Shown here: positions 1-64,000 of the stretch, piece after piece
How positions within the stretch are numbered: the first letter of the stretch is position 1
How the letters are laid out: the number at the start of each line of letters is the position of its first letter
Assembly: GCA_017411305.1 (NCBI GenBank)
Contig: JAFQQI010000077.1
Span: 1-64,000 of the forward strand
Length of the DNA stretch: 64,000 nucleotides
Source: Lachnospiraceae bacterium
GTDB taxonomy: Bacteria; Bacillota; Clostridia; Lachnospirales; Lachnospiraceae
Direction: 5' to 3'
Translations under genes and position numbers: made by a program
Notes under the pieces: generated by a model
Told to the model about the DNA's origin: nothing
What the model saw: only the letters and a program-made list of their open reading frames with translations
Database searches by the model: none

Positions 1-718
1 GCAGCATCAGCCACATACCCTTTACATAGTCTCCGGCAAATCCCCAGTCACGCTTTGCATTCATGTTACCTAAGGAAAGCTTATCCTGCTTGCCTGCAAT
101 AATGTTTGCAATGGCAAGGGTAATCTTTCTGGTTACGAAATTTTCACCTCTTCTGGGAGATTCATGATTAAAGAGAATACCGTTACATGCAAACATGTTG
201 TAGGATTCTCTGTAGTTAACGGTAATCCAATAGGAATATAACTTTGCTACACCATAAGGGCTCTTGGGATAAAAAGGTGTTGCTTCACTCTGAGGAGCCG
301 TCTCCGGAAGTCCGCCAAACAATTCAGAGGTAGATGCCTGATAATAACGGCAGTTTCCGCCGTTTACGCGGAGTGCTTCCAACAGCTTTAAGGTGCTGAC
401 ACCGGTTGCCTCTGCTGTGTATTCAGGCACTTCAAAGGAAACCCCTACATGAGACTGGGCTGCCAGGTTGTAAACCTCGGTAGGTCTGATTTCTGCCACC
501 AGACGCATTAAGTTGCTGGAATCTGTCATATCTGCAAAGTGCAGAAAAAACTTTACATTGTTATAGTTAGAATTGATAATATGGTCAATTCTTGATGTAT
601 TGCTGATACTGTGACGGCGAACAAGTCCATGCACCTCATAGCCCTTCTCCAATAAGAACTCTGCAAGGTAAGAACCGTCCTGTCCCGTAATACCTGTAAT
701 TAACGCTATATTCTTCAT
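1..718 (-). CDS. gmd: GDP-mannose 4,6-dehydratase, 5' part (cut by window edge)
   Basis: Only the first 239 codons are in the window; the 3' end lies beyond base 1. The enzyme makes GDP-4-keto-6-deoxymannose from GDP-mannose, a step to GDP-fucose or GDP-rhamnose type sugars for surface polysaccharide. The translated start ([15 protein letters not shown]) carries the Rossmann GxxGxxG motif; further in are the STSE segment, the SDR catalytic pair in PYGVAK (Y..K), and the family-typical [16 protein letters not shown] stretch. Start is the ATG at 716-718. It is transcribed divergently from the AraC gene. Family assignment is firm; pathway beyond this step cannot be seen here. Confidence 0.93.
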
Positions 719-810
719 ATTTCCTCTCATTCTGCCGTTATCCCGGCTCATCAAATAATTTGTGTTTTTTTGCTATTCCATTAGGGAGTATACTATTGTA
801 TAATACAAGT

Positions 811-829
811 GGCAATTAAATATCTTGCC
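811..829. promoter_or_regulatory. Inverted repeat in the gmd/AraC divergent promoter region
   Basis: GGCAA (811-815) and TTGCC (825-829) form a 5-bp inverted repeat just downstream of a TATAAT-like box at 799-804 and upstream of the AraC RBS at 861-866. It could be an operator for the AraC-type gene or chance; nothing else supports it. Confidence 0.25.
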
Positions 830-872
830 CAAAAATGGTAAAATATTGCTATCAAATAAAAAGGAGCTGCAA

Positions 873-1709
873 ATGGCAAAATCAACATCAAACAGAATCT
901 TTGCCACCCCCTCTGCCTATGCCCGCAAACATTATTTGTTTGTGCAGGAGGTCGGCACCCTGCAAAGCTTAGAGCCTCACGTGAGCAAACGTCAAAACCT
1001 GAATTCTTTTCTGTTCTTTATCGTTATGGACGGAGAAGGAACGCTTTTTTATGAAAATACAAAGCATCGCATCTGCGCAGGAGACTGCGTATGGATTGAT
1101 TGCACCAGACCCTATTTCCACGAAAGCAGTGCCGAACATCCCTGGAGTCTGAAATGGGTTCACTTTAACGGCAATGGTGCCAAAAGCTTCTATGAGACAT
1201 ACCTTGCAAAAGGGAACTTCTATGTATTTCATCCCCGAAGCATTCTGCCCTTTACGGAAGCTCTGGACCAGCTTTATCTTTGTCAGCAAAATAAAAGCTC
1301 CCTAATGGAGCTAAGTGCCAATAAAGGTATTACCGATATTATTACCTTGTGCTTCACGGAGAATGAGTCCCTAAAGCAGGGAGAATTTTCCATTCCCGAC
1401 AAATTACAGCAGGTGCATACCTACTTGACGGAACATTATGACGAAAAAATATCTCTGGAAGATTTGGCAGAGCGCTTCTTTATCAGCAAATTCCACCTTT
1501 CCAGAGAATACAAAAAAATATACGGAAACACCATCGGAAACGAACTGACTTATCAGCGGATTTCCCATGCTAAATCCATGCTACGGTTCAGTGATGATTC
1601 TATTGATACCATTGCTCTTAAGTGCGGTTTTCAGGATTCCGGGTACTTCATCAAAGTGTTTAAAAAGGCCGAGAACATGACTCCCCTCGAATACCGTAAA
1701 AAGTGGTAG
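873..1709 (+). CDS. AraC family transcriptional regulator
   Basis: 278 residues from the ATG at 873, chosen because AAGGAG (861-866) sits 6 nt upstream; an in-frame ATG at 825 has no ribosome binding site. N-terminal half is a cupin-like sensing domain (GEGTLFYENTKHRICAGD, PYFHES). C-terminal ~100 residues are the paired AraC helix-turn-helix: first helix pair around SLEDLAERFFISKFHLSREY and second around TIALKCGFQDSGYFIKVFKK, ending in the usual TPLEYRK. It is divergent from gmd, so it may control surface-sugar genes, but the effector is unknown. Its last codons and stop lie inside the 451-nt hairpin that follows. Confidence 0.88.
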   Translation: MAKSTSNRIFATPSAYARKHYLFVQEVGTLQSLEPHVSKRQNLNSFLFFIVMDGEGTLFYENTKHRICAGDCVWIDCTRPYFHESSAEHPWSLKWVHFNGNGAKSFYETYLAKGNFYVFHPRSILPFTEALDQLYLCQQNKSSLMELSANKGITDIITLCFTENESLKQGEFSIPDKLQQVHTYLTEHYDEKISLEDLAERFFISKFHLSREYKKIYGNTIGNELTYQRISHAKSMLRFSDDSIDTIALKCGFQDSGYFIKVFKKAENMTPLEYRKKW

Positions 1710-2148
1710 TGTTGCCTTCCCACCCGGAGCACAAGTTGTTTTCGCATCATATAGTGTCTTTCGGGATCTTTCGAACCCGCCCTTTTCATATATCTATTAA
1801 CTGCCCGTTGTAAAACTCGAAGCAGCGAGCAGAAAGCAGGATATAAAAGCCTTTTGAAACTTTTGTAAAAAATCAACCGGCACACTTTAAAAAATGTACA
1901 GGCCATTTCAACTGTCCGAAGCGGAGCAAGTTTTGAAATGGCCTGTTAATATCATTTTTAAAGTGTGCCGGTTAGATTTTTCTTAAAAAGTTTCATAGGC
2001 TAATATCCTGTTTCTGTCGCAGCTTCTCAGACAGTTACTCCGGGCAGTATATTTATGAAAAGGGCGTTTCTGAAAAATCTGACGAAAGTCACTAAAAAGC
2101 TGCAAAAACAACTTGTGTGCCGGGTGGGAAGGAATACTATCACTTTTT
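1698..2148. repeat. 451-nt imperfect inverted repeat (long hairpin) between convergent genes
   Basis: The two arms (about 1698-1911 and 1933-2148) are reverse complements with scattered mismatches over their whole length. Perfect or near-perfect blocks: outer AAAAAGTG.TAGT with CCTTCCCACCCGG; CAAGTTGTTTT.GCA; CCCTTTTCATA; a 15-bp block AACCGGCACACTTTA (1875-1889) pairing with 1959-1973; and a 12-bp tip AGGCCATTTCAA (1900-1911) pairing with 1933-1944, loop about 21 nt. It reaches from the last codons of the AraC gene to the stop codon of the divergent-PAP2 gene, leaving no other sequence between them. No ORF of note lies inside. It could be a MITE-like insertion, a structured RNA, or a very large bidirectional terminator; I cannot name a family. 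Confidence 0.85.
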
Positions 2149-2605
2149 ACATTACATTCCCTACAATAACAGCAATGGTGATTCCAAGGATAGCTCCCAC
2201 AAGCACCTGAAGGGGTGTATGTCCCACAAACTCCTTGAGCTTATCCTCCACGCTCATTTCTTTTCCCATTTTGGTAAACATTTCAATCATTTCATTTAGG
2301 ACTCTTGCCTGGATACCGGTCTCCCTTCGCACTCCCATGGCGTCGTACATTACAATAATAGCAAGCATAACAGATATTGCACACTCAAAGCTGGCTCCGC
2401 CATATTGCATTCCTGCAGCGGTAGCAAGCCCGCATACAGTAGCGGAATGACAGCTGGGCATGCCGCCGCTGCCTACTAATCTTTCTGCCACAAATTTTTT
2501 GTTAATAATCATATAAATAATTGTCTTTGCCACTTGGGCTACCAACCAGCCAAGTGCTGCTGACATAAAAACTTTATTATGAAGTAAACCGCTTATAAAT
2601 TCCAT
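2147..2605 (-). CDS. Divergent PAP2 family membrane protein (DUF212/YuiD-like)
   Basis: 152 residues, four or so hydrophobic segments. The family hallmark SGGMPSCHSATVCGL lies near residues 46-60 and resembles the histidine/serine motif of PAP2 phosphatases; later segments VMYDAMGVRRETG and the C-terminal HTPLQVLVGAILG also match the DUF212 family. Substrate is not established; a lipid or polyprenyl phosphate is the usual guess. It starts 18 nt downstream of rfbD, so the two may be co-transcribed. The stop codon lies at the right foot of the 451-nt hairpin. Confidence 0.85.
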   Translation of the reverse strand: MEFISGLLHNKVFMSAALGWLVAQVAKTIIYMIINKKFVAERLVGSGGMPSCHSATVCGLATAAGMQYGGASFECAISVMLAIIVMYDAMGVRRETGIQARVLNEMIEMFTKMGKEMSVEDKLKEFVGHTPLQVLVGAILGITIAVIVGNVM

Positions 2606-2623
2606 GTGGAAACCAAGCCTTTC

Positions 2624-3481
2624 TTATAGTGTTTTCATATATTCCGCAATGGCATCATGCCAGTCCGCAAAGGCATATCCACCGGTCAGCTTAAACATAT
2701 AATTTTCCAAAATAGAATATGCCGGTCTTGGTGCAACAGTTCCTTTTGCTGATGCACTGTATTCTTCTGAGGAAATACCTTCTACTTGTGTATTTTTACC
2801 TGCTAAACGGAAAATCTCTTTTGCAAAATCCGCCCAATGACAGCTCCCTTCACAGGTAGCGTGAAACAGCCCATAATTATCACCAAATAACAGGCTTGCA
2901 ATAGCAGCTGCAAGTTCCTTGGTACTGGTAGGACTTCCAAACTGATCATTGACTACCCTTACCTTATCATTTGTCTCTGATAAACGAAGCATGGTTTTGG
3001 CAAAATTTTTGCCGTCTCCGTAAAGCCAAGCTGTTCTCAGAATAAAGTAACGGTTCGCAAATTCTTTTACCATGTTTTCACCTGCAAGCTTGGACGCTCC
3101 GTAAACTCCCTGGGGATTGGGTGCATCGAATTCCAAATAAGGTCTGGTTCCTTTTCCGTCAAACACATAGTCTGTAGATACATGAATCATCTTGGCACCT
3201 GTTTCGGTGGCCGCAATACTTAAGTTACGGGGACCGATTGCATTAATGCGATATGCATTATCCACATCTGTTTCACAAGCATCCACTGCGGTATGAGCCG
3301 CACAGTTAATAATGGCATAGGGCTTTACCTCACGGGCAAGTTCAAGTACTTTATCAATATCGGTAATATCCAGTTCACCCACATCCGTATTCACAAAGGA
3401 AAGCTCACTGTTTCCGGAAAGTTCTTTATTAATGGCTCTGCCAAGCTGACCGTTACAACCGGTCACAATTATCTTTTTCAT
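2624..3481 (-). CDS. rfbD: dTDP-4-dehydrorhamnose reductase
   Basis: 285 residues from the ATG at 3479-3481, preceded by AAAGGG; a longer frame to 3568 adds 29 residues without homology. Reduces dTDP-4-keto-L-rhamnose to dTDP-L-rhamnose, the last step to activated rhamnose. Motifs: GCNGQLGRAI Rossmann loop at residues 8-17, NCAAHTAVD, VSTDYVFDGKG, catalytic YGASKLAGE, and RTAWLYG. No rfbA/B/C neighbours are in view, so it stands apart from a full rhamnose cluster, sharing only a short spacer with the DUF212 gene. Confidence 0.92.
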   Translation of the reverse strand: MKKIIVTGCNGQLGRAINKELSGNSELSFVNTDVGELDITDIDKVLELAREVKPYAIINCAAHTAVDACETDVDNAYRINAIGPRNLSIAATETGAKMIHVSTDYVFDGKGTRPYLEFDAPNPQGVYGASKLAGENMVKEFANRYFILRTAWLYGDGKNFAKTMLRLSETNDKVRVVNDQFGSPTSTKELAAAIASLLFGDNYGLFHATCEGSCHWADFAKEIFRLAGKNTQVEGISSEEYSASAKGTVAPRPAYSILENYMFKLTGGYAFADWHDAIAEYMKTL

Positions 3482-3628
3482 ATATAATATCCCTTTCTTT
3501 TGGATTTTAACTAAATTTTCGAATATAAGAATTCCTTTACTATTGTAACCTTTTATCTGAATTTGCACAAGTCATTCTATCTGTAATAAATTCTTAATAT
3601 TTTGTTGAAACTTTTACACATTTTTCTA

Positions 3629-3657
3629 GTGACGGTTCTTTTTTTCTGTGCTATAAT
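3629..3657 (+). promoter_or_regulatory. Extended -10 promoter of the DUF3048 gene
   Basis: TATAAT at 3652-3657 preceded by TG+1 (TGCTATAAT), with GTGACG at 3629-3634 as a weak -35 at 17 bp. It sits about 50 bp before the ATG at 3710. Confidence 0.65.
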
Positions 3658-3709
3658 GTCAAATGTGTGATTATGATGAAAGCATTTTAAAGAAAGTGAG
3701 GAAATATTG

Positions 3710-4867
3710 ATGAAAAGATTACAAGTGCTTTTTCTTGTAGCCTTATCTTCATCTCTTTTATTATTTGGTTGTGGTAAAGAAGAAGAGGAAACTGTTACTC
3801 AGCCTATCGTTGAGCCCATTGTTGAAGCACAACCTGAGAAAGAGGAAGAACCTGCAGCAGAAGCTGAACCCGAAGTTGATTTAGATGCTCCTCCTGCAGA
3901 AGGCATGGTAAGAAGCCGTTTAACTAACGAATGGGTTGATGAAGAGGTTGCTAAAACACGTCCCATCGCTATCATGGTTCCCAACTCCAAAACTGCCAGT
4001 CAGTACGGATTATCTGATGCTTCCATTCTTTATGAATGTAACGTAGAAGGAAGCATGACCAGACTTATGGCTGTTTGGGAAGACTGGGACAAGCTGGAAA
4101 AAGTAGGTAACATCAGAAGTTGCCGTGATTACTACTTATATTGGGCCTTTGAATGGGATGCTATTTATATTCATTACGGCGGTCCTTTCTACATAGATGA
4201 TTTGATTGCCAGAGATGATACACAGAATATTAACTGTATCGACTACGGCAACGCTACTTACAGAGATACCGCTAAGAATTCAACTGATAACGCATTTACA
4301 GACACAGAACGCATTAAGGATGCCGTAGAACATTACGGATATCCTACCGAATACAGAGAAGGATATGCTGACGAAAATCATTATCAGTTTGCTACTATTG
4401 CAGAACCTAATACTTTAGAGCAGTACGCTGATGCAATCGAAGCAAAGAAAGTTGACATGTCTCCTGCTTATCCTGTTACCAACTGCTACTTTATTTATAA
4501 CGAAGAAACAGGTTTATATGACAGATATCAGCATTTATCAGGCGACAGCGACGGTCCTCATATTGACCTTGCAAACAACGAACAATTATCCTTCAAAAAT
4601 ATTTTAGTACAGAATACTTACTTTGAAGTAAGAGACCAAAAAGGTTATTTAGCATTCCAGTGTCATGATACTACAAGAGATGGATGGTTCTTTACCAACG
4701 GTAAAGGTATCCATGTAACATGGGAAAAGACTTCTGACTATGGTGCTACCAGATACTACGATGATGACGGTAATGAAATTAAATTAAATACCGGTAAGAC
4801 TATGGTATGTATCTTAGAAGATGGCGATTCCTTTAATGTAGACGACAAAATGATTGAAGCAGATTAA
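3710..4867 (+). CDS. DUF3048 domain lipoprotein (YerB-like)
   Basis: 385 residues from the ATG at 3710 with GTGAGGA about 8 nt upstream. A signal peptide ends in a lipobox (LLLFGC), so the mature protein should be lipid-anchored outside the membrane. Next comes an acidic Glu/Pro-rich linker to about residue 65, then two parts typical of DUF3048: RPIAIMVPNSKTASQYGLSDASILYE with SMTRLMAVW and VGNIRSCRDYYLYWA, and a C-terminal part with TRDGWFFTNGKGIHVTWEK. The biochemical role is not known. It is a single-gene unit closed by a strong terminator. Confidence 0.85.
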   Translation: MKRLQVLFLVALSSSLLLFGCGKEEEETVTQPIVEPIVEAQPEKEEEPAAEAEPEVDLDAPPAEGMVRSRLTNEWVDEEVAKTRPIAIMVPNSKTASQYGLSDASILYECNVEGSMTRLMAVWEDWDKLEKVGNIRSCRDYYLYWAFEWDAIYIHYGGPFYIDDLIARDDTQNINCIDYGNATYRDTAKNSTDNAFTDTERIKDAVEHYGYPTEYREGYADENHYQFATIAEPNTLEQYADAIEAKKVDMSPAYPVTNCYFIYNEETGLYDRYQHLSGDSDGPHIDLANNEQLSFKNILVQNTYFEVRDQKGYLAFQCHDTTRDGWFFTNGKGIHVTWEKTSDYGATRYYDDDGNEIKLNTGKTMVCILEDGDSFNVDDKMIEAD

Positions 4868-4871
4868 TTAC

Positions 4872-4906
4872 AAAAAAATGGTCACGCAATTGCGTGACCA
4901 TTTTTT
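4872..4906. terminator. Bidirectional rho-independent terminator
   Basis: A perfect palindrome, AATGGTCACGCAA with TTGCGTGACCATT, flanked by A-run on the left and T-run on the right, serves the DUF3048 gene on + and the HPr gene on -. Confidence 0.93.
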
Positions 4907-5168
4907 ATTCTCCTAAACCGTTTTCAATTGCATCTATTAAACTCTTTAATGCAACTTCTTCATCTTCACCTTCACAGATAAACTCTATCTCATCCCCACA
5001 TTTTACACATGCACCGAGTACACTGAGCACACTCTTTGCATTTGCCGTATTTCCTCTGAAAGTAAAGGTAATCAACGACTTAAATTTCATTGCTTCCTTA
5101 CATAATATACCTGCCGGTCTCAAATGCAGACCGGTGGGATTTTTAATAACCACCTTTTGGCTTACCAT
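4905..5168 (-). CDS. ptsH: HPr phosphocarrier protein
   Basis: 87 residues, normal HPr length, with AAGGAGG 8 nt before the ATG. The PTS phosphorylation histidine is in GLHLRPA (around residue 15), and the regulatory serine is in AKSVLSVLG (around residue 46). It relays phosphate from enzyme I to sugar-specific EII proteins, and the Ser-phosphorylated form acts as CcpA corepressor in Firmicutes. No enzyme I gene is adjacent; upstream is glmM, 28 nt away, so it probably lies at the end of the cdaA-cdaR-glmM operon. Compare the His-less paralogue at 49985-50215. Confidence 0.9.
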   Translation of the reverse strand: MVSQKVVIKNPTGLHLRPAGILCKEAMKFKSLITFTFRGNTANAKSVLSVLGACVKCGDEIEFICEGEDEEVALKSLIDAIENGLGE

Positions 5169-5196
5169 TTGCTCTTCCTCCTTGTCTTCTTGCGTA

Positions 5197-6546
5197 CTAT
5201 AACATAATATTCTGAATCAGGTCAGCAAGCTGACGCGCCTCTTTATCAATCATCTCCTGGTCTTTTCCTTCTATCATTACACGTACAAGAGGCTCTGTTC
5301 CGGAAGGACGAATCAGTACTCTTCCTTCTCCCGCAAACTTCTCGTTAAGCTTTGCAATTGCTTCTGCAATTTCAGGATATTCCATATATTTTTCTTTTTT
5401 ATGGTTAGGTACTTTTGCATTCACAAGTGCCTGAGGTAATACTTCCATGATAGAAGCCAACTCTGACAGAGACTTTCCGGTATCTACCATTACTTGTAAC
5501 AAGTGCAATGCGCTAAGCAGACCGTCTCCGGTAGTATTCTCCTTCAAGAAAATAATATGTCCGGACTGTTCGCCACCTAAGCTTGCTCCAATCTCCTTCA
5601 TACGCTCCAGCACATAACGGTCACCGACCTTGGTCTGTTCAACTTTAATACCGTTCTTTTCCGCCATCAGGAAAAAGCCCAAGTTACTCATAACCGTTGC
5701 TACAATAGTATCTTCGGAAAGCTCACCTTTTGCTTTCATGTGATTGCCTACAATTGCCATAATCTGATCACCGTCAACCACATTACCTTTTTCATCAACT
5801 GCCATCAGTCTGTCTGCATCCCCATCAAATGCAAGGCCCACATCAGCCTTTTCGTACACTACTCTGGCACGGATTTCTTCCATATGAGTAGAGCCACAGT
5901 TAGCATTAATGTTCGTTCCGTCAGGCATATTGTGGATTGCCACCACATTACCGCCAAGCTCTCTAAGTGCCTCTACAGAAGTATAATGTGCCGCGCCCTC
6001 CGCACAGTCCACTACAATTTTAAGCTTAGACAAATCTACATTTACAGCCTTGATAGAATGATTAATATATTCTTCTCTGGCATCAGTACGGTATTTGATT
6101 TTTCCTACATTTGAGCCGATGGGGAACTTAATTCCCTGCATATTGCTTTTAATCAGAGCCTCAATTTCATCCTCTAAAGCATCCGGAAGCTTGTAGCCGT
6201 TTCCGTCAAAAAACTTAATACCATTAAATTCTACGGGATTATGAGATGCAGAAATCACAACACCTGCATCTACTTTATATTTTCTTGTAAGATAAGCAAC
6301 CGCCGGTGTAGGAATTACTCCTACATATACTGCATTTGCGCCTACGGAACAGATTCCTGCCATTAACGCATTCGCAAGCATGTCACCGGAAATACGTGTA
6401 TCGCATCCTACCATAATCGTCGGCTTATGCTCATTTTCTTTGGTAAGCACATATGCGCCTGCCTGACCGAGCTGCATTGCAAGTAACGGCGTCAATTCAT
6501 CATTTGCAACACCTCTTACTCCATCTGTACCAAATAATCTTCCCAT
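5197..6546 (-). CDS. glmM: Phosphoglucosamine mutase
   Basis: 449 residues, full length for the family. Converts glucosamine-6-phosphate to glucosamine-1-phosphate on the way to UDP-GlcNAc and peptidoglycan. Visible motifs: FGTDGVRG at the N terminus, the catalytic serine loop ISASHNPVEFNGIK around residue 100, the metal-binding DGDADR loop, the GGEQSGH sugar loop, and the phosphate-binding RPSGTEPLVRVM near the C terminus. It follows cdaR by 42 nt in the classical cdaA-cdaR-glmM order, where GlmM is known in other Firmicutes to inhibit the c-di-AMP cyclase CdaA. Confidence 0.96.
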   Translation of the reverse strand: MGRLFGTDGVRGVANDELTPLLAMQLGQAGAYVLTKENEHKPTIMVGCDTRISGDMLANALMAGICSVGANAVYVGVIPTPAVAYLTRKYKVDAGVVISASHNPVEFNGIKFFDGNGYKLPDALEDEIEALIKSNMQGIKFPIGSNVGKIKYRTDAREEYINHSIKAVNVDLSKLKIVVDCAEGAAHYTSVEALRELGGNVVAIHNMPDGTNINANCGSTHMEEIRARVVYEKADVGLAFDGDADRLMAVDEKGNVVDGDQIMAIVGNHMKAKGELSEDTIVATVMSNLGFFLMAEKNGIKVEQTKVGDRYVLERMKEIGASLGGEQSGHIIFLKENTTGDGLLSALHLLQVMVDTGKSLSELASIMEVLPQALVNAKVPNHKKEKYMEYPEIAEAIAKLNEKFAGEGRVLIRPSGTEPLVRVMIEGKDQEMIDKEARQLADLIQNIML

Positions 6547-6588
6547 TTTTTATATCGTGCCCTAAAAGCACTCTCCTTTTTTATTTAT

Positions 6589-7866
6589 TTACTCCGTAAT
6601 TTCGGATAAATGCACAAGAATTACATAAGGTTCCAACAGCGTCAAATCATCACTCAGATTGAAATCTACCTCTATATTGTAATAACCGTCTGTTGCTTTT
6701 TCCATTCCCTCTTCTTCCATCCATTTCTGAATGTCTACACTACCTCTAAGCTCACCTTCACGAACAGCCGTCACGTCGGCTGACAATCCGATAATTGTAA
6801 TCTTTGCATCGTCACCAATCTCTTCTAAAGAAGTTCTGAATCCCGCAGGTGCATTAACAATTTCCACACTCTCTTTTCCGACTTTCAGTTCTCTGGAAAC
6901 CTCCTGCTGGATATCAACAGTCACTTCTATTTTCGCTTGTGACTGGTCTGCAAGAAATACATTATCAGGCAGGTACTCCCGTATATTAACTTCTGTCACA
7001 TAATCAGCTGACTGACCTGTTACATCAATCGCCTCTGCAGGTACTTCTATTTCTGTCAGATTTCTAAGCGCATTTCCTTTTCCGGCAACCAAAACAGATC
7101 CTATACTTCCAACAGGTTCAGCAGCCACACGATAACCAATTGTAGGGGTTCCTGACACACCGAAGGAAACAGGCACTTCTACTGTCTGGTAAATTCCTAC
7201 CTTTACACCAACTGATTTGATATTCTGAGTAATCCTGCTGTCTTGTATTGAATGTCCTTCACTGTCAAAAAGGCGGATATCCAAATTAGTTCCGATATCA
7301 CTGGTAAAACCTGTAACATCTACTTCTACGGTAGCTTTAGAAACCCGGCTGATAAGGGATTCAGGACCGGAAATTCTTACCAGGTTCTGATCCGTAGTCA
7401 CTTCTCCCACCAGATAGCCTTCTGCCACACTTCCCGTAACATTTGCTTTTAGCGACAATGCCTTGGTCTTTTTATTCTCAATATTTAATTTAACGGTATC
7501 AATGCTTCCCTTGATACTCTCTATTTCACTACTGTAAATACTGCTGGAAAACTCAATACTGATTGTATCCAAACTGCTCAGTTCGCTAACATCCGCAGTT
7601 GCTATGATATTTCCTGCATTAAGTGCACTATGAACGGATTTCGGTGCTTTAACGGACACTCTCTCTACTACATCCGTACCGTCCATTATCTCATATACTT
7701 TACCGGCGTCCGTAATCAAATCTGTATTTTCCAACTTAACAGGAATGTTCACATAGGTTTCGGTAACAGTAGGATTTTCCATATTGTTAACTACCAGCCA
7801 GAGCACAAACGCAAATGCGAGGGATATCAGCTTCAGGCCCATATTTGCTGTAATTTTACTTTTCAA
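6589..7866 (-). CDS. cdaR: YbbR-domain regulator of diadenylate cyclase
   Basis: 425 residues. One N-terminal membrane helix (LISLAFAFVLWLVV) is followed by several extracytoplasmic YbbR repeats, each ending in short beta-rich motifs such as VDVTGFTSDIGTN and VPAEAIDVTGQSADY. CdaR modulates CdaA activity from outside the membrane. The start is TTG at 7864-7866, with GGAAGG 8 nt upstream, and it overlaps the end of cdaA by 11 nt, so translation is likely coupled. Confidence 0.9.
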   Translation of the reverse strand: MKSKITANMGLKLISLAFAFVLWLVVNNMENPTVTETYVNIPVKLENTDLITDAGKVYEIMDGTDVVERVSVKAPKSVHSALNAGNIIATADVSELSSLDTISIEFSSSIYSSEIESIKGSIDTVKLNIENKKTKALSLKANVTGSVAEGYLVGEVTTDQNLVRISGPESLISRVSKATVEVDVTGFTSDIGTNLDIRLFDSEGHSIQDSRITQNIKSVGVKVGIYQTVEVPVSFGVSGTPTIGYRVAAEPVGSIGSVLVAGKGNALRNLTEIEVPAEAIDVTGQSADYVTEVNIREYLPDNVFLADQSQAKIEVTVDIQQEVSRELKVGKESVEIVNAPAGFRTSLEEIGDDAKITIIGLSADVTAVREGELRGSVDIQKWMEEEGMEKATDGYYNIEVDFNLSDDLTLLEPYVILVHLSEITE

Positions 7867-8728
7867 CTTTAGACCTTCCCTTCCACAAAATACGCTTCTG
7901 AGGTTCTTCCTCCGGCTTATTCTGTATTATTTTCAATTTTTCCTTCAAACCGTCACTGTCCAGATTTCGGTCTAATCCGCCGTCATATGCCACACTGATT
8001 TTGCCGGTTTCTTCAGAAACAATAATTGTCATGGAATCGGTTGCTTCCGAAATACCGATACCGGCTCTGTGTCTGGTTCCCAAATCCTTACTTAAGGACT
8101 GGTTATCCGACAACGGTAAATAACAGGTTGCCGATACCACCCTGTTTCCTCTGATAATTACCGCACCATCATGAAGCGGTGTATTCTTTTCAAAAATATT
8201 GATAAGGAGCTGGCTTGTAACAATAGCATCCACATCAATACCGGTTCTTTCGTATTCTGCCAGAGATTGCGTTTGTTCAACCACAATAAGGGCACCGGTT
8301 TTCACCTTGCCCATCTCTGTACATGCTTTTGCAATTTCATTAATTGTCTTGTCTGAAAATCTGCCTTCATCTGTGGTCTTAAGCGAATCAAAGGGAATAA
8401 TGGAAGTAAGGATATTCTTTTTACCTAAATCCTCTAACGCTTTACGCAGTTCAGGCTGAAGAATAACTACAATTGCCGTTACTGCTACGCTGAACGCATT
8501 TTGGACAATCCATAAAATAGTAGTCATCTCAAAATAAGCTGCTATCAGGATAAACGCTACAATTACAACAATTCCCTTAAGAAGTGACCAGGCCCTTGTA
8601 TTCTTAATCCACAGCAAAATATGATAGAGCAATGTAGAAATCAATATAATTTCTATAATGTCTACCAACCTGATACTGCCCGGTAACCTCGACAAATATT
8701 CAGTTGCAAATTCATTTAACTGTGACAT
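7856..8728 (-). CDS. cdaA: Membrane diadenylate cyclase
   Basis: 290 residues: three membrane helices in the first ~100 residues, a short coiled segment, then the DAC domain. Active-site motifs are both present: LHDGAVIIRGNRV (DGA) and GTRHRAGIG (RHR). It condenses two ATP into c-di-AMP, which controls potassium, osmotic balance and cell-wall homeostasis. It opens the cdaA-cdaR-glmM run and begins 18 nt after an uncharacterised membrane-protein gene that may belong to the same transcript. Confidence 0.95.
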   Translation of the reverse strand: MSQLNEFATEYLSRLPGSIRLVDIIEIILISTLLYHILLWIKNTRAWSLLKGIVVIVAFILIAAYFEMTTILWIVQNAFSVAVTAIVVILQPELRKALEDLGKKNILTSIIPFDSLKTTDEGRFSDKTINEIAKACTEMGKVKTGALIVVEQTQSLAEYERTGIDVDAIVTSQLLINIFEKNTPLHDGAVIIRGNRVVSATCYLPLSDNQSLSKDLGTRHRAGIGISEATDSMTIIVSEETGKISVAYDGGLDRNLDSDGLKEKLKIIQNKPEEEPQKRILWKGRSKVEK

Positions 8729-8746
8729 CTGGCTTTAACGTCCTAT

Positions 8747-9715
8747 CTATAGCTGTTTACTTCTGTTCTGTGCTCCGGACGGTCTTTTTCTGGAGCTGTT
8801 AATCTTTTTGACCGTTCTGGAAGGTGTTGCGACAGTAACCTTGGGCACTGCCTTCACATAATAATAATATTCATCATCTTCGAATTGTACTTTTTCAGTT
8901 CTGCTGTAATCAACATGAAACGCAAAAAACTCTACTAACTTAGCTATCAGAACAGCAATTATGCTTCCCAAAATCAATCCAAGAATGGACACATTGGTAT
9001 CAAACATGAAGTCTCCAATCAACAGGATCATCATATCAGCAAGAGCGCCTGCTCCGATAGCAATGGTCCATGCGTAATCTACAGACATTCTTCTGATTAA
9101 ATAAACTAAAACAATCGTAATTGCAAAAGCAACAATTGTAAGCATCATTGCCTTATTATCAATAAAGCCGTCTATAACAAAACGGATTTTAGCTGACATC
9201 TCTTCTGCTTCCATACCGGAAAGCGTAGTCGCACTATCGGCAATGTAATTAATCAGATAAGTTACAATCACTCCGCAGCCTACAGATACTGCCGAAACCG
9301 GTGTTCCCAAAAGCCCCATGGCTAAGGGCATCACGTAAGGAATCCCCAGTGCAAAGGTCATAGGTGTAAGAACCACCACCAACGTATCCTTTGGTGAAAA
9401 TCTAAGATAAAGTAAAAACAATATCAAAAACACCACAAGGGTAATGGCTGCACACTCTAAAGACAATGCATACATATGAAGCACTACAAATGCCGCTGAA
9501 ACAAAGACAATAAAATTCATGGGCATAAAAGAACACATCAATGCTACAATCAATACGATAGATAAGTTATCCAACCGCTGCATATAGCCGATTTTGCCGT
9601 TAATCATCATCAATGAAGCCAACGCAAGAATTAACTTCATTAAAGGCTTCAGATACACTTCATACTTAGCAATAAAATTTTTGATATACTGTTTTGCAAC
9701 AAGTAAGGTTTTCAT
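8747..9715 (-). CDS. Uncharacterised polytopic membrane protein
   Basis: 322 residues with roughly eight or nine hydrophobic helices between residues 20 and 265, then a soluble tail with a YYYYVKAVPKVTV segment and a basic end (RTVKKINSSRKRPSGAQNRSKQ). AGGAAG lies 6 nt before the ATG. I do not recognise the family. It lies between the 129-residue membrane protein and cdaA with gaps of under 20 nt, so it is probably expressed with the c-di-AMP genes; a link to envelope or osmotic control is only a guess from position. Confidence 0.75.
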   Translation of the reverse strand: MKTLLVAKQYIKNFIAKYEVYLKPLMKLILALASLMMINGKIGYMQRLDNLSIVLIVALMCSFMPMNFIVFVSAAFVVLHMYALSLECAAITLVVFLILFLLYLRFSPKDTLVVVLTPMTFALGIPYVMPLAMGLLGTPVSAVSVGCGVIVTYLINYIADSATTLSGMEAEEMSAKIRFVIDGFIDNKAMMLTIVAFAITIVLVYLIRRMSVDYAWTIAIGAGALADMMILLIGDFMFDTNVSILGLILGSIIAVLIAKLVEFFAFHVDYSRTEKVQFEDDEYYYYVKAVPKVTVATPSRTVKKINSSRKRPSGAQNRSKQL

Positions 9716-9732
9716 AATAGCTTCCTCGCATT

Positions 9733-10122
9733 TTATCTACTTTCATACATTCCCGCTAATTTTCTCAGGTTTGTATAGTATGTCTTTAAGCTCTTCTTGG
9801 CTCTGCTGTACTTAAATGCATATACTACATAAGATATAACACCGTATGCTCCTACCGTACACAGGTACAGTATAATGACACTTTTGCCAAAGGACAATAA
9901 ATCCATTTTGTAGATATCCTGCATAAATGTCTCAAAATTGTAAAAAATGTATACTGCGAACACCAAAAAAAAGGAAATGGTCGCAGCAATAACTGCCTTT
10001 AACACCTGAAAACCGATATAATCTCCTCTGAAATAATTCAGAATAGTAATATCTTTTTTCCCTTTACCGGATTCATAGGCGGCCATTTTGGTCATCAATA
10101 TGACTTTATCTTCATTAATCAT
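9733..10122 (-). CDS. Uncharacterised two-helix membrane protein
   Basis: 129 residues. A charged N terminus is followed by a helix around residues 38-62 (VLKAVIAATISFFLVFAVYI), a second around 77-105, and a basic tail rich in Lys/Tyr. No motif that I recognise. GGAAAGG precedes the ATG by about 8 nt. It sits between yvyF and the 322-residue membrane protein, with short gaps, suggesting one operon. Confidence 0.7.
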   Translation of the reverse strand: MINEDKVILMTKMAAYESGKGKKDITILNYFRGDYIGFQVLKAVIAATISFFLVFAVYIFYNFETFMQDIYKMDLLSFGKSVIILYLCTVGAYGVISYVVYAFKYSRAKKSLKTYYTNLRKLAGMYESR

Positions 10123-10145
10123 GATAACGCCTTTCCGCTTATTCC

Positions 10146-10553
10146 TTACAGGAAGCGCATTTTATCCTTTTCACTTGTTCTGAGAGCCGGCTTCGGTTCA
10201 GGCTTCGGCTGTGCTCTCTGTGTAATCTGTTTAAATCCGCCTACCATTTCAGCCGTACATTTATCACAAAAACGACCGGAACGCATCATGGTGCCGCACT
10301 TCTCGCAAGGAATTCTGATCGGCGAATCCTCTGCAAATTGCAAACGGTCTTCACGAATCCACTGACGGATTTGACCGGGTTCTACATTGCATTCCTCTGA
10401 AACTTCCATAATATCTGCACCCGGGTGCTCCTGTACATATTTCTTCACTTCCTGGAAAATAGCTTCCTGTTCATCCCTACATCTGGGACAGATCGGAATC
10501 CCCATAACATAATTGAAAACTCTTCCGCATTTTCTGCAATTTCTTACGTTCAT
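10146..10553 (-). CDS. yvyF: YvyF-type flagellar-operon zinc-binding protein
   Basis: 135 residues. The N terminus has a four-cysteine zinc site (CRKCGRVFNYVMGIPICPRC), the middle has a predicted helix-turn-helix (MEVSEECNVEPGQIRQWIRE), and a second cysteine pair set follows (CEKCGTMMRSGRFCDKC). This layout matches the TIGR03826 flagellar-operon family. In Bacillus subtilis yvyF lies next to comFC, the same order as here. Molecular function is not settled. The tail is Pro/Lys-rich and low complexity. Confidence 0.82.
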   Translation of the reverse strand: MNVRNCRKCGRVFNYVMGIPICPRCRDEQEAIFQEVKKYVQEHPGADIMEVSEECNVEPGQIRQWIREDRLQFAEDSPIRIPCEKCGTMMRSGRFCDKCTAEMVGGFKQITQRAQPKPEPKPALRTSEKDKMRFL

Positions 10554-10597
10554 AGCTTCACCCCGTTATTATTAATTTTGTAACGTATCATGCGCGT

Positions 10598-11359
10598 TTA
10601 ACCGCGCCCGATTGCCATTACCATATAATATACTTTACCGACCCCTGCTTGCAAAAGGAGCTCTGCTACTGCATCAATTGTACTGCCGGTCGTGTAGATA
10701 TCATCTATAATAACAATCGTATTTAATTTTACATCATTTTGCAGGATTTTAAAAGCCTTTTTCAAATTATTTTGGCGCTGTCTTTCACTTAATTCCTTTT
10801 GTGCCTTAGTACGTTTTGTCCTTGCAATTAATTCCTCGTTGACAGGAATACCGGAAAGCTCCGATAACTCCTTTGCAATCAATGACGCCTGATTATATCC
10901 CCGCTTTCTTTTTCTGGACGGATGCACCGGTACCGGCACCAATGCATCAGGCTTTATTGCTAACAGCCACCTTCTTCTTTTTTCCCAAAGCTCTCTTCCG
11001 TAAAAGCGGGCATACTCTGCACGGGAGGCATACTTGAACCGAAATAGGGAATCTGCCATGCTGCCATACTCATACAATGCCGTACCTTGTATATAGAAAT
11101 GCTTTTTTCTGCTGCAATCGGTACAATACTCGTCATCCTCTTCCCATAACTGTTTTCCGCATTTCATGCAAAAAGGAGGTTTGATGTAAACAATTTTTCC
11201 GATACAGCTTCTGCACACTCCGCTATCTTTATCATCAGTCACATCATCGCATACTGCACATCGGGTCGGAAACAGTAATTCTTCCGCCACTGTCCATACT
11301 TTATGTAATTTCTTTAATTCTGTCTTTAAGTCCCGTATACCTTCTGTTCTCCCTTTCAT
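10598..11359 (-). CDS. comFC: ComF family phosphoribosyltransferase-like protein
   Basis: 253 residues. Two CxxC pairs near the N terminus (CAVCDD, CRSC, CMKCGK, CTDC) form a zinc ribbon; the C-terminal part is a phosphoribosyltransferase fold with PVPVHPSRKRKRGYNQASLIAKEL and the PRPP loop VIIDDIYTTGSTID. ComF proteins support uptake of transforming DNA in Bacillus and Streptococcus. The chosen ATG lies inside the end of recD2, an overlap of about 59 nt; the N-terminal ~30 residues before the zinc ribbon look non-conserved, so the true start could be later. Confidence 0.88.
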   Translation of the reverse strand: MKGRTEGIRDLKTELKKLHKVWTVAEELLFPTRCAVCDDVTDDKDSGVCRSCIGKIVYIKPPFCMKCGKQLWEEDDEYCTDCSRKKHFYIQGTALYEYGSMADSLFRFKYASRAEYARFYGRELWEKRRRWLLAIKPDALVPVPVHPSRKRKRGYNQASLIAKELSELSGIPVNEELIARTKRTKAQKELSERQRQNNLKKAFKILQNDVKLNTIVIIDDIYTTGSTIDAVAELLLQAGVGKVYYMVMAIGRG

Positions 11360-13586
11360 TCTCTATCATTTCATAAACCGTCTGTCTGCTTCCCAAGATA
11401 GTAACACATCGCCTTGCCCTGGTAACTGCAGTATATAAAAGATTTCTGTTAAACAACATCCTTGGGCCTGATAAAAGAGGCAGTATTACTGCCGGATACT
11501 CACTTCCCTGAGACTTATGAATGGTAATGGCATAGGCAAGCTCAATTTCATCCAACTGGACAAAGGGGTACTCTACCAGACGATGCTCATCATATTCTAC
11601 GGTAAGTGTTTGCGCTGTATCATTAATTTCCTTAACAACACCCATATCGCCATTAAAGATGCCCATTCCCTTATCAATAGGAATTCCATAGCGACTCACT
11701 ATTTCCCAGGTAATCTGATAATTATTCTTAATCTGCATTACCTTGTCGCCTTCCCTAAATAGCCTTTCTCCGCTCAAGTGCTCTTTTTTCCCGGGCGATT
11801 CCGGATTCAAATACTTCTGCAAAATACCGTTAAGCACCTCCACGCCCAGCGCCCCTTTACGCATGGGTGTCAGTATCTGAATATCATAAGGTTGTGCTTC
11901 CACATAAGGCGGAAGCTTTTCCTTTACCAGTTGAATCATATGCTTATATATGACATTTGCGTCATTTCTTTCAAGCAAAAAGAAATCTTTGCTTCTATTG
12001 GTAAATTCAGGTTGTTCTCCCTTATTTATTTTGTGTGCATTGACAACTATGTCACTTTCGCCGGCCTGACGGAAAATAGTTTCAAGCACTACCACAGGGA
12101 AGCATCCGCTTTCGATTAAATCCTGCAACACCTGCCCGGGTCCCACACTGGGCAGCTGGTTTCTGTCACCCACCATAATCAGTCGGGTACCCACACTGAC
12201 CGCACTAAGAAGCGCCTTAAGCAGATGTATGTCTACCATAGACATTTCATCAATAATAATGACATCCGCTTCCAAAGGATTTTCTTCGTTCCGCTCAAAG
12301 CCGGCACTTTTTCCATCCTCCACGGATCCGTTAATTTCCAACAGACGATGAATCGTCCGTGCTTCAAAGCCTGTCGTTTCGGTCATTCTCTTAGCCGCAC
12401 GTCCCGTAGGAGCCGCCAATAAAATATCCATTCCTTCCGATTCAAAATATCTGATAATGGTATTGATGGTTGTTGTTTTACCGGTTCCCGGACCGCCTGA
12501 CAAAATCATCAGACCATTTTTCAAACTGGTAAGTACGGCTTTTTTTTGCAATTCATCCAGTTCCAGCCCCTGTTCCTGTTCCATTACGGAAAAAAGTCCT
12601 TCCAGCTTTTTCTCTTCGCAAGGCAGCAGTTCCCATTCTACAGAAATATTCAAATCGTGTAACATTCTGGCACATTGCAGCTCTGCATAATAGTAAGAAG
12701 AGGCATATACGCATCTTCTGTCTTCCTTTACTTTAATCACAAGCTTTTTATCCATAGCAAGGTTCGTAAGCTGCGGTTCAATGGCTTCCGGCATAAGGCC
12801 AAGCAGCATTGCCGCTCTCTCTAAAAGAATATCTGCCGGAAGATAGGTGTGCCCCTCTGCCGAAGCCTGTAAAAGAGCATATAAAATACCGCTTCTGATT
12901 CGATAATCCGAATCGGTATGAATACCGATTTTAGATGCAATTTCATCTGCAAGGCGAAATCCGATTCCTGTAATATCCTCCGCCAACCGATAAGGGTTTT
13001 CTTTCATAATGCCATACAAATTCATTCCGTACTGATGATAGATTTTTACGGCAAGGGTATTGGAAATCCCATACTGCTGCAAGAAAACAAAAGCTTCCCT
13101 CATGTCCTTCTTTTCCATCATCTGAATAGCAATTTCTCTTGCCTTGCGTTCACTGATTCCTTTGATTTCAGCAAGGCGCTCGGGTTCCTGCTCAATAATA
13201 CGGAAGGTATCTTCCCCAAAGGCTTTCACAATCCTTTTAGCCAAAGCTTCCCCAATTCCTTTAATGGCTCCCGAACTCAAATACCGTTCCATACTGATTA
13301 CATCATCCGGCGGCACTACACGAAAGCTTTCAGCCTTCATCTGGCGTCCGTAAACCGGATGTTCTACAAAATTTCCTTGGATTTCCAGTATTTCACCGGC
13401 TTCCACATTTTTAAACATGCCTACGCAGGTAATTTCTTCCTCGTCTGCAATAAAGGAAAGCACTGCGTATCCGTTTTCTTTATTCTGATATACAATATGG
13501 TCAATATACCCTTTTATCTGTTCCAATGCTCCGCTGTACCTTTCAAATGCACTCTTTCTCGAATTTTGTTTCACTCTATTCTTCAT
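11301..13586 (-). CDS. recD2: RecD2-type ATP-dependent DNA helicase
   Basis: 761 residues, normal for RecD2. The N terminus has the OB-like domain and helix-hairpin-helix region (GIGEALAKRIVKAFGEDT, IKGISERKAREIA), then SF1B helicase motifs: Walker A GGPGTGKTTTI, motif II IIDEMSMVD, motif III GDRNQLPSVGPGQVL, and motif VI AITIHKSQGSEYPAV with LLYTAVTRAR. A 5'-3' helicase for DNA repair. No clear ribosome binding site precedes the ATG at 13586; homology starts only at about residue 22, so an internal TTG may be the real start. It overlaps comFC by about 59 nt. Confidence 0.92.
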   Translation of the reverse strand: MKNRVKQNSRKSAFERYSGALEQIKGYIDHIVYQNKENGYAVLSFIADEEEITCVGMFKNVEAGEILEIQGNFVEHPVYGRQMKAESFRVVPPDDVISMERYLSSGAIKGIGEALAKRIVKAFGEDTFRIIEQEPERLAEIKGISERKAREIAIQMMEKKDMREAFVFLQQYGISNTLAVKIYHQYGMNLYGIMKENPYRLAEDITGIGFRLADEIASKIGIHTDSDYRIRSGILYALLQASAEGHTYLPADILLERAAMLLGLMPEAIEPQLTNLAMDKKLVIKVKEDRRCVYASSYYYAELQCARMLHDLNISVEWELLPCEEKKLEGLFSVMEQEQGLELDELQKKAVLTSLKNGLMILSGGPGTGKTTTINTIIRYFESEGMDILLAAPTGRAAKRMTETTGFEARTIHRLLEINGSVEDGKSAGFERNEENPLEADVIIIDEMSMVDIHLLKALLSAVSVGTRLIMVGDRNQLPSVGPGQVLQDLIESGCFPVVVLETIFRQAGESDIVVNAHKINKGEQPEFTNRSKDFFLLERNDANVIYKHMIQLVKEKLPPYVEAQPYDIQILTPMRKGALGVEVLNGILQKYLNPESPGKKEHLSGERLFREGDKVMQIKNNYQITWEIVSRYGIPIDKGMGIFNGDMGVVKEINDTAQTLTVEYDEHRLVEYPFVQLDEIELAYAITIHKSQGSEYPAVILPLLSGPRMLFNRNLLYTAVTRARRCVTILGSRQTVYEMIENERENRRYTGLKDRIKEIT

Positions 13587-13606
13587 AAGTTTTCTATGAA
13601 GTAAAA

Positions 13607-13638
13607 AAAGGAAATACCGTATGTCTTGTATTTCCTTT
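13607..13638 (-). terminator. Rho-independent terminator of the flhO-flhP-rod protein operon
   Basis: An 11-bp stem, GTATTTCCTTT (13628-13638) with AAAGGAAATAC (13607-13617), is followed on the minus strand by a T-run (13602-13609). It separates the flagellar genes from recD2. Confidence 0.85.
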
Positions 13639-13655
13639 CGTAATATTACTCTGTT

Positions 13656-14012
13656 TTATTCCAAACCATAATTACGTTTCATCTGTTCGTATAGCATTTG
13701 CGCCAAACCGGTTCCCTGAATATCCGTGGATGTTGCTGCCAAATCCTGAATAGCTGTATCTTTGAAGTAGTCTACCAAGCCGTCAGTACTCGAGCTGCTT
13801 TCTTCGCTTTTGAAGCAGTCTACAGTTTTTTGCATCTCTTTAAAAATCATTTCCATGAAGTAGGCTTCGAATTCCTTGCAGGCATCCAGAAGCTCGTCAT
13901 CGGTCGCCTTGGTATAGTCTTTAGATTCAAGGGTTTTGTTTAATTTTGCGCCGGTAGTGTTTTGGGAAGCCAGCTGTTCGGTATATGCTTTTGTAATACT
14001 TGATACATCCAT
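13656..14012 (-). CDS. flgJ: Rod-binding protein (FlgJ N-terminal type)
   Basis: 118 residues from the ATG at 14010-14012, which has GAGGG 7-8 nt upstream; a longer frame to 14042 has no such site. Contains the rod-binding domain signature ACKEFEAYFMEMIFKEMQKT and DYFKDTAIQDLAATSTDIQGTGLAQMLYEQM. It lacks the muramidase domain of proteobacterial FlgJ, as is usual in Firmicutes. Helps cap or assemble the flagellar rod. It follows flhO and flhP in the same direction. Confidence 0.85.
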   Translation of the reverse strand: MDVSSITKAYTEQLASQNTTGAKLNKTLESKDYTKATDDELLDACKEFEAYFMEMIFKEMQKTVDCFKSEESSSSTDGLVDYFKDTAIQDLAATSTDIQGTGLAQMLYEQMKRNYGLE

Positions 14013-14048
14013 AGTAGAGCCCTCATATCTATCGCTCGTCAAATATAT

Positions 14049-14073
14049 GATTTTTCATGCAAGCATGAAAATC
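14049..14073. other. Short hairpin between flhP and the rod-binding gene
   Basis: TTTTCATGC (14052-14060) and GCATGAAAA (14063-14071) form a 9-bp stem with a 2-nt loop. There is no clean T-run, so it may tune downstream expression or RNA stability instead of terminating. Confidence 0.5.
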
Positions 14074-14087
14074 ATATCCTTGACTCG

Positions 14088-14906
14088 CTAACGCTTCAAG
14101 TTGTTAGCTGTTTGCATCATTTCGTCGGTTGTGGTGATTGCTTTGGAGTTCATTTCGTATGCTCTTTGTGCCACAATCAGGTTTACCATTTCGTCAGCAA
14201 CCTGCACGTTAGAGCCTTCCAAATATCCCTGTACCACTTTACTCTTGGCAAGATTTCTGTTGGTAGCTTCATTCATTGCATTACCACTTGCTTCCGTTAC
14301 TGCCCAAAGCGTATCTCCCTGCCTCTCAAGACCGCCGGGATTATTAAACTGATGCAAGCCGATTGTCATACCAAGGGACTTCGCATTGTTCTGGGCATCG
14401 GGATAGCAAACGGTTCCGTCTGCACTAATGGTAATTCTGCTGGTCACATAATTTGAGTTTAATTCAATGGTACGTCCGGTAGAACTGAGCACGGGAAGTC
14501 CGTCTGTATTCGTCAGAATCACACCGCCGCTGGCACTGGTTGCCCAGGTAAAATCACCGTTTCTGGTATAATATGTACCGCCATCACTACCTCTGATTGC
14601 AAAGAAACCGTCTCCTTCAATTGCAAAAGCAGTATCACTGCTGGATGCCAAAAGGCTTCCCTGAGTGAAAATGGAATTGATAGAGGAATTTCTTACACCG
14701 AGGCCCACCTGCGATGAAGTCGGTTTGGGGTCTCCGTTCGCTGTTGTGGTTGCTGTCTGTAATGTTTGATAAAGCAGTGATTTAAACTGCGCTGTCTGTG
14801 TTTTATAACCCACTGTATTTACATTGGCAAGGTTATTGGCAATTGTATCTACGTTTGTCTGCTGTGCATTCATACCCGTAGCTGCCGACCATAAGCTTCT
14901 AACCAT
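14088..14906 (-). CDS. flhP: Flagellar rod protein FlhP (FlgG family)
   Basis: 272 residues. N terminus MVRSLWSAATGMNAQQTNVDTIANNLANVNTVGYK is the flagellar basal-body rod motif; the centre has the GDGFFAI and YTRNGDF motifs; the C terminus VQVADEMVNLIVAQRAYEMNSKAI is the second coiled segment. Such proteins stack to form the distal rod. The order mbl-flhO-flhP matches Bacillus subtilis, which favours the FlhP name over FlgG, though family similarity alone would fit FlgG. Confidence 0.88.
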   Translation of the reverse strand: MVRSLWSAATGMNAQQTNVDTIANNLANVNTVGYKTQTAQFKSLLYQTLQTATTTANGDPKPTSSQVGLGVRNSSINSIFTQGSLLASSSDTAFAIEGDGFFAIRGSDGGTYYTRNGDFTWATSASGGVILTNTDGLPVLSSTGRTIELNSNYVTSRITISADGTVCYPDAQNNAKSLGMTIGLHQFNNPGGLERQGDTLWAVTEASGNAMNEATNRNLAKSKVVQGYLEGSNVQVADEMVNLIVAQRAYEMNSKAITTTDEMMQTANNLKR

Positions 14907-14941
14907 ATCCTGTCATCCCTTTCTTAGCTTTCGAATCCGAC

Positions 14942-15718
14942 TTAAAGCTTTCCTAACTGATTTGCTGCAATTTCTAAGGTGCCGTCATAGGTGGTAATCA
15001 CCTTCTGGTTACTCTCATATGCTCTCTGTACGGCAATCATATTTACCATTTCCGTTACCACGGAAATATTTGAAGTCTCCAGGTATCCGGAATAAACCTT
15101 GGCTTCTGCTTCCTTTTCGGTAGCACCTTCAATTGGCTGATAATAGTTCTCACCGTATCTTTCGAGATAATTGTAATCTTCAAAATCCGTCACCTGAATG
15201 GTGGCTACCACTCTTCCGTTCTGGATAATCTGTCCTGCATGATTAATTTGGGTTTCGGCAATGGTATCAATCTTAACGGGTTTTCCGTTGGTGTCGAGAA
15301 CCGCATCGCCCTCCTGAGTCACCAGTCTGCCGTCTGCAGTCAGTGTAAAGTTACCGTCTCTGGTATATTTTACAGAAGTTTCACCTGCTTTATTGGTAAA
15401 TTCGATTGCAAAGAATCCGGCATCGGTTAGTGCAAGGTCATAGGTATTTGCAGTGGTCTTCAGGGAACCTTGTGAAAAATCCGTATATCCTTCGCCGATT
15501 TTCACACCGGGATTATTTACACCGATATTCTTCGCCAGATGATATCCTTCTGTAGCATCCTTAATCTTAAATGCCAACACGGAATCAAAAGACTGGCTGG
15601 TAGCACCTTCCTTCTTGTAGCCATTGGTAGCTGCATTTGCAAGGTTATTGGTGAGCACATCCATTCTGTGTTCCTGATTAATCATGCCGGTGTAAGCACT
15701 ATAGAGTCCCTTTACCAT
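14942..15718 (-). CDS. flhO: Flagellar rod protein FlhO (FlgF/FlgG family)
   Basis: 258 residues. The rod signature MVKGLYSAYTGMINQEHRMDVLTNNLAN opens the protein; DAGFFAIEF and YTRDGNFTL follow, and VVTEMVNMIAVQRAYESNQKVI closes it. AAGAAGGG lies 8 nt before the ATG. It begins 22 nt after mbl and is followed by flhP 35 nt on, so the three are probably one transcript that links cell-shape and rod genes. Confidence 0.88.
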   Translation of the reverse strand: MVKGLYSAYTGMINQEHRMDVLTNNLANAATNGYKKEGATSQSFDSVLAFKIKDATEGYHLAKNIGVNNPGVKIGEGYTDFSQGSLKTTANTYDLALTDAGFFAIEFTNKAGETSVKYTRDGNFTLTADGRLVTQEGDAVLDTNGKPVKIDTIAETQINHAGQIIQNGRVVATIQVTDFEDYNYLERYGENYYQPIEGATEKEAEAKVYSGYLETSNISVVTEMVNMIAVQRAYESNQKVITTYDGTLEIAANQLGKL

Positions 15719-15740
15719 AAAAATACCCTTCTTTCAGAAA

Positions 15741-16733
15741 TTAATCTTCCCGATATCCGGCCAGGAATTCTACATATTTACCGGTACCGATGGCAACTGC
15801 CGTCATCGGGTCTTCGGCTGTCATGGTATTAATTCCTGTTTTTTCACAAATTAAATCTTCCAAACCACGGAGAAGACTTCCGCCACCGGTAAGAACAATA
15901 CCTCTGTCGGCGATATCTGCCGCAAGCTCCGGAGGAGTCTTTTCCAATACACTGTGAATGGTTTCAATAATCTGTGCCGTTGTTTCCCGAAGTGCTTCTT
16001 CTGTTTCCTCAGAAGAAACCTTTACCGTCTTGGGAAGACCTGTTACTAAGTTACGTCCTCTGACATCCATATAGTCCACTTCAGAACGTGGGAATGCAGA
16101 GCCAATTTTTATCTTAATATCTTCTGCTGTTCTTTCACCAATCAGCAGATTGTGTTTTTTACGCATATAACGTACAAGAGCTTCGTCAAAGTCATCTCCG
16201 GCAATCTTAATAGACGCACTGACTACGGTTCCGCCAAGGGAAATAACAGCAATGTCAGAAGTTCCGCCGCCGATATCAACAATCATGTTTCCGCAAGGCT
16301 TAGAAATATCAATTCCCGCACCAATTGCTGCTGCAATAGGCTCTTCAATAATGGAAACCTCTCTGGCGCCTGCCATAAGAGTTGCATCCTCAACCGCTTT
16401 CTTTTCTACTTCGGTAACACCGCTGGGCACACACACGGCAATTCTGGGCTTACGGAATGCCTTTCTGCCGAGAGCCTTCTGGATGAAATACTTCATCATC
16501 TGCTCAGTTACCTTATAATCGGAAATAACACCCTGTCTTAAGGGGCGGACTGCCATGATGTTACCGGGTGTTCTACCAAGCATCAATCTTGCATCCTCTC
16601 CGATTGCTTTAATCTTGTTAGTATCTCTATCATAGGCTACTACTGAGGGCTCTTTTAAAACAACGCCTCTCCCTCTGATGTAAACCAAAATACTCGCTGT
16701 TCCCAAATCAATTCCGATGTCTGTGTACTGCAT
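15741..16733 (-). CDS. mbl: MreB-like actin homologue (Mbl)
   Basis: 330 residues. Actin-fold nucleotide motifs are clear: DIGIDLGTASILVY (phosphate 1), EEPIAAAIGAG (connect 1), IVDIGGGTSDIAVISLGG (phosphate 2), GIVLTGGGSLLRGL (adenosine) and a C-terminal TAVAIGTGKYVE. Forms membrane-associated filaments that guide lateral wall synthesis. The mbl name follows from the flhO-flhP genes downstream; MreB and MreBH cannot be excluded by sequence reading alone. Confidence 0.9.
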   Translation of the reverse strand: MQYTDIGIDLGTASILVYIRGRGVVLKEPSVVAYDRDTNKIKAIGEDARLMLGRTPGNIMAVRPLRQGVISDYKVTEQMMKYFIQKALGRKAFRKPRIAVCVPSGVTEVEKKAVEDATLMAGAREVSIIEEPIAAAIGAGIDISKPCGNMIVDIGGGTSDIAVISLGGTVVSASIKIAGDDFDEALVRYMRKKHNLLIGERTAEDIKIKIGSAFPRSEVDYMDVRGRNLVTGLPKTVKVSSEETEEALRETTAQIIETIHSVLEKTPPELAADIADRGIVLTGGGSLLRGLEDLICEKTGINTMTAEDPMTAVAIGTGKYVEFLAGYRED

Positions 16734-16814
16734 AATGCGATACCCCTTTCTGTTTTTCTATTTTTTACGGCTTAATCACCCTATCATATCGTCTAAATGA
16801 AAACATATAGAGTT

Positions 16815-16842
16815 ATTATAACCCATAGAAAAACTTTTTCAA
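16815..16842 (-). promoter_or_regulatory. Promoter of mbl-flhO-flhP
   Basis: On the minus strand TTGAAA (16837-16842) and TATAAT (16815-16820) are 16 bp apart, about 80 bp before the mbl ATG. Confidence 0.65.
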
Positions 16843-16874
16843 AGAGATTTCACAAAATTTTAATAGAAAAAAAT

Positions 16875-16915
16875 GACACAGTGAAAAAACGGTTCCGTCC
16901 GTTCTTCACTGCGTC
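16875..16915 (-). terminator. Terminator of uvrB-uvrA
   Basis: GACGCAGTGAAGAACGG pairs with CCGTTTTTTCACTGTGTC with few mismatches; the minus strand then reads ATTTTTTTCT. It lies 23 nt after the uvrA stop. Confidence 0.9.
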
Positions 16916-16938
16916 CTTGCTCTATTAATATAATCGGC

Positions 16939-19821
16939 TTATTTTGAATTTTCTTTATACCTTTTCAACATTTTTTTCACATAATGTCCGGTATAAGATG
17001 CAGGGTTCTCCGAAACCTCCTCCGGTGTTCCCTGAGCGATAACCGTTCCTCCTTTATCTCCGCCTTCCGGTCCCATATCAATTATATAATCTGCTGTTTT
17101 AATCACGTCAAGATTATGTTCGATAACCACAACCGTATTACCACCGTCTGCCAGTCTGTGCAGAATCTCTACCAACTTGTGAACATCCGCAAAATGCAAG
17201 CCTGTTGTAGGTTCATCCAAAATATAAATGGTCTGTCCCGTGCTGCGCTTACTAAGCTCTGTAGCCAACTTGATTCTCTGAGCTTCACCACCGGATAATG
17301 TCGTAGAGGGCTGTCCCAGCTTCACATAGGAAAGTCCTACATCATTCAGCGTTTCTATCTTTCTGCGGATAGACGGCAGGTTTTCAAAGAATGGAACCGC
17401 CTCCTCTACCGTCATGTCCAGCACATCATAAATGCTCTTACCTTTATATTTCACATCCAGTGTTTCTCTGTTGTAACGCTTGCCGCCGCAAACCTCGCAG
17501 GGTACATATACATCAGGCAAAAAGTGCATCTCTATTTTAATAATACCGTCACCGCAGCAGGCTTCGCATCGTCCGCCCTTTACATTAAAGCTGAAGCGGC
17601 CTTTTTTATAGCCCTTTGCTTTTGCATCCGGTGTCCCTGCAAACAAGTCACGGATCTGATCAAAAACACCGGTATAAGTAGCAGGATTAGAACGGGGTGT
17701 TCTTCCGATAGGCGATTGGTCAATATCAATCACTTTATCCAATTGCTTGATTCCACTAATATTTTTGTGCTTGCCCGGAATGGTCCTTGCACGATTCAGC
17801 TCTTTTGCCAGCCGCTTATAAAGTATCTCATTTACCAGTGAGCTTTTACCGGAACCGGAAACACCGGTTACACAGGTAATCACTCCAAGAGGAATATCTA
17901 CTGATATATTTTTCAGATTATTTTCTGCCGCACCCGTCACCTTTAAGTATCCGTTAGGCTTACGTCTCATCGCCGGTACCGGAATCTGCTTTTTGCCGCT
18001 TAAATATTGCCCGGTAACAGATTCTTCCACCTGCATAATTTCCTCTGCAGTTCCCTGCGCCACCACCTGTCCGCCGTGGGAGCCTGCGCCGGGTCCGATA
18101 TCCACCACATAGTCTGCTGCCAGCATGGTATCTTCATCATGTTCTACCACAATCAGGGTATTACCTAAATCACGCAGATTCTTCAAGGTGTTAAGCAGCT
18201 TGTCATTATCTCTCTGATGAAGTCCGATACTGGGCTCGTCCAAAATATAACATACCCCGACAAGTCCCGAGCCAATCTGGGTTGCCAGACGGATTCTTTG
18301 AGCCTCTCCGCCGGAAAGAGTTCCTGTTGCTCTTGCAAGAGATAAATACTCCAGTCCTACATCCATCAAAAATCCTACACGTGCCCTGATTTCCTTCAGC
18401 ACCTGCTGTCCAATCAGCAGCTGCTGTTTCGTAAGATTCATGTCCTGTAAAAACTCATGTAATCCTCTGATGGACATAGAAGTAATTTCATGAATATTCT
18501 TATCGCAAACGGTTACCGCCAAAGATTCCCTCTTCAGCCTCATACCACGACACTCTGTACATGGAGTAATGCGCATAAAGGTTTCATATTCCTGCTTCAT
18601 AATATCTGATGCAGTTTCCCTGTATTTTCGCTGCACATTTCGCACGATTCCTTCAAAGGTAATAGGATAAACGCCTTCTCCGCGCTGTCCCTTATAATAT
18701 ACCTTAACCTCTTTAAAGCCACCATAAACCAGCATTTGCTGAATTTCCTGCGGCAACTCCTCAAAAGGCGTATCTAAACTGAATTTATATTCTTTTGCCA
18801 ACGCTTGCAAAATTGCATTGGTAAAACTTCCTTCCGAGGTACTGGACTGCCAGCCCATGACCTGAATGGCACCGTCATTGATGCTTAAAGTTTTGTCCGG
18901 AATCATCAGCTCCGGGTCAAACTCCATCTTGTATCCCAGACCAAAACACACGGGACAGGCACCAAAAGGATTGTTAAAGGAGAAGCTTCTGGGCTCGATT
19001 TCACTGATGCTGACACCGCAATCAGGACAAGCAAAGCTTTGACTGAAATTAATGGTTTCGCCACCGATGACATCTACCATTAAAAGACCTTCCGCAAGAG
19101 CAAGTACACTTTCCACAGAGTCTGTCAGTCGTCTCTCAATCCCTTCCTTCACTACCAGTCTGTCTACTACGATTTCAATATTGTGCTTAATGTTCTTATC
19201 CAGTTTGATTTCTTCGGACAGCTCGTACATATTTCCGTCCACGCGCACACGCACATAGCCGCTTCTCTTAGCACGTTCAAATACCTTCACATGCTCACCC
19301 TTACGTCCGCGGACTACCGGCGCCATGAGCTGGATTCTCGTTCCTTCAGGCAATTCCATAATCTGGTCTACCATCTGGTCCACACTTTGCTTCTTAATCT
19401 CCCTGCCGCACTCTGTACAGTGGGGAATACCGATTCTGGCATACAAAAGTCGGAAATAATCATAAATTTCCGTAACTGTACCTACCGTAGAACGTGGATT
19501 TCTGTTAGTGGATTTCTGGTCGATGGAAATTGCCGGAGAAAGTCCTTCTATCTTTTCTACATTAGGTTTCTCCATTTGTCCAAGGAACTGACGGGCATAG
19601 GAAGATAATGATTCCATATATCTTCTCTGTCCTTCTGCATATATGGTATCAAATGCAAGGGAAGACTTTCCGGAACCTGACAATCCTGTCAGAACCACCA
19701 GTTCATTTCTTGGGATATCCACATCAAGATTTTTCAGATTATGCTCTGCCGCTCCTCTGATTTTAATATATTCCCTGGGAAGCATTCTGGGTTTTTCTAT
19801 ATGCTTATCTGCTAAACTCAT
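16939..19821 (-). CDS. uvrA: Excinuclease ABC subunit A
   Basis: 960 residues, full length. Two ABC ATPase modules: Walker [14 protein letters not shown] near residue 45 and [13 protein letters not shown] near residue 650; two signature motifs [13 protein letters not shown] and [13 protein letters not shown]; zinc fingers CPDC...CPVC and CEAC..CEVC; and the UvrB-interaction region after the first Walker A. UvrA scans for lesions and loads UvrB in nucleotide excision repair. It lies 32 nt after uvrB, in the Firmicutes order uvrB-uvrA. Confidence 0.98.
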
Positions 19822-19853
19822 TGTATTTTCTGCCTCTTTCTAAATTTAATTCC

Positions 19854-21848
19854 TTACGCTTCATCATCAATTTCACGCAGTTTGGTTTTTAATTCTACCA
19901 TCTTATCACGCAGCTCTGCAGCCATCTCGAAGTTTAAGTCTGCTGCAGCCTGACGCATCTGCTTTTCCACCTTGGCAATCAGTTTCTGCAACTCCTTCCG
20001 GTCCATAGATTCCGGATCCTTTTCGAATCGGAGCTCTTCCTTGGCAATTACCTTGGAAATACTAATCAGATCACGCACTGCCTTTTTAATGGTCTGAGGG
20101 GTAATTCCGTTTTCTTCGTTATATTTCTGTTGAATAGCACGTCTTCGGTTGGTTTCTTCTATTGCAGCATGCATGGAATCGGTCATATTATCTGCATACA
20201 TAATGACATGGCCTTCCGCATTACGGGCAGCACGGCCTATGGTCTGTATCAAAGAGGTTTCGGAACGAAGGAAGCCCTCTTTGTCCGCATCCAAAATCGC
20301 CACCAAGGAAATTTCCGGAATATCAAGTCCCTCTCTAAGCAGGTTAATACCAACCAATACATCAAATACATCCAGGCGCATATCCCTGATAATCTCTGCA
20401 CGCTCTAAGGTATCTATATCGGAATGCAGATATTTCACGCGGATACCTGCTTCCTTCATATAATCGGTCAAATCTTCTGCCATCCGTTTGGTCAGCGTGG
20501 TAACCAGCACCTTATTGTGCTTTTCAATTTCTTTATTTACCTCTGAAATCAAATCATCAATTTGTCCCTCCACAGGGCGCACATCCACCTGCGGGTCAAG
20601 AAGACCGGTAGGACGGATAATCTGCTCCGTCCGAAGCAATTCATGCTCATATTCATACTTGGATGGTGTGGCTGATACAAACAAAAGCTGATCAATCCGT
20701 TGCTCAAATTCTTCAAAGCAAAGAGGTCTGTTATCCAGTGCCGAGGGCAATCGGAATCCATAGTCCACCAAGGTAGTCTTACGAGAACGGTCACCGCTGT
20801 ACATAGCACCAATCTGAGGGATAGTCATGTGGGACTCATCGATAATCATTAAAAAGTCCCCTTTAAAATAATCCATCAGGCAGTGAGGCGGCGCACCTGC
20901 CTCCATGCCGCTTAAATGACGGGAATAATTCTCAATTCCCGAGCAAAATCCTGTTTCTCTGAGCATCTCAATGTCAAAATTGGTACGCTCTGCAATTCGC
21001 TGTGCTTCCAGCAGTTTATCCTCGCTTTTAAAAAAGCGCACTCTCTCTTCCAGCTCTGTCTCAATATTTTTGCAGGCAAGGTTAATCTTCTCCTGGGGCA
21101 CCACATAATGGGATGCCGGGAAAACAGCAATATGATCTAAGGATGCATGAACCTGTCCGGTAAGCGGGTCTGTCTCCACAATCCGGTCAATTTCATCTCC
21201 GAAAAATTCTACCCGGATTAAGTAATCACCGCCCTCGGCGGGGTAAATCTCAACTACATCGCCACGTACCCGGAAAGAGCCGCGTTCAATATCCATATCG
21301 TTCCTGTCGTACTGAATATCAATCAATTCACGGATTACCTGATCACGGTCCTTTATCATACCGGGACGCAGAGAAACAATCATTCCCTGATAATCATCCG
21401 GGCTTCCCAAACCATAAATACAGGATACACTGGCAACCACGATTACATCCTTCCTCTCAGAAAGAGAAGCTGTTGCAGACAATCTCAATTTATCGATTTC
21501 ATCGTTTACGGAAGAATCCTTGGCAATATAAGTATCCGAGGAGGGCACATAAGCCTCGGGCTGGTAGTAATCATAATATGACACAAAATACTCTACCGCA
21601 TTCTCCGGAAAGAATTCTTTAAATTCACTGTAAAGCTGCCCCGCAAGCGTCTTGTTGTGGGCAATAATCAAGGTAGGCTTATTCAGTGCCGCAATTACAT
21701 TGGCCATGGTAAAGGTCTTACCGGAGCCGGTTACGCCAAGCAAAGTCTGGAACTGGTTTCCCTGCTTGAACCCCTCCACAAGATCTGCAATTGCCTGTGG
21801 CTGGTCACCGGTAGGAGCATATTCGGAATGTAAAACAAATCGATCCAT
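19854..21848 (-). CDS. uvrB: Excinuclease ABC subunit B
   Basis: 664 residues, full length. Helicase motifs: Walker [15 protein letters not shown] near residue 40, beta-hairpin region [21 protein letters not shown], motif [10 protein letters not shown], and C-terminal helicase half with [30 protein letters not shown]. The final ~40 residues form the UVR domain ([26 protein letters not shown]) that contacts UvrC. Verifies damage in excision repair. An SOS-box-like site overlaps its promoter. Confidence 0.98.
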
Positions 21849-21900
21849 GAAAAGCCTCCTCTGTTTTCATAAACAGCATAGTCGTCTGCAAAAATACTAA

Positions 21901-21964
21901 AACGTGTATAGAATAGCCTTTCCCATTATAGCACATCTATACACGTTTAGCAAACATTTGTTCT
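21901..21964 (-). promoter_or_regulatory. uvrB promoter with SOS-box-like operator, nested in a terminator-like inverted repeat
   Basis: On the minus strand TTGCTA (21948-21953) and TATAAT (21925-21930) are 17 bp apart, with TG before the -10. AGAACAAATGTTTG (21951-21964) matches the Firmicutes LexA box form GAAC-N4-GTTC at 7 of 8 positions and overlaps the -35. A perfect 12-bp inverted repeat, AACGTGTATAGA (21901-21912) with TCTATACACGTT (21936-21947), surrounds the -10 and is followed by a T-rich stretch on the minus strand, so it could also end the ABC transporter transcript. Confidence 0.7.
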
Positions 21965-21998
21965 ATAAAATTATACTTCTTCTAAATATTTCATTTTC

Positions 21999-23660
21999 CT
22001 ATTCTACCGCACAAATCTTATCAGCCAGTGCAATGGTAGATGGTCTGTGTGCAATCATTACAACCGTCTTTTTGTCCTTCATCTGTTTCAATGCTTCATT
22101 CACCAAGCGTTCCGACTCATTATCCAGTGCAGAGGTAGCTTCATCCAGCAAAATAACCGGTGCATCCTTTAATATTGCTCTGGCAATGGCAATCCGCTGT
22201 TTCTGTCCCCCTGAAAGGTTGTTTCCCCTTTCCCCCACATTCGTGTCATATCCGTTTTCCAATTGCATAATAAAGTCATGGGCATAGGCCAGCTTTGCGG
22301 CATTTTCAATTTCTGCATCTGTCGCATCCGGCTTACCAATCCTGATATTTTCTCTAACGCTTTCATTGAACAGATACGGCTCCTGAGGCACATAAGCTAT
22401 CTGCTTTCTAATCTCGTTGTTACTCAAATCATAGCAAGAGCTGCCACCCAAAAACCATTCTCCTCCAAGGAGAGGATATAAAGACAGCAGCAGCTTTGAC
22501 ACCGTTGTCTTTCCGCAGCCCGAAGGACCGGTAATTGCCACACTTTCGCCCTTTTCCACTACCATGGAAAAATCCTTCAGCAGAGGTTTATCTTCCCGGT
22601 AGTAAAATTCGATTTCATCCAGCTTCAGCATGGGCGTTTCCGGCTTTACCTTGTTCATGCCGTCATCGGTGACTCTATCCGGATACCAATTCTCCGGCTC
22701 CTCTTTTTCTTCCAAAAACTCAAAGATATTCCGGGCATTTACAAGGCAACCGATTAACTCCGGCAAGTATCTTCCCAGCTGCAAAAACTGGAAGGAAAAA
22801 GTGCCGTACAGAGAGTAAATGGCAGTCAACGATCCAAGGGTAGTCTGTCCGCTTTGTACAAAATAAATACCAAGCATCAAAAAAGCAAGGGCGCACAACA
22901 AGTCAAAGCCGTTACTGCAACTCTCCAAAACAGCTGTATAGATTATTTTTTTGTCATTCTGCTTCACATAGGTTTCATTTTCGGAAACAAACTCGTCCAC
23001 TGTCTGCACACCGGCACGATACATACGCGCCTGCTCCATTCCCTGTAGCAGATTGGACATTTTTTCTGTCATTTTGCTGTTGGTTCGGGACAGTTCACCG
23101 GAAACCTTTCTGATCGGCCCAATCAACAACCCGTTAATCAGCAGCATAATCAAATTAACGCCTATTAAGCATAGGGTAATCTGCGGACTTAAAATCATCA
23201 TAGGAATCAGGTATACCGTCACCTGTAAAATAGGCGCCACCGTTCTGCGCAATCTGGAACCGTAAATGCTCCCGGTTTTTTCCAAATCATAAGACAGCTT
23301 GGAAATAAATTCGCCGCTGTGATGCTTTTCATAATATTCATAGGGGAGTCGTACTTCATGATGAAATACCTTCTTGCAAATCGTTCCGTGTGCCCGTTTT
23401 GCTTCCACATTATACACAATGGCTCCCGCACGATAAATCAACAAAATAACAATGCCGCCTAAAATGTTCCCCACAATAATGAGTGGGATTTTGTTTACCT
23501 CAGCTGCCTGCGCTGCATCTACCACATTTTTCAGTAAAATGGAAGTCATAACCGAAAATGCTGCCCACCCCGTACTCATAAAGAAAATCCCAAGAAGGTA
23601 AGCAGGACAGCGCTTGCCCATGGCTTGCATTATCTGTTTAAACGTACTCCACTGCTTCAT
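21999..23660 (-). CDS. ABC exporter, membrane-ATPase subunit (second of pair)
   Basis: 553 residues from the ATG at 23658-23660, which has GAGGAGG about 6 nt upstream; a longer frame to 23747 runs through the previous gene. About six membrane helices up to residue 300, then an ATPase domain: Walker A GPSGCGKTTVSK, signature NLSGGQKQRIAIARA, Walker B VILLDEATSALD, H-loop IAHRPST. The protein stops soon after the H-loop (ADKICAVE), some 25-30 residues earlier than usual; a -1/+1 frame carries an open tail of about a dozen codons, so a small frameshift near 22010 is possible. It overlaps the upstream subunit by 23 nt. Confidence 0.88.
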   Translation of the reverse strand: MKQWSTFKQIMQAMGKRCPAYLLGIFFMSTGWAAFSVMTSILLKNVVDAAQAAEVNKIPLIIVGNILGGIVILLIYRAGAIVYNVEAKRAHGTICKKVFHHEVRLPYEYYEKHHSGEFISKLSYDLEKTGSIYGSRLRRTVAPILQVTVYLIPMMILSPQITLCLIGVNLIMLLINGLLIGPIRKVSGELSRTNSKMTEKMSNLLQGMEQARMYRAGVQTVDEFVSENETYVKQNDKKIIYTAVLESCSNGFDLLCALAFLMLGIYFVQSGQTTLGSLTAIYSLYGTFSFQFLQLGRYLPELIGCLVNARNIFEFLEEKEEPENWYPDRVTDDGMNKVKPETPMLKLDEIEFYYREDKPLLKDFSMVVEKGESVAITGPSGCGKTTVSKLLLSLYPLLGGEWFLGGSSCYDLSNNEIRKQIAYVPQEPYLFNESVRENIRIGKPDATDAEIENAAKLAYAHDFIMQLENGYDTNVGERGNNLSGGQKQRIAIARAILKDAPVILLDEATSALDNESERLVNEALKQMKDKKTVVMIAHRPSTIALADKICAVE

Positions 23661-25401
23661 GTTCTTCCTCCTCTCCCTCTTTTCCGTACATAGCAGCATA
23701 AATACCGCCCTTTTCCAAAAGCTCCTTATGGGTTCCGCTCTCCGCAATTGTTCCGTCTTTTAATACCATGATTTCATCCGCCTTTTGAATTGTGGAAAGT
23801 CTGTGGGCAATGGTAATACAGGTCCGGTTATCGGAAAGACCTTCCAAGGCTTCCTGTATCAGGCTTTCCGTTTCCACATCAATGGCTGAGGTAGGTTCGT
23901 CCAGTAAAAGAATGGGTGCATTTTTGAGAAATGCTCTGGCAATGGAAATTCTCTGACGTTCTCCTCCCGAAAGCAAAATACCTCTTTCTCCTACAATACT
24001 GTCATAACCCTCCGGCAAATTCACAATAAAATCATGAATCCTTGCTTTCTTGCACGCTTCTGTAATGTCTTCATCCGTAGCCTTTACATTACCGTATCGT
24101 ACATTCTCTCTAATAGTAGTAGGAAACAAAAATACATTTTGTGACACCAGTGCCATTTTTTCTCTTGCTGCACTGATGTCCCATTCATTAAAATCTCGTC
24201 CCAACAATTGATAGCCGCCCTGATCCGGTCGATAAAATCCGCACAAAAGATGAAAAATTGTACTCTTTCCGCCGCCTGAGTCTCCTACAAAAGCTACACT
24301 TGTGTTTTCTTTCACCCGGAAAGAAAGTTGCTTTAGCACTTCTTTTCCTTCCACATAAGAAAAGCTGACATCCCGGAAGGAAATCACTTCACTGCTCTCT
24401 TTTTCATCACCCACACCACCTTTTGGAATCCCTTCGGTTGCCGTACCGCTAGTTTCATCCGGCTGGTTTAAGATTTCCTCCACACGGCCTACGCATACCA
24501 TACACTCTCTCGCATCTACCAGATTAAAAGGAACTCCCACAAAAGCATCAACAAATCTTTGCAGAAGCATAAGAAATACCACCAGCTCACCTAAACTGAT
24601 ATTCCCTTGCAATACCATCACATAAGCATATACGGAACAGATAATATTGGGCATCCATTGAAGGAGCCTTCGAATAATAAGCACGTTATTAGTAATCCTC
24701 ACACGCTTTGCTTCGTTTGCCACCACATCATCTGCAGCCGCATTTAACTTTTTCTGGAAGTAATCCTCCGCACCAAATGCCCGTAGCACCAGAATGCCGC
24801 TGATACAATCCTGGGAAATCTCCGTAATGATATCTGACTTCTGCCTGAATACCTTTCTTAAGCTTTGAATCTTTTTTACTACCTTGTTGGTAAACCAAAA
24901 AATAAACGGATAACAGACCACCATAAGAAACAAAAGTCCCATATGAATCTGTCCAATATAGATTGCATAGGTCACCATAGCCACCAAATTAGTACATATT
25001 TCAGGTACATTCTGGCTAAGAAGTGTATCCGTTTCGGCGATATCCGTATTCACTTTATTAATGACGGATGCGGAACCGTTCTTGTCAAAGTAACGATATT
25101 CCAAACGATACAGCTTCCCCGCTACCATATTCTTATAAGCCGACTGTACTTTGATACTGAATTTAGATGCAAACACACTTTTCAAAAATGCCGCAACAAA
25201 ACCGATTCCCGTAAGCCCTAAGAGCACACCCATAAAGGCTCCCGGATTGACACGCTGCCCGGATAACATATCATCAATGGCATCTCCGATTATGGTGTTA
25301 CCCTGCACTACTGCTTTCGCCAATATGTATGCCAGAAGCAGTTCTGCCACAAAATATCCGCCATACTTCAGACAACACCTTACAAAATAACTCCGCTTCA
25401 T
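23638..25401 (-). CDS. ABC exporter, membrane-ATPase subunit (first of pair)
   Basis: 587 residues: six membrane helices in residues 15-300 and an ATPase domain with Walker A GDSGGGKSTIFH, signature LLSGGERQRISIARA, Walker B ILLLDEPTSAID and H-loop ITIAHRLST. AAGGGAATTT precedes the ATG. It forms a heterodimeric exporter with the overlapping next gene; multidrug, peptide or lipid substrates are all possible. Divergent to an AraC regulator that likely controls it. Confidence 0.9.
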   Translation of the reverse strand: MKRSYFVRCCLKYGGYFVAELLLAYILAKAVVQGNTIIGDAIDDMLSGQRVNPGAFMGVLLGLTGIGFVAAFLKSVFASKFSIKVQSAYKNMVAGKLYRLEYRYFDKNGSASVINKVNTDIAETDTLLSQNVPEICTNLVAMVTYAIYIGQIHMGLLFLMVVCYPFIFWFTNKVVKKIQSLRKVFRQKSDIITEISQDCISGILVLRAFGAEDYFQKKLNAAADDVVANEAKRVRITNNVLIIRRLLQWMPNIICSVYAYVMVLQGNISLGELVVFLMLLQRFVDAFVGVPFNLVDARECMVCVGRVEEILNQPDETSGTATEGIPKGGVGDEKESSEVISFRDVSFSYVEGKEVLKQLSFRVKENTSVAFVGDSGGGKSTIFHLLCGFYRPDQGGYQLLGRDFNEWDISAAREKMALVSQNVFLFPTTIRENVRYGNVKATDEDITEACKKARIHDFIVNLPEGYDSIVGERGILLSGGERQRISIARAFLKNAPILLLDEPTSAIDVETESLIQEALEGLSDNRTCITIAHRLSTIQKADEIMVLKDGTIAESGTHKELLEKGGIYAAMYGKEGEEEEHEAVEYV

Positions 25402-25451
25402 AAATTCCCTTTCCCTTACGTTTTACATTTGCTTCATTATACAACAAATAA

Positions 25452-25553
25452 TTTGCTGTTTTCATTCATTTTCACTTCTTTTTTGACCATTTTCTATAAA
25501 ATCATGCTATACTATTAGCAACTATATCGTATATACTGACAAATAACAGCAAA
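25452..25553. promoter_or_regulatory. Divergent control region with inverted TTTGCTGTT/AACAGCAAA
   Basis: TTTGCTGTT (25452-25460) and AACAGCAAA (25545-25553) are inverted 84 bp apart and bracket the promoter of the AraC gene, an extended -10 TGCTATACT at 25505-25513. A second small palindrome, GCTATACTATTAGC, covers the -10 itself. This is the kind of spacing that AraC-family looping sites use, but I infer that only from position. Confidence 0.5.
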
Positions 25554-25563
25554 AGGAGAACCT

Positions 25564-26391
25564 ATGCCCACACCACTAAAGCCCGGAGAAGATATTTATA
25601 TTGATTACAAGGAGTTACCCGGCAGCTATGCCATGCCTACCATGGAAGCAGCAAGGGACCATTATGCCATCGGTTATAGCCTAAGCGGTGACCGGAAATA
25701 CTTTACACACGAAAAAATCCATTATGCCCACGGAGAAACCATCGGTTTTGCTTTGCCCAATGTTTATCACCGTAATATGCCCATGTCGGATGTCCCTTAC
25801 AAAAGATATCTGATTAAATACAAAAAAGAAGTGGCGCAGCCTGTCATCGATTTAATCGGTGAGCAGGAGTTTTTGGGACTTCATACAGAATATCTGTTTT
25901 TTCCAAAAGAAGCGCTTTCTATCATACGCCCACAGTTTGAAGCTATGCTAAGCACCTATAATGAGCATGGGAAATACTCTCAATTTTTGCTCAAAAACAT
26001 GCTGCAAAATCTAATCTTGACGATTTATGAACGTAAGCTGCAAACTGCCAAAAGCAGTATTGAATTATCTTCTTTTAACAAACAGATTTATGATGCACTA
26101 ATCTATATCGAAAGAAATTTAAGCAGTGATTTGTCGCTGGAGCTCGTCGCCGGAAAGGTTGCCCTTTCACCCAGTTACTTTTCCAGGCTCTTTAAAAGCT
26201 CTGTGGGTTTTTCCTTTTCCGAATATGTAACCCATACCCGTCTTGAATATGCTAAGCTGCTGATGGCAAACGAAAAGCTTTCTATCGGAGAAATTGCACA
26301 ACGCTGCGGCTTTAATAACTCCAATTATTTCAGCTCCACATTCAAAAAATATAATCATTTAACACCAAAAGAATACAGCGCCCATTCCTGA
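25564..26391 (+). CDS. AraC family transcriptional regulator
   Basis: 275 residues, with AAAGGAGAACCT before the ATG. Residues 1-160 are a cupin-like sensing domain; the last ~100 carry the two helix-turn-helix units (LELVAGKVALSPSYFSRLFKSSVG and SIGEIAQRCGFNNSNYFSSTFKKYN) and end TPKEYSAHS. Divergent from the ABC exporter, whose expression it probably controls. The effector is unknown. Confidence 0.88.
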   Translation: MPTPLKPGEDIYIDYKELPGSYAMPTMEAARDHYAIGYSLSGDRKYFTHEKIHYAHGETIGFALPNVYHRNMPMSDVPYKRYLIKYKKEVAQPVIDLIGEQEFLGLHTEYLFFPKEALSIIRPQFEAMLSTYNEHGKYSQFLLKNMLQNLILTIYERKLQTAKSSIELSSFNKQIYDALIYIERNLSSDLSLELVAGKVALSPSYFSRLFKSSVGFSFSEYVTHTRLEYAKLLMANEKLSIGEIAQRCGFNNSNYFSSTFKKYNHLTPKEYSAHS

Positions 26392-26399
26392 GCGCTGTA
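26374..26399. terminator. Terminator between convergent AraC and antiporter genes
   Basis: TACAGCGC (26374-26381) pairs with GCGCTGTA (26392-26399), followed by a T-rich stretch on +. The left arm lies within the last AraC codons. Confidence 0.75.
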
Positions 26400-26402
26400 C
26401 TT

Positions 26403-27698
26403 TTATTTTCCTTTTCTTAATTTTGCCTCTTCTAACTTGATTTCTCTTCGCTTTGCCACATGCTCCGGCATAGGAACAATATCACCTGCTGCCGTAAGTG
26501 CCTGTTTTGTGAAGAACGGTCCGAATATTTCATAAATCAAAACTGCAAACAAGGTTATGTTTCTGATTAAATTACCCTGTTCTCCCAGCTGCATTGCCGT
26601 AGCACACATGCCCAGCGCAACACCCGCCTGCGGGAATAAGGTAATACCCAAATACTTACAAACTGACGGATCACACTTTACCGCCTTGGCACTTACACGA
26701 GCGCCATAATACTTACCGAGGCAACGGAATACAATGTAAACAATACCGATGAATACGATCGATAAATCTCCGAATACACTCAGCTCCAGCTCTGCTCCGC
26801 TGATAACAAAAAACAGCGCAAACAATGGCGACGTCCATTTATCCGCCGCCCCCATCAAATCATGGGAAAGCGGACATATGTTGCAGAAAATAGTACCAAG
26901 CATCATACATACCAATAGTGAGGAAAAGCTTACATGGACCGGTCCGATATGAAAATCAAGCATGGACAACGATACGGTCATAAGAACAAATGCTATCGTC
27001 ATATTCAAACGGTTGGTATTAGAGTTAAACATTTTTTCAAACTGGGTAAGTAACCATCCCATAATTGCACCCAAAAGCAAAGAACAAACAATCTCCACCA
27101 ATGGATTAATAAAAATCGAAACAAAATCCACAACTCCGCTTACCAACGTTTTGGCAATGCCGAAGGATATTGCAAATACAATCAAACCAACCGCATCATC
27201 CAGAGCAACAACGGGAAGAAGCAGGCTTGTCAAAGGTCCCTTCGCTTTGTACTGACGAACTACCATTAAAGTTGCAGCCGGTGCCGTAGCTGTTGCAATA
27301 GCACCCAGCGTAATCAGCTGGGCTACGGACAGCTTATCCGGCATAGCAAGATGTACTGCGTATAAAGCAATATCAACAAATAATGTAGCAACCAGGGCTT
27401 GGAAAACACCTACTACAAATGCCTGTTTTCCTGTCTTCTTTAAATCTTCCAATCTGAATTCGCTACCGATGGAAAATGCAATAAATCCAAGTGCCACTTC
27501 CGATACAATGGATAGATAGCTGACACTTTCCATGGAAGTAAAGCCAATTCCTTCCCAGTCAAGGGAGCCCAAAAAATACGGTCCTACCAAAATACCTGCA
27601 ATCAGATATGCAGTTACTGCAGGTAATTTAAAGGGTTTAAATGCCCGTGTCATAAGCAATCCGGCAAGTAATGCCACCGATACTGATAATAATGTCAT
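26403..27698 (-). CDS. Cation:proton antiporter (CPA2-like)
   Basis: 431 residues from the ATG at 27696-27698, preceded by AGAAGG at about 8 nt; a 9-residue longer version has no support. Twelve or so hydrophobic helices. Family-typical stretches: LPAVTAYLIAGILVGPYFLG near the start, GFIAFSIGSEF, and the mid-membrane VALDDAVGLIVFAI holding two adjacent aspartates (ion-binding position in Na+/H+ exchangers). No C-terminal TrkA-N domain, unlike KefB/C. Exports Na+ or K+ for protons; which ion is not readable. Confidence 0.82.
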   Translation of the reverse strand: MTLLSVSVALLAGLLMTRAFKPFKLPAVTAYLIAGILVGPYFLGSLDWEGIGFTSMESVSYLSIVSEVALGFIAFSIGSEFRLEDLKKTGKQAFVVGVFQALVATLFVDIALYAVHLAMPDKLSVAQLITLGAIATATAPAATLMVVRQYKAKGPLTSLLLPVVALDDAVGLIVFAISFGIAKTLVSGVVDFVSIFINPLVEIVCSLLLGAIMGWLLTQFEKMFNSNTNRLNMTIAFVLMTVSLSMLDFHIGPVHVSFSSLLVCMMLGTIFCNICPLSHDLMGAADKWTSPLFALFFVISGAELELSVFGDLSIVFIGIVYIVFRCLGKYYGARVSAKAVKCDPSVCKYLGITLFPQAGVALGMCATAMQLGEQGNLIRNITLFAVLIYEIFGPFFTKQALTAAGDIVPMPEHVAKRREIKLEEAKLRKGK

Positions 27699-27771
27699 AA
27701 TAATACCTTCTTTCTGATTAACCAAGCCTTAGTATACGCCCATTATTTTCGAAAAACAATGTCTAATTCCA

Positions 27772-27805
27772 ACAAAAAGTCCGCACATGATGCACGGACT
27801 TTTGT
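27772..27805 (-). terminator. Terminator of the ftsE-ftsX-M23-ctpA run
   Basis: CGGACTTTTGT (27795-27805) and ACAAAAAGTCCG (27772-27783) form a stem ending in a T-run on the minus strand, 12 nt after the ctpA stop. Confidence 0.85.
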
Positions 27806-27816
27806 CAAAAATTTAA

Positions 27817-29127
27817 CTATTCAATTTTTCCTTCCAGTACTTCAATCGCCTTTTCTACCTGATTATCAATTTCCTGCTCTTCCGCAAGGTCATAATCATA
27901 CTCAAGTTCTATATCCGGCTCAATCCCGATACCGTGGATGTTCTTGCCGGAAGGTGTATAGTAGGCACTGACTGTCAGCTTTAGCGCCGTTCCGTCATCC
28001 AGTCTGTTAATTCTCTGTACAATCCCTTTGCCGTAGGTAGTCGTTCCGATTAAGGTGCCAATATTGTAGTCTTTCACAGCACCCGCCAAAATCTCAGATG
28101 CTGACGCCGAATATTCATTAATCAATACTACAAGGGGAATATCTAATTCATATTCTCCGTCACAAGTATATTCCTTACGGTAACCGGTTTTATCCTCAGT
28201 ATAAACAATCAGTCCCTCCGGCAAAATTCTTCTTGCCACATCCACAACCGCTGCCAAATCTCCGCCCGGATTGCTGCGAAGGTCAATAATCAGTCCCTTC
28301 ATATCCTCTGCACGAAGCTCCGCCATTGCTTCATTAAACTGGTCCACCGTCACTGCATCAAACTCTGTAATCTGCAAATAGCCGATGCCGTTCGTATCCT
28401 CCAGCATACCGCTGGTAACAGTCTCTGTTTCTATCAATTTACCACGGACTGCCGTTACCTCTAAAAAGTCGGGTTCCCCTTCCCTGTATATGGTCAAAGT
28501 AACCTCAGTGTCTTCTTTTCCTTTTATCATACTGACCACTTTGGTCAGGCTATATCCTTGGGTGTCTTCGCCGTTAACCTTGTAGATAATATCCCCTTCC
28601 CGAAGACCTGCCGCTTTAGCAGGAGATTCTTCCATCACACCGCTAATCTGAGGCATCATCATGGTTTGGTTAATACTGACATAAGCACCGATTCCATAGG
28701 AAATTCCCTGATTACTGCTGACTGCTTCTTCCAGTTCTTCCTTGGAATAATATTCGGAATAGGGATCGTCTAAAGAAGCTACCATTCCCCGGTAAATTCC
28801 TTCCTGCAGTTCTTCATCACTGATTTCCTCTCCGTAATAATATTCACGGATTACTTCCTCTACCGTCTGCATTTTTTGCAATGTATCGGTATTTATCACA
28901 CTTTCATAGGTACTCTGCGCTGTAGTTTCCTGAGCCTTTTTTACCTCCAGTAAAAAGAAAACATTTTTTGCAATAATTACTATGCCAAAAAGCAAAAGAC
29001 AAAGCACCATTCCGCATGCCATACCACCGAAAAAAACGCCTATCTTCTTCCCTGATTTCTTTTTCTTCGCAGTTATAGGTTCATATTCGCTTTTTTCTTC
29101 GGTTTGCGGTTCTAATTCCCTATCCAA
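27817..29127 (-). CDS. ctpA: C-terminal processing protease (S41, CtpA-like)
   Basis: 436 residues. Start is TTG at 29125-29127 with GGAGTG 9 nt upstream. A cytoplasmic basic segment and one membrane helix (residues 30-55) put the enzyme outside the membrane. PDZ domain around residues 130-215 (GVMEESPAKAAGLREGDIIYKVNG), then the S41 domain with GLIIDLRSNPGGDL and the catalytic serine in NEYSASASEILAGAVKD, lysine in TTYGKGIVQ. Follows the M23 peptidase by 16 nt; CtpA-type proteases often tune wall hydrolases. Confidence 0.92.
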   Translation of the reverse strand: MDRELEPQTEEKSEYEPITAKKKKSGKKIGVFFGGMACGMVLCLLLFGIVIIAKNVFFLLEVKKAQETTAQSTYESVINTDTLQKMQTVEEVIREYYYGEEISDEELQEGIYRGMVASLDDPYSEYYSKEELEEAVSSNQGISYGIGAYVSINQTMMMPQISGVMEESPAKAAGLREGDIIYKVNGEDTQGYSLTKVVSMIKGKEDTEVTLTIYREGEPDFLEVTAVRGKLIETETVTSGMLEDTNGIGYLQITEFDAVTVDQFNEAMAELRAEDMKGLIIDLRSNPGGDLAAVVDVARRILPEGLIVYTEDKTGYRKEYTCDGEYELDIPLVVLINEYSASASEILAGAVKDYNIGTLIGTTTYGKGIVQRINRLDDGTALKLTVSAYYTPSGKNIHGIGIEPDIELEYDYDLAEEQEIDNQVEKAIEVLEGKIE

Positions 29128-29143
29128 AAGTTGTCACTCCATT

Positions 29144-30367
29144 CTATCTGCCGCCCAGATAATTCCAGGGACTTACATAATTACCATTTAGTCGAACACT
29201 GAAATGCAAATGATTTCCCGTAGAACGTCCTGTGGTTCCTACCGCTGCAATCTTATCGCCCTTGCTGACTTCAGTACCGCTGGATACATACAGCGCTGAA
29301 GCATGCATGTAAATCGTATACAGACCATCTCCGTGGTCAATCATAATATAGTTACCCATAGAGTTACTATATGCAGCAGCCACAACCTTACCGTCATATG
29401 CAGCCAAAATAGGACTTCCGCCCGGTGCCGCCATATCCACACCATTATGGAACTGCTTATGCCCTAATATGGGATGAATTCTGTAGCCATAGTCATCGGA
29501 AATTCTCTTATAAGAAGGGGCCGGCCACGCAAACACACCGCCGTCATATTTTCTTCCCTGCTCTGCTGCCAGTTTCCGTCTCTCTTCCGCAACAGCCTTT
29601 TCCAATGCTGCTATGGTTTCATTCTGCTCCGCAATATATGCTTCATATTCGGCAATAGCCGCTTCTTTATTGGCAATATCATTAGTTACTGCATTAATTT
29701 CTGCTTCTTTATCTGCAATCAGCTCATTCATAGCCGCTTCTTCTGCTTCCACAGAAGACTTTGCTTCTTCCAAAACAGCCTTTTCTTCCTCAAGGCTCTC
29801 TTTGCAAAGAGCCACATACTCTGCCTGGGCTACATACTCATCCAGCTTCTCTCTGTCATACGCGGATAGCATTTCTATGTATTCTGCCTTATTCAGCATA
29901 TCACCAAAGCTCTCAGACGCAAAAAGGAGTTCAAGGTAAAAGGTGTCGCCCTTTTCATACATAAATTTAATCCGGTCCTTCATTGCCTCATATTGGGCTT
30001 CCTGCACCGCCACTGCCGCTTCCAGTTCCAGAGTTGTTTCCTCTATCTCTGTTTCCTTATCGGAAATCATTGTTTTCAGCTCTGCAATTTTTGCCTGAAT
30101 GGTAGCAAGGCTGGCATCCAGCTCTGTAATGTAATTGGCAAGGTCCGTTTTGGATGCTTCCAGCTCTTTTTTCAGATTCTTAACATCTGTCAAGCTGTTT
30201 TGAAGCTCTTTCTTTTCTTCTTTTGCCTGCTTAATCTCTTCTTCCTTTTTCTTAATGCTGTCATTGGTCAGCTCACTGGCAAATGCGGTCTGCACAAATC
30301 TGCCGCCTACGGTTACAAACATGACTACACTAAGAAAGATGCAGAGTGCTCTTTTCCACTGTCTCAT
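29144..30367 (-). CDS. Coiled-coil M23 peptidase (EnvC/PcsB-like)
   Basis: 407 residues. Signal peptide (residues 1-31, ending AFA), then a long coiled coil from about residue 37 to 270, then a short linker and the M23 domain. Zinc-site features: HPILGHKQFHNGVDMAAPGG, and GRSTGNHLHFSVRLNG (HxH). In other Firmicutes such proteins are activated by FtsEX at the septum to split daughter walls. It lies directly after ftsX (10 nt), which supports that role. Confidence 0.9.
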   Translation of the reverse strand: MRQWKRALCIFLSVVMFVTVGGRFVQTAFASELTNDSIKKKEEEIKQAKEEKKELQNSLTDVKNLKKELEASKTDLANYITELDASLATIQAKIAELKTMISDKETEIEETTLELEAAVAVQEAQYEAMKDRIKFMYEKGDTFYLELLFASESFGDMLNKAEYIEMLSAYDREKLDEYVAQAEYVALCKESLEEEKAVLEEAKSSVEAEEAAMNELIADKEAEINAVTNDIANKEAAIAEYEAYIAEQNETIAALEKAVAEERRKLAAEQGRKYDGGVFAWPAPSYKRISDDYGYRIHPILGHKQFHNGVDMAAPGGSPILAAYDGKVVAAAYSNSMGNYIMIDHGDGLYTIYMHASALYVSSGTEVSKGDKIAAVGTTGRSTGNHLHFSVRLNGNYVSPWNYLGGR

Positions 30368-30377
30368 TGTAACCTCA

Positions 30378-31274
30378 TTATACCTTCAAGTGCTTTCTTA
30401 CCGTTGTAATACTTCCCAGGAAACCGATACCAACACCCATAATCAGGGAAATTGGCAGCAGCTGTGCAAATACTTTTTCCACCGGGATAAATGCAAGCAG
30501 ATTACTGATAGCCGCAAATTCTGTAACAATATATTCGATTACATGATTGTAAATGACAAAAATAAGTCCCAAGGGAATTAACGCGCCCACTACTCCGATT
30601 AACATACCTTCTATCACAAAGGGCGAACGTACAAAAAAGTCCGTGGCACCGATATATTTCATAATACCAATCTCTTCCTTACGGACAGAAATACCGATAG
30701 TAACCGTATTGCTGATAAGGAATATGGAAACCGCAAACAAAATTGCAATAATACCAATGGAAACATAAGCAATCAATGCATTGATACCGGTTAAGGATGC
30801 TGCGGTAATCTCGGAACGGTTTACCGTTCTGATGCCTTCCACTCCTTCTAAGTAGGTAACCAATGCCGGCTGCATGGAAACATCATTCATATAAATTTCA
30901 TAGCTGGCAGAATCTGCAAGCGGATTTTCCGTAAATCCATCCGAGTACTCACCCAGATACTCTACCTTAAAGGTTTCCCATGCTTCTTCCGCAGAGATAA
31001 AACGTTTCTTGGAAACCTCCGGTCTTTTATCAATCATTTCACCGATTTCCACAATACGCTCTTCACTGATGCCTTCATCAAAAAATACCGTAACAGATAC
31101 ACCTTCCTGAGCTGTCTTTACGATATTTTCCACATTAGTAAGTACCGCAAAGAACAAGCCGAACAGAAACAGGCAGGCACTGATAGTAGCTATGGATGCA
31201 AGTGAAAACCACTTATTTCTGAAAATATTAATAATACCCTGTTTGATGGTATAAAAAAATGTACTAATCCTCAT
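30378..31274 (-). CDS. ftsX: Cell division membrane protein FtsX
   Basis: 298 residues: N-terminal cytoplasmic FFYTIKQGIINIFRNKWFSLASI motif, four membrane helices (about 20-45, 165-190, 215-245, 265-290), and an extracytoplasmic loop between the first two that should contact the M23 hydrolase. Overlaps ftsE by 11 nt, so translation is coupled. Confidence 0.95.
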   Translation of the reverse strand: MRISTFFYTIKQGIINIFRNKWFSLASIATISACLFLFGLFFAVLTNVENIVKTAQEGVSVTVFFDEGISEERIVEIGEMIDKRPEVSKKRFISAEEAWETFKVEYLGEYSDGFTENPLADSASYEIYMNDVSMQPALVTYLEGVEGIRTVNRSEITAASLTGINALIAYVSIGIIAILFAVSIFLISNTVTIGISVRKEEIGIMKYIGATDFFVRSPFVIEGMLIGVVGALIPLGLIFVIYNHVIEYIVTEFAAISNLLAFIPVEKVFAQLLPISLIMGVGIGFLGSITTVRKHLKV

Positions 31275-32010
31275 CGTCTATATATCCGCCCTTTTCTTCA
31301 TCACTGACAATAACACCCTTTTTCATGGTTACAACACGTTTTTGCATGGCATTTACAATCTCTCTGTTGTGAGTAACCACCAAAACGGTAGTACCGTTTT
31401 CGTTAATCTGCTCTAAAAGTTTCATGATTTCCCATGAGTTTTTGGGGTCAAGGTTACCTGTCGGCTCATCTGCCAAAAGAATACTGGGCCTGTTAACAAG
31501 AGCTCTTGCAATGGCAACTCTCTGTTGTTCACCACCGGAAAGCTGTCTGGGCTTCGCTTTATATTTACCTGCCAGACCTACCGTAGCCAAAATACTGGGT
31601 ACATTCCGTTTAATTTCTTTATTGGACACTTGAATAATACGCTGTGCAAACGCCACATTTTCGTATACATTTCTGTCCTTCAGAAGACGGAAATCCTGGA
31701 ATACAATTCCTAAATTTCTTCTGAATTTGGGAATCTTCCTATGACGGATTCTGGTCAGGTCATAACCCATCACATTAATTTCACCGGATGTGGGTACCAG
31801 TTCACGCAGAAGCAGCTTAATCATGGTTGATTTGCCGGAACCGCTGTCACCTACAATAAATACAAATTCTCCTTTTTTAATATGTAAATCCACGCCGTTT
31901 AACGCCGGAGCACCGGTAGCATATGCCTTACTGACATTCTTAAGTGTAATAATTTCGTCACCGGCTACCGCACTTTTTTTTCTTTTTAATTTTACTTCAC
32001 TCTTTGCCAA
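31264..32010 (-). CDS. ftsE: Cell division ATP-binding protein FtsE
   Basis: 248 residues. Start is TTG at 32008-32010, with AGGTGGTG upstream. Walker [15 protein letters not shown]-loop [11 protein letters not shown], signature [15 protein letters not shown], Walker [15 protein letters not shown]-loop VVTHNREIV. About 20 residues longer at the N terminus than E. coli FtsE, a Lys-rich start. Drives FtsX to control septal wall hydrolysis. Confidence 0.96.
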
Positions 32011-32030
32011 ATTCGTTCACCACCTGTATT

Positions 32031-33119
32031 TTAATACTCAAAGCTTTCCATGTAATTCATATACTTCACTACCATAAGTGCAATTCGGAAGGTAATTGCA
32101 TCCTCAAACACTCTCAAATCAAGCCCCGTGCTCTTTTGAAGCTTGTCCAGACGATATACCAAAGTATTTCTGTGGATAAAGAGCTGTCTGGAAGTTTCTG
32201 ATACATTCAGGGAGTTTTCAAAAAACTTGCTGATAGTAGTCAGGGTTTCTTCGTCAAAGTCATCCGGACTCTTTCCGCCAAAAATCTCGCGGATAAACAT
32301 TTTGCACAGAGGAATCGGTAACTGGTAAATCAAACGTCCGATTCCAAGCTCACTGTATGCAATAATATTTCTGTCATCAAAGAAAATCTTACCTACATCA
32401 AGTGCCATCTTGGCTTCCTTGTAGGAACGGCTGACTTCTTTAATTTCCTTTACTACCGTACCGTAAGCTATATGGATGCCTTTCATTCCTTCCTTACGCA
32501 GATAGCTGTCTATGCTGCCTGCCGCTCTTTCTATTTCCTTGCTGTTATCTCCCTCGGATAATTCCTTTACCACAATCACACTGTTCTCATCCACTGCAGT
32601 AACAAAATCTTTACTGTTGCTGCCTGCATAAGTACGCATTGCTTCTAACGCATTACTGTCCTTCCCGTTGTCAGTTTCCACTATTAATACTACTCTCTTA
32701 ACATCAGTCTGGATATGTAACTTTTTGGCCCTGCTGTATATATCAATTAAAAGAAGGTTATCCAAAAGCAGGTTCTTGATAAAGTTGTCCTTATCAAAAC
32801 GTTCCTTATAAGCTACCAGCAGATTCTGAATCTGGAATGCTGCCATCTTTCCTACCATATACACATCTTCACCGGTTCCGGCTGCAATCAGTACATATTC
32901 AGGCTGCTGTTCATCATATATCTTGAAATACTGACAGCCCTGAATTTCCTGAGAATCTGCAGGTGACTTGGCAAATTCCGAAACAGCGGTTGCGCTGACA
33001 TTGATATTGCCCGTGGTAGACGCTACTTCTTTACCGTCAATATCCATCACACAAAACTCTACTCTTGCTATTCCCTTTAATCCGTCAATCGTACTTTGTA
33101 ATATCTGATTTGAAATCAT
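32031..33119 (-). CDS. PucR/CdaR-type transcriptional regulator
   Basis: 362 residues. The C-terminal ~60 residues are the PucR helix-turn-helix (LNVSETSRQLFIHRNTLVYRLDKL, followed by TGLDLRVFEDAITFRIAL). The middle resembles a GGDEF-like fold seen in this family; the N-terminal ~130 residues are the sugar-diacid-recognition type domain. Lies 20 nt upstream of ftsE in the same direction, so it may be the first gene of that transcript, an unusual partnership. The signal it senses is unknown. Confidence 0.85.
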   Translation of the reverse strand: MISNQILQSTIDGLKGIARVEFCVMDIDGKEVASTTGNINVSATAVSEFAKSPADSQEIQGCQYFKIYDEQQPEYVLIAAGTGEDVYMVGKMAAFQIQNLLVAYKERFDKDNFIKNLLLDNLLLIDIYSRAKKLHIQTDVKRVVLIVETDNGKDSNALEAMRTYAGSNSKDFVTAVDENSVIVVKELSEGDNSKEIERAAGSIDSYLRKEGMKGIHIAYGTVVKEIKEVSRSYKEAKMALDVGKIFFDDRNIIAYSELGIGRLIYQLPIPLCKMFIREIFGGKSPDDFDEETLTTISKFFENSLNVSETSRQLFIHRNTLVYRLDKLQKSTGLDLRVFEDAITFRIALMVVKYMNYMESFEY

Positions 33120-33416
33120 ATCCCCACTCCCTTAGCTTACGCTTCATACAAGTGTATGCAATTTTCACAATAATTTTCATCTGCATTTTGCCAAAAATGA
33201 AAAACTTCCTTTTCATTTTAAAACAAATGTACAAATAAATCTACCTTTTTTTAGATGTTTTTTGTTACTTTTTAATGTTTTTATCTAAATTTTTCCATTT
33301 TCTTTTCCTATGCAACATAAACAAAGAACCAATATGCTTTTCAGAAAATTTATGACGTGACATTTTTACTTTATTCATGGTATAATATATATACGAATGG
33401 GAAAGGAGGTTTTGTA
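33120..33416. other. AT-rich divergent intergenic region
   Basis: About 297 bp between the PucR-type gene and the YjfB-like gene, with T/A runs and several short direct words. A CATAC..GTATG inverted repeat at 33147-33160 lies upstream of the PucR start. Promoter of the YjfB-like gene is listed separately. No further gene seen. Confidence 0.5.
33357..33386 (+). promoter_or_regulatory. Extended -10 promoter of the YjfB-like gene
   Basis: GTGACA (33357-33362) and TATAAT (33381-33386) at 18 bp, with TGG directly before the -10. It looks like a vegetative promoter; the sigma-D motility consensus is not seen. Confidence 0.7.
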
Positions 33417-33605
33417 ATGAATATACCTGAATTATCAACCGCATTGGCTAACGTAGAAATAGGTACCAAGATTGGCACAGCCATGTTAAGCAAGGCACTC
33501 GATACCTCCGAAGCAACCGGTGAAAGTCTAATCCGTATGATGGACCGTTCCATGGAGCTTTCTGTGAATCCTGCCGTAGGCAGTAATTTTGATATGCTTG
33601 TATAA
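33417..33605 (+). CDS. Small YjfB-like putative motility protein
   Basis: 62 residues from the ATG at 33417-33419, which has GAAAGGAGG 7 nt upstream; a 20-residue longer frame has no site. The pattern ...LSTALANVEIGTKIGTAMLSKALDT...GESLIRMMDRSMELSVNPAVGSNFDMLV matches the short YjfB motility family, with the C-terminal NPxxGxxxD motif. Function is unknown; in Bacillus the family is expressed with flagellar genes. A strong terminator follows. Confidence 0.8.
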   Translation: MNIPELSTALANVEIGTKIGTAMLSKALDTSEATGESLIRMMDRSMELSVNPAVGSNFDMLV

Positions 33606-33627
33606 GCATAAGCGATTTCAGATGATT

Positions 33628-33656
33628 AAAAATGCGCCGTATTGCGGCGCATTTTT
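33628..33656. terminator. Bidirectional terminator after YjfB-like gene
   Basis: AAAAATGCGCCG and CGGCGCATTTTT form a 12-bp stem with a 5-nt loop; T-runs on both strands serve the + gene and the convergent CPBP gene. Confidence 0.9.
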
Positions 33657-33659
33657 TAT

Positions 33660-34508
33660 TTACTCTTTTCTTCTTATCTTTTTATCTTCCCAAATTCCTC
33701 TAAGCACTCCCGGTCTTCCCTGGTGCTCTCCCATCCACACCAGAATTGCCCAGCCAAGGGGCAGGCATATTGCTGTAATTACCAGATAAACCGCCACGCT
33801 GTAAACAAGCATATCTGTTGTTATCTGTTGCGATGCTGCTTCAACATATGTTCCGGAATCCATTTTCAGCATAATATACATAAGTATAACCTGACTTCCG
33901 TTGACCAGTCCGTGATAAATCACTGAAGACCAAATGCTTCCTGTTGCCTCTACCAAAAGTACTGCAAGAATTCCCATACCAAATGCATAAACCGCCTGAT
34001 TAATATTCATATGCATAAGCCCAAACAAAAGGGAGGAAACAATCATCGCCCAAAAGGCCCTGATGCCCTTTTTATATCCGCGGTAATAAACACCGCGGCA
34101 TGTCAGTTCTTCACAAAAGGGAGCAAAGACTGCTATGGAAAAGAACATTTGTCCAAAAGACATCTCTGCCATATTGTAATCCGTCATCATATTCACTGCT
34201 GCATTTTCCGTGAAAAACTGGGTTATCAGGTTCAAAAGAGTGATAAACGGTGTGGTAAACATGGTAAAAGGAATCAGTGCAAACAGTGTCCCCGGCTTTA
34301 TCTTATGAAAACCCATAAACTCCGAAAACTTCTCTCCGGAAGCAAATACAAAAACAAGACCGGGCAGTAAAATTGTAGCCTCACATATCAAATTAATAAG
34401 TACCAGATTGTCAGCAATCTGCGGGAAATAATTCTTAATTACCCATGCGCATAGCAAATCCAAGAGCATTGCTGCTATAAACGCCAAAGTTACTTTTTTT
34501 CCGTTCAC
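33660..34508 (-). CDS. CPBP family intramembrane metalloprotease
   Basis: 282 residues, start GTG at 34506-34508 with AAAGGA 7 nt upstream. About eight membrane helices. The three CPBP motifs are present: EELTCRGVYYRGY (EExxxR), FGLMHMN (FxxxH) and SVIYHGLVN (HxxxN). Such proteases mature peptides or prenylated proteins, or give bacteriocin immunity; the substrate cannot be told. It lies 35 nt after cvfB. Confidence 0.88.
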   Translation of the reverse strand: MNGKKVTLAFIAAMLLDLLCAWVIKNYFPQIADNLVLINLICEATILLPGLVFVFASGEKFSEFMGFHKIKPGTLFALIPFTMFTTPFITLLNLITQFFTENAAVNMMTDYNMAEMSFGQMFFSIAVFAPFCEELTCRGVYYRGYKKGIRAFWAMIVSSLLFGLMHMNINQAVYAFGMGILAVLLVEATGSIWSSVIYHGLVNGSQVILMYIMLKMDSGTYVEAASQQITTDMLVYSVAVYLVITAICLPLGWAILVWMGEHQGRPGVLRGIWEDKKIRRKE

Positions 34509-34543
34509 TGTTTTATCCTTTCCGTTCTCTTTTTGCCTGCTCC

Positions 34544-35386
34544 TTATTCAGAAATTAACCGGATGCTTTCCTTCTCCGGTACAATCATCCTCTGCTTATA
34601 CAGATTTCCTACCGCCTTTTTGAATTCATTTTTGCTCATGCCTGTGATTTCACGAATCTTTTCCGGGTCAGACTTATCCCCAACCGCCAAATGTCCTCCC
34701 TGCTCCTTTAACAGCGTGAGCAGTTTTTCTGCATCTGCATTCATTTGGATATATGCTTTTTCACGGATACTTAAGGACAGCTTTCCGTCTGTCTTTACCT
34801 CTGTCACACGGGCACAGATTCTGTCTCCCACCCGGATACCTTCTGCAGGTTCAATTTTGGGAATCAGGGCAGAATATCTGTCATCTATTGCCACAAACAC
34901 ACCAAAGTTTTTGCTGATTTCATAAACAATTCCTTCCACCTTATCATCCTTATGATAAGGACTGCCGGTTCCCAAATAATGATATACCTTCATGGTAGCG
35001 CACAGGCGGTTGCTTTTATCAATATAAAGAGCAACCAGACATTCATCTCCTGCTTTTAGTTGTCCCGTCTGTTCCTTATAGGGCAAAAGCAAATCCTTTT
35101 CAAGGCCCCAGTCCAAAAAGGCACCGATTTTTCCCACCTGCTTTACGGTAAGAAGGGCAAATTCACCCACCTGTAGCATAGGCTCTTTGATGGTCGCAAT
35201 CAGTCTGTCCTTGGAATCCCGATAAACAAATACCGTGAGTTCATCATTTATCTGTGTATCTTCCGGCACCTGCTTAATAGGTAAAAGTACCTTGTCTTCC
35301 GCATTCTCCTTTACATCTGCCAGATATACTCCAAAATCCACTTTTTTTATGACGGTAAGTTTTTGTTTTTTTCCTAATTCTATCAT
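34544..35386 (-). CDS. cvfB: S1-domain RNA-binding protein CvfB
   Basis: 280 residues from the ATG at 35384-35386, with AGGAGA 7 nt upstream; a longer frame to 35425 overlaps the thioesterase. Three S1-like beta-barrel domains (around residues 5-65, 70-130 and 145-215) and a C-terminal winged helix (GGHLAVGDKSDPEKIREITGMSKNEFKKAVGNLYKQ). The domain set is that of the CvfB family, which affects RNA turnover and virulence in Staphylococcus. Overlaps nothing, 1 nt before the thioesterase stop. Confidence 0.88.
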   Translation of the reverse strand: MIELGKKQKLTVIKKVDFGVYLADVKENAEDKVLLPIKQVPEDTQINDELTVFVYRDSKDRLIATIKEPMLQVGEFALLTVKQVGKIGAFLDWGLEKDLLLPYKEQTGQLKAGDECLVALYIDKSNRLCATMKVYHYLGTGSPYHKDDKVEGIVYEISKNFGVFVAIDDRYSALIPKIEPAEGIRVGDRICARVTEVKTDGKLSLSIREKAYIQMNADAEKLLTLLKEQGGHLAVGDKSDPEKIREITGMSKNEFKKAVGNLYKQRMIVPEKESIRLISE

Positions 35387-35387
35387 A

Positions 35388-36098
35388 CTAATTCTCCTGT
35401 ATCTCCACCACACAGACCGTAGCATCCTGTTCGTCTTTTAGAACCACCACATAGATTCCGTCTTCAGAAGCTGACACGTAAGGGGTAAGAACATCATTCA
35501 GGTAAGACTGTTTTTTATATTCTGCACGAAGCTGTCTGATTCTGCAATCTTTATTTAAACTGTCAAGGGCAATCCTCACATATTGTCCGTTGTTCACATG
35601 GTGATTGGTGTCCAGATGGTGGGGTCTGATGATAACACTCTCCCCTTTTACCGGCTCACCAGGAACTATAATCTTACGGGGTGCATATTCCATATCCAGC
35701 TTTTCTTCTAATATATAGGGTGCAATCATTTCCTCTGTGGGGCGCACGGGACGTCCGCTGTCGGTGTCAATCAATGTCCAAATGGTATTGGCGTAGGCAA
35801 GTCTTTGTCCCGATTCATCTGTCAAAAGAAAATTACGGTATCCCATAAAGCCCTTAAAATCATAAGGTGCCGTAGCTACTGTCACCAGTTCTCCCAGCTT
35901 CGGATAACGGTCTACTACTATCTGCCAGGAACCCAATACCCATACGGTATGCTTCTCCTTCAGATAATCCACACCGCGTCCGATGTCCTCAGAATGAAAT
36001 GTGGTGCAATCCTGGAAATAGTTCAATAATGATTCTATTTTTAAATAACCTTCCGTATCCAGTTCACTGTATCTGATTCTGTTTTGATAACTGTACAT
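35388..36098 (-). CDS. Acyl-ACP thioesterase
   Basis: 236 residues, double hot-dog fold. N-terminal RIRYSELDTEGYLKIESLLNYFQDCTTFHSEDIG and the C-terminal LDTNHHVNNGQYVRIALDSL (active-site Asn/His region) match bacterial acyl-ACP thioesterases. Releases free fatty acids from acyl-ACP. The nearby DegV protein binds fatty acids, so both may work in fatty-acid recycling, which is inference from position. Confidence 0.88.
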   Translation of the reverse strand: MYSYQNRIRYSELDTEGYLKIESLLNYFQDCTTFHSEDIGRGVDYLKEKHTVWVLGSWQIVVDRYPKLGELVTVATAPYDFKGFMGYRNFLLTDESGQRLAYANTIWTLIDTDSGRPVRPTEEMIAPYILEEKLDMEYAPRKIIVPGEPVKGESVIIRPHHLDTNHHVNNGQYVRIALDSLNKDCRIRQLRAEYKKQSYLNDVLTPYVSASEDGIYVVVLKDEQDATVCVVEIQEN

Positions 36099-36189
36099 AA
36101 CCGTCTTCCTTTACAAATTTTCCGCACATCTTTTACAAGTATACCACGAAGTTTTGTAAAGAAATAGTGTTTTCCCGGAAAATATTTTT

Positions 36190-36217
36190 AGCCGGCGGAA
36201 AACTTATCCGCCGGCCA
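36190..36217 (-). terminator. Terminator-like hairpin after degV
   Basis: GCCGGCGGA (36191-36199) pairs with TCCGCCGGC (36207-36215); the minus strand then reads TAAAAATATTTT. A GC-rich stem with an imperfect T-tract. Confidence 0.75.
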
Positions 36218-36268
36218 CTACCGTTCTTTTCTCATTTGCTGTTTGCTTTATTCTTTCTGATTTTTCTA

Positions 36269-37105
36269 TTATCCGATTTCAAATCCTGCCAGCAATCCGC
36301 CTTTCTCTGCATAAAAGCTGCACAGACCGCCTGTTAAGCCCTGAGTCACTTTTGCTGTTGGGAATTCTTTTAAAATCAGTTCCTTTAATTGCTGTGCCGC
36401 CCCCGGATTAAAGCAATGGTCAATCATAACCTTGCCTCCGGCATAACCGATTTCCTTCATCCGTTTCACAATGGCTAAAAGTGCTTTCTTCTCGCCGCGG
36501 CATTTATCCATGGGTTCAAGCTGACCCTGCATACTGGCACGGCCTACAATGCGGATTCCCAAAACACCTGCTATCTTAGCAACCACAGGACTGACACGAC
36601 CATTATTGGAAAGATTGTTTAAGCATTCCAAAGAAAACATCAGGCCTGTTTTTTCCTTGTAATCCATAACGCCGCTACATATTTCTTCAAAAGTTTTTCC
36701 CTGAAGAAACAGCTCTTCTGCTTTATCCGTTAAAAGCTCCATTTCCGGCCCTGCAGAAAGAGAATCCACAACAAATACCTTTTTGTCAGGATATATACTT
36801 TCATATTCTTCCTTTGCCACACGTGCCGCATTATAGCTACCGGAAAGACCGCTTGTAATGGTAACGCAAATTACTCTGTCCGCCTCTCCGAAAGCCTGTA
36901 CATAATCCTCTACACTGGGACAGGAAGTGCCGGATTTCCCTTTATAGCTCTCCATATAGGTTGCCATTTCCTGCACATCAAGTGCCTCGTCATCTACATA
37001 TTCCTTTTCTCCCGCTCTGATTTTCAGCGGAACCGATGCAAAGGGTACACTTCCCTTAGCCTTTCTGATGTTAATGGCCGAATCTGAAACAACTTTAAAT
37101 AACAT
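36269..37105 (-). CDS. DegV family fatty-acid-binding protein
   Basis: 278 residues. Family motifs VSDSAINIR at the start, the SGLSGSYNAARVA loop near residue 94, and NLSNNGRVSPVVAKIAGVLGIRI for the acyl pocket. DegV/FakB proteins present fatty acids to the kinase FakA. The first DxxxN-type segment is somewhat divergent. A second DegV is at 56706-57587. No FakA is seen here. Confidence 0.9.
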   Translation of the reverse strand: MLFKVVSDSAINIRKAKGSVPFASVPLKIRAGEKEYVDDEALDVQEMATYMESYKGKSGTSCPSVEDYVQAFGEADRVICVTITSGLSGSYNAARVAKEEYESIYPDKKVFVVDSLSAGPEMELLTDKAEELFLQGKTFEEICSGVMDYKEKTGLMFSLECLNNLSNNGRVSPVVAKIAGVLGIRIVGRASMQGQLEPMDKCRGEKKALLAIVKRMKEIGYAGGKVMIDHCFNPGAAQQLKELILKEFPTAKVTQGLTGGLCSFYAEKGGLLAGFEIG

Positions 37106-37257
37106 TACTTATTACCTCTTTATGTATTATCGGAAAGCATCTGATTTCATATATAACTGCTATCCGGCTAAAAAGAAGTATATCAAGTATTGAAAACTAC
37201 GTCAAGGGGTTTTGAATGCCTTTCTGCATAGTTTTGCTTGCTTTTTGTCAGCAAAAA

Positions 37258-37293
37258 CAAAAATCGTGGCAGCCATAAGCCTCCACGATTTTT
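37258..37293 (-). terminator. Terminator of the four-repeat secreted protein gene
   Basis: AAAAATCGTGG and CCACGATTTTT form the stem; the T-run is on the minus strand. It lies 27 nt after the stop at 37320. Confidence 0.85.
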
Positions 37294-37319
37294 GAATTAT
37301 CTTTATTATAAGAAATCTT

Positions 37320-38411
37320 TTACGCTCCTGTTATTCCCGTAACATGCATATAGGCATCGGAACCTCTTTCACAGGTAATGGTAATCTTCTTATCCTTCAC
37401 AAGCACCTTGCAGCCCTTTACGTTGTCAAGATTAAGGGCGTCCATTTTCAGTTCCATCTCTCCGTATTTCGTGTCCAGGAAAAGTTTGTTTTCCGTCGTC
37501 TTCTTAAGTACGGTTCCCGTTACGGTTGCTTCGGAGGAATGATCAAGTGTTGTGGATAAAGAATTTCTACTGTCTCCCTTTATCACAGCTGCATGTAAGT
37601 AGGCATCGGAGCCATGATAGAATGTTACAGTCACTTTAGTGTCAGGCATCAATGCCAGACCGTTTCTGCTGTCTGTTTTACTGTCAATGACAAACTGCAT
37701 TTCCCCTTCCTTGGTATCAAGGTAAAGCAGATTTTCTTTCGTCTTGTCCGACACGGTTCCGGATACGGACATGGTAACGGTACTACTGTCAAGCGCAGAT
37801 GCAGGAGCCGGGCTTAATGTAGAAACAGTTACTGTGGTGCCGCCTACTACCTTAACCGTTGCTGAGGAGTCTTTCACCGTCAATGCATGCATATAAGCAT
37901 CAGAACCTCTGGCACATGAAATTTCATAAGTCTTGCCTGCTACCAGCATAGAGCAACCGCTGATATCGGTAGTGGCATCCAGCTTCAGCTCCATCTCTCC
38001 GTATTGCGTATTAAAAAATAAAATTTCACTGTTGGATTTTTCATCAATGACACCAATCACTGTTGCAGTAGTTGAAGTATCAATTGAAATACCCGGAGTC
38101 TTCACATCACTGCTGATTTTCACCGCATGAAGATAACCGTCCGACCCATGAGAAACGGAAACACTTATTTTTTCACCGGTAAGAAGCAGTTTACATCCGC
38201 TGGCATCCGTATTACTGTCCAGCTTAATCTCCATCTTTCCGTCTTTGGTAGAAAGGTGTAACAGTTCCTGTGTGGTCTCAGATAACACAGTTCCTTCCAC
38301 CGTTGCAATCACTTCTGCCGCCTGTACGCTAAGCTGATTTGCCGGAATCAGTGTGATACCCATTGCCAGACAAAGTACTGCCGCCATTTTGGTAATCCAA
38401 CTCTTTTTCAT
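37320..38411 (-). CDS. Secreted protein of four tandem beta-type repeats
   Basis: 363 residues from the ATG at 38409-38411, with GGAGGA 7 nt upstream. Signal peptide (MKKSWITKMAAVLCLAMGI...VQAAEV). The mature part is four repeats of about 75-85 residues (starting near 36, 113, 199 and 284). Each has GTVxxKTxxxLLxLxTKxGEMExKLD, a GC(K/S)xLxxxxK segment, and ends GSDxYxHAxxI. Repeat 3 lacks the Gly-Cys pair. No catalytic motif or wall anchor. I do not know the domain; the regular short strands suggest an OB-like or carbohydrate-type fold. Monocistronic. Confidence 0.8.
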   Translation of the reverse strand: MKKSWITKMAAVLCLAMGITLIPANQLSVQAAEVIATVEGTVLSETTQELLHLSTKDGKMEIKLDSNTDASGCKLLLTGEKISVSVSHGSDGYLHAVKISSDVKTPGISIDTSTTATVIGVIDEKSNSEILFFNTQYGEMELKLDATTDISGCSMLVAGKTYEISCARGSDAYMHALTVKDSSATVKVVGGTTVTVSTLSPAPASALDSSTVTMSVSGTVSDKTKENLLYLDTKEGEMQFVIDSKTDSRNGLALMPDTKVTVTFYHGSDAYLHAAVIKGDSRNSLSTTLDHSSEATVTGTVLKKTTENKLFLDTKYGEMELKMDALNLDNVKGCKVLVKDKKITITCERGSDAYMHVTGITGA

Positions 38412-38529
38412 TACTATTCCTCCATAAAAATGCATAGAATTCCCATAAATAACAAATTATGTAAACTCATAATACTATATTTATGTCGGAAAAGCAATCT
38501 TTTTTCTATATTTAGTACTTTACCACTTA

Positions 38530-38962
38530 TTATCTTCTTGTCACATAAGATTCCTTAATATGTTTGTACAAGCAATTTTCTTCTTGAACATACATATCAT
38601 AAGAAGGTTCTTCTGATTGTTCAAACGTACCATATTCGTCTACAACTTCTATCTTTCCGTATCTATCTGTTTCTCCTATCCGAAAAGCCACTTCCTCGTC
38701 ACGCAAATACGCTGGATGACCAATTACCGGCTTATGTACTGCATCTGATAAGGAAACAATACTTGTATATAAAAGAGTGTGTTTTTCATCTACTTTTATG
38801 TTGGCATGATAGTGCCCAAAAAGCCAATGCCTGTATGACACTTTACCTTTGATAGCCTCCAAATAATCCGTTAATACATCTGCTTCAAATGAGCTTCTAT
38901 ACCTTTCGTTCATCACCTTTTGTGTACCTGTCGAACAGCAATGGGTTATAATACCGGGGACG
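38530..38962 (-). pseudogene. 3' fragment of a metallophosphoesterase gene
   Basis: The frame reads SVPGIITHCCSTGTQ...HWLFGHYHANI...LLYTSIVSL and on to a stop at 38530. The ITHCxSTxxQ and FGHYH motifs are those of the C-terminal half of calcineurin-like phosphoesterases. The N-terminal half with the DxH and GNHD motifs is absent; upstream bases belong to another frame. A 128-residue frame starting at 38916 could still be translated, but it cannot be an active enzyme. Confidence 0.75.
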
Positions 38963-39149
38963 CTGCATCAATATGACCTGAAACACTCGGCAATTCGATA
39001 TCTGACATTATATCTCTTGCGAGATAATCCACTACCTCATCGTAGGAAAAGTCATCCATCCAGCCTGTTGTATTACCAGGATCTGTAACCATCTTCGTAA
39101 CATACTCTTTCCCTAAAGCTTCCTCAATTCCATCTTTAAATTTGCATTA
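38946..39149 (-). pseudogene. Fragment of an unidentified gene, no start codon
   Basis: An open frame of 67 codons (FKDGIEEALGKEYV...GWMDDFSYDEVVDYLARDI...) begins right after a stop codon with no plausible start, and ends at TAA 38946-38948. Amino-acid composition looks like a real acidic protein segment, but I cannot name the family. It joins the metallophosphoesterase fragment in a different frame, indicating a recombination or deletion junction near 38955. Confidence 0.55.
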
Positions 39150-39176
39150 CTGTATCTTTGTCATGAACCCGGAAAC

Positions 39177-39526
39177 ATCTATACGGGACAATTTGCAAAA
39201 AACTTAGCCAATTGGGATAAGAATCTAAAAAATGCTTTTTTTATCCTACTATTTATATTAAAAAAGTTTCCCGTATAGCTTTATGTAAACCATTCGTGGG
39301 ATAACAAACGTAAAACATTACAATTTATTCCAGATTTCCCTTTGTAATAAGAATAATATATCTTATAAAATTAATTTTTCAGCTAAAATATGGGATAAAT
39401 CTCTTAAAATTCTAAATCTTATCCCACTTTGCTCTTACATCTTAAATAATCCCTTCAAATAACAGTGATTTTTCTGGAATAAAATCCTAAATATCCCAAA
39501 TTTATCCCAATTCACATAAAACCAAG
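39177..39526 (+). repeat. 350-nt multi-site element, copy A
   Basis: Four inverted pairs of a heptamer: GGGATAA at 39214, 39298, 39392 and (GGAATAA) 39476, each followed 26-27 nt later by TTATCC(C)/TTATTCC at 39241, 39325, 39419 and 39502. Pair-to-pair distances are 84, 94 and 84 bp. The whole is quasi-palindromic about 39361 (pair 1 mirrors pair 4, pair 2 mirrors pair 3). An extra 10-bp inverted repeat, CTATACGGGA with TCCCGTATAG, lies at 39179-39188 and 39268-39277. It contains no ORF. Copy B, inverted, is at 61545-61894. Confidence 0.85.
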
Positions 39527-39617
39527 TGCCCACTATAGAATTGCTTTTTCTTTTCCTCTCATTTCTTCCGAAAATCCTTTTTTCAACTATCGTATATATT
39601 AGGAGGCTTCAGACACT
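39527..39617. other. Short spacer between element A and the tRNA terminator
   Basis: About 90 bp, T-rich, no gene or repeat that I can support. Confidence 0.4.
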
Positions 39618-39650
39618 AAAAAACCTCAACGACTTAATTCGTTGAGGTTT
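39618..39650 (-). terminator. Terminator of tRNA-Gln
   Basis: AAACCTCAACG and CGTTGAGGTTT pair perfectly with a 9-nt loop; TTTTTT follows on the minus strand. It starts 6 nt after the tRNA. Confidence 0.92.
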
Positions 39651-39655
39651 CTAAG

Positions 39656-39727
39656 CAGGGCTACAAGGATTCGAACCTTGAGATGACGGAGTCAGAGTCC
39701 GTTGCCTTACCGTTTGGCGATAGCCCT
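39656..39727 (-). tRNA. tRNA-Gln (anticodon CUG)
   Basis: Cloverleaf read on the minus strand: acceptor AGGGCTA/TAGCCCT, D arm GCC..GGC, anticodon stem ACGGA/TCCGT with loop CTCTGAC (anticodon CUG, reads CAG), T arm CAAGG TTCGAAT CCTTG, discriminator G. CCA is not encoded. It is a single tRNA gene with its own promoter and terminator. Confidence 0.92.
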
Positions 39728-39756
39728 ATATTCAGTTCTGTGCTAAGCACTTGGAT

Positions 39757-39785
39757 ATAATAACTCATTTCAAAATAAAATGCAA
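39757..39785 (-). promoter_or_regulatory. Promoter of tRNA-Gln
   Basis: Minus strand TTGCAT (39780-39785) and TATTAT (39757-39762) at 17 bp, about 30 bp before the tRNA 5' end. Confidence 0.6.
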
Positions 39786-39944
39786 GCACTTTTTTAAATT
39801 TTTTATAAAATTATCAATATGTAGCATCATGTTTTCTTTGCCTAGTTTGTTACTTTTTTATCAGGATGTTTTTTTTTAGATACTTACACTTTTTTCCTGT
39901 AAAAACTGTTTTCAAACAGAAAAAAATCTGTTATCTTAAATTTA

Positions 39945-39958
39945 TGAAAGCGTTTACA
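39945..39958. promoter_or_regulatory. cre box (CcpA site)
   Basis: TGAAAGCGTTTACA fits the Firmicutes catabolite-responsive consensus TGWAANCGNTNWCA at every fixed position. It lies 21 bp before the ATG at 39980, just ahead of the RBS, so binding of CcpA should block transcription. Upstream at 39906-39919 is a second palindrome, CTGTTTTCAAACAG. Confidence 0.8.
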
Positions 39959-39979
39959 TTTTAGGTAGGAGGGTATAAA

Positions 39980-40648
39980 ATGAGGTATTTCTTTAATGGA
40001 AAAATTGATAAACAGGACGATTTTTACAGCATCCGTATTCCTTTCAACATCTGGGAGGTTTGCAAGCAAAGAGATGTTATCCAGGCGGATCTGGTATTAG
40101 ATAATAAGATTATTGAATGTGAATTGCTTCCCGAAGAAAAGGGAAATTATAAGATTCATTTGACAGAGGAAGATGTTTCCCATATCAACATCGAAGACAA
40201 ACACAAAATTTTACTTCATGTAACCGGCAGTCTGATTCAGATGGACCAGAACAGCCCTTACAGCTTTGAAAATCCTATCCGTAAAATTGACAGCATGGAT
40301 ATTATCATCCAGCCCGAAGACGGTCTTTGCGGACAAACCTGTGTTGCTATGCTGGCAGGTGTTACCATTGCAGAGGTTATCAGTGTGATGGATTGCAGGG
40401 AATGGCAGGCAACCATGGGCCGTGTGATTTCCGCCCTGAATTATTACGGTATCGACCACAGTGATATTATCATGTATACCGAAGGGGCAGACGCTACTCT
40501 TCCCAAGTGCTGTATCATGATGGAAAGAATGGGGCGTTATTGTCATTACCTTGTTCACTATGACGGTAAGTTTTACGATTCCAATTTAGGTATCATTACC
40601 GAATATGATATGAGCAAGTTACTGGGTTACCTTGAGATTAAACTTTAA
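39980..40648 (+). CDS. DUF1905-like domain fused to C39-like cysteine peptidase
   Basis: 222 residues, with GTAGGAGGG about 9 nt before the ATG. Residues 1-85 resemble the small beta-barrel DUF1905 fold (SIRIPFNIWEVCKQRDVIQADL...CELLPEEKGNYKIHL). Residues 110-222 look like a papain-type C39 domain: PEDGLCGQTCVAMLAG (catalytic Cys with preceding Gly/Gln context), CHYLVHYDGKFYDSNLG (His and Asp). No signal peptide and no transporter neighbour, so it is not a typical bacteriocin processor. The perfect cre box suggests repression by good carbon sources. Substrate unknown. Confidence 0.72.
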   Translation: MRYFFNGKIDKQDDFYSIRIPFNIWEVCKQRDVIQADLVLDNKIIECELLPEEKGNYKIHLTEEDVSHINIEDKHKILLHVTGSLIQMDQNSPYSFENPIRKIDSMDIIIQPEDGLCGQTCVAMLAGVTIAEVISVMDCREWQATMGRVISALNYYGIDHSDIIMYTEGADATLPKCCIMMERMGRYCHYLVHYDGKFYDSNLGIITEYDMSKLLGYLEIKL

Positions 40649-40682
40649 TACGAAAATAAAGCAATGTAGATAAAACTCCCAA

Positions 40683-40723
40683 AACAAAGACCCCGGTCAT
40701 TTCAATTGACCGGGGCCTTTGTT
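40683..40723. terminator. Bidirectional terminator between C39-like gene and glnN
   Basis: AACAAAGACCCCGGTCA and TGACCGGGGCCTTTGTT form a 17-base arm pair with one mismatch; T-rich flanks on both strands. Confidence 0.9.
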
Positions 40724-40753
40724 ATTATTGTAGCTTCTGATAATTTTTTATAA

Positions 40754-42865
40754 TTATACTTCAAACAGTAAATCTGCATATGTAGGGAAAGGCCAATAGC
40801 TCTTATCAACCATCTTCTCCAGTTCATCTGCAGGTGTTCGGAGCGCACTCATAGCAGCCATAACTTTTTCATAATAATAGAATGCCTGCTCTTTTCCTCG
40901 GGACATGGAAGATGCTTTTGTTTCCTCTTCCAATAATACTTCAGCAGCCTTTTTCATCTCAGTCAGCTTACCTGTTACTTCCTTTAACATCTGTGACGGT
41001 ACCGTAATATCACCACCTGCTGCCTGAATCATGTTTACGGTGTCTGCCAAAGATTTGGCATAACTCATTACTGCGGGCATAATCTGTTTATTTGCCATAT
41101 CCAGCATGGTAAGTGCCTCAATATTAATGGTCTTGGCATAAGTTTCATAAAGAATTTCCGCACGGGAGCGAAGCTCTGCTTCCGTAAAAATACCGAATTT
41201 TTCAAACAAAGAAACTGCCTTTTTTGTAGTAAGGGTATCTACCGCTTCCACCATAGACGGAATATTGGGAAGACCTCTTCTTTCTGCTTCTTTGGTCCAT
41301 TCGGGTGCGTAGCCATTGCCATTGAAAATAATTCTCTGGTGAGCTGTCATATACTCTTTAATCAAGTCATGTACCGCAATTTCAAAATCATCTGCTTTTT
41401 CCAGTCTGTCTGCAGCTTCACAAAAAGCTTCCGCAACAATGGCATTTAATGTAATGTTAGGGCTTCCTATGGAGTCTTCACTGCCTACCATACGGAATTC
41501 AAACTTATTTCCTGTAAACGCAAAGGGTGAAGTACGGTTTCTGTCCGTTGCATCCTTAACGAAATCCGGAAGTGTGGATACACCGGTACGGAGCATACCG
41601 CCTTCCTTTAAATTATCTGCTTTACCGGTTTCTACCAGCTGCTCTACCACGTCCTCAAGCTGTTCGCCCAAGAAAATGGAAATAATCGCAGGAGGCGCTT
41701 CATAGCCGCCCAGACGATGGTCGTTTCCTACATTGGATGCACTCTGACGCAAAAGGTCCGCATGGGTATCCACAGCCTTCATGATACAAGCCAGAATCAG
41801 TAAAAACTGAATATTTTCATTGGGCGTCTGACCGGGCTCTAACAAGTTTACTCCATTGTCTGTGGTAATGGACCAGTTATTGTGTTTACCGGAACCATTC
41901 ACACCTGCAAAGGGCTTCTCATGGAGCATACAACGAAGTCCGTGTTTTCCTGCCACACGCTTTAAGGTCTCCATTACCAGCTGGTTATGGTCCACCGCTA
42001 CGTTGGCAGATTCATAAATGGGCGCAAGCTCATGCTGTGCAGGCGCTGCCTCGTTATGCTGTGTTTTAGCTGTTACCCCTAACTTCCACAGTTCAATGTT
42101 GACATCGTGCATAAATCCACCGATTCGTTCTCTGATAACACCGAAATAATGGTCATCCATTTCCTGTCCTTTCGGAGCAGGCGCGCCAAACAAGGTTCTT
42201 CCTGCGAAGATAATATCTTCTCTCTGCAGGGCTTTCTTCTGATCTACCAGGAAATATTCCTGTTCCGCACCAACAGAAGGGGTTACCTTTTTAGCTTCGG
42301 TGTTTCCAAACAAACGTACAATCCTGACAGCCTGTTTACTGAGGGCTTCCATAGAACGCAAAAGAGGTGTCTTTTTATCCAGTGCTTCTCCCGTATAGGA
42401 ACAGAAAGCCGTAGGGATGCACAAGGTGGGACCTGTGGCAGTTTCTTTAATAAAAGCAGGAGATGTAATATCCCAAGTGGTATAGCCTCTTGCCTCAAAG
42501 GTTGCCCGAAGACCGCCGGAAGGGAAAGAGGATGCATCCGGCTCTCCCTTAATCAGCTCTTTTCCCGAAAATTCCATCAGCATTTTGCCGTCTTCATCAG
42601 GATGAGTCACAAAAGAATCATGCTTCTCTGCGGTAATACCGGTAAGCGGCTGAAACCAATGGGTATAGTGTGTGGCACCGTTTTCTACTGCCCATGCCTT
42701 CATTGCCTTAGCAACAACATCGGCAGTGGCAAGGGTTAACTCACCGCCTTCGTCCATCACCTTGACTACTTCTTTATATACATTCTTTGGCAAACATTCT
42801 CTCATAGTTGCCCGGGTAAATACTTTGCTGCCGAAAATCTCCTCGACTTTCATTACCTCACTCAT
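40754..42865 (-). CDS. glnN: Glutamine synthetase type III
   Basis: 703 residues, the long GSIII form. Makes glutamine from glutamate, ammonia and ATP. Family features: the N-terminal [19 protein letters not shown] metal-binding segment, [26 protein letters not shown] catalytic loop, [18 protein letters not shown] and [21 protein letters not shown] lies 7 nt before the ATG. It is 29 nt downstream of the trhP gene, possibly in the same transcript. Confidence 0.96.
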
Positions 42866-42894
42866 GATTATTCCTCCATTATTTTTACTTATCT

Positions 42895-44157
42895 TTACTC
42901 TGTGGCTTTATTCTCTTCATTTGGCTCTGCTTTTCTGACTCGAAGCAAATCATACTGCTGTGCTTCTTCGCTAAGCTCTACCCAAAGTACCTGCTGGGGA
43001 TGAGGTGCACTTTCTACTTTTTCTCCCTTTTCTGTTGTCAGGGAAAGTACTGTTACCGGTACATTACGACCGTCAGGTTTCATTATTTCTATCTCATCAC
43101 CCACGCAAAACTTATTCCTTTGTTCGATTTTTGCAAAACAACCGGTATCGTTCTTAATGTCATCAATAATTCCAAGATAGATATATTCATTCACATAGGT
43201 GTTGGAATCATAAATCTGCGTATTTTCATCCGGCTTTCCAAAGTAAAAGCCTGTAGTAAACTGACGATAAGTGCATTTGGAAATCTCAGCTTTGTACCAA
43301 TCCATATTGGCACGATATTTTTCTTCAGATTCAAGATAATCATCAATTGCCTTACGATAGGTTCTGGCAACCGTAGCCACATAAAGAGCGGTCTTCATTC
43401 TTCCCTCTATCTTAAAGCTGTCAATTCCCGCATCTATCATTTCCGGAATATGCTCTATCATGCAAAGGTCCTTGGAGTTAAAAATATAGGTACCTCTTTC
43501 ATTCTCAAATACGGGATAATACTCGCCTGGGCGTTTCTCTTCCATAAGTGCATATTTCCAGCGGCAGGGGTGGGTACATGCTCCCTTATTGGCATCCCTT
43601 CCTGTCAAAAAGCTGCTAAGAAGACATCTGCCGGAATAGGAAATGCACATCGCACCATGGATAAAGCTTTCAATCTCCATATCCTCCGGAATGTTCTCCC
43701 GGATTTGTTTAATCTCTGCAAGGGAAAGCTCTCTGGCACTTACTACACGCTTCGCCCCCAGCTTATGCCAAAACCGATAGGTCATATAATTGGTATTATT
43801 GGCTTGTGTCGATACATGGATATCAATTTCGGGGCAGATTTCTCTTGCTAAGGTAAACATCCCCGGATCTGCAATAATCAGTGCATCCGGCTTAAGCTCC
43901 TTTAATTCTTCAAAATAATTTCTCGCTCCGTCTAAATCATAATTATGGGCCAAAATGTTGGCCGTTACATGCACACGCACGCCATGAGCGTGGGCAAATT
44001 CTATTCCCTGTTTCATTTCCTCTTTGGAAAAGTTTTTTGCTTTTGCACGAAGGCCGAAGGCTTCTCCTCCGATATATACCGCATCTGCTCCAAAAAGTAC
44101 TGCAGTCTTTAACACTTCCAATGAACTTGCCGGGATTAAAAGCTCCGGTTTTTTCAT
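42895..44157 (-). CDS. trhP: U32 family tRNA hydroxylation protein (TrhP-like)
   Basis: 420 residues. N-terminal TIM-like part [29 protein letters not shown]; the U32 signature [38 protein letters not shown] has the cysteines for an iron-sulfur cluster; C-terminal beta barrel follows ([18 protein letters not shown]). In Bacillus, the yrrM-yrrN-yrrO genes make 5-hydroxy- then 5-methoxyuridine at tRNA position 34. Here the methyltransferase partner is directly upstream, so the same role fits. Older annotations call it a collagenase-like protease; direct evidence for that is poor. Confidence 0.85.
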
Positions 44158-44212
44158 GTTATTTGTTCCTCTTTCTTTCTAATACTCAATGACTTTTTGC
44201 TGATAAATGCAA

Positions 44213-44854
44213 TTACAGCTTAACACTCACCGTAACTCCATCACCCACGGGCAGAATATCGGTCTGCAGCTCCTTACAGTGCTTCAGCTCATACAGATAT
44301 TCCCGCATGCGGGTATGAATGGTTCTGTTTCGTCTGGTTACGGCATATCTGGATTCCAAGGCATCTCCGTCCTGCAAAACATTATCAGAAATCAGTAGTC
44401 CTCCCTCCGGCATCAGCTTCAGAATATCCGGCAAAAAATGAATATATTGTCCTTTTGCTGCATCCATAAAGATAAAATCATAAGGGCCCGTCAGTTCCTT
44501 TAAAATCTCTGTGGCATCTCCCTCGAGTAACGTAATCTGTTTCTCTTTTCCTGCTCTTTTGAAGTTCTCCTTTGCAAGAGGAATTCGTTTTTCGTACTTT
44601 TCGATTGTAGTAATCTCTGCATCCTCAGGTCCGTACTCACTCATCAACAAAGCAGAAAAACCAATGGCTGTCCCAACCTCTAAAATATGCTTCGGTTTCT
44701 TCATCGCCAGTAAAAGCTTCAAGAGACTCTGCATCTGAGGTCTGATAATCGGCACATTGGTCTTGATTGCATATTGCTCCAATTCATTCAAAAAAGGGGT
44801 GTTTCCCGGGTCAAAGGAATTAATAAATACGCTCATTCTCTCTTCCGTAATCAT
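44213..44854 (-). CDS. trmR: tRNA 5-hydroxyuridine methyltransferase
   Basis: 213 residues, class I SAM methyltransferase of the O-methyltransferase family 3. SAM loop LEVGTAIGFSALLM; TIEKYEKRIPLA; the metal-site stretch FIFMDAAKGQY with ISDNVLQDG. It should methylate ho5U34 to mo5U34 on tRNAs. It overlaps the mltG stop by 1 nt (TAATG) and precedes the U32 gene by 55 nt, keeping the Bacillus yrrL-yrrM-yrrO order. Confidence 0.9.
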   Translation of the reverse strand: MITEERMSVFINSFDPGNTPFLNELEQYAIKTNVPIIRPQMQSLLKLLLAMKKPKHILEVGTAIGFSALLMSEYGPEDAEITTIEKYEKRIPLAKENFKRAGKEKQITLLEGDATEILKELTGPYDFIFMDAAKGQYIHFLPDILKLMPEGGLLISDNVLQDGDALESRYAVTRRNRTIHTRMREYLYELKHCKELQTDILPVGDGVTVSVKL

Positions 44855-45237
44855 TATTCCAGTCCCTCCTCCATAGCAGGCGTGGACATAATAGAGAGCA
44901 TTTCTTCTGCTGTCATGGCAGTGCTAAGGTCATAAATACCCGGAATGATTTCTCCGTGATATGCTGACAATAACTCCTGTACGACAAAAAGATCGGCATC
45001 TGCTATCAATCCTTTTTCTTCCAGCATGGCTGCTATATCCTTAATATCGGCTTCCTCTGAAATTCCTACCGTAATGGTTCTTCCACCGGTTACGGATACC
45101 GGCTCGTCTGCAAATACTCTGTACCCAAAATCATATGCTGCCGTAGAAGTCTTAAGCACAAACGCAACTATCGCAGCCAAGACAACTACTTTTATAATTG
45201 TTTCTACTACCGCGCCTATCAGATATTTTACTTTCAT
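44854..45237 (-). CDS. Truncated MltG-like protein (N-terminal part only)
   Basis: 127 residues against about 350 for full MltG. One membrane helix at residues 7-30 is followed by a LysM-like subdomain (ITVGISEEADIKDIAAMLEEKGLIADADLFVVQELLSAYHGEIIPGIYDLSTAMTAEEM), where the GxYxLxxxM pattern is typical of MltG. The catalytic domain with the essential Glu is absent. The stop is clean and overlaps trmR, so this is likely a shortened family member and not a fresh break; it may bind glycan without cleaving it. Confidence 0.8.
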   Translation of the reverse strand: MKVKYLIGAVVETIIKVVVLAAIVAFVLKTSTAAYDFGYRVFADEPVSVTGGRTITVGISEEADIKDIAAMLEEKGLIADADLFVVQELLSAYHGEIIPGIYDLSTAMTAEEMLSIMSTPAMEEGLE

Positions 45238-45264
45238 AAGCGAGTCACACCTTTCTTCCGGAAA

Positions 45265-45597
45265 TCACTCAAAATCCAGTTTTTCCGTAATCATTGCATC
45301 TACCTTCTGCATCATTCTGCAAAGAGCAAGCTCTGCTCTCAGGAAATTATCTACCAAAGGTTCTTCCCTGAACTTTTCATATTCTTTCTCAAAAGCATCT
45401 ATCTTTTCAAACAAATCATCTGTTTGCTCAGAGTTTTGTAATTCAAAGTTCCTCTGTCTGAATTCATTCACTTTCTCATATAGCTGCGGTTGCTGCTTAA
45501 TCAGTTGCAGCTGTTCACTATACTTCTTGTAGGTTTCCGTTTCTTTAATGGAAGCTACAAATTTATCTACCGCGTTAATCGCACTTTGTTCTAGCAT
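45265..45597 (-). CDS. YlbF family protein
   Basis: 110 residues, helical, in the YlbF/YmcA family (VASIKETETYKKYSEQLQLIKQQPQLYEKVNEFRQRNFELQ). In Bacillus subtilis YlbF, with YmcA and YaaT, forms the Y-complex that steers RNase Y. Here it sits 52 nt downstream of RNase J, so an RNA-decay link is plausible. Only one family member is in view. Confidence 0.85.
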   Translation of the reverse strand: MLEQSAINAVDKFVASIKETETYKKYSEQLQLIKQQPQLYEKVNEFRQRNFELQNSEQTDDLFEKIDAFEKEYEKFREEPLVDNFLRAELALCRMMQKVDAMITEKLDFE

Positions 45598-45649
45598 TAC
45601 GTTGCCTGTGCCTTTCTCTCAATCTGTCCGCAAATCTGCCACCGACATT

Positions 45650-47323
45650 TTATACTTCCATAATAATAGGGAGTATCATAGGACGACGTTTTGTTTTTTT
45701 CCATACATAATCACTTAAAGAATCCTTAATGGCACCTTTTAATTTGCCCCAATCGGAAATACCTCGGTCAAGACAGCCTTCTACCGCTTCATTCACCACA
45801 TATCTGGCCTGTTCCATCAGTTCATCGGACTCTCTTACATATACAAATCCACGGGATACTATGTCGGGTCCGCAAACCAATTGGTCGGTAGCTGTTTCCA
45901 ACCCTAAAACAACAATGATAATACCATCTTCCGCCAGATGTTGTCTATCTCTTAAGACAATATTTCCTACATCTCCCACACCAAGACCGTCTACCAAAAT
46001 ATCGCCAACCGGTACGGTACCTGTTTTTTCTGCCTTCTCCTGCGTCAGTTCCAGAACATCTCCTGATTTCAGGATAAAAATATTATCCTTAGACATGCCT
46101 AATTCCTTGGCAATTTTAGCTTGTGCAGTTAAATGCTTATACTCTCCGTGCACGGGAATGGAATACTTCGGGTGTAATAAGGTATAAATCAGTTTGATTT
46201 CTTCCTGGCAGGCATGTCCCGAAACATGCACATCCTGGAAAATCACGTCCGCACCCTTTTCAAGCAATCCGTTAATTACATTGGTAACAGCTTTTTCGTT
46301 TCCGGGAATGGGACTGGAAGAAAAAATAACCGTATCACCCTGTCCGATAGAAATTTTCCTATGGTTGTCTCCTGCCATACGGCTTAAAGCAGCCATACTT
46401 TCTCCCTGACTGCCTGTTGTAATAATCACTGTCTTTTCATTAGGATAGTTTTTAAGCATTTCGGTGTCTATTAATGTATTCTCAGGGATACTTAAGCATC
46501 CTAAGCTGGTGGCCACATCAATGGTATTTACCATGCTTCTGCCTTCTACCACTACCTTACGTCCGAATTTATACGCTGAGTTAATAATTTGTTGTACTCG
46601 GTCCACATTGGATGCAAAGGTAGCTATGATAATACGGGTATTTTTGTGCTCCTCAAAAAGCGCATCGAAGGTCTTACCTACACTGCGCTCAGATGCCGTA
46701 AATCCCGGCCTTTCAGCATTGGTAGAATCGCACATAAGTGCAAGCACACCTTTTTTGCCAAGCTCGGCAAAACGCTGCAAATCAATAGCATCACCAAATA
46801 CCGGTGTATAATCCACCTTAAAGTCACCGGTATGAACTACGATACCGGCCGGTGAATAAATGGCAAGTGCTGCAGCATCCACAATGCTGTGATTGGTCTT
46901 AATAAACTCTACCCTAAACTGTCCTAATGTAATTGTCTGTCCAAATTTCACAACCTTACGTCTTACCTCATTAATCAGGTTGTGTTCCTTTAACTTATTA
47001 TCAATCAGACCCATGGTAAGTCTGGTTGCATAAACCGGTACATTTAGTTCCTTCAGCACATAAGGAAGTGCTCCGATATGGTCCTCATGACCATGGGTAA
47101 TGACAAAGCCTTTTACTTTGTCTGCATTATTTCTTAAATAAGTGATATCGGGAATTACCAAGTCAATTCCCAACATATCATCCTCCGGAAAGGATAAACC
47201 GCAATCCACTACAAGAATACTGTCTTCGTATTCAAAGGCAGTAATGTTCATTCCGATTTGCTCAAGACCTCCTAAAGGAATCACCTTAAGTCCCGAGCTG
47301 TTATTATTTTCTATGTTTTTCAA
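45650..47323 (-). CDS. rnj: Ribonuclease J
   Basis: 557 residues; start TTG with GGAGG 6 nt upstream. Metallo-beta-lactamase site VITHGHEDHIGALPY around residue 76, HTGDFKVDYTP, CDSTNAERPG, the beta-CASP motifs (IIATFASNVDRVQQI, TTGSQGES) and DVHVSGHACQEE. C-terminal dimerisation domain present. A 5'-3' exo- and endonuclease for mRNA decay and rRNA maturation. It is inserted between DUF1292 and mltG relative to the Bacillus order. Confidence 0.96.
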   Translation of the reverse strand: MKNIENNNSSGLKVIPLGGLEQIGMNITAFEYEDSILVVDCGLSFPEDDMLGIDLVIPDITYLRNNADKVKGFVITHGHEDHIGALPYVLKELNVPVYATRLTMGLIDNKLKEHNLINEVRRKVVKFGQTITLGQFRVEFIKTNHSIVDAAALAIYSPAGIVVHTGDFKVDYTPVFGDAIDLQRFAELGKKGVLALMCDSTNAERPGFTASERSVGKTFDALFEEHKNTRIIIATFASNVDRVQQIINSAYKFGRKVVVEGRSMVNTIDVATSLGCLSIPENTLIDTEMLKNYPNEKTVIITTGSQGESMAALSRMAGDNHRKISIGQGDTVIFSSSPIPGNEKAVTNVINGLLEKGADVIFQDVHVSGHACQEEIKLIYTLLHPKYSIPVHGEYKHLTAQAKIAKELGMSKDNIFILKSGDVLELTQEKAEKTGTVPVGDILVDGLGVGDVGNIVLRDRQHLAEDGIIIVVLGLETATDQLVCGPDIVSRGFVYVRESDELMEQARYVVNEAVEGCLDRGISDWGKLKGAIKDSLSDYVWKKTKRRPMILPIIMEV

Positions 47324-47374
47324 AATTTACCTCCAAAATAAATAAAACGACAAATTCGTCCGATTTGCTCCTGT

Positions 47375-47629
47375 TTACGAAAGTTCAACATCCTCAAGCA
47401 AGTTTTCAAATACCGCAGCTACTGCGGACAGCTCCGTATCATCCTCTACAATTTCGTAAACACTTTCAGCATCCTTCTCACCTGAAATTTCCTTCAAAAT
47501 CAGTGCTTCAGAATCTCCTTCTTCTTCTTCCGTCACTAAAATATAGCGTACTCCGCCCAGTTTCGTCTGTTCCAGCACATAAAACCATACTGTTTCGTTT
47601 CCTTCTAATGCAAATGCAATCTTTTCCAA
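47375..47629 (-). CDS. DUF1292 protein (YrzB-like)
   Basis: 84 residues, start TTG at 47627-47629 with AAAGGA upstream. Acidic C-terminal half and strand pattern VWFYVLEQTKLGGVRYILVTEEEEGDSEALILKEI fit DUF1292. Function unknown, but its place between ruvX and the mltG region is conserved in Firmicutes. Confidence 0.82.
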   Translation of the reverse strand: MEKIAFALEGNETVWFYVLEQTKLGGVRYILVTEEEEGDSEALILKEISGEKDAESVYEIVEDDTELSAVAAVFENLLEDVELS

Positions 47630-47685
47630 TTTATCGGTAATCCTTTCTGTTCCCTGTTACAAAATAGTTATGCTTTCTGTATTTC

Positions 47686-48126
47686 CTATTGCAAAATTTT
47701 CTCTTTATTGGCACGTAAATCCAGGTAACCCTGCAAAATAAATACAGCTGCCACCTTATCTACATGTTCCTTGCGTTCTTCTCTTCTAAGTCCCGCTTCT
47801 ATCATGGCTTTATCCGCTGCTACAGTAGTCAGCCGCTCATCCCACATGTGTACGGGAAGTCCGGTACGTCTCTCCAGCTTTTCTTTAAACTCGTACGATA
47901 ACTCCACTCTGACTCCCAATGTATCGTTCATATGCTTAGGGAGTCCTAATACAATTTCTTCTACTTCGTATTCTACTATCAGCTCTTCAATTCTCGCCAA
48001 TGTCTTACGGAGCTTGTTTTCTTCTTTTCTTCTGATAATTTCTATTCCCTGAGCCGTAATAAGCAGAGGGTCGCTGATAGCTACCCCCACTGTTTTGGCT
48101 CCGAAATCCAATCCCATAATTCTCAT
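47686..48126 (-). CDS. ruvX: Holliday junction resolvase-like protein YqgF/RuvX
   Basis: 146 residues, RNase H fold: first strand [20 protein letters not shown] with the catalytic Asp, [25 protein letters not shown] and C-terminal [13 protein letters not shown]. The family takes part in pre-16S rRNA 5' end processing. Begins 4 nt after ireB. Confidence 0.93.
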
Positions 48127-48130
48127 ACTG

Positions 48131-48391
48131 TTAATTCCAATGATTGTTTTTAATATACTCTTCCAGCATCTCTTCTACCAGTTCGTCCCGTTCTACCTTC
48201 ATAATCAGGCTTCTTGCATTCTTATAACTGGTAATGTAAGTAGGATCACCTGACATAATATATCCCACAATCTGATTAACGGGATTATATCCCTTCTCTG
48301 TCAACGCTGCATATACCTCTGCAAGTATCGATTTTACGCTGTTGTTGTCTGTCTCTACTTTAAAATATTGTGTATTTCCCAAATCCTGCAT
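48131..48391 (-). CDS. ireB: IreB family regulatory phosphoprotein
   Basis: 86 residues from the ATG at 48389-48391, with AAGGGGTG about 6 nt upstream; a frame 10 residues longer lacks support. The DUF965 pattern [45 protein letters not shown] is clear. In Enterococcus IreB is the target of the Ser/Thr kinase IreK and tunes cephalosporin tolerance; the N terminus here has Thr residues that could be phosphorylated. First gene of the ireB-ruvX-DUF1292 run. Confidence 0.92.
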
Positions 48392-48489
48392 ATTCGCACC
48401 CCTTATGTTCTTCTTACCCATCTTTTCTTATATTACTCTATTTTGTATAAAAATTCAACTCCCGGCGAGTCCCCCGCATGTAATTCCCG

Positions 48490-49881
48490 TCAGCAATCTC
48501 TGTCTCTCAAGCTCTGATTATCCGTCACAAATGATAACATTCCCGGCTCCGAAAATTCTTTGTAACTGCCTGTCAGAATCTTTCCCGATAAATTATCGGC
48601 ATTTTCTGTCACTACCTTTATATATTCCATACTGTGACCTATTTGATATACTTTACCGTTTATTTCTTTTTCCTCTTCAAATAATACTGAAGCCTGCTTA
48701 TGTATATGCGCCTTTCTGTATTCCTCCGACATCTTTTGATCCAGTAAAAGCAATTCATTACTCCGTTTTGTCTTTATTTCTTCCGGAATCTGATCTTTCA
48801 TTGCATCCGCCACGGTTCCTTTTCGTCTGGAATATTTAAAAACATGCATTTCATAAAAGCCTGTCTTTTCAAGAAAATGCACAGTTTGTTCAAATTCTTC
48901 TTCTGTCTCTCCCGGGAATCCCACTATGACATCAGTGGTAATCGCAGGATTATCAAAATATTCCCTGAGTAGGCAAACCCCGTTATAGTATTCCTCCGTG
49001 GTATATTTTCTATTCATTCGTTTCAGCACAGCGTCACAGCCACTTTGCAGGGACAAATGAAAATGAGGGCAGAACTTAGGAAGTCTGCTGATTCCTTCCG
49101 CAAATTCCTTTGTAATAATACGAGGCTCCAGGGAACCCAAACGGATTCTCTCAATCCCTTTCACCTCATGAATCCGTTCAATCAGTGTCAGCAGTCTTTC
49201 ATGGGGAAATGCTTCGCCTTCCCCTACATTTTTAATCCCGGCAAAATCAAGTCCATAGGAGCTTAAATGAATCCCTGTCAGTACCACTTCCCGGTATCCG
49301 TTTGCTGCAAGTGTTTTCACTTCCTTCAAAATTTCTTCTTCGCTCCTGCTTCTTACCCTGCCTCTGGCGTAGGGAATAATGCAGTAAGAGCAAAACTGAT
49401 TACATCCGTCCTGAATCTTAATAAAGGCCCGTGTATGTTCTCCTGTACGGGCAAGCTGCATATCCTCATATTCATTAGTTGCATTAATGTCTATTACTGA
49501 TTTGCCCTGTAAGGTTTTATTTCTGTCACTTTCTCTTTGTGCCATATACTCCTCCAGCAAAGGAATCAGATCTTTCTTTTTGTTATTACCGATGGCAAGG
49601 TCAATGCTCATATCCTTAAGGGCTTCTTCTTTACCCGTCTGCACATAACAGCCTACTGCCACTACCACAGCCTGCGGATTTAACTTCTTGGCACGATGCA
49701 GCATTTGTCTGCTTTTTCTGTCCGCAATATTTGTTACGGTACACGTATTTATGATATAAATGTCCGCTTTTTTATCAAATGGTACAATTTTATACCCTTT
49801 TTCTTCCAATCTTTGTTGCATAACGTCCATTTCGTAGCCGTTTACTTTACATCCGAGGTTGTGTAATGCCACTTTTTTCAT
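48490..49881 (-). CDS. mtaB: tRNA t6A37 methylthiotransferase MtaB
   Basis: 463 residues from the ATG at 49879-49881, which has GGAG 7 nt upstream; an ATG four codons earlier has no site. Domains: UPF0004 with cysteines in NLGCKVN, NTCTVTN and VGCYVQ; radical SAM CxxxCxxC in GCNQFCSYCIIPYARG; C-terminal TRAM domain. Adds a methylthio group to t6A at position 37 of tRNAs decoding ANN codons. The MtaB subtype over MiaB or RimO is judged from the HNLGCKVNGYE start. Confidence 0.92.
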   Translation of the reverse strand: MKKVALHNLGCKVNGYEMDVMQQRLEEKGYKIVPFDKKADIYIINTCTVTNIADRKSRQMLHRAKKLNPQAVVVAVGCYVQTGKEEALKDMSIDLAIGNNKKKDLIPLLEEYMAQRESDRNKTLQGKSVIDINATNEYEDMQLARTGEHTRAFIKIQDGCNQFCSYCIIPYARGRVRSRSEEEILKEVKTLAANGYREVVLTGIHLSSYGLDFAGIKNVGEGEAFPHERLLTLIERIHEVKGIERIRLGSLEPRIITKEFAEGISRLPKFCPHFHLSLQSGCDAVLKRMNRKYTTEEYYNGVCLLREYFDNPAITTDVIVGFPGETEEEFEQTVHFLEKTGFYEMHVFKYSRRKGTVADAMKDQIPEEIKTKRSNELLLLDQKMSEEYRKAHIHKQASVLFEEEKEINGKVYQIGHSMEYIKVVTENADNLSGKILTGSYKEFSEPGMLSFVTDNQSLRDRDC

Positions 49882-49984
49882 GATTTTCTCCATTATTTTT
49901 GTATTGTTTTAGCATTGACTTTTTTTTCCTTAACATTTACTATAATAGCATGAAGGTATGAAAAAATTAAGGAGGTAACTTACA

Positions 49985-50215
49985 ATGAAAACAGTACAGA
50001 TTTCATTAAATTCTATTGACAAGGTAAAATCTTTTGTAAACGATATTACCAAGTTTGATTATGACTTCGATTTAGTTTCCGGAAGATACGTAATCGACGC
50101 TAAGTCCATTATGGGTATCTTTTCCTTAGACTTATCCAAGCCCATCGACTTAAATATCCATGCAGAAGACAGCGCTGAAGAAGTTTTAGAAACTCTTAAG
50201 CCTTACATGATCTAG
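49985..50215 (+). CDS. Crh-like HPr paralogue lacking the PTS histidine
   Basis: 76 residues, with AAGGAGG 8 nt before the ATG. Aligns with HPr from KTVQISL to the end, and DAKSIMGIFSLDLSK carries the regulatory serine (HPr Ser46 position) in good context. The GLHARPA region is replaced by SIDKVKSFVND and there is no histidine there, and the N terminus is about 10 residues shorter. It could act only as a regulator phosphorylated by HPr kinase, as Crh does in Bacillus; this is inference. Canonical HPr is at 4905-5168. Monocistronic, between mtaB (divergent) and thiI. Confidence 0.8.
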   Translation: MKTVQISLNSIDKVKSFVNDITKFDYDFDLVSGRYVIDAKSIMGIFSLDLSKPIDLNIHAEDSAEEVLETLKPYMI

Positions 50216-50303
50216 GATTTGTGAAACGCTGACCGGAGCATTTCCGGCAGCACACAAACGACCTAAACGGAAGCCTTGCTTCCTTTATTTACAGAATAAC
50301 ATC

Positions 50304-50334
50304 AAACGGCACATATTGTATGTGCCGTTTTTTT
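50304..50334. terminator. Bidirectional terminator between Crh-like gene and thiI
   Basis: AAACGGCACATA and TATGTGCCGTTT pair with a 3-nt loop; T-run on + after the stem. Confidence 0.92.
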
Positions 50335-50335
50335 C

Positions 50336-51523
50336 TTACTTCTCCCAGTTTACTACTATCATTTCATCCGTATCTAAGGCTGTCTGTACCAGCTCATCTA
50401 TCTTTTCTTCTAAATTCTGCTCATGACGCTTAATTACATTTAGATTAGGCTTTGTTACAGGATGCTTTGCCACAAAAATGGTACAGCAATCCTCGTAAGG
50501 CAGGATAGAAGTCTCATAGGTTCCGATTTTTTCGGAGATGTCTACAATTTCCATCTTATCAAACCCGATTAACGGACGGAATACCGGAAGTGTACACACT
50601 TCATTGGTTACTGCAAGTGACTGAATCGTCTGAGACGCAACCTGTCCGATACTTTCACCGGTAATTAGTCCCAGGCATTCTGTATCCTTTGCAATCTTCT
50701 CTGCTATTTTCATCATATAACGACGCATGATAATCGTCAGCTCTTCATGAGGGCACTTTTCATAAATATAGAGCTGGATGTCCGTAAAGTTAATAATATG
50801 AAGATAAATGGGTCCGGTATATCGGGAAACCAGCTTAGCAAGGTCAATTACCTTCTGCTTGGCACGGTCACTGGTATACGGAGGTGCATGAAAATATACC
50901 GCATCGATTTTTACACCACGCTTGGATACCATATATCCTGCCACCGGAGAATCAATTCCGCCGGATAATAAAAGCATGGCTTTACCGTTGCTGCCCACAG
51001 GCATACCGCCGGGACCCGGAATCTCTATAGAATAAATGTAAATCTTTTCACGGATTTCTATATTAAGGAGCACATCCGGCTTATGCACATCCACCTTAAT
51101 CTCAGGAAATGCTTCCAAGATGGCACCGCCTAATTCACAGTTAATCTGCATGGAATCCATGGGATAGTTCTTACGTGCTCTTCTCGCCTGCACCTTAAAG
51201 GTAATCTTTTTGTCCGGATAAACCTCGTCCATGTATTTGACAACACGCTCAGCAAGCTTTTCAAAGCCTTCATCCTCTGCATATACCACAGGACAAATAC
51301 CGGATACACCAAACACGGTCTTTAACTCTTCCACGGTTTCTTCATAATCAAACTCAGATAAAGCATCTACATAAATTCTTCCTTGGGTACGGGTTACCTT
51401 AAACTCACCCTCGCAACGTTTCAGTGCATATTTTATCTGCTGGGCAAGAGCTTCCTCAAATAAATGTCTGTTCTTTCCTTTAATACCGATTTCCGCGTAC
51501 TTAATCAAAAATGCTGTAAACAT
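50336..51523 (-). CDS. thiI: tRNA 4-thiouridine synthase ThiI
   Basis: 395 residues, the short form without a rhodanese domain. N-terminal ferredoxin-like and THUMP domains (residues 1-165), then a PP-loop ATPase with AMLLLSGGIDSPVAGYM and the EDCCTIFVAKHPVTKP segment near the C terminus. Makes s4U8 in tRNA and may feed thiamine. Needs a sulfur donor; a cysteine desulfurase gene lies directly upstream, as in Bacillus nifZ-thiI. AAGGAG precedes the ATG. Confidence 0.95.
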   Translation of the reverse strand: MFTAFLIKYAEIGIKGKNRHLFEEALAQQIKYALKRCEGEFKVTRTQGRIYVDALSEFDYEETVEELKTVFGVSGICPVVYAEDEGFEKLAERVVKYMDEVYPDKKITFKVQARRARKNYPMDSMQINCELGGAILEAFPEIKVDVHKPDVLLNIEIREKIYIYSIEIPGPGGMPVGSNGKAMLLLSGGIDSPVAGYMVSKRGVKIDAVYFHAPPYTSDRAKQKVIDLAKLVSRYTGPIYLHIINFTDIQLYIYEKCPHEELTIIMRRYMMKIAEKIAKDTECLGLITGESIGQVASQTIQSLAVTNEVCTLPVFRPLIGFDKMEIVDISEKIGTYETSILPYEDCCTIFVAKHPVTKPNLNVIKRHEQNLEEKIDELVQTALDTDEMIVVNWEK

Positions 51524-51569
51524 TCCGTTTACTCCTTTCGTTAAAAAGCTCTGATGCTTTGCTTTATCC

Positions 51570-51621
51570 CGAATACGCCCGGCAAGCCCTTAACATGTAA
51601 GTGCTTTGCCGTTCGTATTCG
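51570..51621. other. Long hairpin between cysteine desulfurase gene and thiI
   Basis: CGAATACG (51570-51577) with CGTATTCG (51614-51621), and CGGCAAGC (51580-51587) with GCTTTGCCG (51603-51611), make an interrupted two-part stem with a loop of about 15 nt. No T-run follows on the minus strand, so it may attenuate or stabilise the two-gene message. Confidence 0.6.
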
Positions 51622-51647
51622 AAATATAATCATTTCTTTTCATGAAT

Positions 51648-52805
51648 CTATTTCTTTCTTGTATACTTTCTGAGCATGGGAATTATATCATACATTACCT
51701 TCAAAGTATAGTCTACTTCTTCCATGGTCGTAAACATTGAAAAACTAAAACGTATTGTAGAGCCCAGCAGTTCCTTGCCAAGACCGATTGCCTGCAACGT
51801 GGCAGAAGGCTGAGGCTTGTGGGCAGAGCATGCACTTCCTGCCGACACATAAATTCCTTTGTCTTCCAATGCATGAAGTAATACTTCACTTCGTACCCCT
51901 TCCACGGAAACACTGACAATGTGCGGTGCACCATTCCTGTCACAATGTCCGTTTACAGTAACTCCCTCTATCTTGCGTACTCCGTTAACAAAAGCTTCCT
52001 TTATCTGATAAAGGCGCTCAACTTCATCATCCAGACCTGCATATACCAGTTCAATGGCCTTTGCCATTCCTGCGATTCCCGGCACATTATCCGTACCCGA
52101 TCGAAGACCGCCCTGCTGACCTCCGCCAAAAAGTATCGGTTTAATTTTCACTTTGTCATTTATATACAGGAAACCAACGCCCTTAGGTCCGTGGATTTTG
52201 TGTCCGCTAACGGATAAAAGATCGATATTCATTCTCTTCGGATAAATCTTGAACTTTCCGTATCCCTGTACCGCATCCACATGGAACAAAATACGGGGAT
52301 TCATCTTTTTAATCAATGCTCCTGCCTCCGCAATAGGCTGCAAAGAACCGATTTCATTATTGGTATGCATAATGGAAACCAAAATGGTTTCTCCCGTAAT
52401 AGCCCGTTGTAAATCCTCTAACCGGATGCAACCCTTTTCATCTACGGGAAGATACGTTACGCGAAAACCCTCTTCTTCCAAATTCCTCATTGTTTGTAAA
52501 ACAGCCGGATGTTCTATTTGTGTGGTTATCAGATGTCTTCCGCCACGGCAGTTGGCATATGCGCATCCTCTGATTGCCAAATTATCCGATTCTGTTCCAC
52601 CGGAGGTAAAAAAGATTTCCTTTTCATTTACCTTTAAGTTCTTTGCGATAACTTCCTTTGCATAACGCAGATATCCCTCCGCCTGCACACCTTTTCTGTG
52701 CATACTGGAAGGATTTCCGTAATCCTCGCACATAATTTTTGTCATTAAGGCTGCCACTTCGTCAAAGCACCTGGTAGTGGCAGAATTATCTAAATAAATT
52801 TCCAT
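51648..52805 (-). CDS. Cysteine desulfurase (NifS/IscS family)
   Basis: 385 residues. PLP lysine in SVSGHKIHGPKG, HVDAVQGYGKF upstream of it, and the active-site cysteine loop SAGSACSAHKPQPS. The short loop length suggests group I. Delivers persulfide sulfur; with thiI next, tRNA thiolation is the likely target. There is no iscU or iscR beside it. Confidence 0.92.
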   Translation of the reverse strand: MEIYLDNSATTRCFDEVAALMTKIMCEDYGNPSSMHRKGVQAEGYLRYAKEVIAKNLKVNEKEIFFTSGGTESDNLAIRGCAYANCRGGRHLITTQIEHPAVLQTMRNLEEEGFRVTYLPVDEKGCIRLEDLQRAITGETILVSIMHTNNEIGSLQPIAEAGALIKKMNPRILFHVDAVQGYGKFKIYPKRMNIDLLSVSGHKIHGPKGVGFLYINDKVKIKPILFGGGQQGGLRSGTDNVPGIAGMAKAIELVYAGLDDEVERLYQIKEAFVNGVRKIEGVTVNGHCDRNGAPHIVSVSVEGVRSEVLLHALEDKGIYVSAGSACSAHKPQPSATLQAIGLGKELLGSTIRFSFSMFTTMEEVDYTLKVMYDIIPMLRKYTRKK

Positions 52806-52880
52806 AACATCACCGGTCTTTCCTGTATCTTTATACAGTTATCTGTTATTACTATATGCTTTTTCTTCCAATTTCGACAC

Positions 52881-53621
52881 TTAACTTTCCAATTGGTACA
52901 TAATCCAGGAAAGTACCGTCATGCCTGCCGTTTCTGTGCGTAGAATTCTCTTTCCCAATGTAATCGGCACTATCCCATTCTCAATGGCAAGCTGCACTTC
53001 GCTTTCTTCAAATCCGCCCTCCGGTCCGATAAAAATTGCTACATCTTCTCCGGACTTTAAGGAATTCATAATCTCTTTTGTTTTTTCCATTCCCTCAGCT
53101 AATTCGTAGGGAATCAGTTTCACCTTACATTGCTCTGCCAAAGCAACTGCTTCCTTCATACTCAATACAGTTTTTACTTCCGGTATAATTCCTCTTTTGC
53201 TCTGCTTGGCTGCCGCTTCTGCAATCTGCTGCCATCTGGCAATTTTGCTTTTTGCCTTTTTTTCATCCAGCTTTACAACAGCTCTCTTACAGGATACAGG
53301 AATCACTGCATGCACGCCAAGCTCCACAGCTTTTTGGATAATCAGCTCCATTTTATCTGCTTTTGGCAATCCCTGGAAAAGATATACCCTGGAGGGAAGC
53401 TCAACACCATCCTCCTTGATGAATCTTAAGTTGCAGATAATTTCTTCATCCAACAGCTCTTCGATTCCGCAGCGGTAGTCTTTGCCATCCACACCGTTAC
53501 TGATGGATATTTCTTCCCCTGCTTTCATGCGTAAAACATTTTTGATATGATTAACGTCTTTTCCTGTAATAGTAATCCGGTTTCCCTGTATCTGAGAGGG
53601 CTCAACAAAAAATTGGTACAT
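52881..53621 (-). CDS. rsmE: 16S rRNA m3U1498 methyltransferase
   Basis: 246 residues. SPOUT knot motifs: FQGLPKADKMELIIQKAVELGV, and FIGPEGGFEESEV with LGKRILRTETAGM near the C terminus. N-terminal PUA-like domain (residues 1-70). Follows prmA by 42 nt; the prmA-rsmE pair is common in Firmicutes. Confidence 0.95.
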   Translation of the reverse strand: MYQFFVEPSQIQGNRITITGKDVNHIKNVLRMKAGEEISISNGVDGKDYRCGIEELLDEEIICNLRFIKEDGVELPSRVYLFQGLPKADKMELIIQKAVELGVHAVIPVSCKRAVVKLDEKKAKSKIARWQQIAEAAAKQSKRGIIPEVKTVLSMKEAVALAEQCKVKLIPYELAEGMEKTKEIMNSLKSGEDVAIFIGPEGGFEESEVQLAIENGIVPITLGKRILRTETAGMTVLSWIMYQLES

Positions 53622-53663
53622 ACTTATCTCCTAAACAATTCCCGGCTAATGCTCTGTCTTCTT

Positions 53664-54653
53664 CTATTCCGGTTTCTTCGCCGTAACGGATACCCATTCT
53701 CCCTGATATGTTACCTCAAGCACTTCAAGACCTGCTGCCTTTACTGCATCCACAACTGTCTGCTCTTTATCATCAATAATACCAGAGGTAATATAAATTC
53801 CGCCTTTTTTCATCTGATTTACAATGACCGGTGTTAAAGGTACCAAAACATCTGCAAGGATATTGGCCACAACAATGTCATAGCAGTCGTAACCCACTTT
53901 GTCCTGCACTTCTTTTTCGGTAATGATATTTCCAATCAATATCTCAAACTGCTCCGGTGCAATCCCGTTATTTTTGCAGTTGTCCGCTACTGCAGGAGGC
54001 GCACAGGGATCAAGGTCTGTTCCGACTGCTTTCTTTGCGCCAAACATCAGGGACAAAATAGCCAAAATACCGCTTCCTGTTCCCACATCCAAAAGCACGG
54101 TTTCCGGTGTAATAAATTTGCGTAGCTGTCTGATACAAAGCTGGGTGGTATCATGCATACCGGTTCCGAAAGCAGTGCCGGGATCAATGTGGAGAATCAT
54201 CTTGTCCTTATCTTCCGGCTGCACCTCCTCCCAGGATGGAATTACCAACACATCGTCAATGGTAAACTGGTGGAAATACTGCTTCCAATTGTTAATCCAG
54301 TCAATATCCTCTGTTTCATCCACTACAACGCTTCCTTCTCCGATGTCCATAAACATACGAAGGTCTTCAAGCTCTGTCTTAACGTTCTCTAAGATTTCTT
54401 CTTTGGTGGTAGGTTCCCCGTTTACTTCCAAAGATCCATCCTCTTTTTCTTCAACAAAAAAGCTAAGATACGCAATGCCGTCATCTTCAGGTCCCTCCGG
54501 AAGAATATCTACAAACATCTGCTCCTTCTCTGCTGCGGTAAGAGGAATTTTGTCCTCTATCTGTGCACCTTCCAAACCAATATCATATAATGTGCTGATA
54601 ATAATGTCTTCAGCCTCAGTAATTGTTTTAATTTTAAATTTTACCCACTTCAT
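53664..54653 (-). CDS. prmA: Ribosomal protein L11 methyltransferase
   Basis: 329 residues. N-terminal substrate domain (WVKFKIKTITEAEDII), linker WINNWKQYFHQF, then a class I SAM domain: HIDPGTAFGTGMHDTTQLC, LLDVGTGSGILAI and VVANILADVLVPL. AAAGGAG lies before the ATG. Methylates L11 lysines. Confidence 0.95.
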   Translation of the reverse strand: MKWVKFKIKTITEAEDIIISTLYDIGLEGAQIEDKIPLTAAEKEQMFVDILPEGPEDDGIAYLSFFVEEKEDGSLEVNGEPTTKEEILENVKTELEDLRMFMDIGEGSVVVDETEDIDWINNWKQYFHQFTIDDVLVIPSWEEVQPEDKDKMILHIDPGTAFGTGMHDTTQLCIRQLRKFITPETVLLDVGTGSGILAILSLMFGAKKAVGTDLDPCAPPAVADNCKNNGIAPEQFEILIGNIITEKEVQDKVGYDCYDIVVANILADVLVPLTPVIVNQMKKGGIYITSGIIDDKEQTVVDAVKAAGLEVLEVTYQGEWVSVTAKKPE

Positions 54654-54794
54654 CGCCTACTCCTTTCAAAATTTAATATTATCATAGAAACGGTTATGTT
54701 TCCAGCACAAACTAATCGGAAAACCTTGCATAGATTCCCTAAAGAAGGTAAAATAGAAGCTGTTATGAAAATGAACAGAAAAGAGGTAACACAT

Positions 54795-55634
54795 ATGAAT
54801 CAAAAGAAATTTTCTCCCGGCAAGCTATTGCTTCAGCTCCTTCAGGGCTCTCTGATCGGTCTCGGTGCAGTTCTTCCCGGTATTTCAGGCGGTGTTTTAA
54901 GCGTTGTGTTCGGCATCTATAAACCTATGATGGAATTACTTGCTAAACCCCTCAGCCGCTTTAAAACCCATGTGCCCAAGCTGATTCCCTATGTAATAGG
55001 TGCAGCAATCGGCTTCCTTGGGGTCGCAAATATTCTTGCTTATGTTTTGGAAAAATATCCCGCACCTTCCGTATGTCTCTTTATCGGATTAATCGGCGGA
55101 ATGATTCCTTCTCTTTGGAGAGAAGCAGGCGAGCAGGGACGTACAAAAGGTTCTTATTACTCCCTATTCATTGCAATGGCAATTATTTTTGCACTTTTAA
55201 TTACCTTAAACGTAGCCTCCGTAACAATTACTCCCAACTTCGTGTGGTATCTGTTCTGCGGTTGCTGCCTTGCACTAAGCGTAATTGCCCCCGGTATGAG
55301 TTTTTCTACCTTACTGATGCCTCTTGGATTATATACCCCCTTTGTAGACGGAATCGGTCATCTTTCCATGTCCGTTCTGATTCCTGCAGGTATCGGCGCA
55401 TTAGCAACCGTAGTATGCTTATCCAATGCTGTAAATATGTTGTTTGACAAACATTATTCTCTTGCCTTCCATGCAATTATCGGTATTGTAATTGCTGCTA
55501 CCGTAATGATTATTCCCTTTGAAAGCTTTACCGTTTCTGTTACCGGCGCTCTTATTAATGTGTTTTTCCTTGCAGCAGGCGTTGTAATTGCAACACTGTT
55601 AGACAAATTTAACAGCAAGGTAACCGTTGAATAA
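54795..55634 (+). CDS. DUF368 polyprenyl-phosphate transporter (PopT-like)
   Basis: 279 residues from the ATG at 54795-54797, with AGAGG about 9 nt upstream; frames to 54696 or 54765 add a polar tail not seen in the family. Seven to nine membrane helices. Paired inverted repeats: GSLIGLGAVLPGISGGVLSV and LALSVIAPGMSFSTLLMPLG hold the conserved PGxS motifs. DUF368 proteins recycle undecaprenyl phosphate across the membrane in other Firmicutes. Single-gene unit with its own terminator. Confidence 0.88.
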   Translation: MNQKKFSPGKLLLQLLQGSLIGLGAVLPGISGGVLSVVFGIYKPMMELLAKPLSRFKTHVPKLIPYVIGAAIGFLGVANILAYVLEKYPAPSVCLFIGLIGGMIPSLWREAGEQGRTKGSYYSLFIAMAIIFALLITLNVASVTITPNFVWYLFCGCCLALSVIAPGMSFSTLLMPLGLYTPFVDGIGHLSMSVLIPAGIGALATVVCLSNAVNMLFDKHYSLAFHAIIGIVIAATVMIIPFESFTVSVTGALINVFFLAAGVVIATLLDKFNSKVTVE

Positions 55635-55685
55635 TCCATAAACATACTGTCGGCTACTTTGTAAACCGGCCTACAAAAACTACAA

Positions 55686-55713
55686 AACCACGCTGAATCA
55701 TTCCAGCGTGGTT
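55686..55713. terminator. Terminator between convergent DUF368 and membrane-protein genes
   Basis: AACCACGCTG and CAGCGTGGTT pair with an 8-nt loop; T-rich on +, A-rich on the left. Confidence 0.85.
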
Positions 55714-55720
55714 CTTCTTT

Positions 55721-56524
55721 TTATTCTTTTCGATTAACCGATTCATCCTTCGGGAAAAATCTCTTTCTGTTATCCAGAATAAAGCGTCTCAGTTGTGTTT
55801 TATGCTGGCATAATTTTTCTTCACACATGGCACATCGGAGGCTTAAATTGGTTTGATCCGAAAAGCGTTCCGGATGCAGTCTAAAAAGTACTTCCCACTT
55901 TATCAATAGTGCTAATGAAAGTGCTGCAAGACTCCATGCGTAAACATTCTTTACAAAAATCAGAGGCGTAAACATCATGGCAAAATCCCAGTTATATATC
56001 CGGCATGTAGTACAGCATCTGTTTTTCATAAACCAGGTTTGGAAGGGACAGAAAAACAAAATACAAATCATGTCGCAAACCGAATATGCCAAGCTAATCA
56101 ACAACAAAATGCCCGCATCAATCACCCCTGCAAAATATAGTACTCCAATCAATCCGTTTAGCGCAAGCCAAGCCGTTGCTACTGCCGCCGTTCTAAAACC
56201 GGATTGTACTTTGACCTTAGTCAGGGTCTCTTCTGCTGCTACCGGTTTATAATTTCTTGCAAACTGTTTTTGACAACCCATACTTTCGATTCCGGAAGGG
56301 AAAAAACGGAGTATCATTTCTATAAAATATACCAGCCAAATGATATTCAATATCACATGATTCTTTTCCATTCCGCCAAAAAGCGTACCACTCTGTCTGA
56401 TACGGCTTATTATGTAAAGAACTAACGCTGTCAAAAACAAAGCCGAACGGTAAAACAGCTTTAAATAATGCAGAATCATTGTTTTTGACATCTTCTTCCT
56501 CTTGCTTTTTTGTTTCATATCCAA
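55721..56524 (-). CDS. Uncharacterised membrane protein with two cysteine clusters
   Basis: 267 residues; TTG start with AAAGG 6 nt upstream, an ATG two codons later is an alternative. Two helices near residues 25-75, then two or three between 115 and 215. Cysteine groups are NRCCTTCRIYNWDFAMM (residues ~167-183) and CAMCEEKLCQHK (residues ~232-243); the spacing could hold a metal or iron-sulfur cluster. The Lys-rich N terminus and the last 40 residues should face the cytoplasm. I do not recognise the family. Neighbours give no hint. Confidence 0.7.
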   Translation of the reverse strand: MDMKQKSKRKKMSKTMILHYLKLFYRSALFLTALVLYIISRIRQSGTLFGGMEKNHVILNIIWLVYFIEMILRFFPSGIESMGCQKQFARNYKPVAAEETLTKVKVQSGFRTAAVATAWLALNGLIGVLYFAGVIDAGILLLISLAYSVCDMICILFFCPFQTWFMKNRCCTTCRIYNWDFAMMFTPLIFVKNVYAWSLAALSLALLIKWEVLFRLHPERFSDQTNLSLRCAMCEEKLCQHKTQLRRFILDNRKRFFPKDESVNRKE

Positions 56525-56624
56525 TCATAACCTTTCATTTTTCAAAAATACTTTCTAAACTATAACATTTTCTTAACGACAAAACAATATCCACATATTC
56601 AGGCTAATACTACGTGCAATCTAT

Positions 56625-56653
56625 TTGCAAACCTTTCCAACACATGCTATAAT
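56625..56653 (+). promoter_or_regulatory. Promoter of the second degV gene
   Basis: TTGCAA (56625-56630) and TATAAT (56648-56653) at 17 bp, with TGC before the -10, 53 bp before the ATG. Confidence 0.75.
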
Positions 56654-56705
56654 TAGTTTGATGTTCAAACAGACATCATTGATGATTTTTGAGAGGATAC
56701 ATACC

Positions 56706-57587
56706 ATGAGAGATTTTTGTATAACCACCGATTCTAATTCGGATTTACCGAAAGAATATATAGACAAATTTGAAACGGTCATCATTCCTCAGTACTACTC
56801 CTTCGGGGATACGGTATACGGTGATGAACTTCATATGCCTCCCAAAGATTTTTACGAGCGCATGAAAGGCGGCGAGCTTCCTCAGTCTCAAGCAAATAAT
56901 CCTGCTGTTATCGAAGAGAAATTCCGCTCAGTTTTGGACAAGGGAATGGATATTATCCATATCGCATTTTCCTCCGGTTTAAGCGGAAGCTACAATAATG
57001 TTTGTATGGTTGCAAGAGAACTGACCGAAGAATATCCCGGTGCACAGATTACAGTTATTGATTCTCTGAATGTTTCCTTAGGTGAATCATTAATGGTAAT
57101 TTACGCTAACAAATTAAAAGAAAGCGGTGCCTCTTATGATAAAATTGTATTGGCACTTGGTGATTTTAAAAATCATATCAATGTCCAGTTTACGGTAGAT
57201 GATCTGTTCCACCTTCTAAGAGGCGGACGTGTTTCCAGAACCACTGCTGTGGTAGGAAGTGCCCTTAACTTAAAGCCTTTCCTCTATGTAAACAATTTAG
57301 GAGCCCTTTCCTCAGACGGCACTGCCCGTGGCAGGAAAAAATCGCTTCGTACACTGATAGACCGCATGAAAGCAACCTTAGATGATAATACAGACTTTAC
57401 TTTGCCGGTAGGCATTGTACACGGTAACTGCTATGAAGATGCAGAAAGCGTTGCGGAAATGGTAAAATCACTTACTCCTTTCAGTAACGTTATTATCAAT
57501 GATATCAGTCCCAGCATCGGCACCCATGCCGGTCCGGGTGCACTGGGCGTTATTTATTACGGACAGCCCAAGCAACCACCCAAATAA
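56706..57587 (+). CDS. DegV family fatty-acid-binding protein (second)
   Basis: 293 residues from the ATG at 56706-56708, with GAGAGG about 10 nt upstream. TTDSNSDLPKEYI at the start, SSGLSGSYNNVCMVA near residue 95, and the acyl-pocket stretch LLRGGRVSRTTAVVGSALNLKPFL; it ends GTHAGPGALGVIYYG. The motif set is closer to the family consensus than that of the first DegV, so two specificities are possible. Confidence 0.92.
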   Translation: MRDFCITTDSNSDLPKEYIDKFETVIIPQYYSFGDTVYGDELHMPPKDFYERMKGGELPQSQANNPAVIEEKFRSVLDKGMDIIHIAFSSGLSGSYNNVCMVARELTEEYPGAQITVIDSLNVSLGESLMVIYANKLKESGASYDKIVLALGDFKNHINVQFTVDDLFHLLRGGRVSRTTAVVGSALNLKPFLYVNNLGALSSDGTARGRKKSLRTLIDRMKATLDDNTDFTLPVGIVHGNCYEDAESVAEMVKSLTPFSNVIINDISPSIGTHAGPGALGVIYYGQPKQPPK

Positions 57588-57611
57588 ATCACAATACATA
57601 ATCAAAAATTC

Positions 57612-57634
57612 ACCCCGGTACAATGTACCGGGGT
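57612..57634. terminator. Terminator between degV and the ClC gene
   Basis: ACCCCGGTACA and TGTACCGGGGT pair around one unpaired base; flanks are A- and T-rich. Confidence 0.82.
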
Positions 57635-57655
57635 ATTTATTTCGTACATACATAT

Positions 57656-58930
57656 TTAATGAGCTGCTTTGTTTACAAAGTTTGTCTCTGTTTTAGAATA
57701 CATAATCTTTTGGGAACGATATAGGCCATAGTAGCCGGAAAGCATATAACTCACCGCAATCGTTGTCAAATAATACGGCATGCCATCGAATCCAAACAAT
57801 TCAAAAGAAATCAAAAGGGAAGTAATCGGACAATTTGTCACTCCGCAAAATAATCCCACCATACCGCAAGCAGTTACCAGCGCTACGGGAAGTCCCAGTA
57901 ACGACGCTACTACGCAGCCAAGTGCTGCACCGATACAAAAGGACGGAATAATTTCTCCTCCCTTAAAGCCGGCACCAAGGGTCAATGCCGTAAAAAGCAT
58001 TTTTAATAGAAAGGTATAGACTTCTGTCTTTTCCGTATGGAAAATACTCTCAATAATTTCCTGTCCGGAGCCTAAATATAAGTCTGTCTGCAATATCAAA
58101 GACAATATTACTACTATACATCCTGCTACCGCTATCCTGATATAAGGATTCTTAAAGAAACTTTTGTACACATGTTCCGCTGTATGGAGCATAATACAAA
58201 ATACAATACTGATTCCGCCTACCAATGCTCCAAATGCAATAATCTTAAAAAAATTCACCGGATTAATTGCCGGCACTACTGATACCGGAAAACGTTCCGG
58301 TGCAACCTTTAGGGCATCTGCAACAAAATGGGCTATCATGGCTGCCGTTACACTGGGCACCAGTGCAGAATAATGCATAATACCGATACTGATTACTTCT
58401 AACGCAAAAATAGCTGCTGCCATTGGCGTTCCGAACAGCGCGGAGAAACCCGCACTCATACCGCACATAATGATAATATGTCTGTCATTTGCATTCAGCT
58501 TAAGAACCTTACCAAGTTGATTAGCAATGCTTCCGCCTAACTGAAGTGCTGCTCCCTCTCTTCCCGCTGAGCCTCCGCATAAATGGGTGAATACCGTAGT
58601 CACAAAAATGAGCGGTGCCATCTTAAACGGAATGTCCGTAGAAGAATGGATAGAAGATATTACCATATTGGTTCCGCTGTCATCCGCATTTTTAAAAAAC
58701 CGGTAAAGGAAAACAATCAATAAGCCTGCTAACGGAAGCCCCCAGAGAATGACCGGGTACTGCTTTCGCAGTTCCGTAACAAATACCAGCGTATGGCCAA
58801 ACAGAGAACTGATGGTTCCCACAATCAATCCGATGCCAACACTGATAAGCAGCCACTTCAAAAGTCTTCTTATCACAAACGCACTTCGAGAGACATAATA
58901 ATTAGCTTTCTTTTGTATTTCTTCCAACAT
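57656..58930 (-). CDS. ClC family anion channel/antiporter
   Basis: 424 residues, about 10-12 helices. The gating glutamate is in GGSAGREGAALQLGG (GREGx motif) and the helix-F to N elements GAGFKGGEIIPSFCIGAALG and LFCGVTNCPITSLL are clear. The first selectivity segment reads SGTNMVISSIH instead of the canonical GSGIP of chloride ClCs, resembling the fluoride-exporting ClC-F branch, which I cannot confirm. No regulatory CBS domains; no fluoride riboswitch seen in the 45-bp upstream gap. Confidence 0.85.
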   Translation of the reverse strand: MLEEIQKKANYYVSRSAFVIRRLLKWLLISVGIGLIVGTISSLFGHTLVFVTELRKQYPVILWGLPLAGLLIVFLYRFFKNADDSGTNMVISSIHSSTDIPFKMAPLIFVTTVFTHLCGGSAGREGAALQLGGSIANQLGKVLKLNANDRHIIIMCGMSAGFSALFGTPMAAAIFALEVISIGIMHYSALVPSVTAAMIAHFVADALKVAPERFPVSVVPAINPVNFFKIIAFGALVGGISIVFCIMLHTAEHVYKSFFKNPYIRIAVAGCIVVILSLILQTDLYLGSGQEIIESIFHTEKTEVYTFLLKMLFTALTLGAGFKGGEIIPSFCIGAALGCVVASLLGLPVALVTACGMVGLFCGVTNCPITSLLISFELFGFDGMPYYLTTIAVSYMLSGYYGLYRSQKIMYSKTETNFVNKAAH

Positions 58931-58975
58931 AAACTATACCCGTTTAAGAATTCCTGTCCTTCATTACTTATTATT

Positions 58976-59827
58976 TTACAAGTATTTTCTCATAGCAGCT
59001 TCCACTACATGACCTACCAGCACAGAAGTTGTTACACTTCCCGCACCTCCCGGCACAGGAGTAATGGCATCTACAATAGTCTCTGCCTCATCATACTTTA
59101 CATCACCGCAAAGCTTGCCTTCTTCATTTATATTGATTCCTACATCAATCACTACCTGACCGGAACGCAAATAAGAACCGTCAATCACACCTGCGCGCCC
59201 TGCTGCCACAATCACAATATCCGCTTCTTTTACTACAGAAGGCATGTCCTTGGTTTTCGTATGGCAAACTGTTACGGTAGCATTCTTCTTAATAAGCATC
59301 ATGGCTGCAGGCTTGCCTACTACCAGGCTTCTTCCTATTACCACTGCTTTTTTGCCGGTGCAATCAATTCCGTAATGATCTAAAATTTCCATACAGCCTT
59401 GAGGGGTACAAGGCGGGAATCCCTGCGCTTTTCCGGCAAATACACCGGCCAATGAACCGTCAGTAATGCCATCTACATCCTTTTCAAAATCAAGAGCATT
59501 TATGATCTTCTCCTCATTTAAATGCTTGGGCAACGGGCGGAACAACAATACGCCGTGAATCTTTTCATCCTTATTTACCTGCTCAATCACTGCAAGAAGT
59601 GCTTCCTCCGTTACATCTGCCGGGAGCAAAAACTTTTCGTATGCCACACCTAATGTCTCGCAGCGTTTGGTAGCGCCTCTTTCGTAAGAAATATCGTCCT
59701 CACGCTCACCTACTCTGATAATTCCAAGTGTAGGTGTGATTCCTTTTTCATTTAAAGTAGCTACGTTTGCTTTAATCTTTTCATTCATAGCAGCGGTTAC
59801 TTCTTTTCCTAATAACTGTTTTGCCAT
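58976..59827 (-). CDS. folD: Methylene-THF dehydrogenase (FolD family, cyclohydrolase residues lost)
   Basis: 283 residues. NADP-binding VVIGRSLVVGKPAAMML and the family C terminus DAITPVPGGAGSVTTSVL are present. In standard FolD the cyclohydrolase residues are the Lys four after Tyr (YVxxK) and the Gln of GILVQLPLP. Here the segments read SYERGATKRCE (Tyr48, Ala52) and GVLLFRPLP (Phe96): both are missing. The dehydrogenase half looks intact. The next gene encodes a separate cyclohydrolase-type enzyme, so the two steps may be split. Confidence 0.88.
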   Translation of the reverse strand: MAKQLLGKEVTAAMNEKIKANVATLNEKGITPTLGIIRVGEREDDISYERGATKRCETLGVAYEKFLLPADVTEEALLAVIEQVNKDEKIHGVLLFRPLPKHLNEEKIINALDFEKDVDGITDGSLAGVFAGKAQGFPPCTPQGCMEILDHYGIDCTGKKAVVIGRSLVVGKPAAMMLIKKNATVTVCHTKTKDMPSVVKEADIVIVAAGRAGVIDGSYLRSGQVVIDVGININEEGKLCGDVKYDEAETIVDAITPVPGGAGSVTTSVLVGHVVEAAMRKYL

Positions 59828-59900
59828 TTTACAGCCTCCGATTTTATTATTTCTGTTTTTACTGTTAAATTTTCTTACGCCTGCGTTTTCAGTTCGGCCA

Positions 59901-60530
59901 CTATCTCAGCCTGCTGTTAACGCTCATAAATACCGCATCTGCCTTAGCGGAATAAGTCTCTATCATTTCTTCAGCTTCTGCATTTAATGCCTCCGCATAT
60001 TCACGGTTAGCCATGGATTTCGTATTAATAAATACATTTAAAGACGCACCAAGAAGCGCCGCCCTGCAAAAAGCCGCACCTACTCCCGCATCGCTCAAGG
60101 CAATCACACTGCCTTTCTCTGCGAATTCTTCTATAATATCTATAGCTTCACAACATTTCTTCATGATTTCCATAGGAACCGAGCAGGCATCTTTTAAAAC
60201 AATTTCCATCACTCTTGCTTTCTCTGCTCTTTCTTCCTCAGTATCCTTGGGCATACCGTATGCCTTAGATAAGGGTTCAAACACCCTTGCATCCTCCTCT
60301 ACCAGATGAAGGAAATCCTTCTGAAGCGCATCTGCCTTTTCTTTCAAAGCAATGATATCAGCCTCAACAGTAGTGTATTTCTTTTTGCCCACAGTCAGGC
60401 TGCCTACCATGTTTCCGAGAGCTGTTCCAATAGCTCCCACAAGTGCTGATGCACCGCCGCCCCCGGGGACGGGGGCTTTGGTGGATAATATTTCAACAAA
60501 ATCTTCACATGTGTATGTTGTAAAACTCAT
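59901..60530 (-). CDS. fchA: Methenyl-THF cyclohydrolase/cyclodeaminase family protein
   Basis: 209 residues, all-helical FTCD_C family. LSTKAPVPGGGGASALVGAIGTALGNMVGSLTVGKKKY opens the domain, with the glycine-rich loop; NVFINTKSMANREYAEALNAEAEEMI closes it. In acetogens and purine or one-carbon pathways it hydrolyses methenyl-THF. GGAGG lies before the ATG. It comes 73 nt upstream of folD in the same direction, and folD lacks its own cyclohydrolase residues. Confidence 0.85.
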   Translation of the reverse strand: MSFTTYTCEDFVEILSTKAPVPGGGGASALVGAIGTALGNMVGSLTVGKKKYTTVEADIIALKEKADALQKDFLHLVEEDARVFEPLSKAYGMPKDTEEERAEKARVMEIVLKDACSVPMEIMKKCCEAIDIIEEFAEKGSVIALSDAGVGAAFCRAALLGASLNVFINTKSMANREYAEALNAEAEEMIETYSAKADAVFMSVNSRLR

Positions 60531-60629
60531 AGTAACCTCCGATGATAAGTAATTTGTTCTATCATAGAGTGTACTATTTTATGGCAAAACTTGCAATCAT
60601 TACCTTAGGTTTTATCCGGGGCTTTTCTG

Positions 60630-61091
60630 CTACATTGTCTTGTTGCAGTATAATCTTGCAAAGAACAGGCAAAGTGCATACACACCCAAAATCACAAGAA
60701 TCGTATTTAAAACCATTTCACTGATAAATCCTGCAGCAAGAAGTCCAACATACAGGATAATGAACATGGCATAGCCTGTATAAGACCATGTCTTAAGACC
60801 AATCATTTTGTTACGCTCATCGTTTTCATAAATTTCTTTTTCTTTCAGTAGCTTTTCGTTCTTCAGTGTACGGATATTGCGGATAATGGTTATGATAGCC
60901 GCCACAATCAGTCCGGTTCCTACCCCACTGTAAAATCCGCTCAGGTAATCGCTTAACTCTACAGGCAGGAAACCACCCACGCCAATTACAGCTGAAGTCA
61001 CTCCCAAAACTGCCAGACATACACTATAGATAATTCTGTTTTTAATTCTCTTTTCTACTGTTTTTCCTACTTTTGCATTTTCTAATAACAT
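60630..61091 (-). CDS. Small four-helix membrane protein, regulator partner
   Basis: 153 residues from the ATG at 61089-61091 with AGGAGG 8 nt upstream. Helices about 20-45, 55-75, 100-122 and 127-147; a charged loop KNEKLLKEKEIYENDERNKM lies between helices 2 and 3. The YENDERN segment is typical of DUF2178-like proteins encoded next to XRE regulators. Follows the XRE gene by 64 nt; the pair is one operon. Function unknown. Confidence 0.75.
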   Translation of the reverse strand: MLLENAKVGKTVEKRIKNRIIYSVCLAVLGVTSAVIGVGGFLPVELSDYLSGFYSGVGTGLIVAAIITIIRNIRTLKNEKLLKEKEIYENDERNKMIGLKTWSYTGYAMFIILYVGLLAAGFISEMVLNTILVILGVYALCLFFARLYCNKTM

Positions 61092-61155
61092 TTTGATATC
61101 CTCCTGATTATGTTTTTTATTATCATTTTGTGATTGTACTTTTCCAAATAAATTA

Positions 61156-61362
61156 TTATGCTTCCGTATCTTCCTCAAATATAAATACTTCTTCTATTGC
61201 TTTCCCGAAATACTTTGCTATTTCATGTGCCAGTAAAAGTGAGGCATTGTATTTTCCGTTTTCTAAAGAGATAATGGTCTGTCTTGTAACGGAAACCGCT
61301 GCCGCCAATTCTTCTTGAGAAATTCTCTTTTCTTTTCTCAGCTCTTTAATATAGTTTTTCAT
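61156..61362 (-). CDS. XRE family regulator, YozG-like
   Basis: 68 residues, a single helix-turn-helix: [68 protein letters not shown] lies 5 nt before the ATG. This small family usually comes with a membrane partner, as here. The three spaced repeats in its own promoter suggest autoregulation. Confidence 0.9.
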
Positions 61363-61409
61363 GTTACTCCTTCCTCTTTTATGATGTATTTTTATTTTGT
61401 ATAGTTAAC

Positions 61410-61475
61410 TTTACATTTGAAGTATAGCTCGCTTTACATTTTATGTCAAGTATATTTTACATTTTTTTGTAAATA
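61410..61475 (-). promoter_or_regulatory. Promoter and operator array of the XRE operon
   Basis: Minus strand TTGACA (61444-61449) and TATACT (61421-61426) at 17 bp. TTTACATTT (+ strand) occurs three times at 61410, 61433 and 61456, exactly 23 bp apart: one downstream of the -10, one in the spacer, one upstream of the -35. The third is followed by TGTAAA, giving an inverted repeat. This suggests co-operative self-repression. Confidence 0.85.
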
Positions 61476-61544
61476 AATAGTAATGTGAATCTTTAATCTT
61501 TAATTTTGTCGTAATGTGAATTTTTTGGAGTATTCAATGCTTGA
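61476..61544. other. AT-rich spacer with a direct repeat
   Basis: TAATGTGAA(T) occurs at 61481 and 61512, 31 bp apart, between the XRE promoter and element B. No gene is seen. Confidence 0.45.
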
Positions 61545-61894
61545 TTCTGTATGAATTAGGATATATTTAAGATTTTTTAGATTTTTATCCTGGAAAAAAT
61601 GCAGTTTTTTAATAAAATCACTTGATACGTAAGAACAAAGTAGGATAAGATTTTGTATTTTGAGAATTTTATCCTATATTTTAACTGAAAAATTGATTTT
61701 ATAAGATATATTCCTCTTGTTCCATAGAAAAATCTAGGATAAATTATCGCATTTTTATGTTTTTATCGCACAAGTAGTTTACATAAAATATTTGAGGTGC
61801 TTTTTTTATTATGAAATGTAGGATAAAAGACAAGCTTTCTAAATTCTTATCCAATTGGTCGAAAAGATTGTTTTGCAAATTAATTCGTATAGAT
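61545..61894 (-). repeat. 350-nt multi-site element, copy B (inverted)
   Basis: The reverse complement aligns with copy A throughout. + strand half-sites: AGGATA(T) 61558 / TTATCCT 61585; AGGATAA 61642 / TTATCCT 61669; AGGATAA 61736 / TTATCGC 61763; AGGATAA 61820 / TTATCCA 61847. All four pairs are 27 bp start to start, with pair distances 84, 94 and 84, exactly as in copy A. The best-conserved block is 61685-61712, 28 nt with one difference from 39355-39382. No ORF. Confidence 0.85.
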
Positions 61895-61915
61895 ATTTTC
61901 CCATTTTTTCCATAA

Positions 61916-61945
61916 CAAAAACCGCCCCTAGTTGGACGGTTTTTG
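61916..61945 (-). terminator. Terminator of the GNAT gene
   Basis: CAAAAACCG and CGGTTTTTG form the stem with an extended, mismatched inner part; it lies about 60 nt after the GNAT stop and ends in TTTTTG on the minus strand. It separates GNAT from element B. Confidence 0.8.
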
Positions 61946-62006
61946 AAAAATCCTTAACTTAATGACATTGGGTAATGTCCTTCTTCATTGTAACTCCATA
62001 AAAATT

Positions 62007-62957
62007 CTACTTATAATTCCTAAGCGCGCATTCGTCAATCCTGCGCACCACACTATGAGTATAGGGTGTAAAATATTTGTTCCATGCACCGCTTCCCGCA
62101 GGATTATAGCTTTCGAAGTCTACCCCCAAATGGGTTATGCCCTGCTGCCTTAATCTGTCCACCACATAATTCAGCAGATTGGCAAAAACTCCGCTTCCGC
62201 GATACTCCGGCATGCAAAATGCACCACAGATATTTTTCATTTCTTCTTTTTCCGTAACAAAGGTTTCCCCATCATCCGCAATTTCAATAAAGGAAACCGG
62301 CTCGCCATCCAGTTCTGCCACATATACATCTGTTTCACGGTTTTCTGCCCGTATCAGCCACTGCTTAAATTCCTGCTCATTGGAATACATGAAGCAGGGA
62401 CTGCTTCCCAAATGTGCTGATAACTGCCTGCGCATTTCCCTGATTTTGGCAATCTCCTCTTTTGGCAATTCCCTAATATGCAAATCCGGCACAGCGAAGC
62501 AATTAATGCTGCTCATATCTCTTATTGCATCCACGCAACGCATGCCAAACCCATACAGAAAAAAGGTTCGCAGCGCCTGTTCATCATGGGCATACATAGC
62601 AATGGCATGATAAGTGATTCCATGCGCCACCCATTTTTCAGCCGCTGCCTGGTACAGTTTGCGGTAAATCATTTCTCTATTCTCTATCACAGTACCATGG
62701 GCATGAATAGGCGAAAATGTTCCTTTCGCAGCAGTACCAAAGGCATGGTCCCAAGGTCTGTAGCAGCACAAAAATCCTACCATTTTGCCCTGCTCAAAAG
62801 CCGCAACTCCTAAGCTGTTTCCTGCAAACTCACTTAAATCGGGAAGCTCACTTATCTCCGGCAGGTCTTTCACAAACTGTCTCTCTTCTTGGTAATTATC
62901 AAGGGCAATCGCCTTTGCCTCATCAATGTGTTCTTTTTCAAAACTAACAATATTCAT
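62007..62957 (-). CDS. GNAT family N-acetyltransferase
   Basis: 316 residues. AAAGGAG precedes the ATG. The C-terminal half (about 170-316) is the GNAT domain: VAELDGEPVSFIEIADDGE, CGAFCMPEYRGSGVFANLLNYVVDRLRQQG (acetyl-CoA loop RGSGV) and THLGVDFESYNPAGSGAWNKYF. The N-terminal half (VAAFEQGKMVGFLCCYRP) looks like a second, weaker GNAT-like unit. Substrate unknown. Confidence 0.85.
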   Translation of the reverse strand: MNIVSFEKEHIDEAKAIALDNYQEERQFVKDLPEISELPDLSEFAGNSLGVAAFEQGKMVGFLCCYRPWDHAFGTAAKGTFSPIHAHGTVIENREMIYRKLYQAAAEKWVAHGITYHAIAMYAHDEQALRTFFLYGFGMRCVDAIRDMSSINCFAVPDLHIRELPKEEIAKIREMRRQLSAHLGSSPCFMYSNEQEFKQWLIRAENRETDVYVAELDGEPVSFIEIADDGETFVTEKEEMKNICGAFCMPEYRGSGVFANLLNYVVDRLRQQGITHLGVDFESYNPAGSGAWNKYFTPYTHSVVRRIDECALRNYK

Positions 62958-62987
62958 TCAAATCTCTCCTTTTTGACTAACAGAGAG

Positions 62988-63035
62988 TTAAATTACTGTC
63001 ACCCTCCGTAATTGATAGCAACTGATATTTTTCAT
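62988..63035 (-). CDS. Possible 15-codon leader ORF before GNAT gene
   Basis: ATG at 63033-63035 with AAAGGAG upstream (11 nt gap), frame MKNISCYQLRRVTVI and stop at 62988-62990, ending 30 nt before the GNAT start. Too short to call with confidence; it could be a leader peptide or chance. Confidence 0.25.
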   Translation of the reverse strand: MKNISCYQLRRVTVI

Positions 63036-63075
63036 ACACGCATCATCTCCTTTACGATAAAAATATCTATGTAAA

Positions 63076-63091
63076 CACCGGCTATCCGGTG
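63076..63091 (-). terminator. Weak hairpin after the HTH-methyltransferase gene
   Basis: CACCGG (63076-63081) and CCGGTG (63086-63091) pair with a 4-nt loop 22 nt after the stop; no proper T-run follows. Confidence 0.35.
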
Positions 63092-63113
63092 GTATGATAC
63101 AGAAACAATCTAT

Positions 63114-63932
63114 CTATTTCTTTTCTGCAATCAGTATATCCATGCAATGCTTATGCGGAACACCGCCACTATTACAGTCAAAAATGACCTCTTCGTTCCT
63201 ATGAAATAGCCAATCATGATAATATCCCGCAAGCTCACCGGAATGCCACGGCTCCACCATTTTTTCTGCCTCTTCACTGTCAGATGCCGCTTCAATAAAC
63301 GGCTTTGCCACAAATACGTTCAATGCATGGATTCCGTCAGGTGCAGTATACTCTTTTAAGCTGGCAAAAAAATCTTTTCTCTTATCCAGAGAAATATAAT
63401 GTAATACACCGCTTGAAAAAATAATATCAAATTTTTCTGTTGGCATATATTCATTCACATTTGCTTTAAAAAAATCAACATCTACATCATGATATTTTGC
63501 CAATTCTCTTGCTTTGGCAAGCCCTGCATCTGCAATATCGAAAGCAGTGACCCGATATCCGTTTCTTGCTAAGAACACAGCATCCTTCCCCTCACCGCAG
63601 CCGATATCCAAGACCCGGTAAGGTTTCACGGGCGGATGTAGCTTCATGATTTCATAGCACATGGAATTAGGCGCTGTTCCCCAATAATATTTTTCTTCGC
63701 TATACTTTTCTTCATAATCCGTAAATGGTTGATGATAGTAGCCTACCATAGCATCAACCGTAGTATTCAGAATCTGCGCTAACTTTGGAAGAAGCGAAAT
63801 ATCCGGTGATGCAGAGCCATTTTCCCATTTGGAAACAGCTTGAAATGATATGTTTAATTTGTCAGCTAGTTTTTGCTGGGTATAGCCTAATTCTTTTCTT
63901 CTTTTCGAAATAAAACTTCCTATCTGATTCAT
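63114..63932 (-). CDS. XRE helix-turn-helix fused to class I methyltransferase
   Basis: 272 residues. Residues 5-65 are a clear Cro/CI helix-turn-helix (ISKRRKELGYTQQKLADKLNISFQAVSKWENGSASPDISLLPKLAQIL). Residues 85-272 are a SAM methyltransferase: VLDIGCGEGKDAVFLA (motif I), TAFDIADAGLAKA (motif II), FDIIFSSGVLHYIS (motif IV). It most resembles TehB-type enzymes. A DNA-binding domain joined to a small-molecule methyltransferase suggests a self-regulating resistance gene or a sensor; the substrate is not known. Confidence 0.85.
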   Translation of the reverse strand: MNQIGSFISKRRKELGYTQQKLADKLNISFQAVSKWENGSASPDISLLPKLAQILNTTVDAMVGYYHQPFTDYEEKYSEEKYYWGTAPNSMCYEIMKLHPPVKPYRVLDIGCGEGKDAVFLARNGYRVTAFDIADAGLAKARELAKYHDVDVDFFKANVNEYMPTEKFDIIFSSGVLHYISLDKRKDFFASLKEYTAPDGIHALNVFVAKPFIEAASDSEEAEKMVEPWHSGELAGYYHDWLFHRNEEVIFDCNSGGVPHKHCMDILIAEKK

Positions 63933-64000
63933 ACCTTCATCCTCACCAAAAGTATATTTTGTTACTATCTACATTTTATAGGGTTGAATGGTATAATAAC

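Follow-up and report, generated by a model that had tools for sequence, protein, structure and literature searches.

Arrays of helically phased inverted repeats in a Lachnospiraceae genome, probably the landing platform of an uncharacterised nuclease-like protein family

The ends of Tn7-type transposons are arrays of TnsB sites, and their TnsA protein is a PD-(D/E)XK nuclease. Plasmid iterons and parS/parC centromere arrays consist of multiple phased sites next to the gene for the protein that binds them, with motifs that diverge between groups, and TTATCC is part of the DnaA box. REPtrons (RAYT/TnpA-REP) are described as a chromosomal gene beside short inverted repeats that are also dispersed elsewhere and are specific to sub-families (PMC2817692, PMC8266576, PMC3116915), with more than 100 REPs per genome (PMC2817692).

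Here, we analysed a 350-base stretch, copy A, in a window of 64,000 nucleotides (the whole stretch of DNA under analysis). It is one of several scattered, helically phased arrays, which are probably landing platforms for an uncharacterised nuclease-like protein family, with an array sequence specific to each protein version. Among the described systems, the element appears to work most like a REPtron, since here, too, palindromic repeats cognate to the protein lie next to its gene as well as elsewhere in the genome, but it fails on the enzyme that defines REPtrons: theirs is an HUH tyrosine transposase, whereas the present one is PD-(D/E)XK-like, and no Y1 transposase family occurred among the Pfam matches of 18 members with E-values up to 0.1. 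Furthermore, the units are inverted half-sites in duplex-phased arrays, and there are fewer sites per genome than the number given for REPs (PMC2817692). With Tn7, the element shares a PD-(D/E)XK-like protein and arrays of (here putative) protein sites; however, the arrays are inverted pairs, usually on one gene side, and no TnsB- or TnsC-like gene was recognised by reading the ORF lists around five of the arrays introduced below (B–F). Like iterons and parS/parC, it has multiple phased sites with group-specific motifs beside the gene of a putative binding protein, but the contigs that carry the arrays are chromosomal, genes for partition or replication initiation were not recognised, and the protein carries a putative nuclease domain. 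PDC-S68, a PADLOC candidate, also has a C-terminal nuclease domain, but its models are about 1200 aa long, whereas here the N-terminal half is peculiar to the family and an array is present. A CRISPR array was rejected: the units are inverted pairs, the spacers within one array of the Lachnospiraceae genome Tb.RUG.206 are 83% identical, and no cas gene was recognised by reading around array F. So was a DnaA box cluster or oriC (TTATCCACA boxes), as the half-sites, by reading, continue with letters other than ACA. The original prediction knew of no described element with this layout, and we found none in searches of open-access PubMed Central.

Arrays in the window and in the rest of the genome

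All half-sites of copy A were re-found at the predicted positions (Table 1), with half-site distances of 27, 27, 27 and 26 and pair distances of 84, 94 and 84 bp as claimed. Six of the eight agree exactly with the consensus RGGATAA/TTATCCY and two, at 39325 (TTATTCC) and 39476 (GGAATAA), deviate by one mismatch each. The window contains a second array, copy B, with 74% identity to A in the opposite orientation. Copy A had been described as quasi-palindromic, and in agreement with this the reverse strand of copy B matches a profile of the related arrays A–D (E-value 7.5e-6); the orientation shared by these four corresponds to the minus strand at copy A.

Table 1. Positions of copies A and B and of their units in the window.
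Feature	Half-sites	Positions	Strand	Half-site starts
Copy A, solo array, four inverted pairs (84/94/84)		39177..39526	-	
Unit 1 of A (exact)	GGGATAA-N20-TTATCCT	39214..39247		39214/39241
Unit 2 of A (one mismatch)	GGGATAA-N20-TTATTCC	39298..39331		39298/39325
Unit 3 of A (exact)	GGGATAA-N20-TTATCCC	39392..39425		39392/39419
Unit 4 of A (one mismatch, half-site distance 26)	GGAATAA-N19-TTATCCC	39476..39508		39476/39502
Copy B, second solo array of the window (84/94/84, like A)		61540..61894	+	
Unit 1 of B	AGGATAT / TTATCCT	61558..61591		
Unit 2 of B (exact)	AGGATAA / TTATCCT	61642..61675		
Unit 3 of B	AGGATAA / TTATCGC	61736..61769		
Unit 4 of B	AGGATAA / TTATCCA	61820..61853		

Taken alone, the half-site shows just a mild enrichment in the window (32 matches vs. 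22.35 expected; 4 of 100 shuffles reach 32) and, thus, the layout carries the signal. When chains were defined by units with at most one mismatch each and steps of 84 or 94 ± 1, the four-unit chains of the window comprised eight units in total, whose positions are those of A and B. Among 200 versions of the window shuffled by dinucleotide, no chain was ever longer than 1, with a mean of 0.16 units.

Copy A is adjoined by the apparently incomplete minus-strand remains of a gene that reads as phosphoesterase-like (38530–39176), the 128-aa open frame of which has no Pfam match with E-values up to 1. On the other side, a tRNA-Gln gene on the minus strand and a terminator-like hairpin (39616–39727) stand just before the array. 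An inverted repeat, CTATACGGGACAATTT / AAAGTTTCCCGTATAG, flanks unit 1 (39179–39194, 39263–39278) but was not seen in the aligned copies; the inverted repeat CTATACGGGA of copy A was rejected for this reason.

The genome itself (2.89 Mb in 123 contigs, 82.6% complete, 3.66% contamination) holds six arrays, A–F, with the half-site spacing kept; given further copies and a stable spacing, neither ground on which the original prediction would have been refuted applies. A–D are related in sequence, whereas E and F share with them little beyond half-sites and spacing. The geometry is 84/94/84 in A, B and C, 83/83/84 in D, 128/84/84 in E, and 84/84/84 in F. E, with spacers unrelated to those of A–D, was first seen as a weak match (E-value 0.28); F was found by a pattern scan of the genome and was not reported by the A–D profile up to an E-value of 10 (150 of 2356 candidates scored). 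All six exact matches of RGGATAA-N20-TTATCCY in the genome and 12 of the 14 pairs with one mismatch are inside the six arrays. At two mismatches, the total of pairs is 90, vs. 32 in a reversed-pattern control; this excess goes beyond the share of the arrays and may reflect base composition or isolated sites. Two pairs 84 bp apart, with up to three mismatches, occur 11 times in this genome, in none of the 36 other genomes of the genus, and only twice across 391 further genomes of the order. Of these two places, one reads as DnaA-box-like (G205) and one as the inside of a gene. Weak profile matches in seven congeners (L022–L029; all eight scanned for pairs, three read) yielded no array, and likewise those in the genome itself (L018, L020, L021).

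The nuclease-like family beside the arrays

The gene of an unclassified PD-(D/E)XK nuclease-like protein (C56) begins 16 bp away from array F. Arrays of other genomes were sought in a collection of 84,980 species genomes with a loose two-pair pattern, the pair distance being left free over 13 values; 64 of the 106 matches were at 84 or 85 bp, many of them from few genomes. By eye, 41 of the resulting 74 loci were kept as arrays and 33 were dropped as chance or unclear, including a coding tandem repeat (L074). The hosts are gut and rumen Lachnospiraceae (Tb.RUG.206, SIG328, SIG331, RGIG8627), Butyrivibrio proteoclasticus, Treponema and other Spirochaetales, and Fibrobacter. On a Marinifilaceae contig (L125, 701–1050), four near-identical 86-bp units of CGGATAA-N20-TTATCCG are possibly a simple tandem repeat, and the family gene is absent from the ORF cluster list of this locus. 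Viral contigs gave no match in the first array search, and four later matches look like chance by reading; no phage matched the array, and the single plasmid match (41 bases) is inside an rpoD gene.

In a blastp clustering of 705 ORFs of at least 80 aa within about 5 kb of the 41 kept loci and the six arrays A–F, the top cluster is the family of the F-adjacent gene, at 9 of the 47 array loci, followed by a methyltransferase-like and an ATPase-like family at six loci each. By reading, methyltransferase-like genes lie beside Treponema-type arrays, in two cases across the array from the nuclease gene (L130, L131) and otherwise near solo arrays (L066, L090, L123); a relative is near copy B.

The family protein is about 265 aa long, and its C-terminus carries a putative nuclease domain of the PD-(D/E)XK type. 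Its conserved residues (RSKSE, PDF, EHxG) look like this fold, as judged from the sequence; E179, P213, D214 and E229 are nearly invariant in the A2 alignment, and the lysine of the third motif is away from its usual place. No NCBIfam match was found for three members, no credible Pfam match for 18 (best E-value 5.8e-4), and no credible relative of known structure for the family. A Holliday junction resolvase family, phrog_9019, matches with an E-value of 1.2e-4. The protein is under purifying selection, with dN/dS values of 0.05–0.13 in five pairs. With the alignment as query, family members were detected in 85 of the 392 genomes sampled from the order; with the F protein, 9 of the 37 genomes of the genus had them (the present genome included in both). 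Many genomes of the order hold at least six matches. Viral contigs contained no relative with two protein queries. Six plasmid records match in the nuclease domain only, five of them annotated as AAA ATPase or helicase. The phage collection yielded three records, one nearly full length: a relative with 34% identity in a 4.2-kb unannotated “Bacteriophage sp.” record from human stool (L179, MT839528.1). A congener without A-type arrays has a truncated relative (L145, G026:C16:76213-76572), which shows 66% identity to the F protein in its C-terminal part.

The linkage between family genes and arrays was assessed with genes found by protein similarity; 9 of the 51 family genes had first been found via arrays and were left out, and the upstream side of L171 was excluded because of Ns. 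An array of at least three units is upstream of 31 of the 41 genes and downstream of three. Scoring used only five shuffles per sequence; none of 97 such sets scored above 5.4, but all 31 upstream arrays did. The ten genes without an upstream array by this test are L148, L137, L146, L152, L162, L166, L168, L169, L139 and L145; one of the nine array-found genes, L098, also gave none. Inverted pairs were read by eye at L137, and L146 and L171 have their arrays downstream. With array-found genes included, an exact 7-mer test gave 24 of 50 upstream and 3 of 47 downstream, and the set of the spacing test described below has upstream arrays at 39 of 50 genes. The array often lies about 80–280 bp before the first in-frame start codon, a position that suggests self-regulation. 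Units flank the gene on both sides in L164 and L137. In L150 (881–2890), the nuclease gene has a copy of its array region on either side, the two being near-identical and in direct orientation; in L171 (213–2890, reverse strand), the arrays on its two sides appear to be inverted copies of one another. A solo array could arise when direct copies recombine. Among 26 arrays of G000, G003 and G022, six overlap an open frame of at least 90 aa, possibly spurious, so that some arrays may not be intergenic.

Half-sites differ between sub-families (e.g., ACGGATA, AAGCGGA, AGGGTAT, CGGGGCA, TGACTAA, TACGGTT, TGTACCT) and follow the protein: motif and protein similarity correlate over 39 arrays with a Mantel r of 0.396, reached in 0 of 2000 permutations (L143 and L174 left out, L171 and L137 added by hand). 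Protein pairs with more than 60% identity (n = 18) share on average 6.5 of 7 letters, pairs with 50–60% identity (n = 27) share 4.0, and the background is about 3.5. Against a strict rule, TACGGAT is common to distant proteins (33–36% identical). Mantel and Rayleigh values (the latter given below) are descriptive, with the relatedness between families ignored.

Solo arrays follow the gene as well. G003 and G022, which have an AGGGTAT-type nuclease, contain 47 and 46 AGGGTAT matches vs. 16 and 13 in controls, whereas G011 and G026, in which only other family members were found, contain 11 and 13, none exact, vs. 13 and 20. Several members with different motifs can share one genome. In the present one, the motif of a second nuclease, AAGCGGA-N18-TCCGCTT, has 43 matches with up to two mismatches (control: 1), located in a gene-linked array of five units and in solo arrays of nine, six and five units with a unit spacing of 52–53 bp. 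A third family gene (L148, G000:C39:133803) has only a short tandem repeat upstream and no clear inverted-pair array. SIG328 carries A-like solo arrays (L091, L092, L101) together with a nuclease (L121; 129-aa part) that is 54% identical to the F protein and adjoined by GGATAA-type units at 84/95/83. The C56 protein, encoded beside F, is the most likely partner of A–F.

In three congeneric genomes, among them the present one, the end of a gene read as ComEC-like is immediately followed by a family gene with its array (L136, L137, L144; first ~1150 bases), the motif being different in each. A defence-linked nuclease, whose activity would be held, aimed or licensed by the arrays, e.g., in chromosomal self-recognition against incoming DNA, could explain this neighbourhood of DNA uptake, the presence of several members with different motifs in one genome, and the matches of the C-terminal half to PDC-S68 (17 of 18 members, best E-value 3e-31) and of the C-terminal domain to HEAT_CxxC_PDDEXK of PADLOC (11 of 18, best E-value 4.4e-7). 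However, only the end of the PDC-S68 proteins is matched, which may mean just a shared catalytic fold, the ComEC neighbours, all of a single genus, may reflect inherited synteny, and the ORFs around F are, by reading alone, unlike a defence island. We consider a role in defence improbable.

Helical phasing and conservation of the arrays

Array sizes range mostly from 3 to 13 units, with 16 in one case. Across sub-families with different half-sites, unit spacings cluster at 49–54, 61–65, 72–75, 82–85, 92–96 and 106–108 bp, i.e., at 5–10 helical turns. Over 52 spacing classes, the Rayleigh R is 0.804 with a peak at 10.5 bp and a phase of 0.09 bp, compared to a best R over all periods of 0.496 in 300 random spacing sets; with protein-found loci only, R is 0.789 over 43 spacing classes and best at 10.45. 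The 52-class test omitted five loci near others (L143, L131, L116, L114, L112) and made use of three downstream arrays; the unit frame may have been misread in L155 (d = 47) and L174 (d = 52), which leaves their period unaffected. The proposal that the pairs of copy A sit on one helix face as a nucleoprotein assembly site is strongly supported by these data, since spacings across different motifs, 84 and 94 included, fall on multiples of 10.5 bp. The functions suggested for such a site in the original prediction, namely recombination, partition, replication or a transposon end, were neither borne out nor contradicted.

Alternatively, the original prediction had offered an array of small hairpins, and such a row might work as RNA, e.g., as a guide or scaffold transcribed upstream of the nuclease. 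Indeed, every unit is an inverted repeat, and R/Y changes of the outer half-sites pair up by reading in two units of A–D (one such pair, columns 40/73, is counted in RNAalifold). Yet, while 6 of 53 pairs predicted by RNAalifold for the four copies changed on both sides, the covariation term is 0 for these four sequences; in Rfam, only a tRNA in the window reaches the gathering score. Moreover, the 10.5-bp phasing found across families is a property of duplex DNA and disfavours hairpins. This idea, thus, gained little support, and we regard function as RNA as very unlikely.

In Tb.RUG.206, the half-sites of fifteen arrays are 95% identical, compared to 44% elsewhere (25% for shuffled letters). 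Outside the half-sites, 46 of the 105 array pairs are less than 40% identical and a few exceed 90%; that these arrays often share only their half-sites argues against recent copying. Between the four AAGCGGA arrays of the present genome, half-sites are 89–99% and the rest 18–51% identical, and for a solo array that is orthologous in three Treponema-type genomes, identity is 98% in half-sites, 89% in the rest of the array and 81% in the flanks. Since half-sites are conserved above spacers and flanks, they and their spacing look constrained.

This constraint would suit a host regulatory or chromosome-organising network, in which a domesticated DNA-binding factor acts at non-mobile solo arrays as operator or anchoring sites and its nuclease fold is perhaps used for DNA maintenance. 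Besides half-sites that are kept while spacers diverged, the orthologous Treponema-type array, purifying selection on the protein, and two G022 solo arrays that are orthologous to G003 arrays speak for such a network (for a third one, L216, none of 17 G003 stretches provided a counterpart). Nevertheless, we judge it rather unlikely. The family is patchy and multi-copy with switching motifs, it keeps its catalytic motif residues in at least 90% of 18 aligned members, and the orientation of arrays to genes is inconsistent: 22 of the 26 arrays of G000, G003 and G022, a count that covers gene-linked arrays, have both neighbours, which in the output of a crude ORF caller are 15 times tandem, four times divergent and three times convergent.

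Spacer sequence is common to copies A–D and three copies of SIG328, the flanks of which mostly fail to align; four G003 arrays (about 104/62) also have spacers in common, with 68–80% identity via two G022 orthologues. Shared spacers in these groups, in the case of A–D and SIG328 amid mostly unalignable flanks, show past copying. The same pattern of A–D and SIG328 would be left by an ordinary dead MITE-like repeat with a layout merely inherited from one ancestor. This is hardly credible, because E, F and the arrays of other genomes keep half-sites and spacing despite unrelated spacers, and the middle spacer of D is shorter by 11 bp, near one helical turn. Many arrays look old; no empty site was seen and no target duplication was recognised by eye.

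Proposed mode of action and significance

We consider it fairly probable that A and B belong, as solo arrays, to a two-part element composed of a nuclease-like protein and helically phased binding arrays. From gene linkage, motif matching and conservation, we infer that the protein binds its array, presumably as one dimer per inverted pair. As the units are 5–10 full turns apart, the dimers would face one side and could join into one nucleoprotein complex. At a gene-linked array, this complex would lie in the promoter region and control the gene (autoregulation), while at solo arrays the protein would act in trans; A and B would be such trans sites of the F-adjacent protein in their own genome. 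Array sequence was copied to other sites in the past; the nuclease may have driven this copying, which we judge less likely than not. It is possible, if doubtful, that this is a class of self-propagating elements, in which one PD-(D/E)XK protein would read a phased array as one assembly, cut DNA and seed arrays, with specificity and dispersed half-sites changing together.

The findings point to a widespread, unnamed pairing, found in bacteria of gut and rumen, between a nuclease-like protein and a phased DNA platform of its own. Its quantised spacing makes a sharp physical prediction and, with dozens of natural protein–motif pairs, a specificity code could be read. The pairing also raises the question of how a protein and its scattered half-sites change together.
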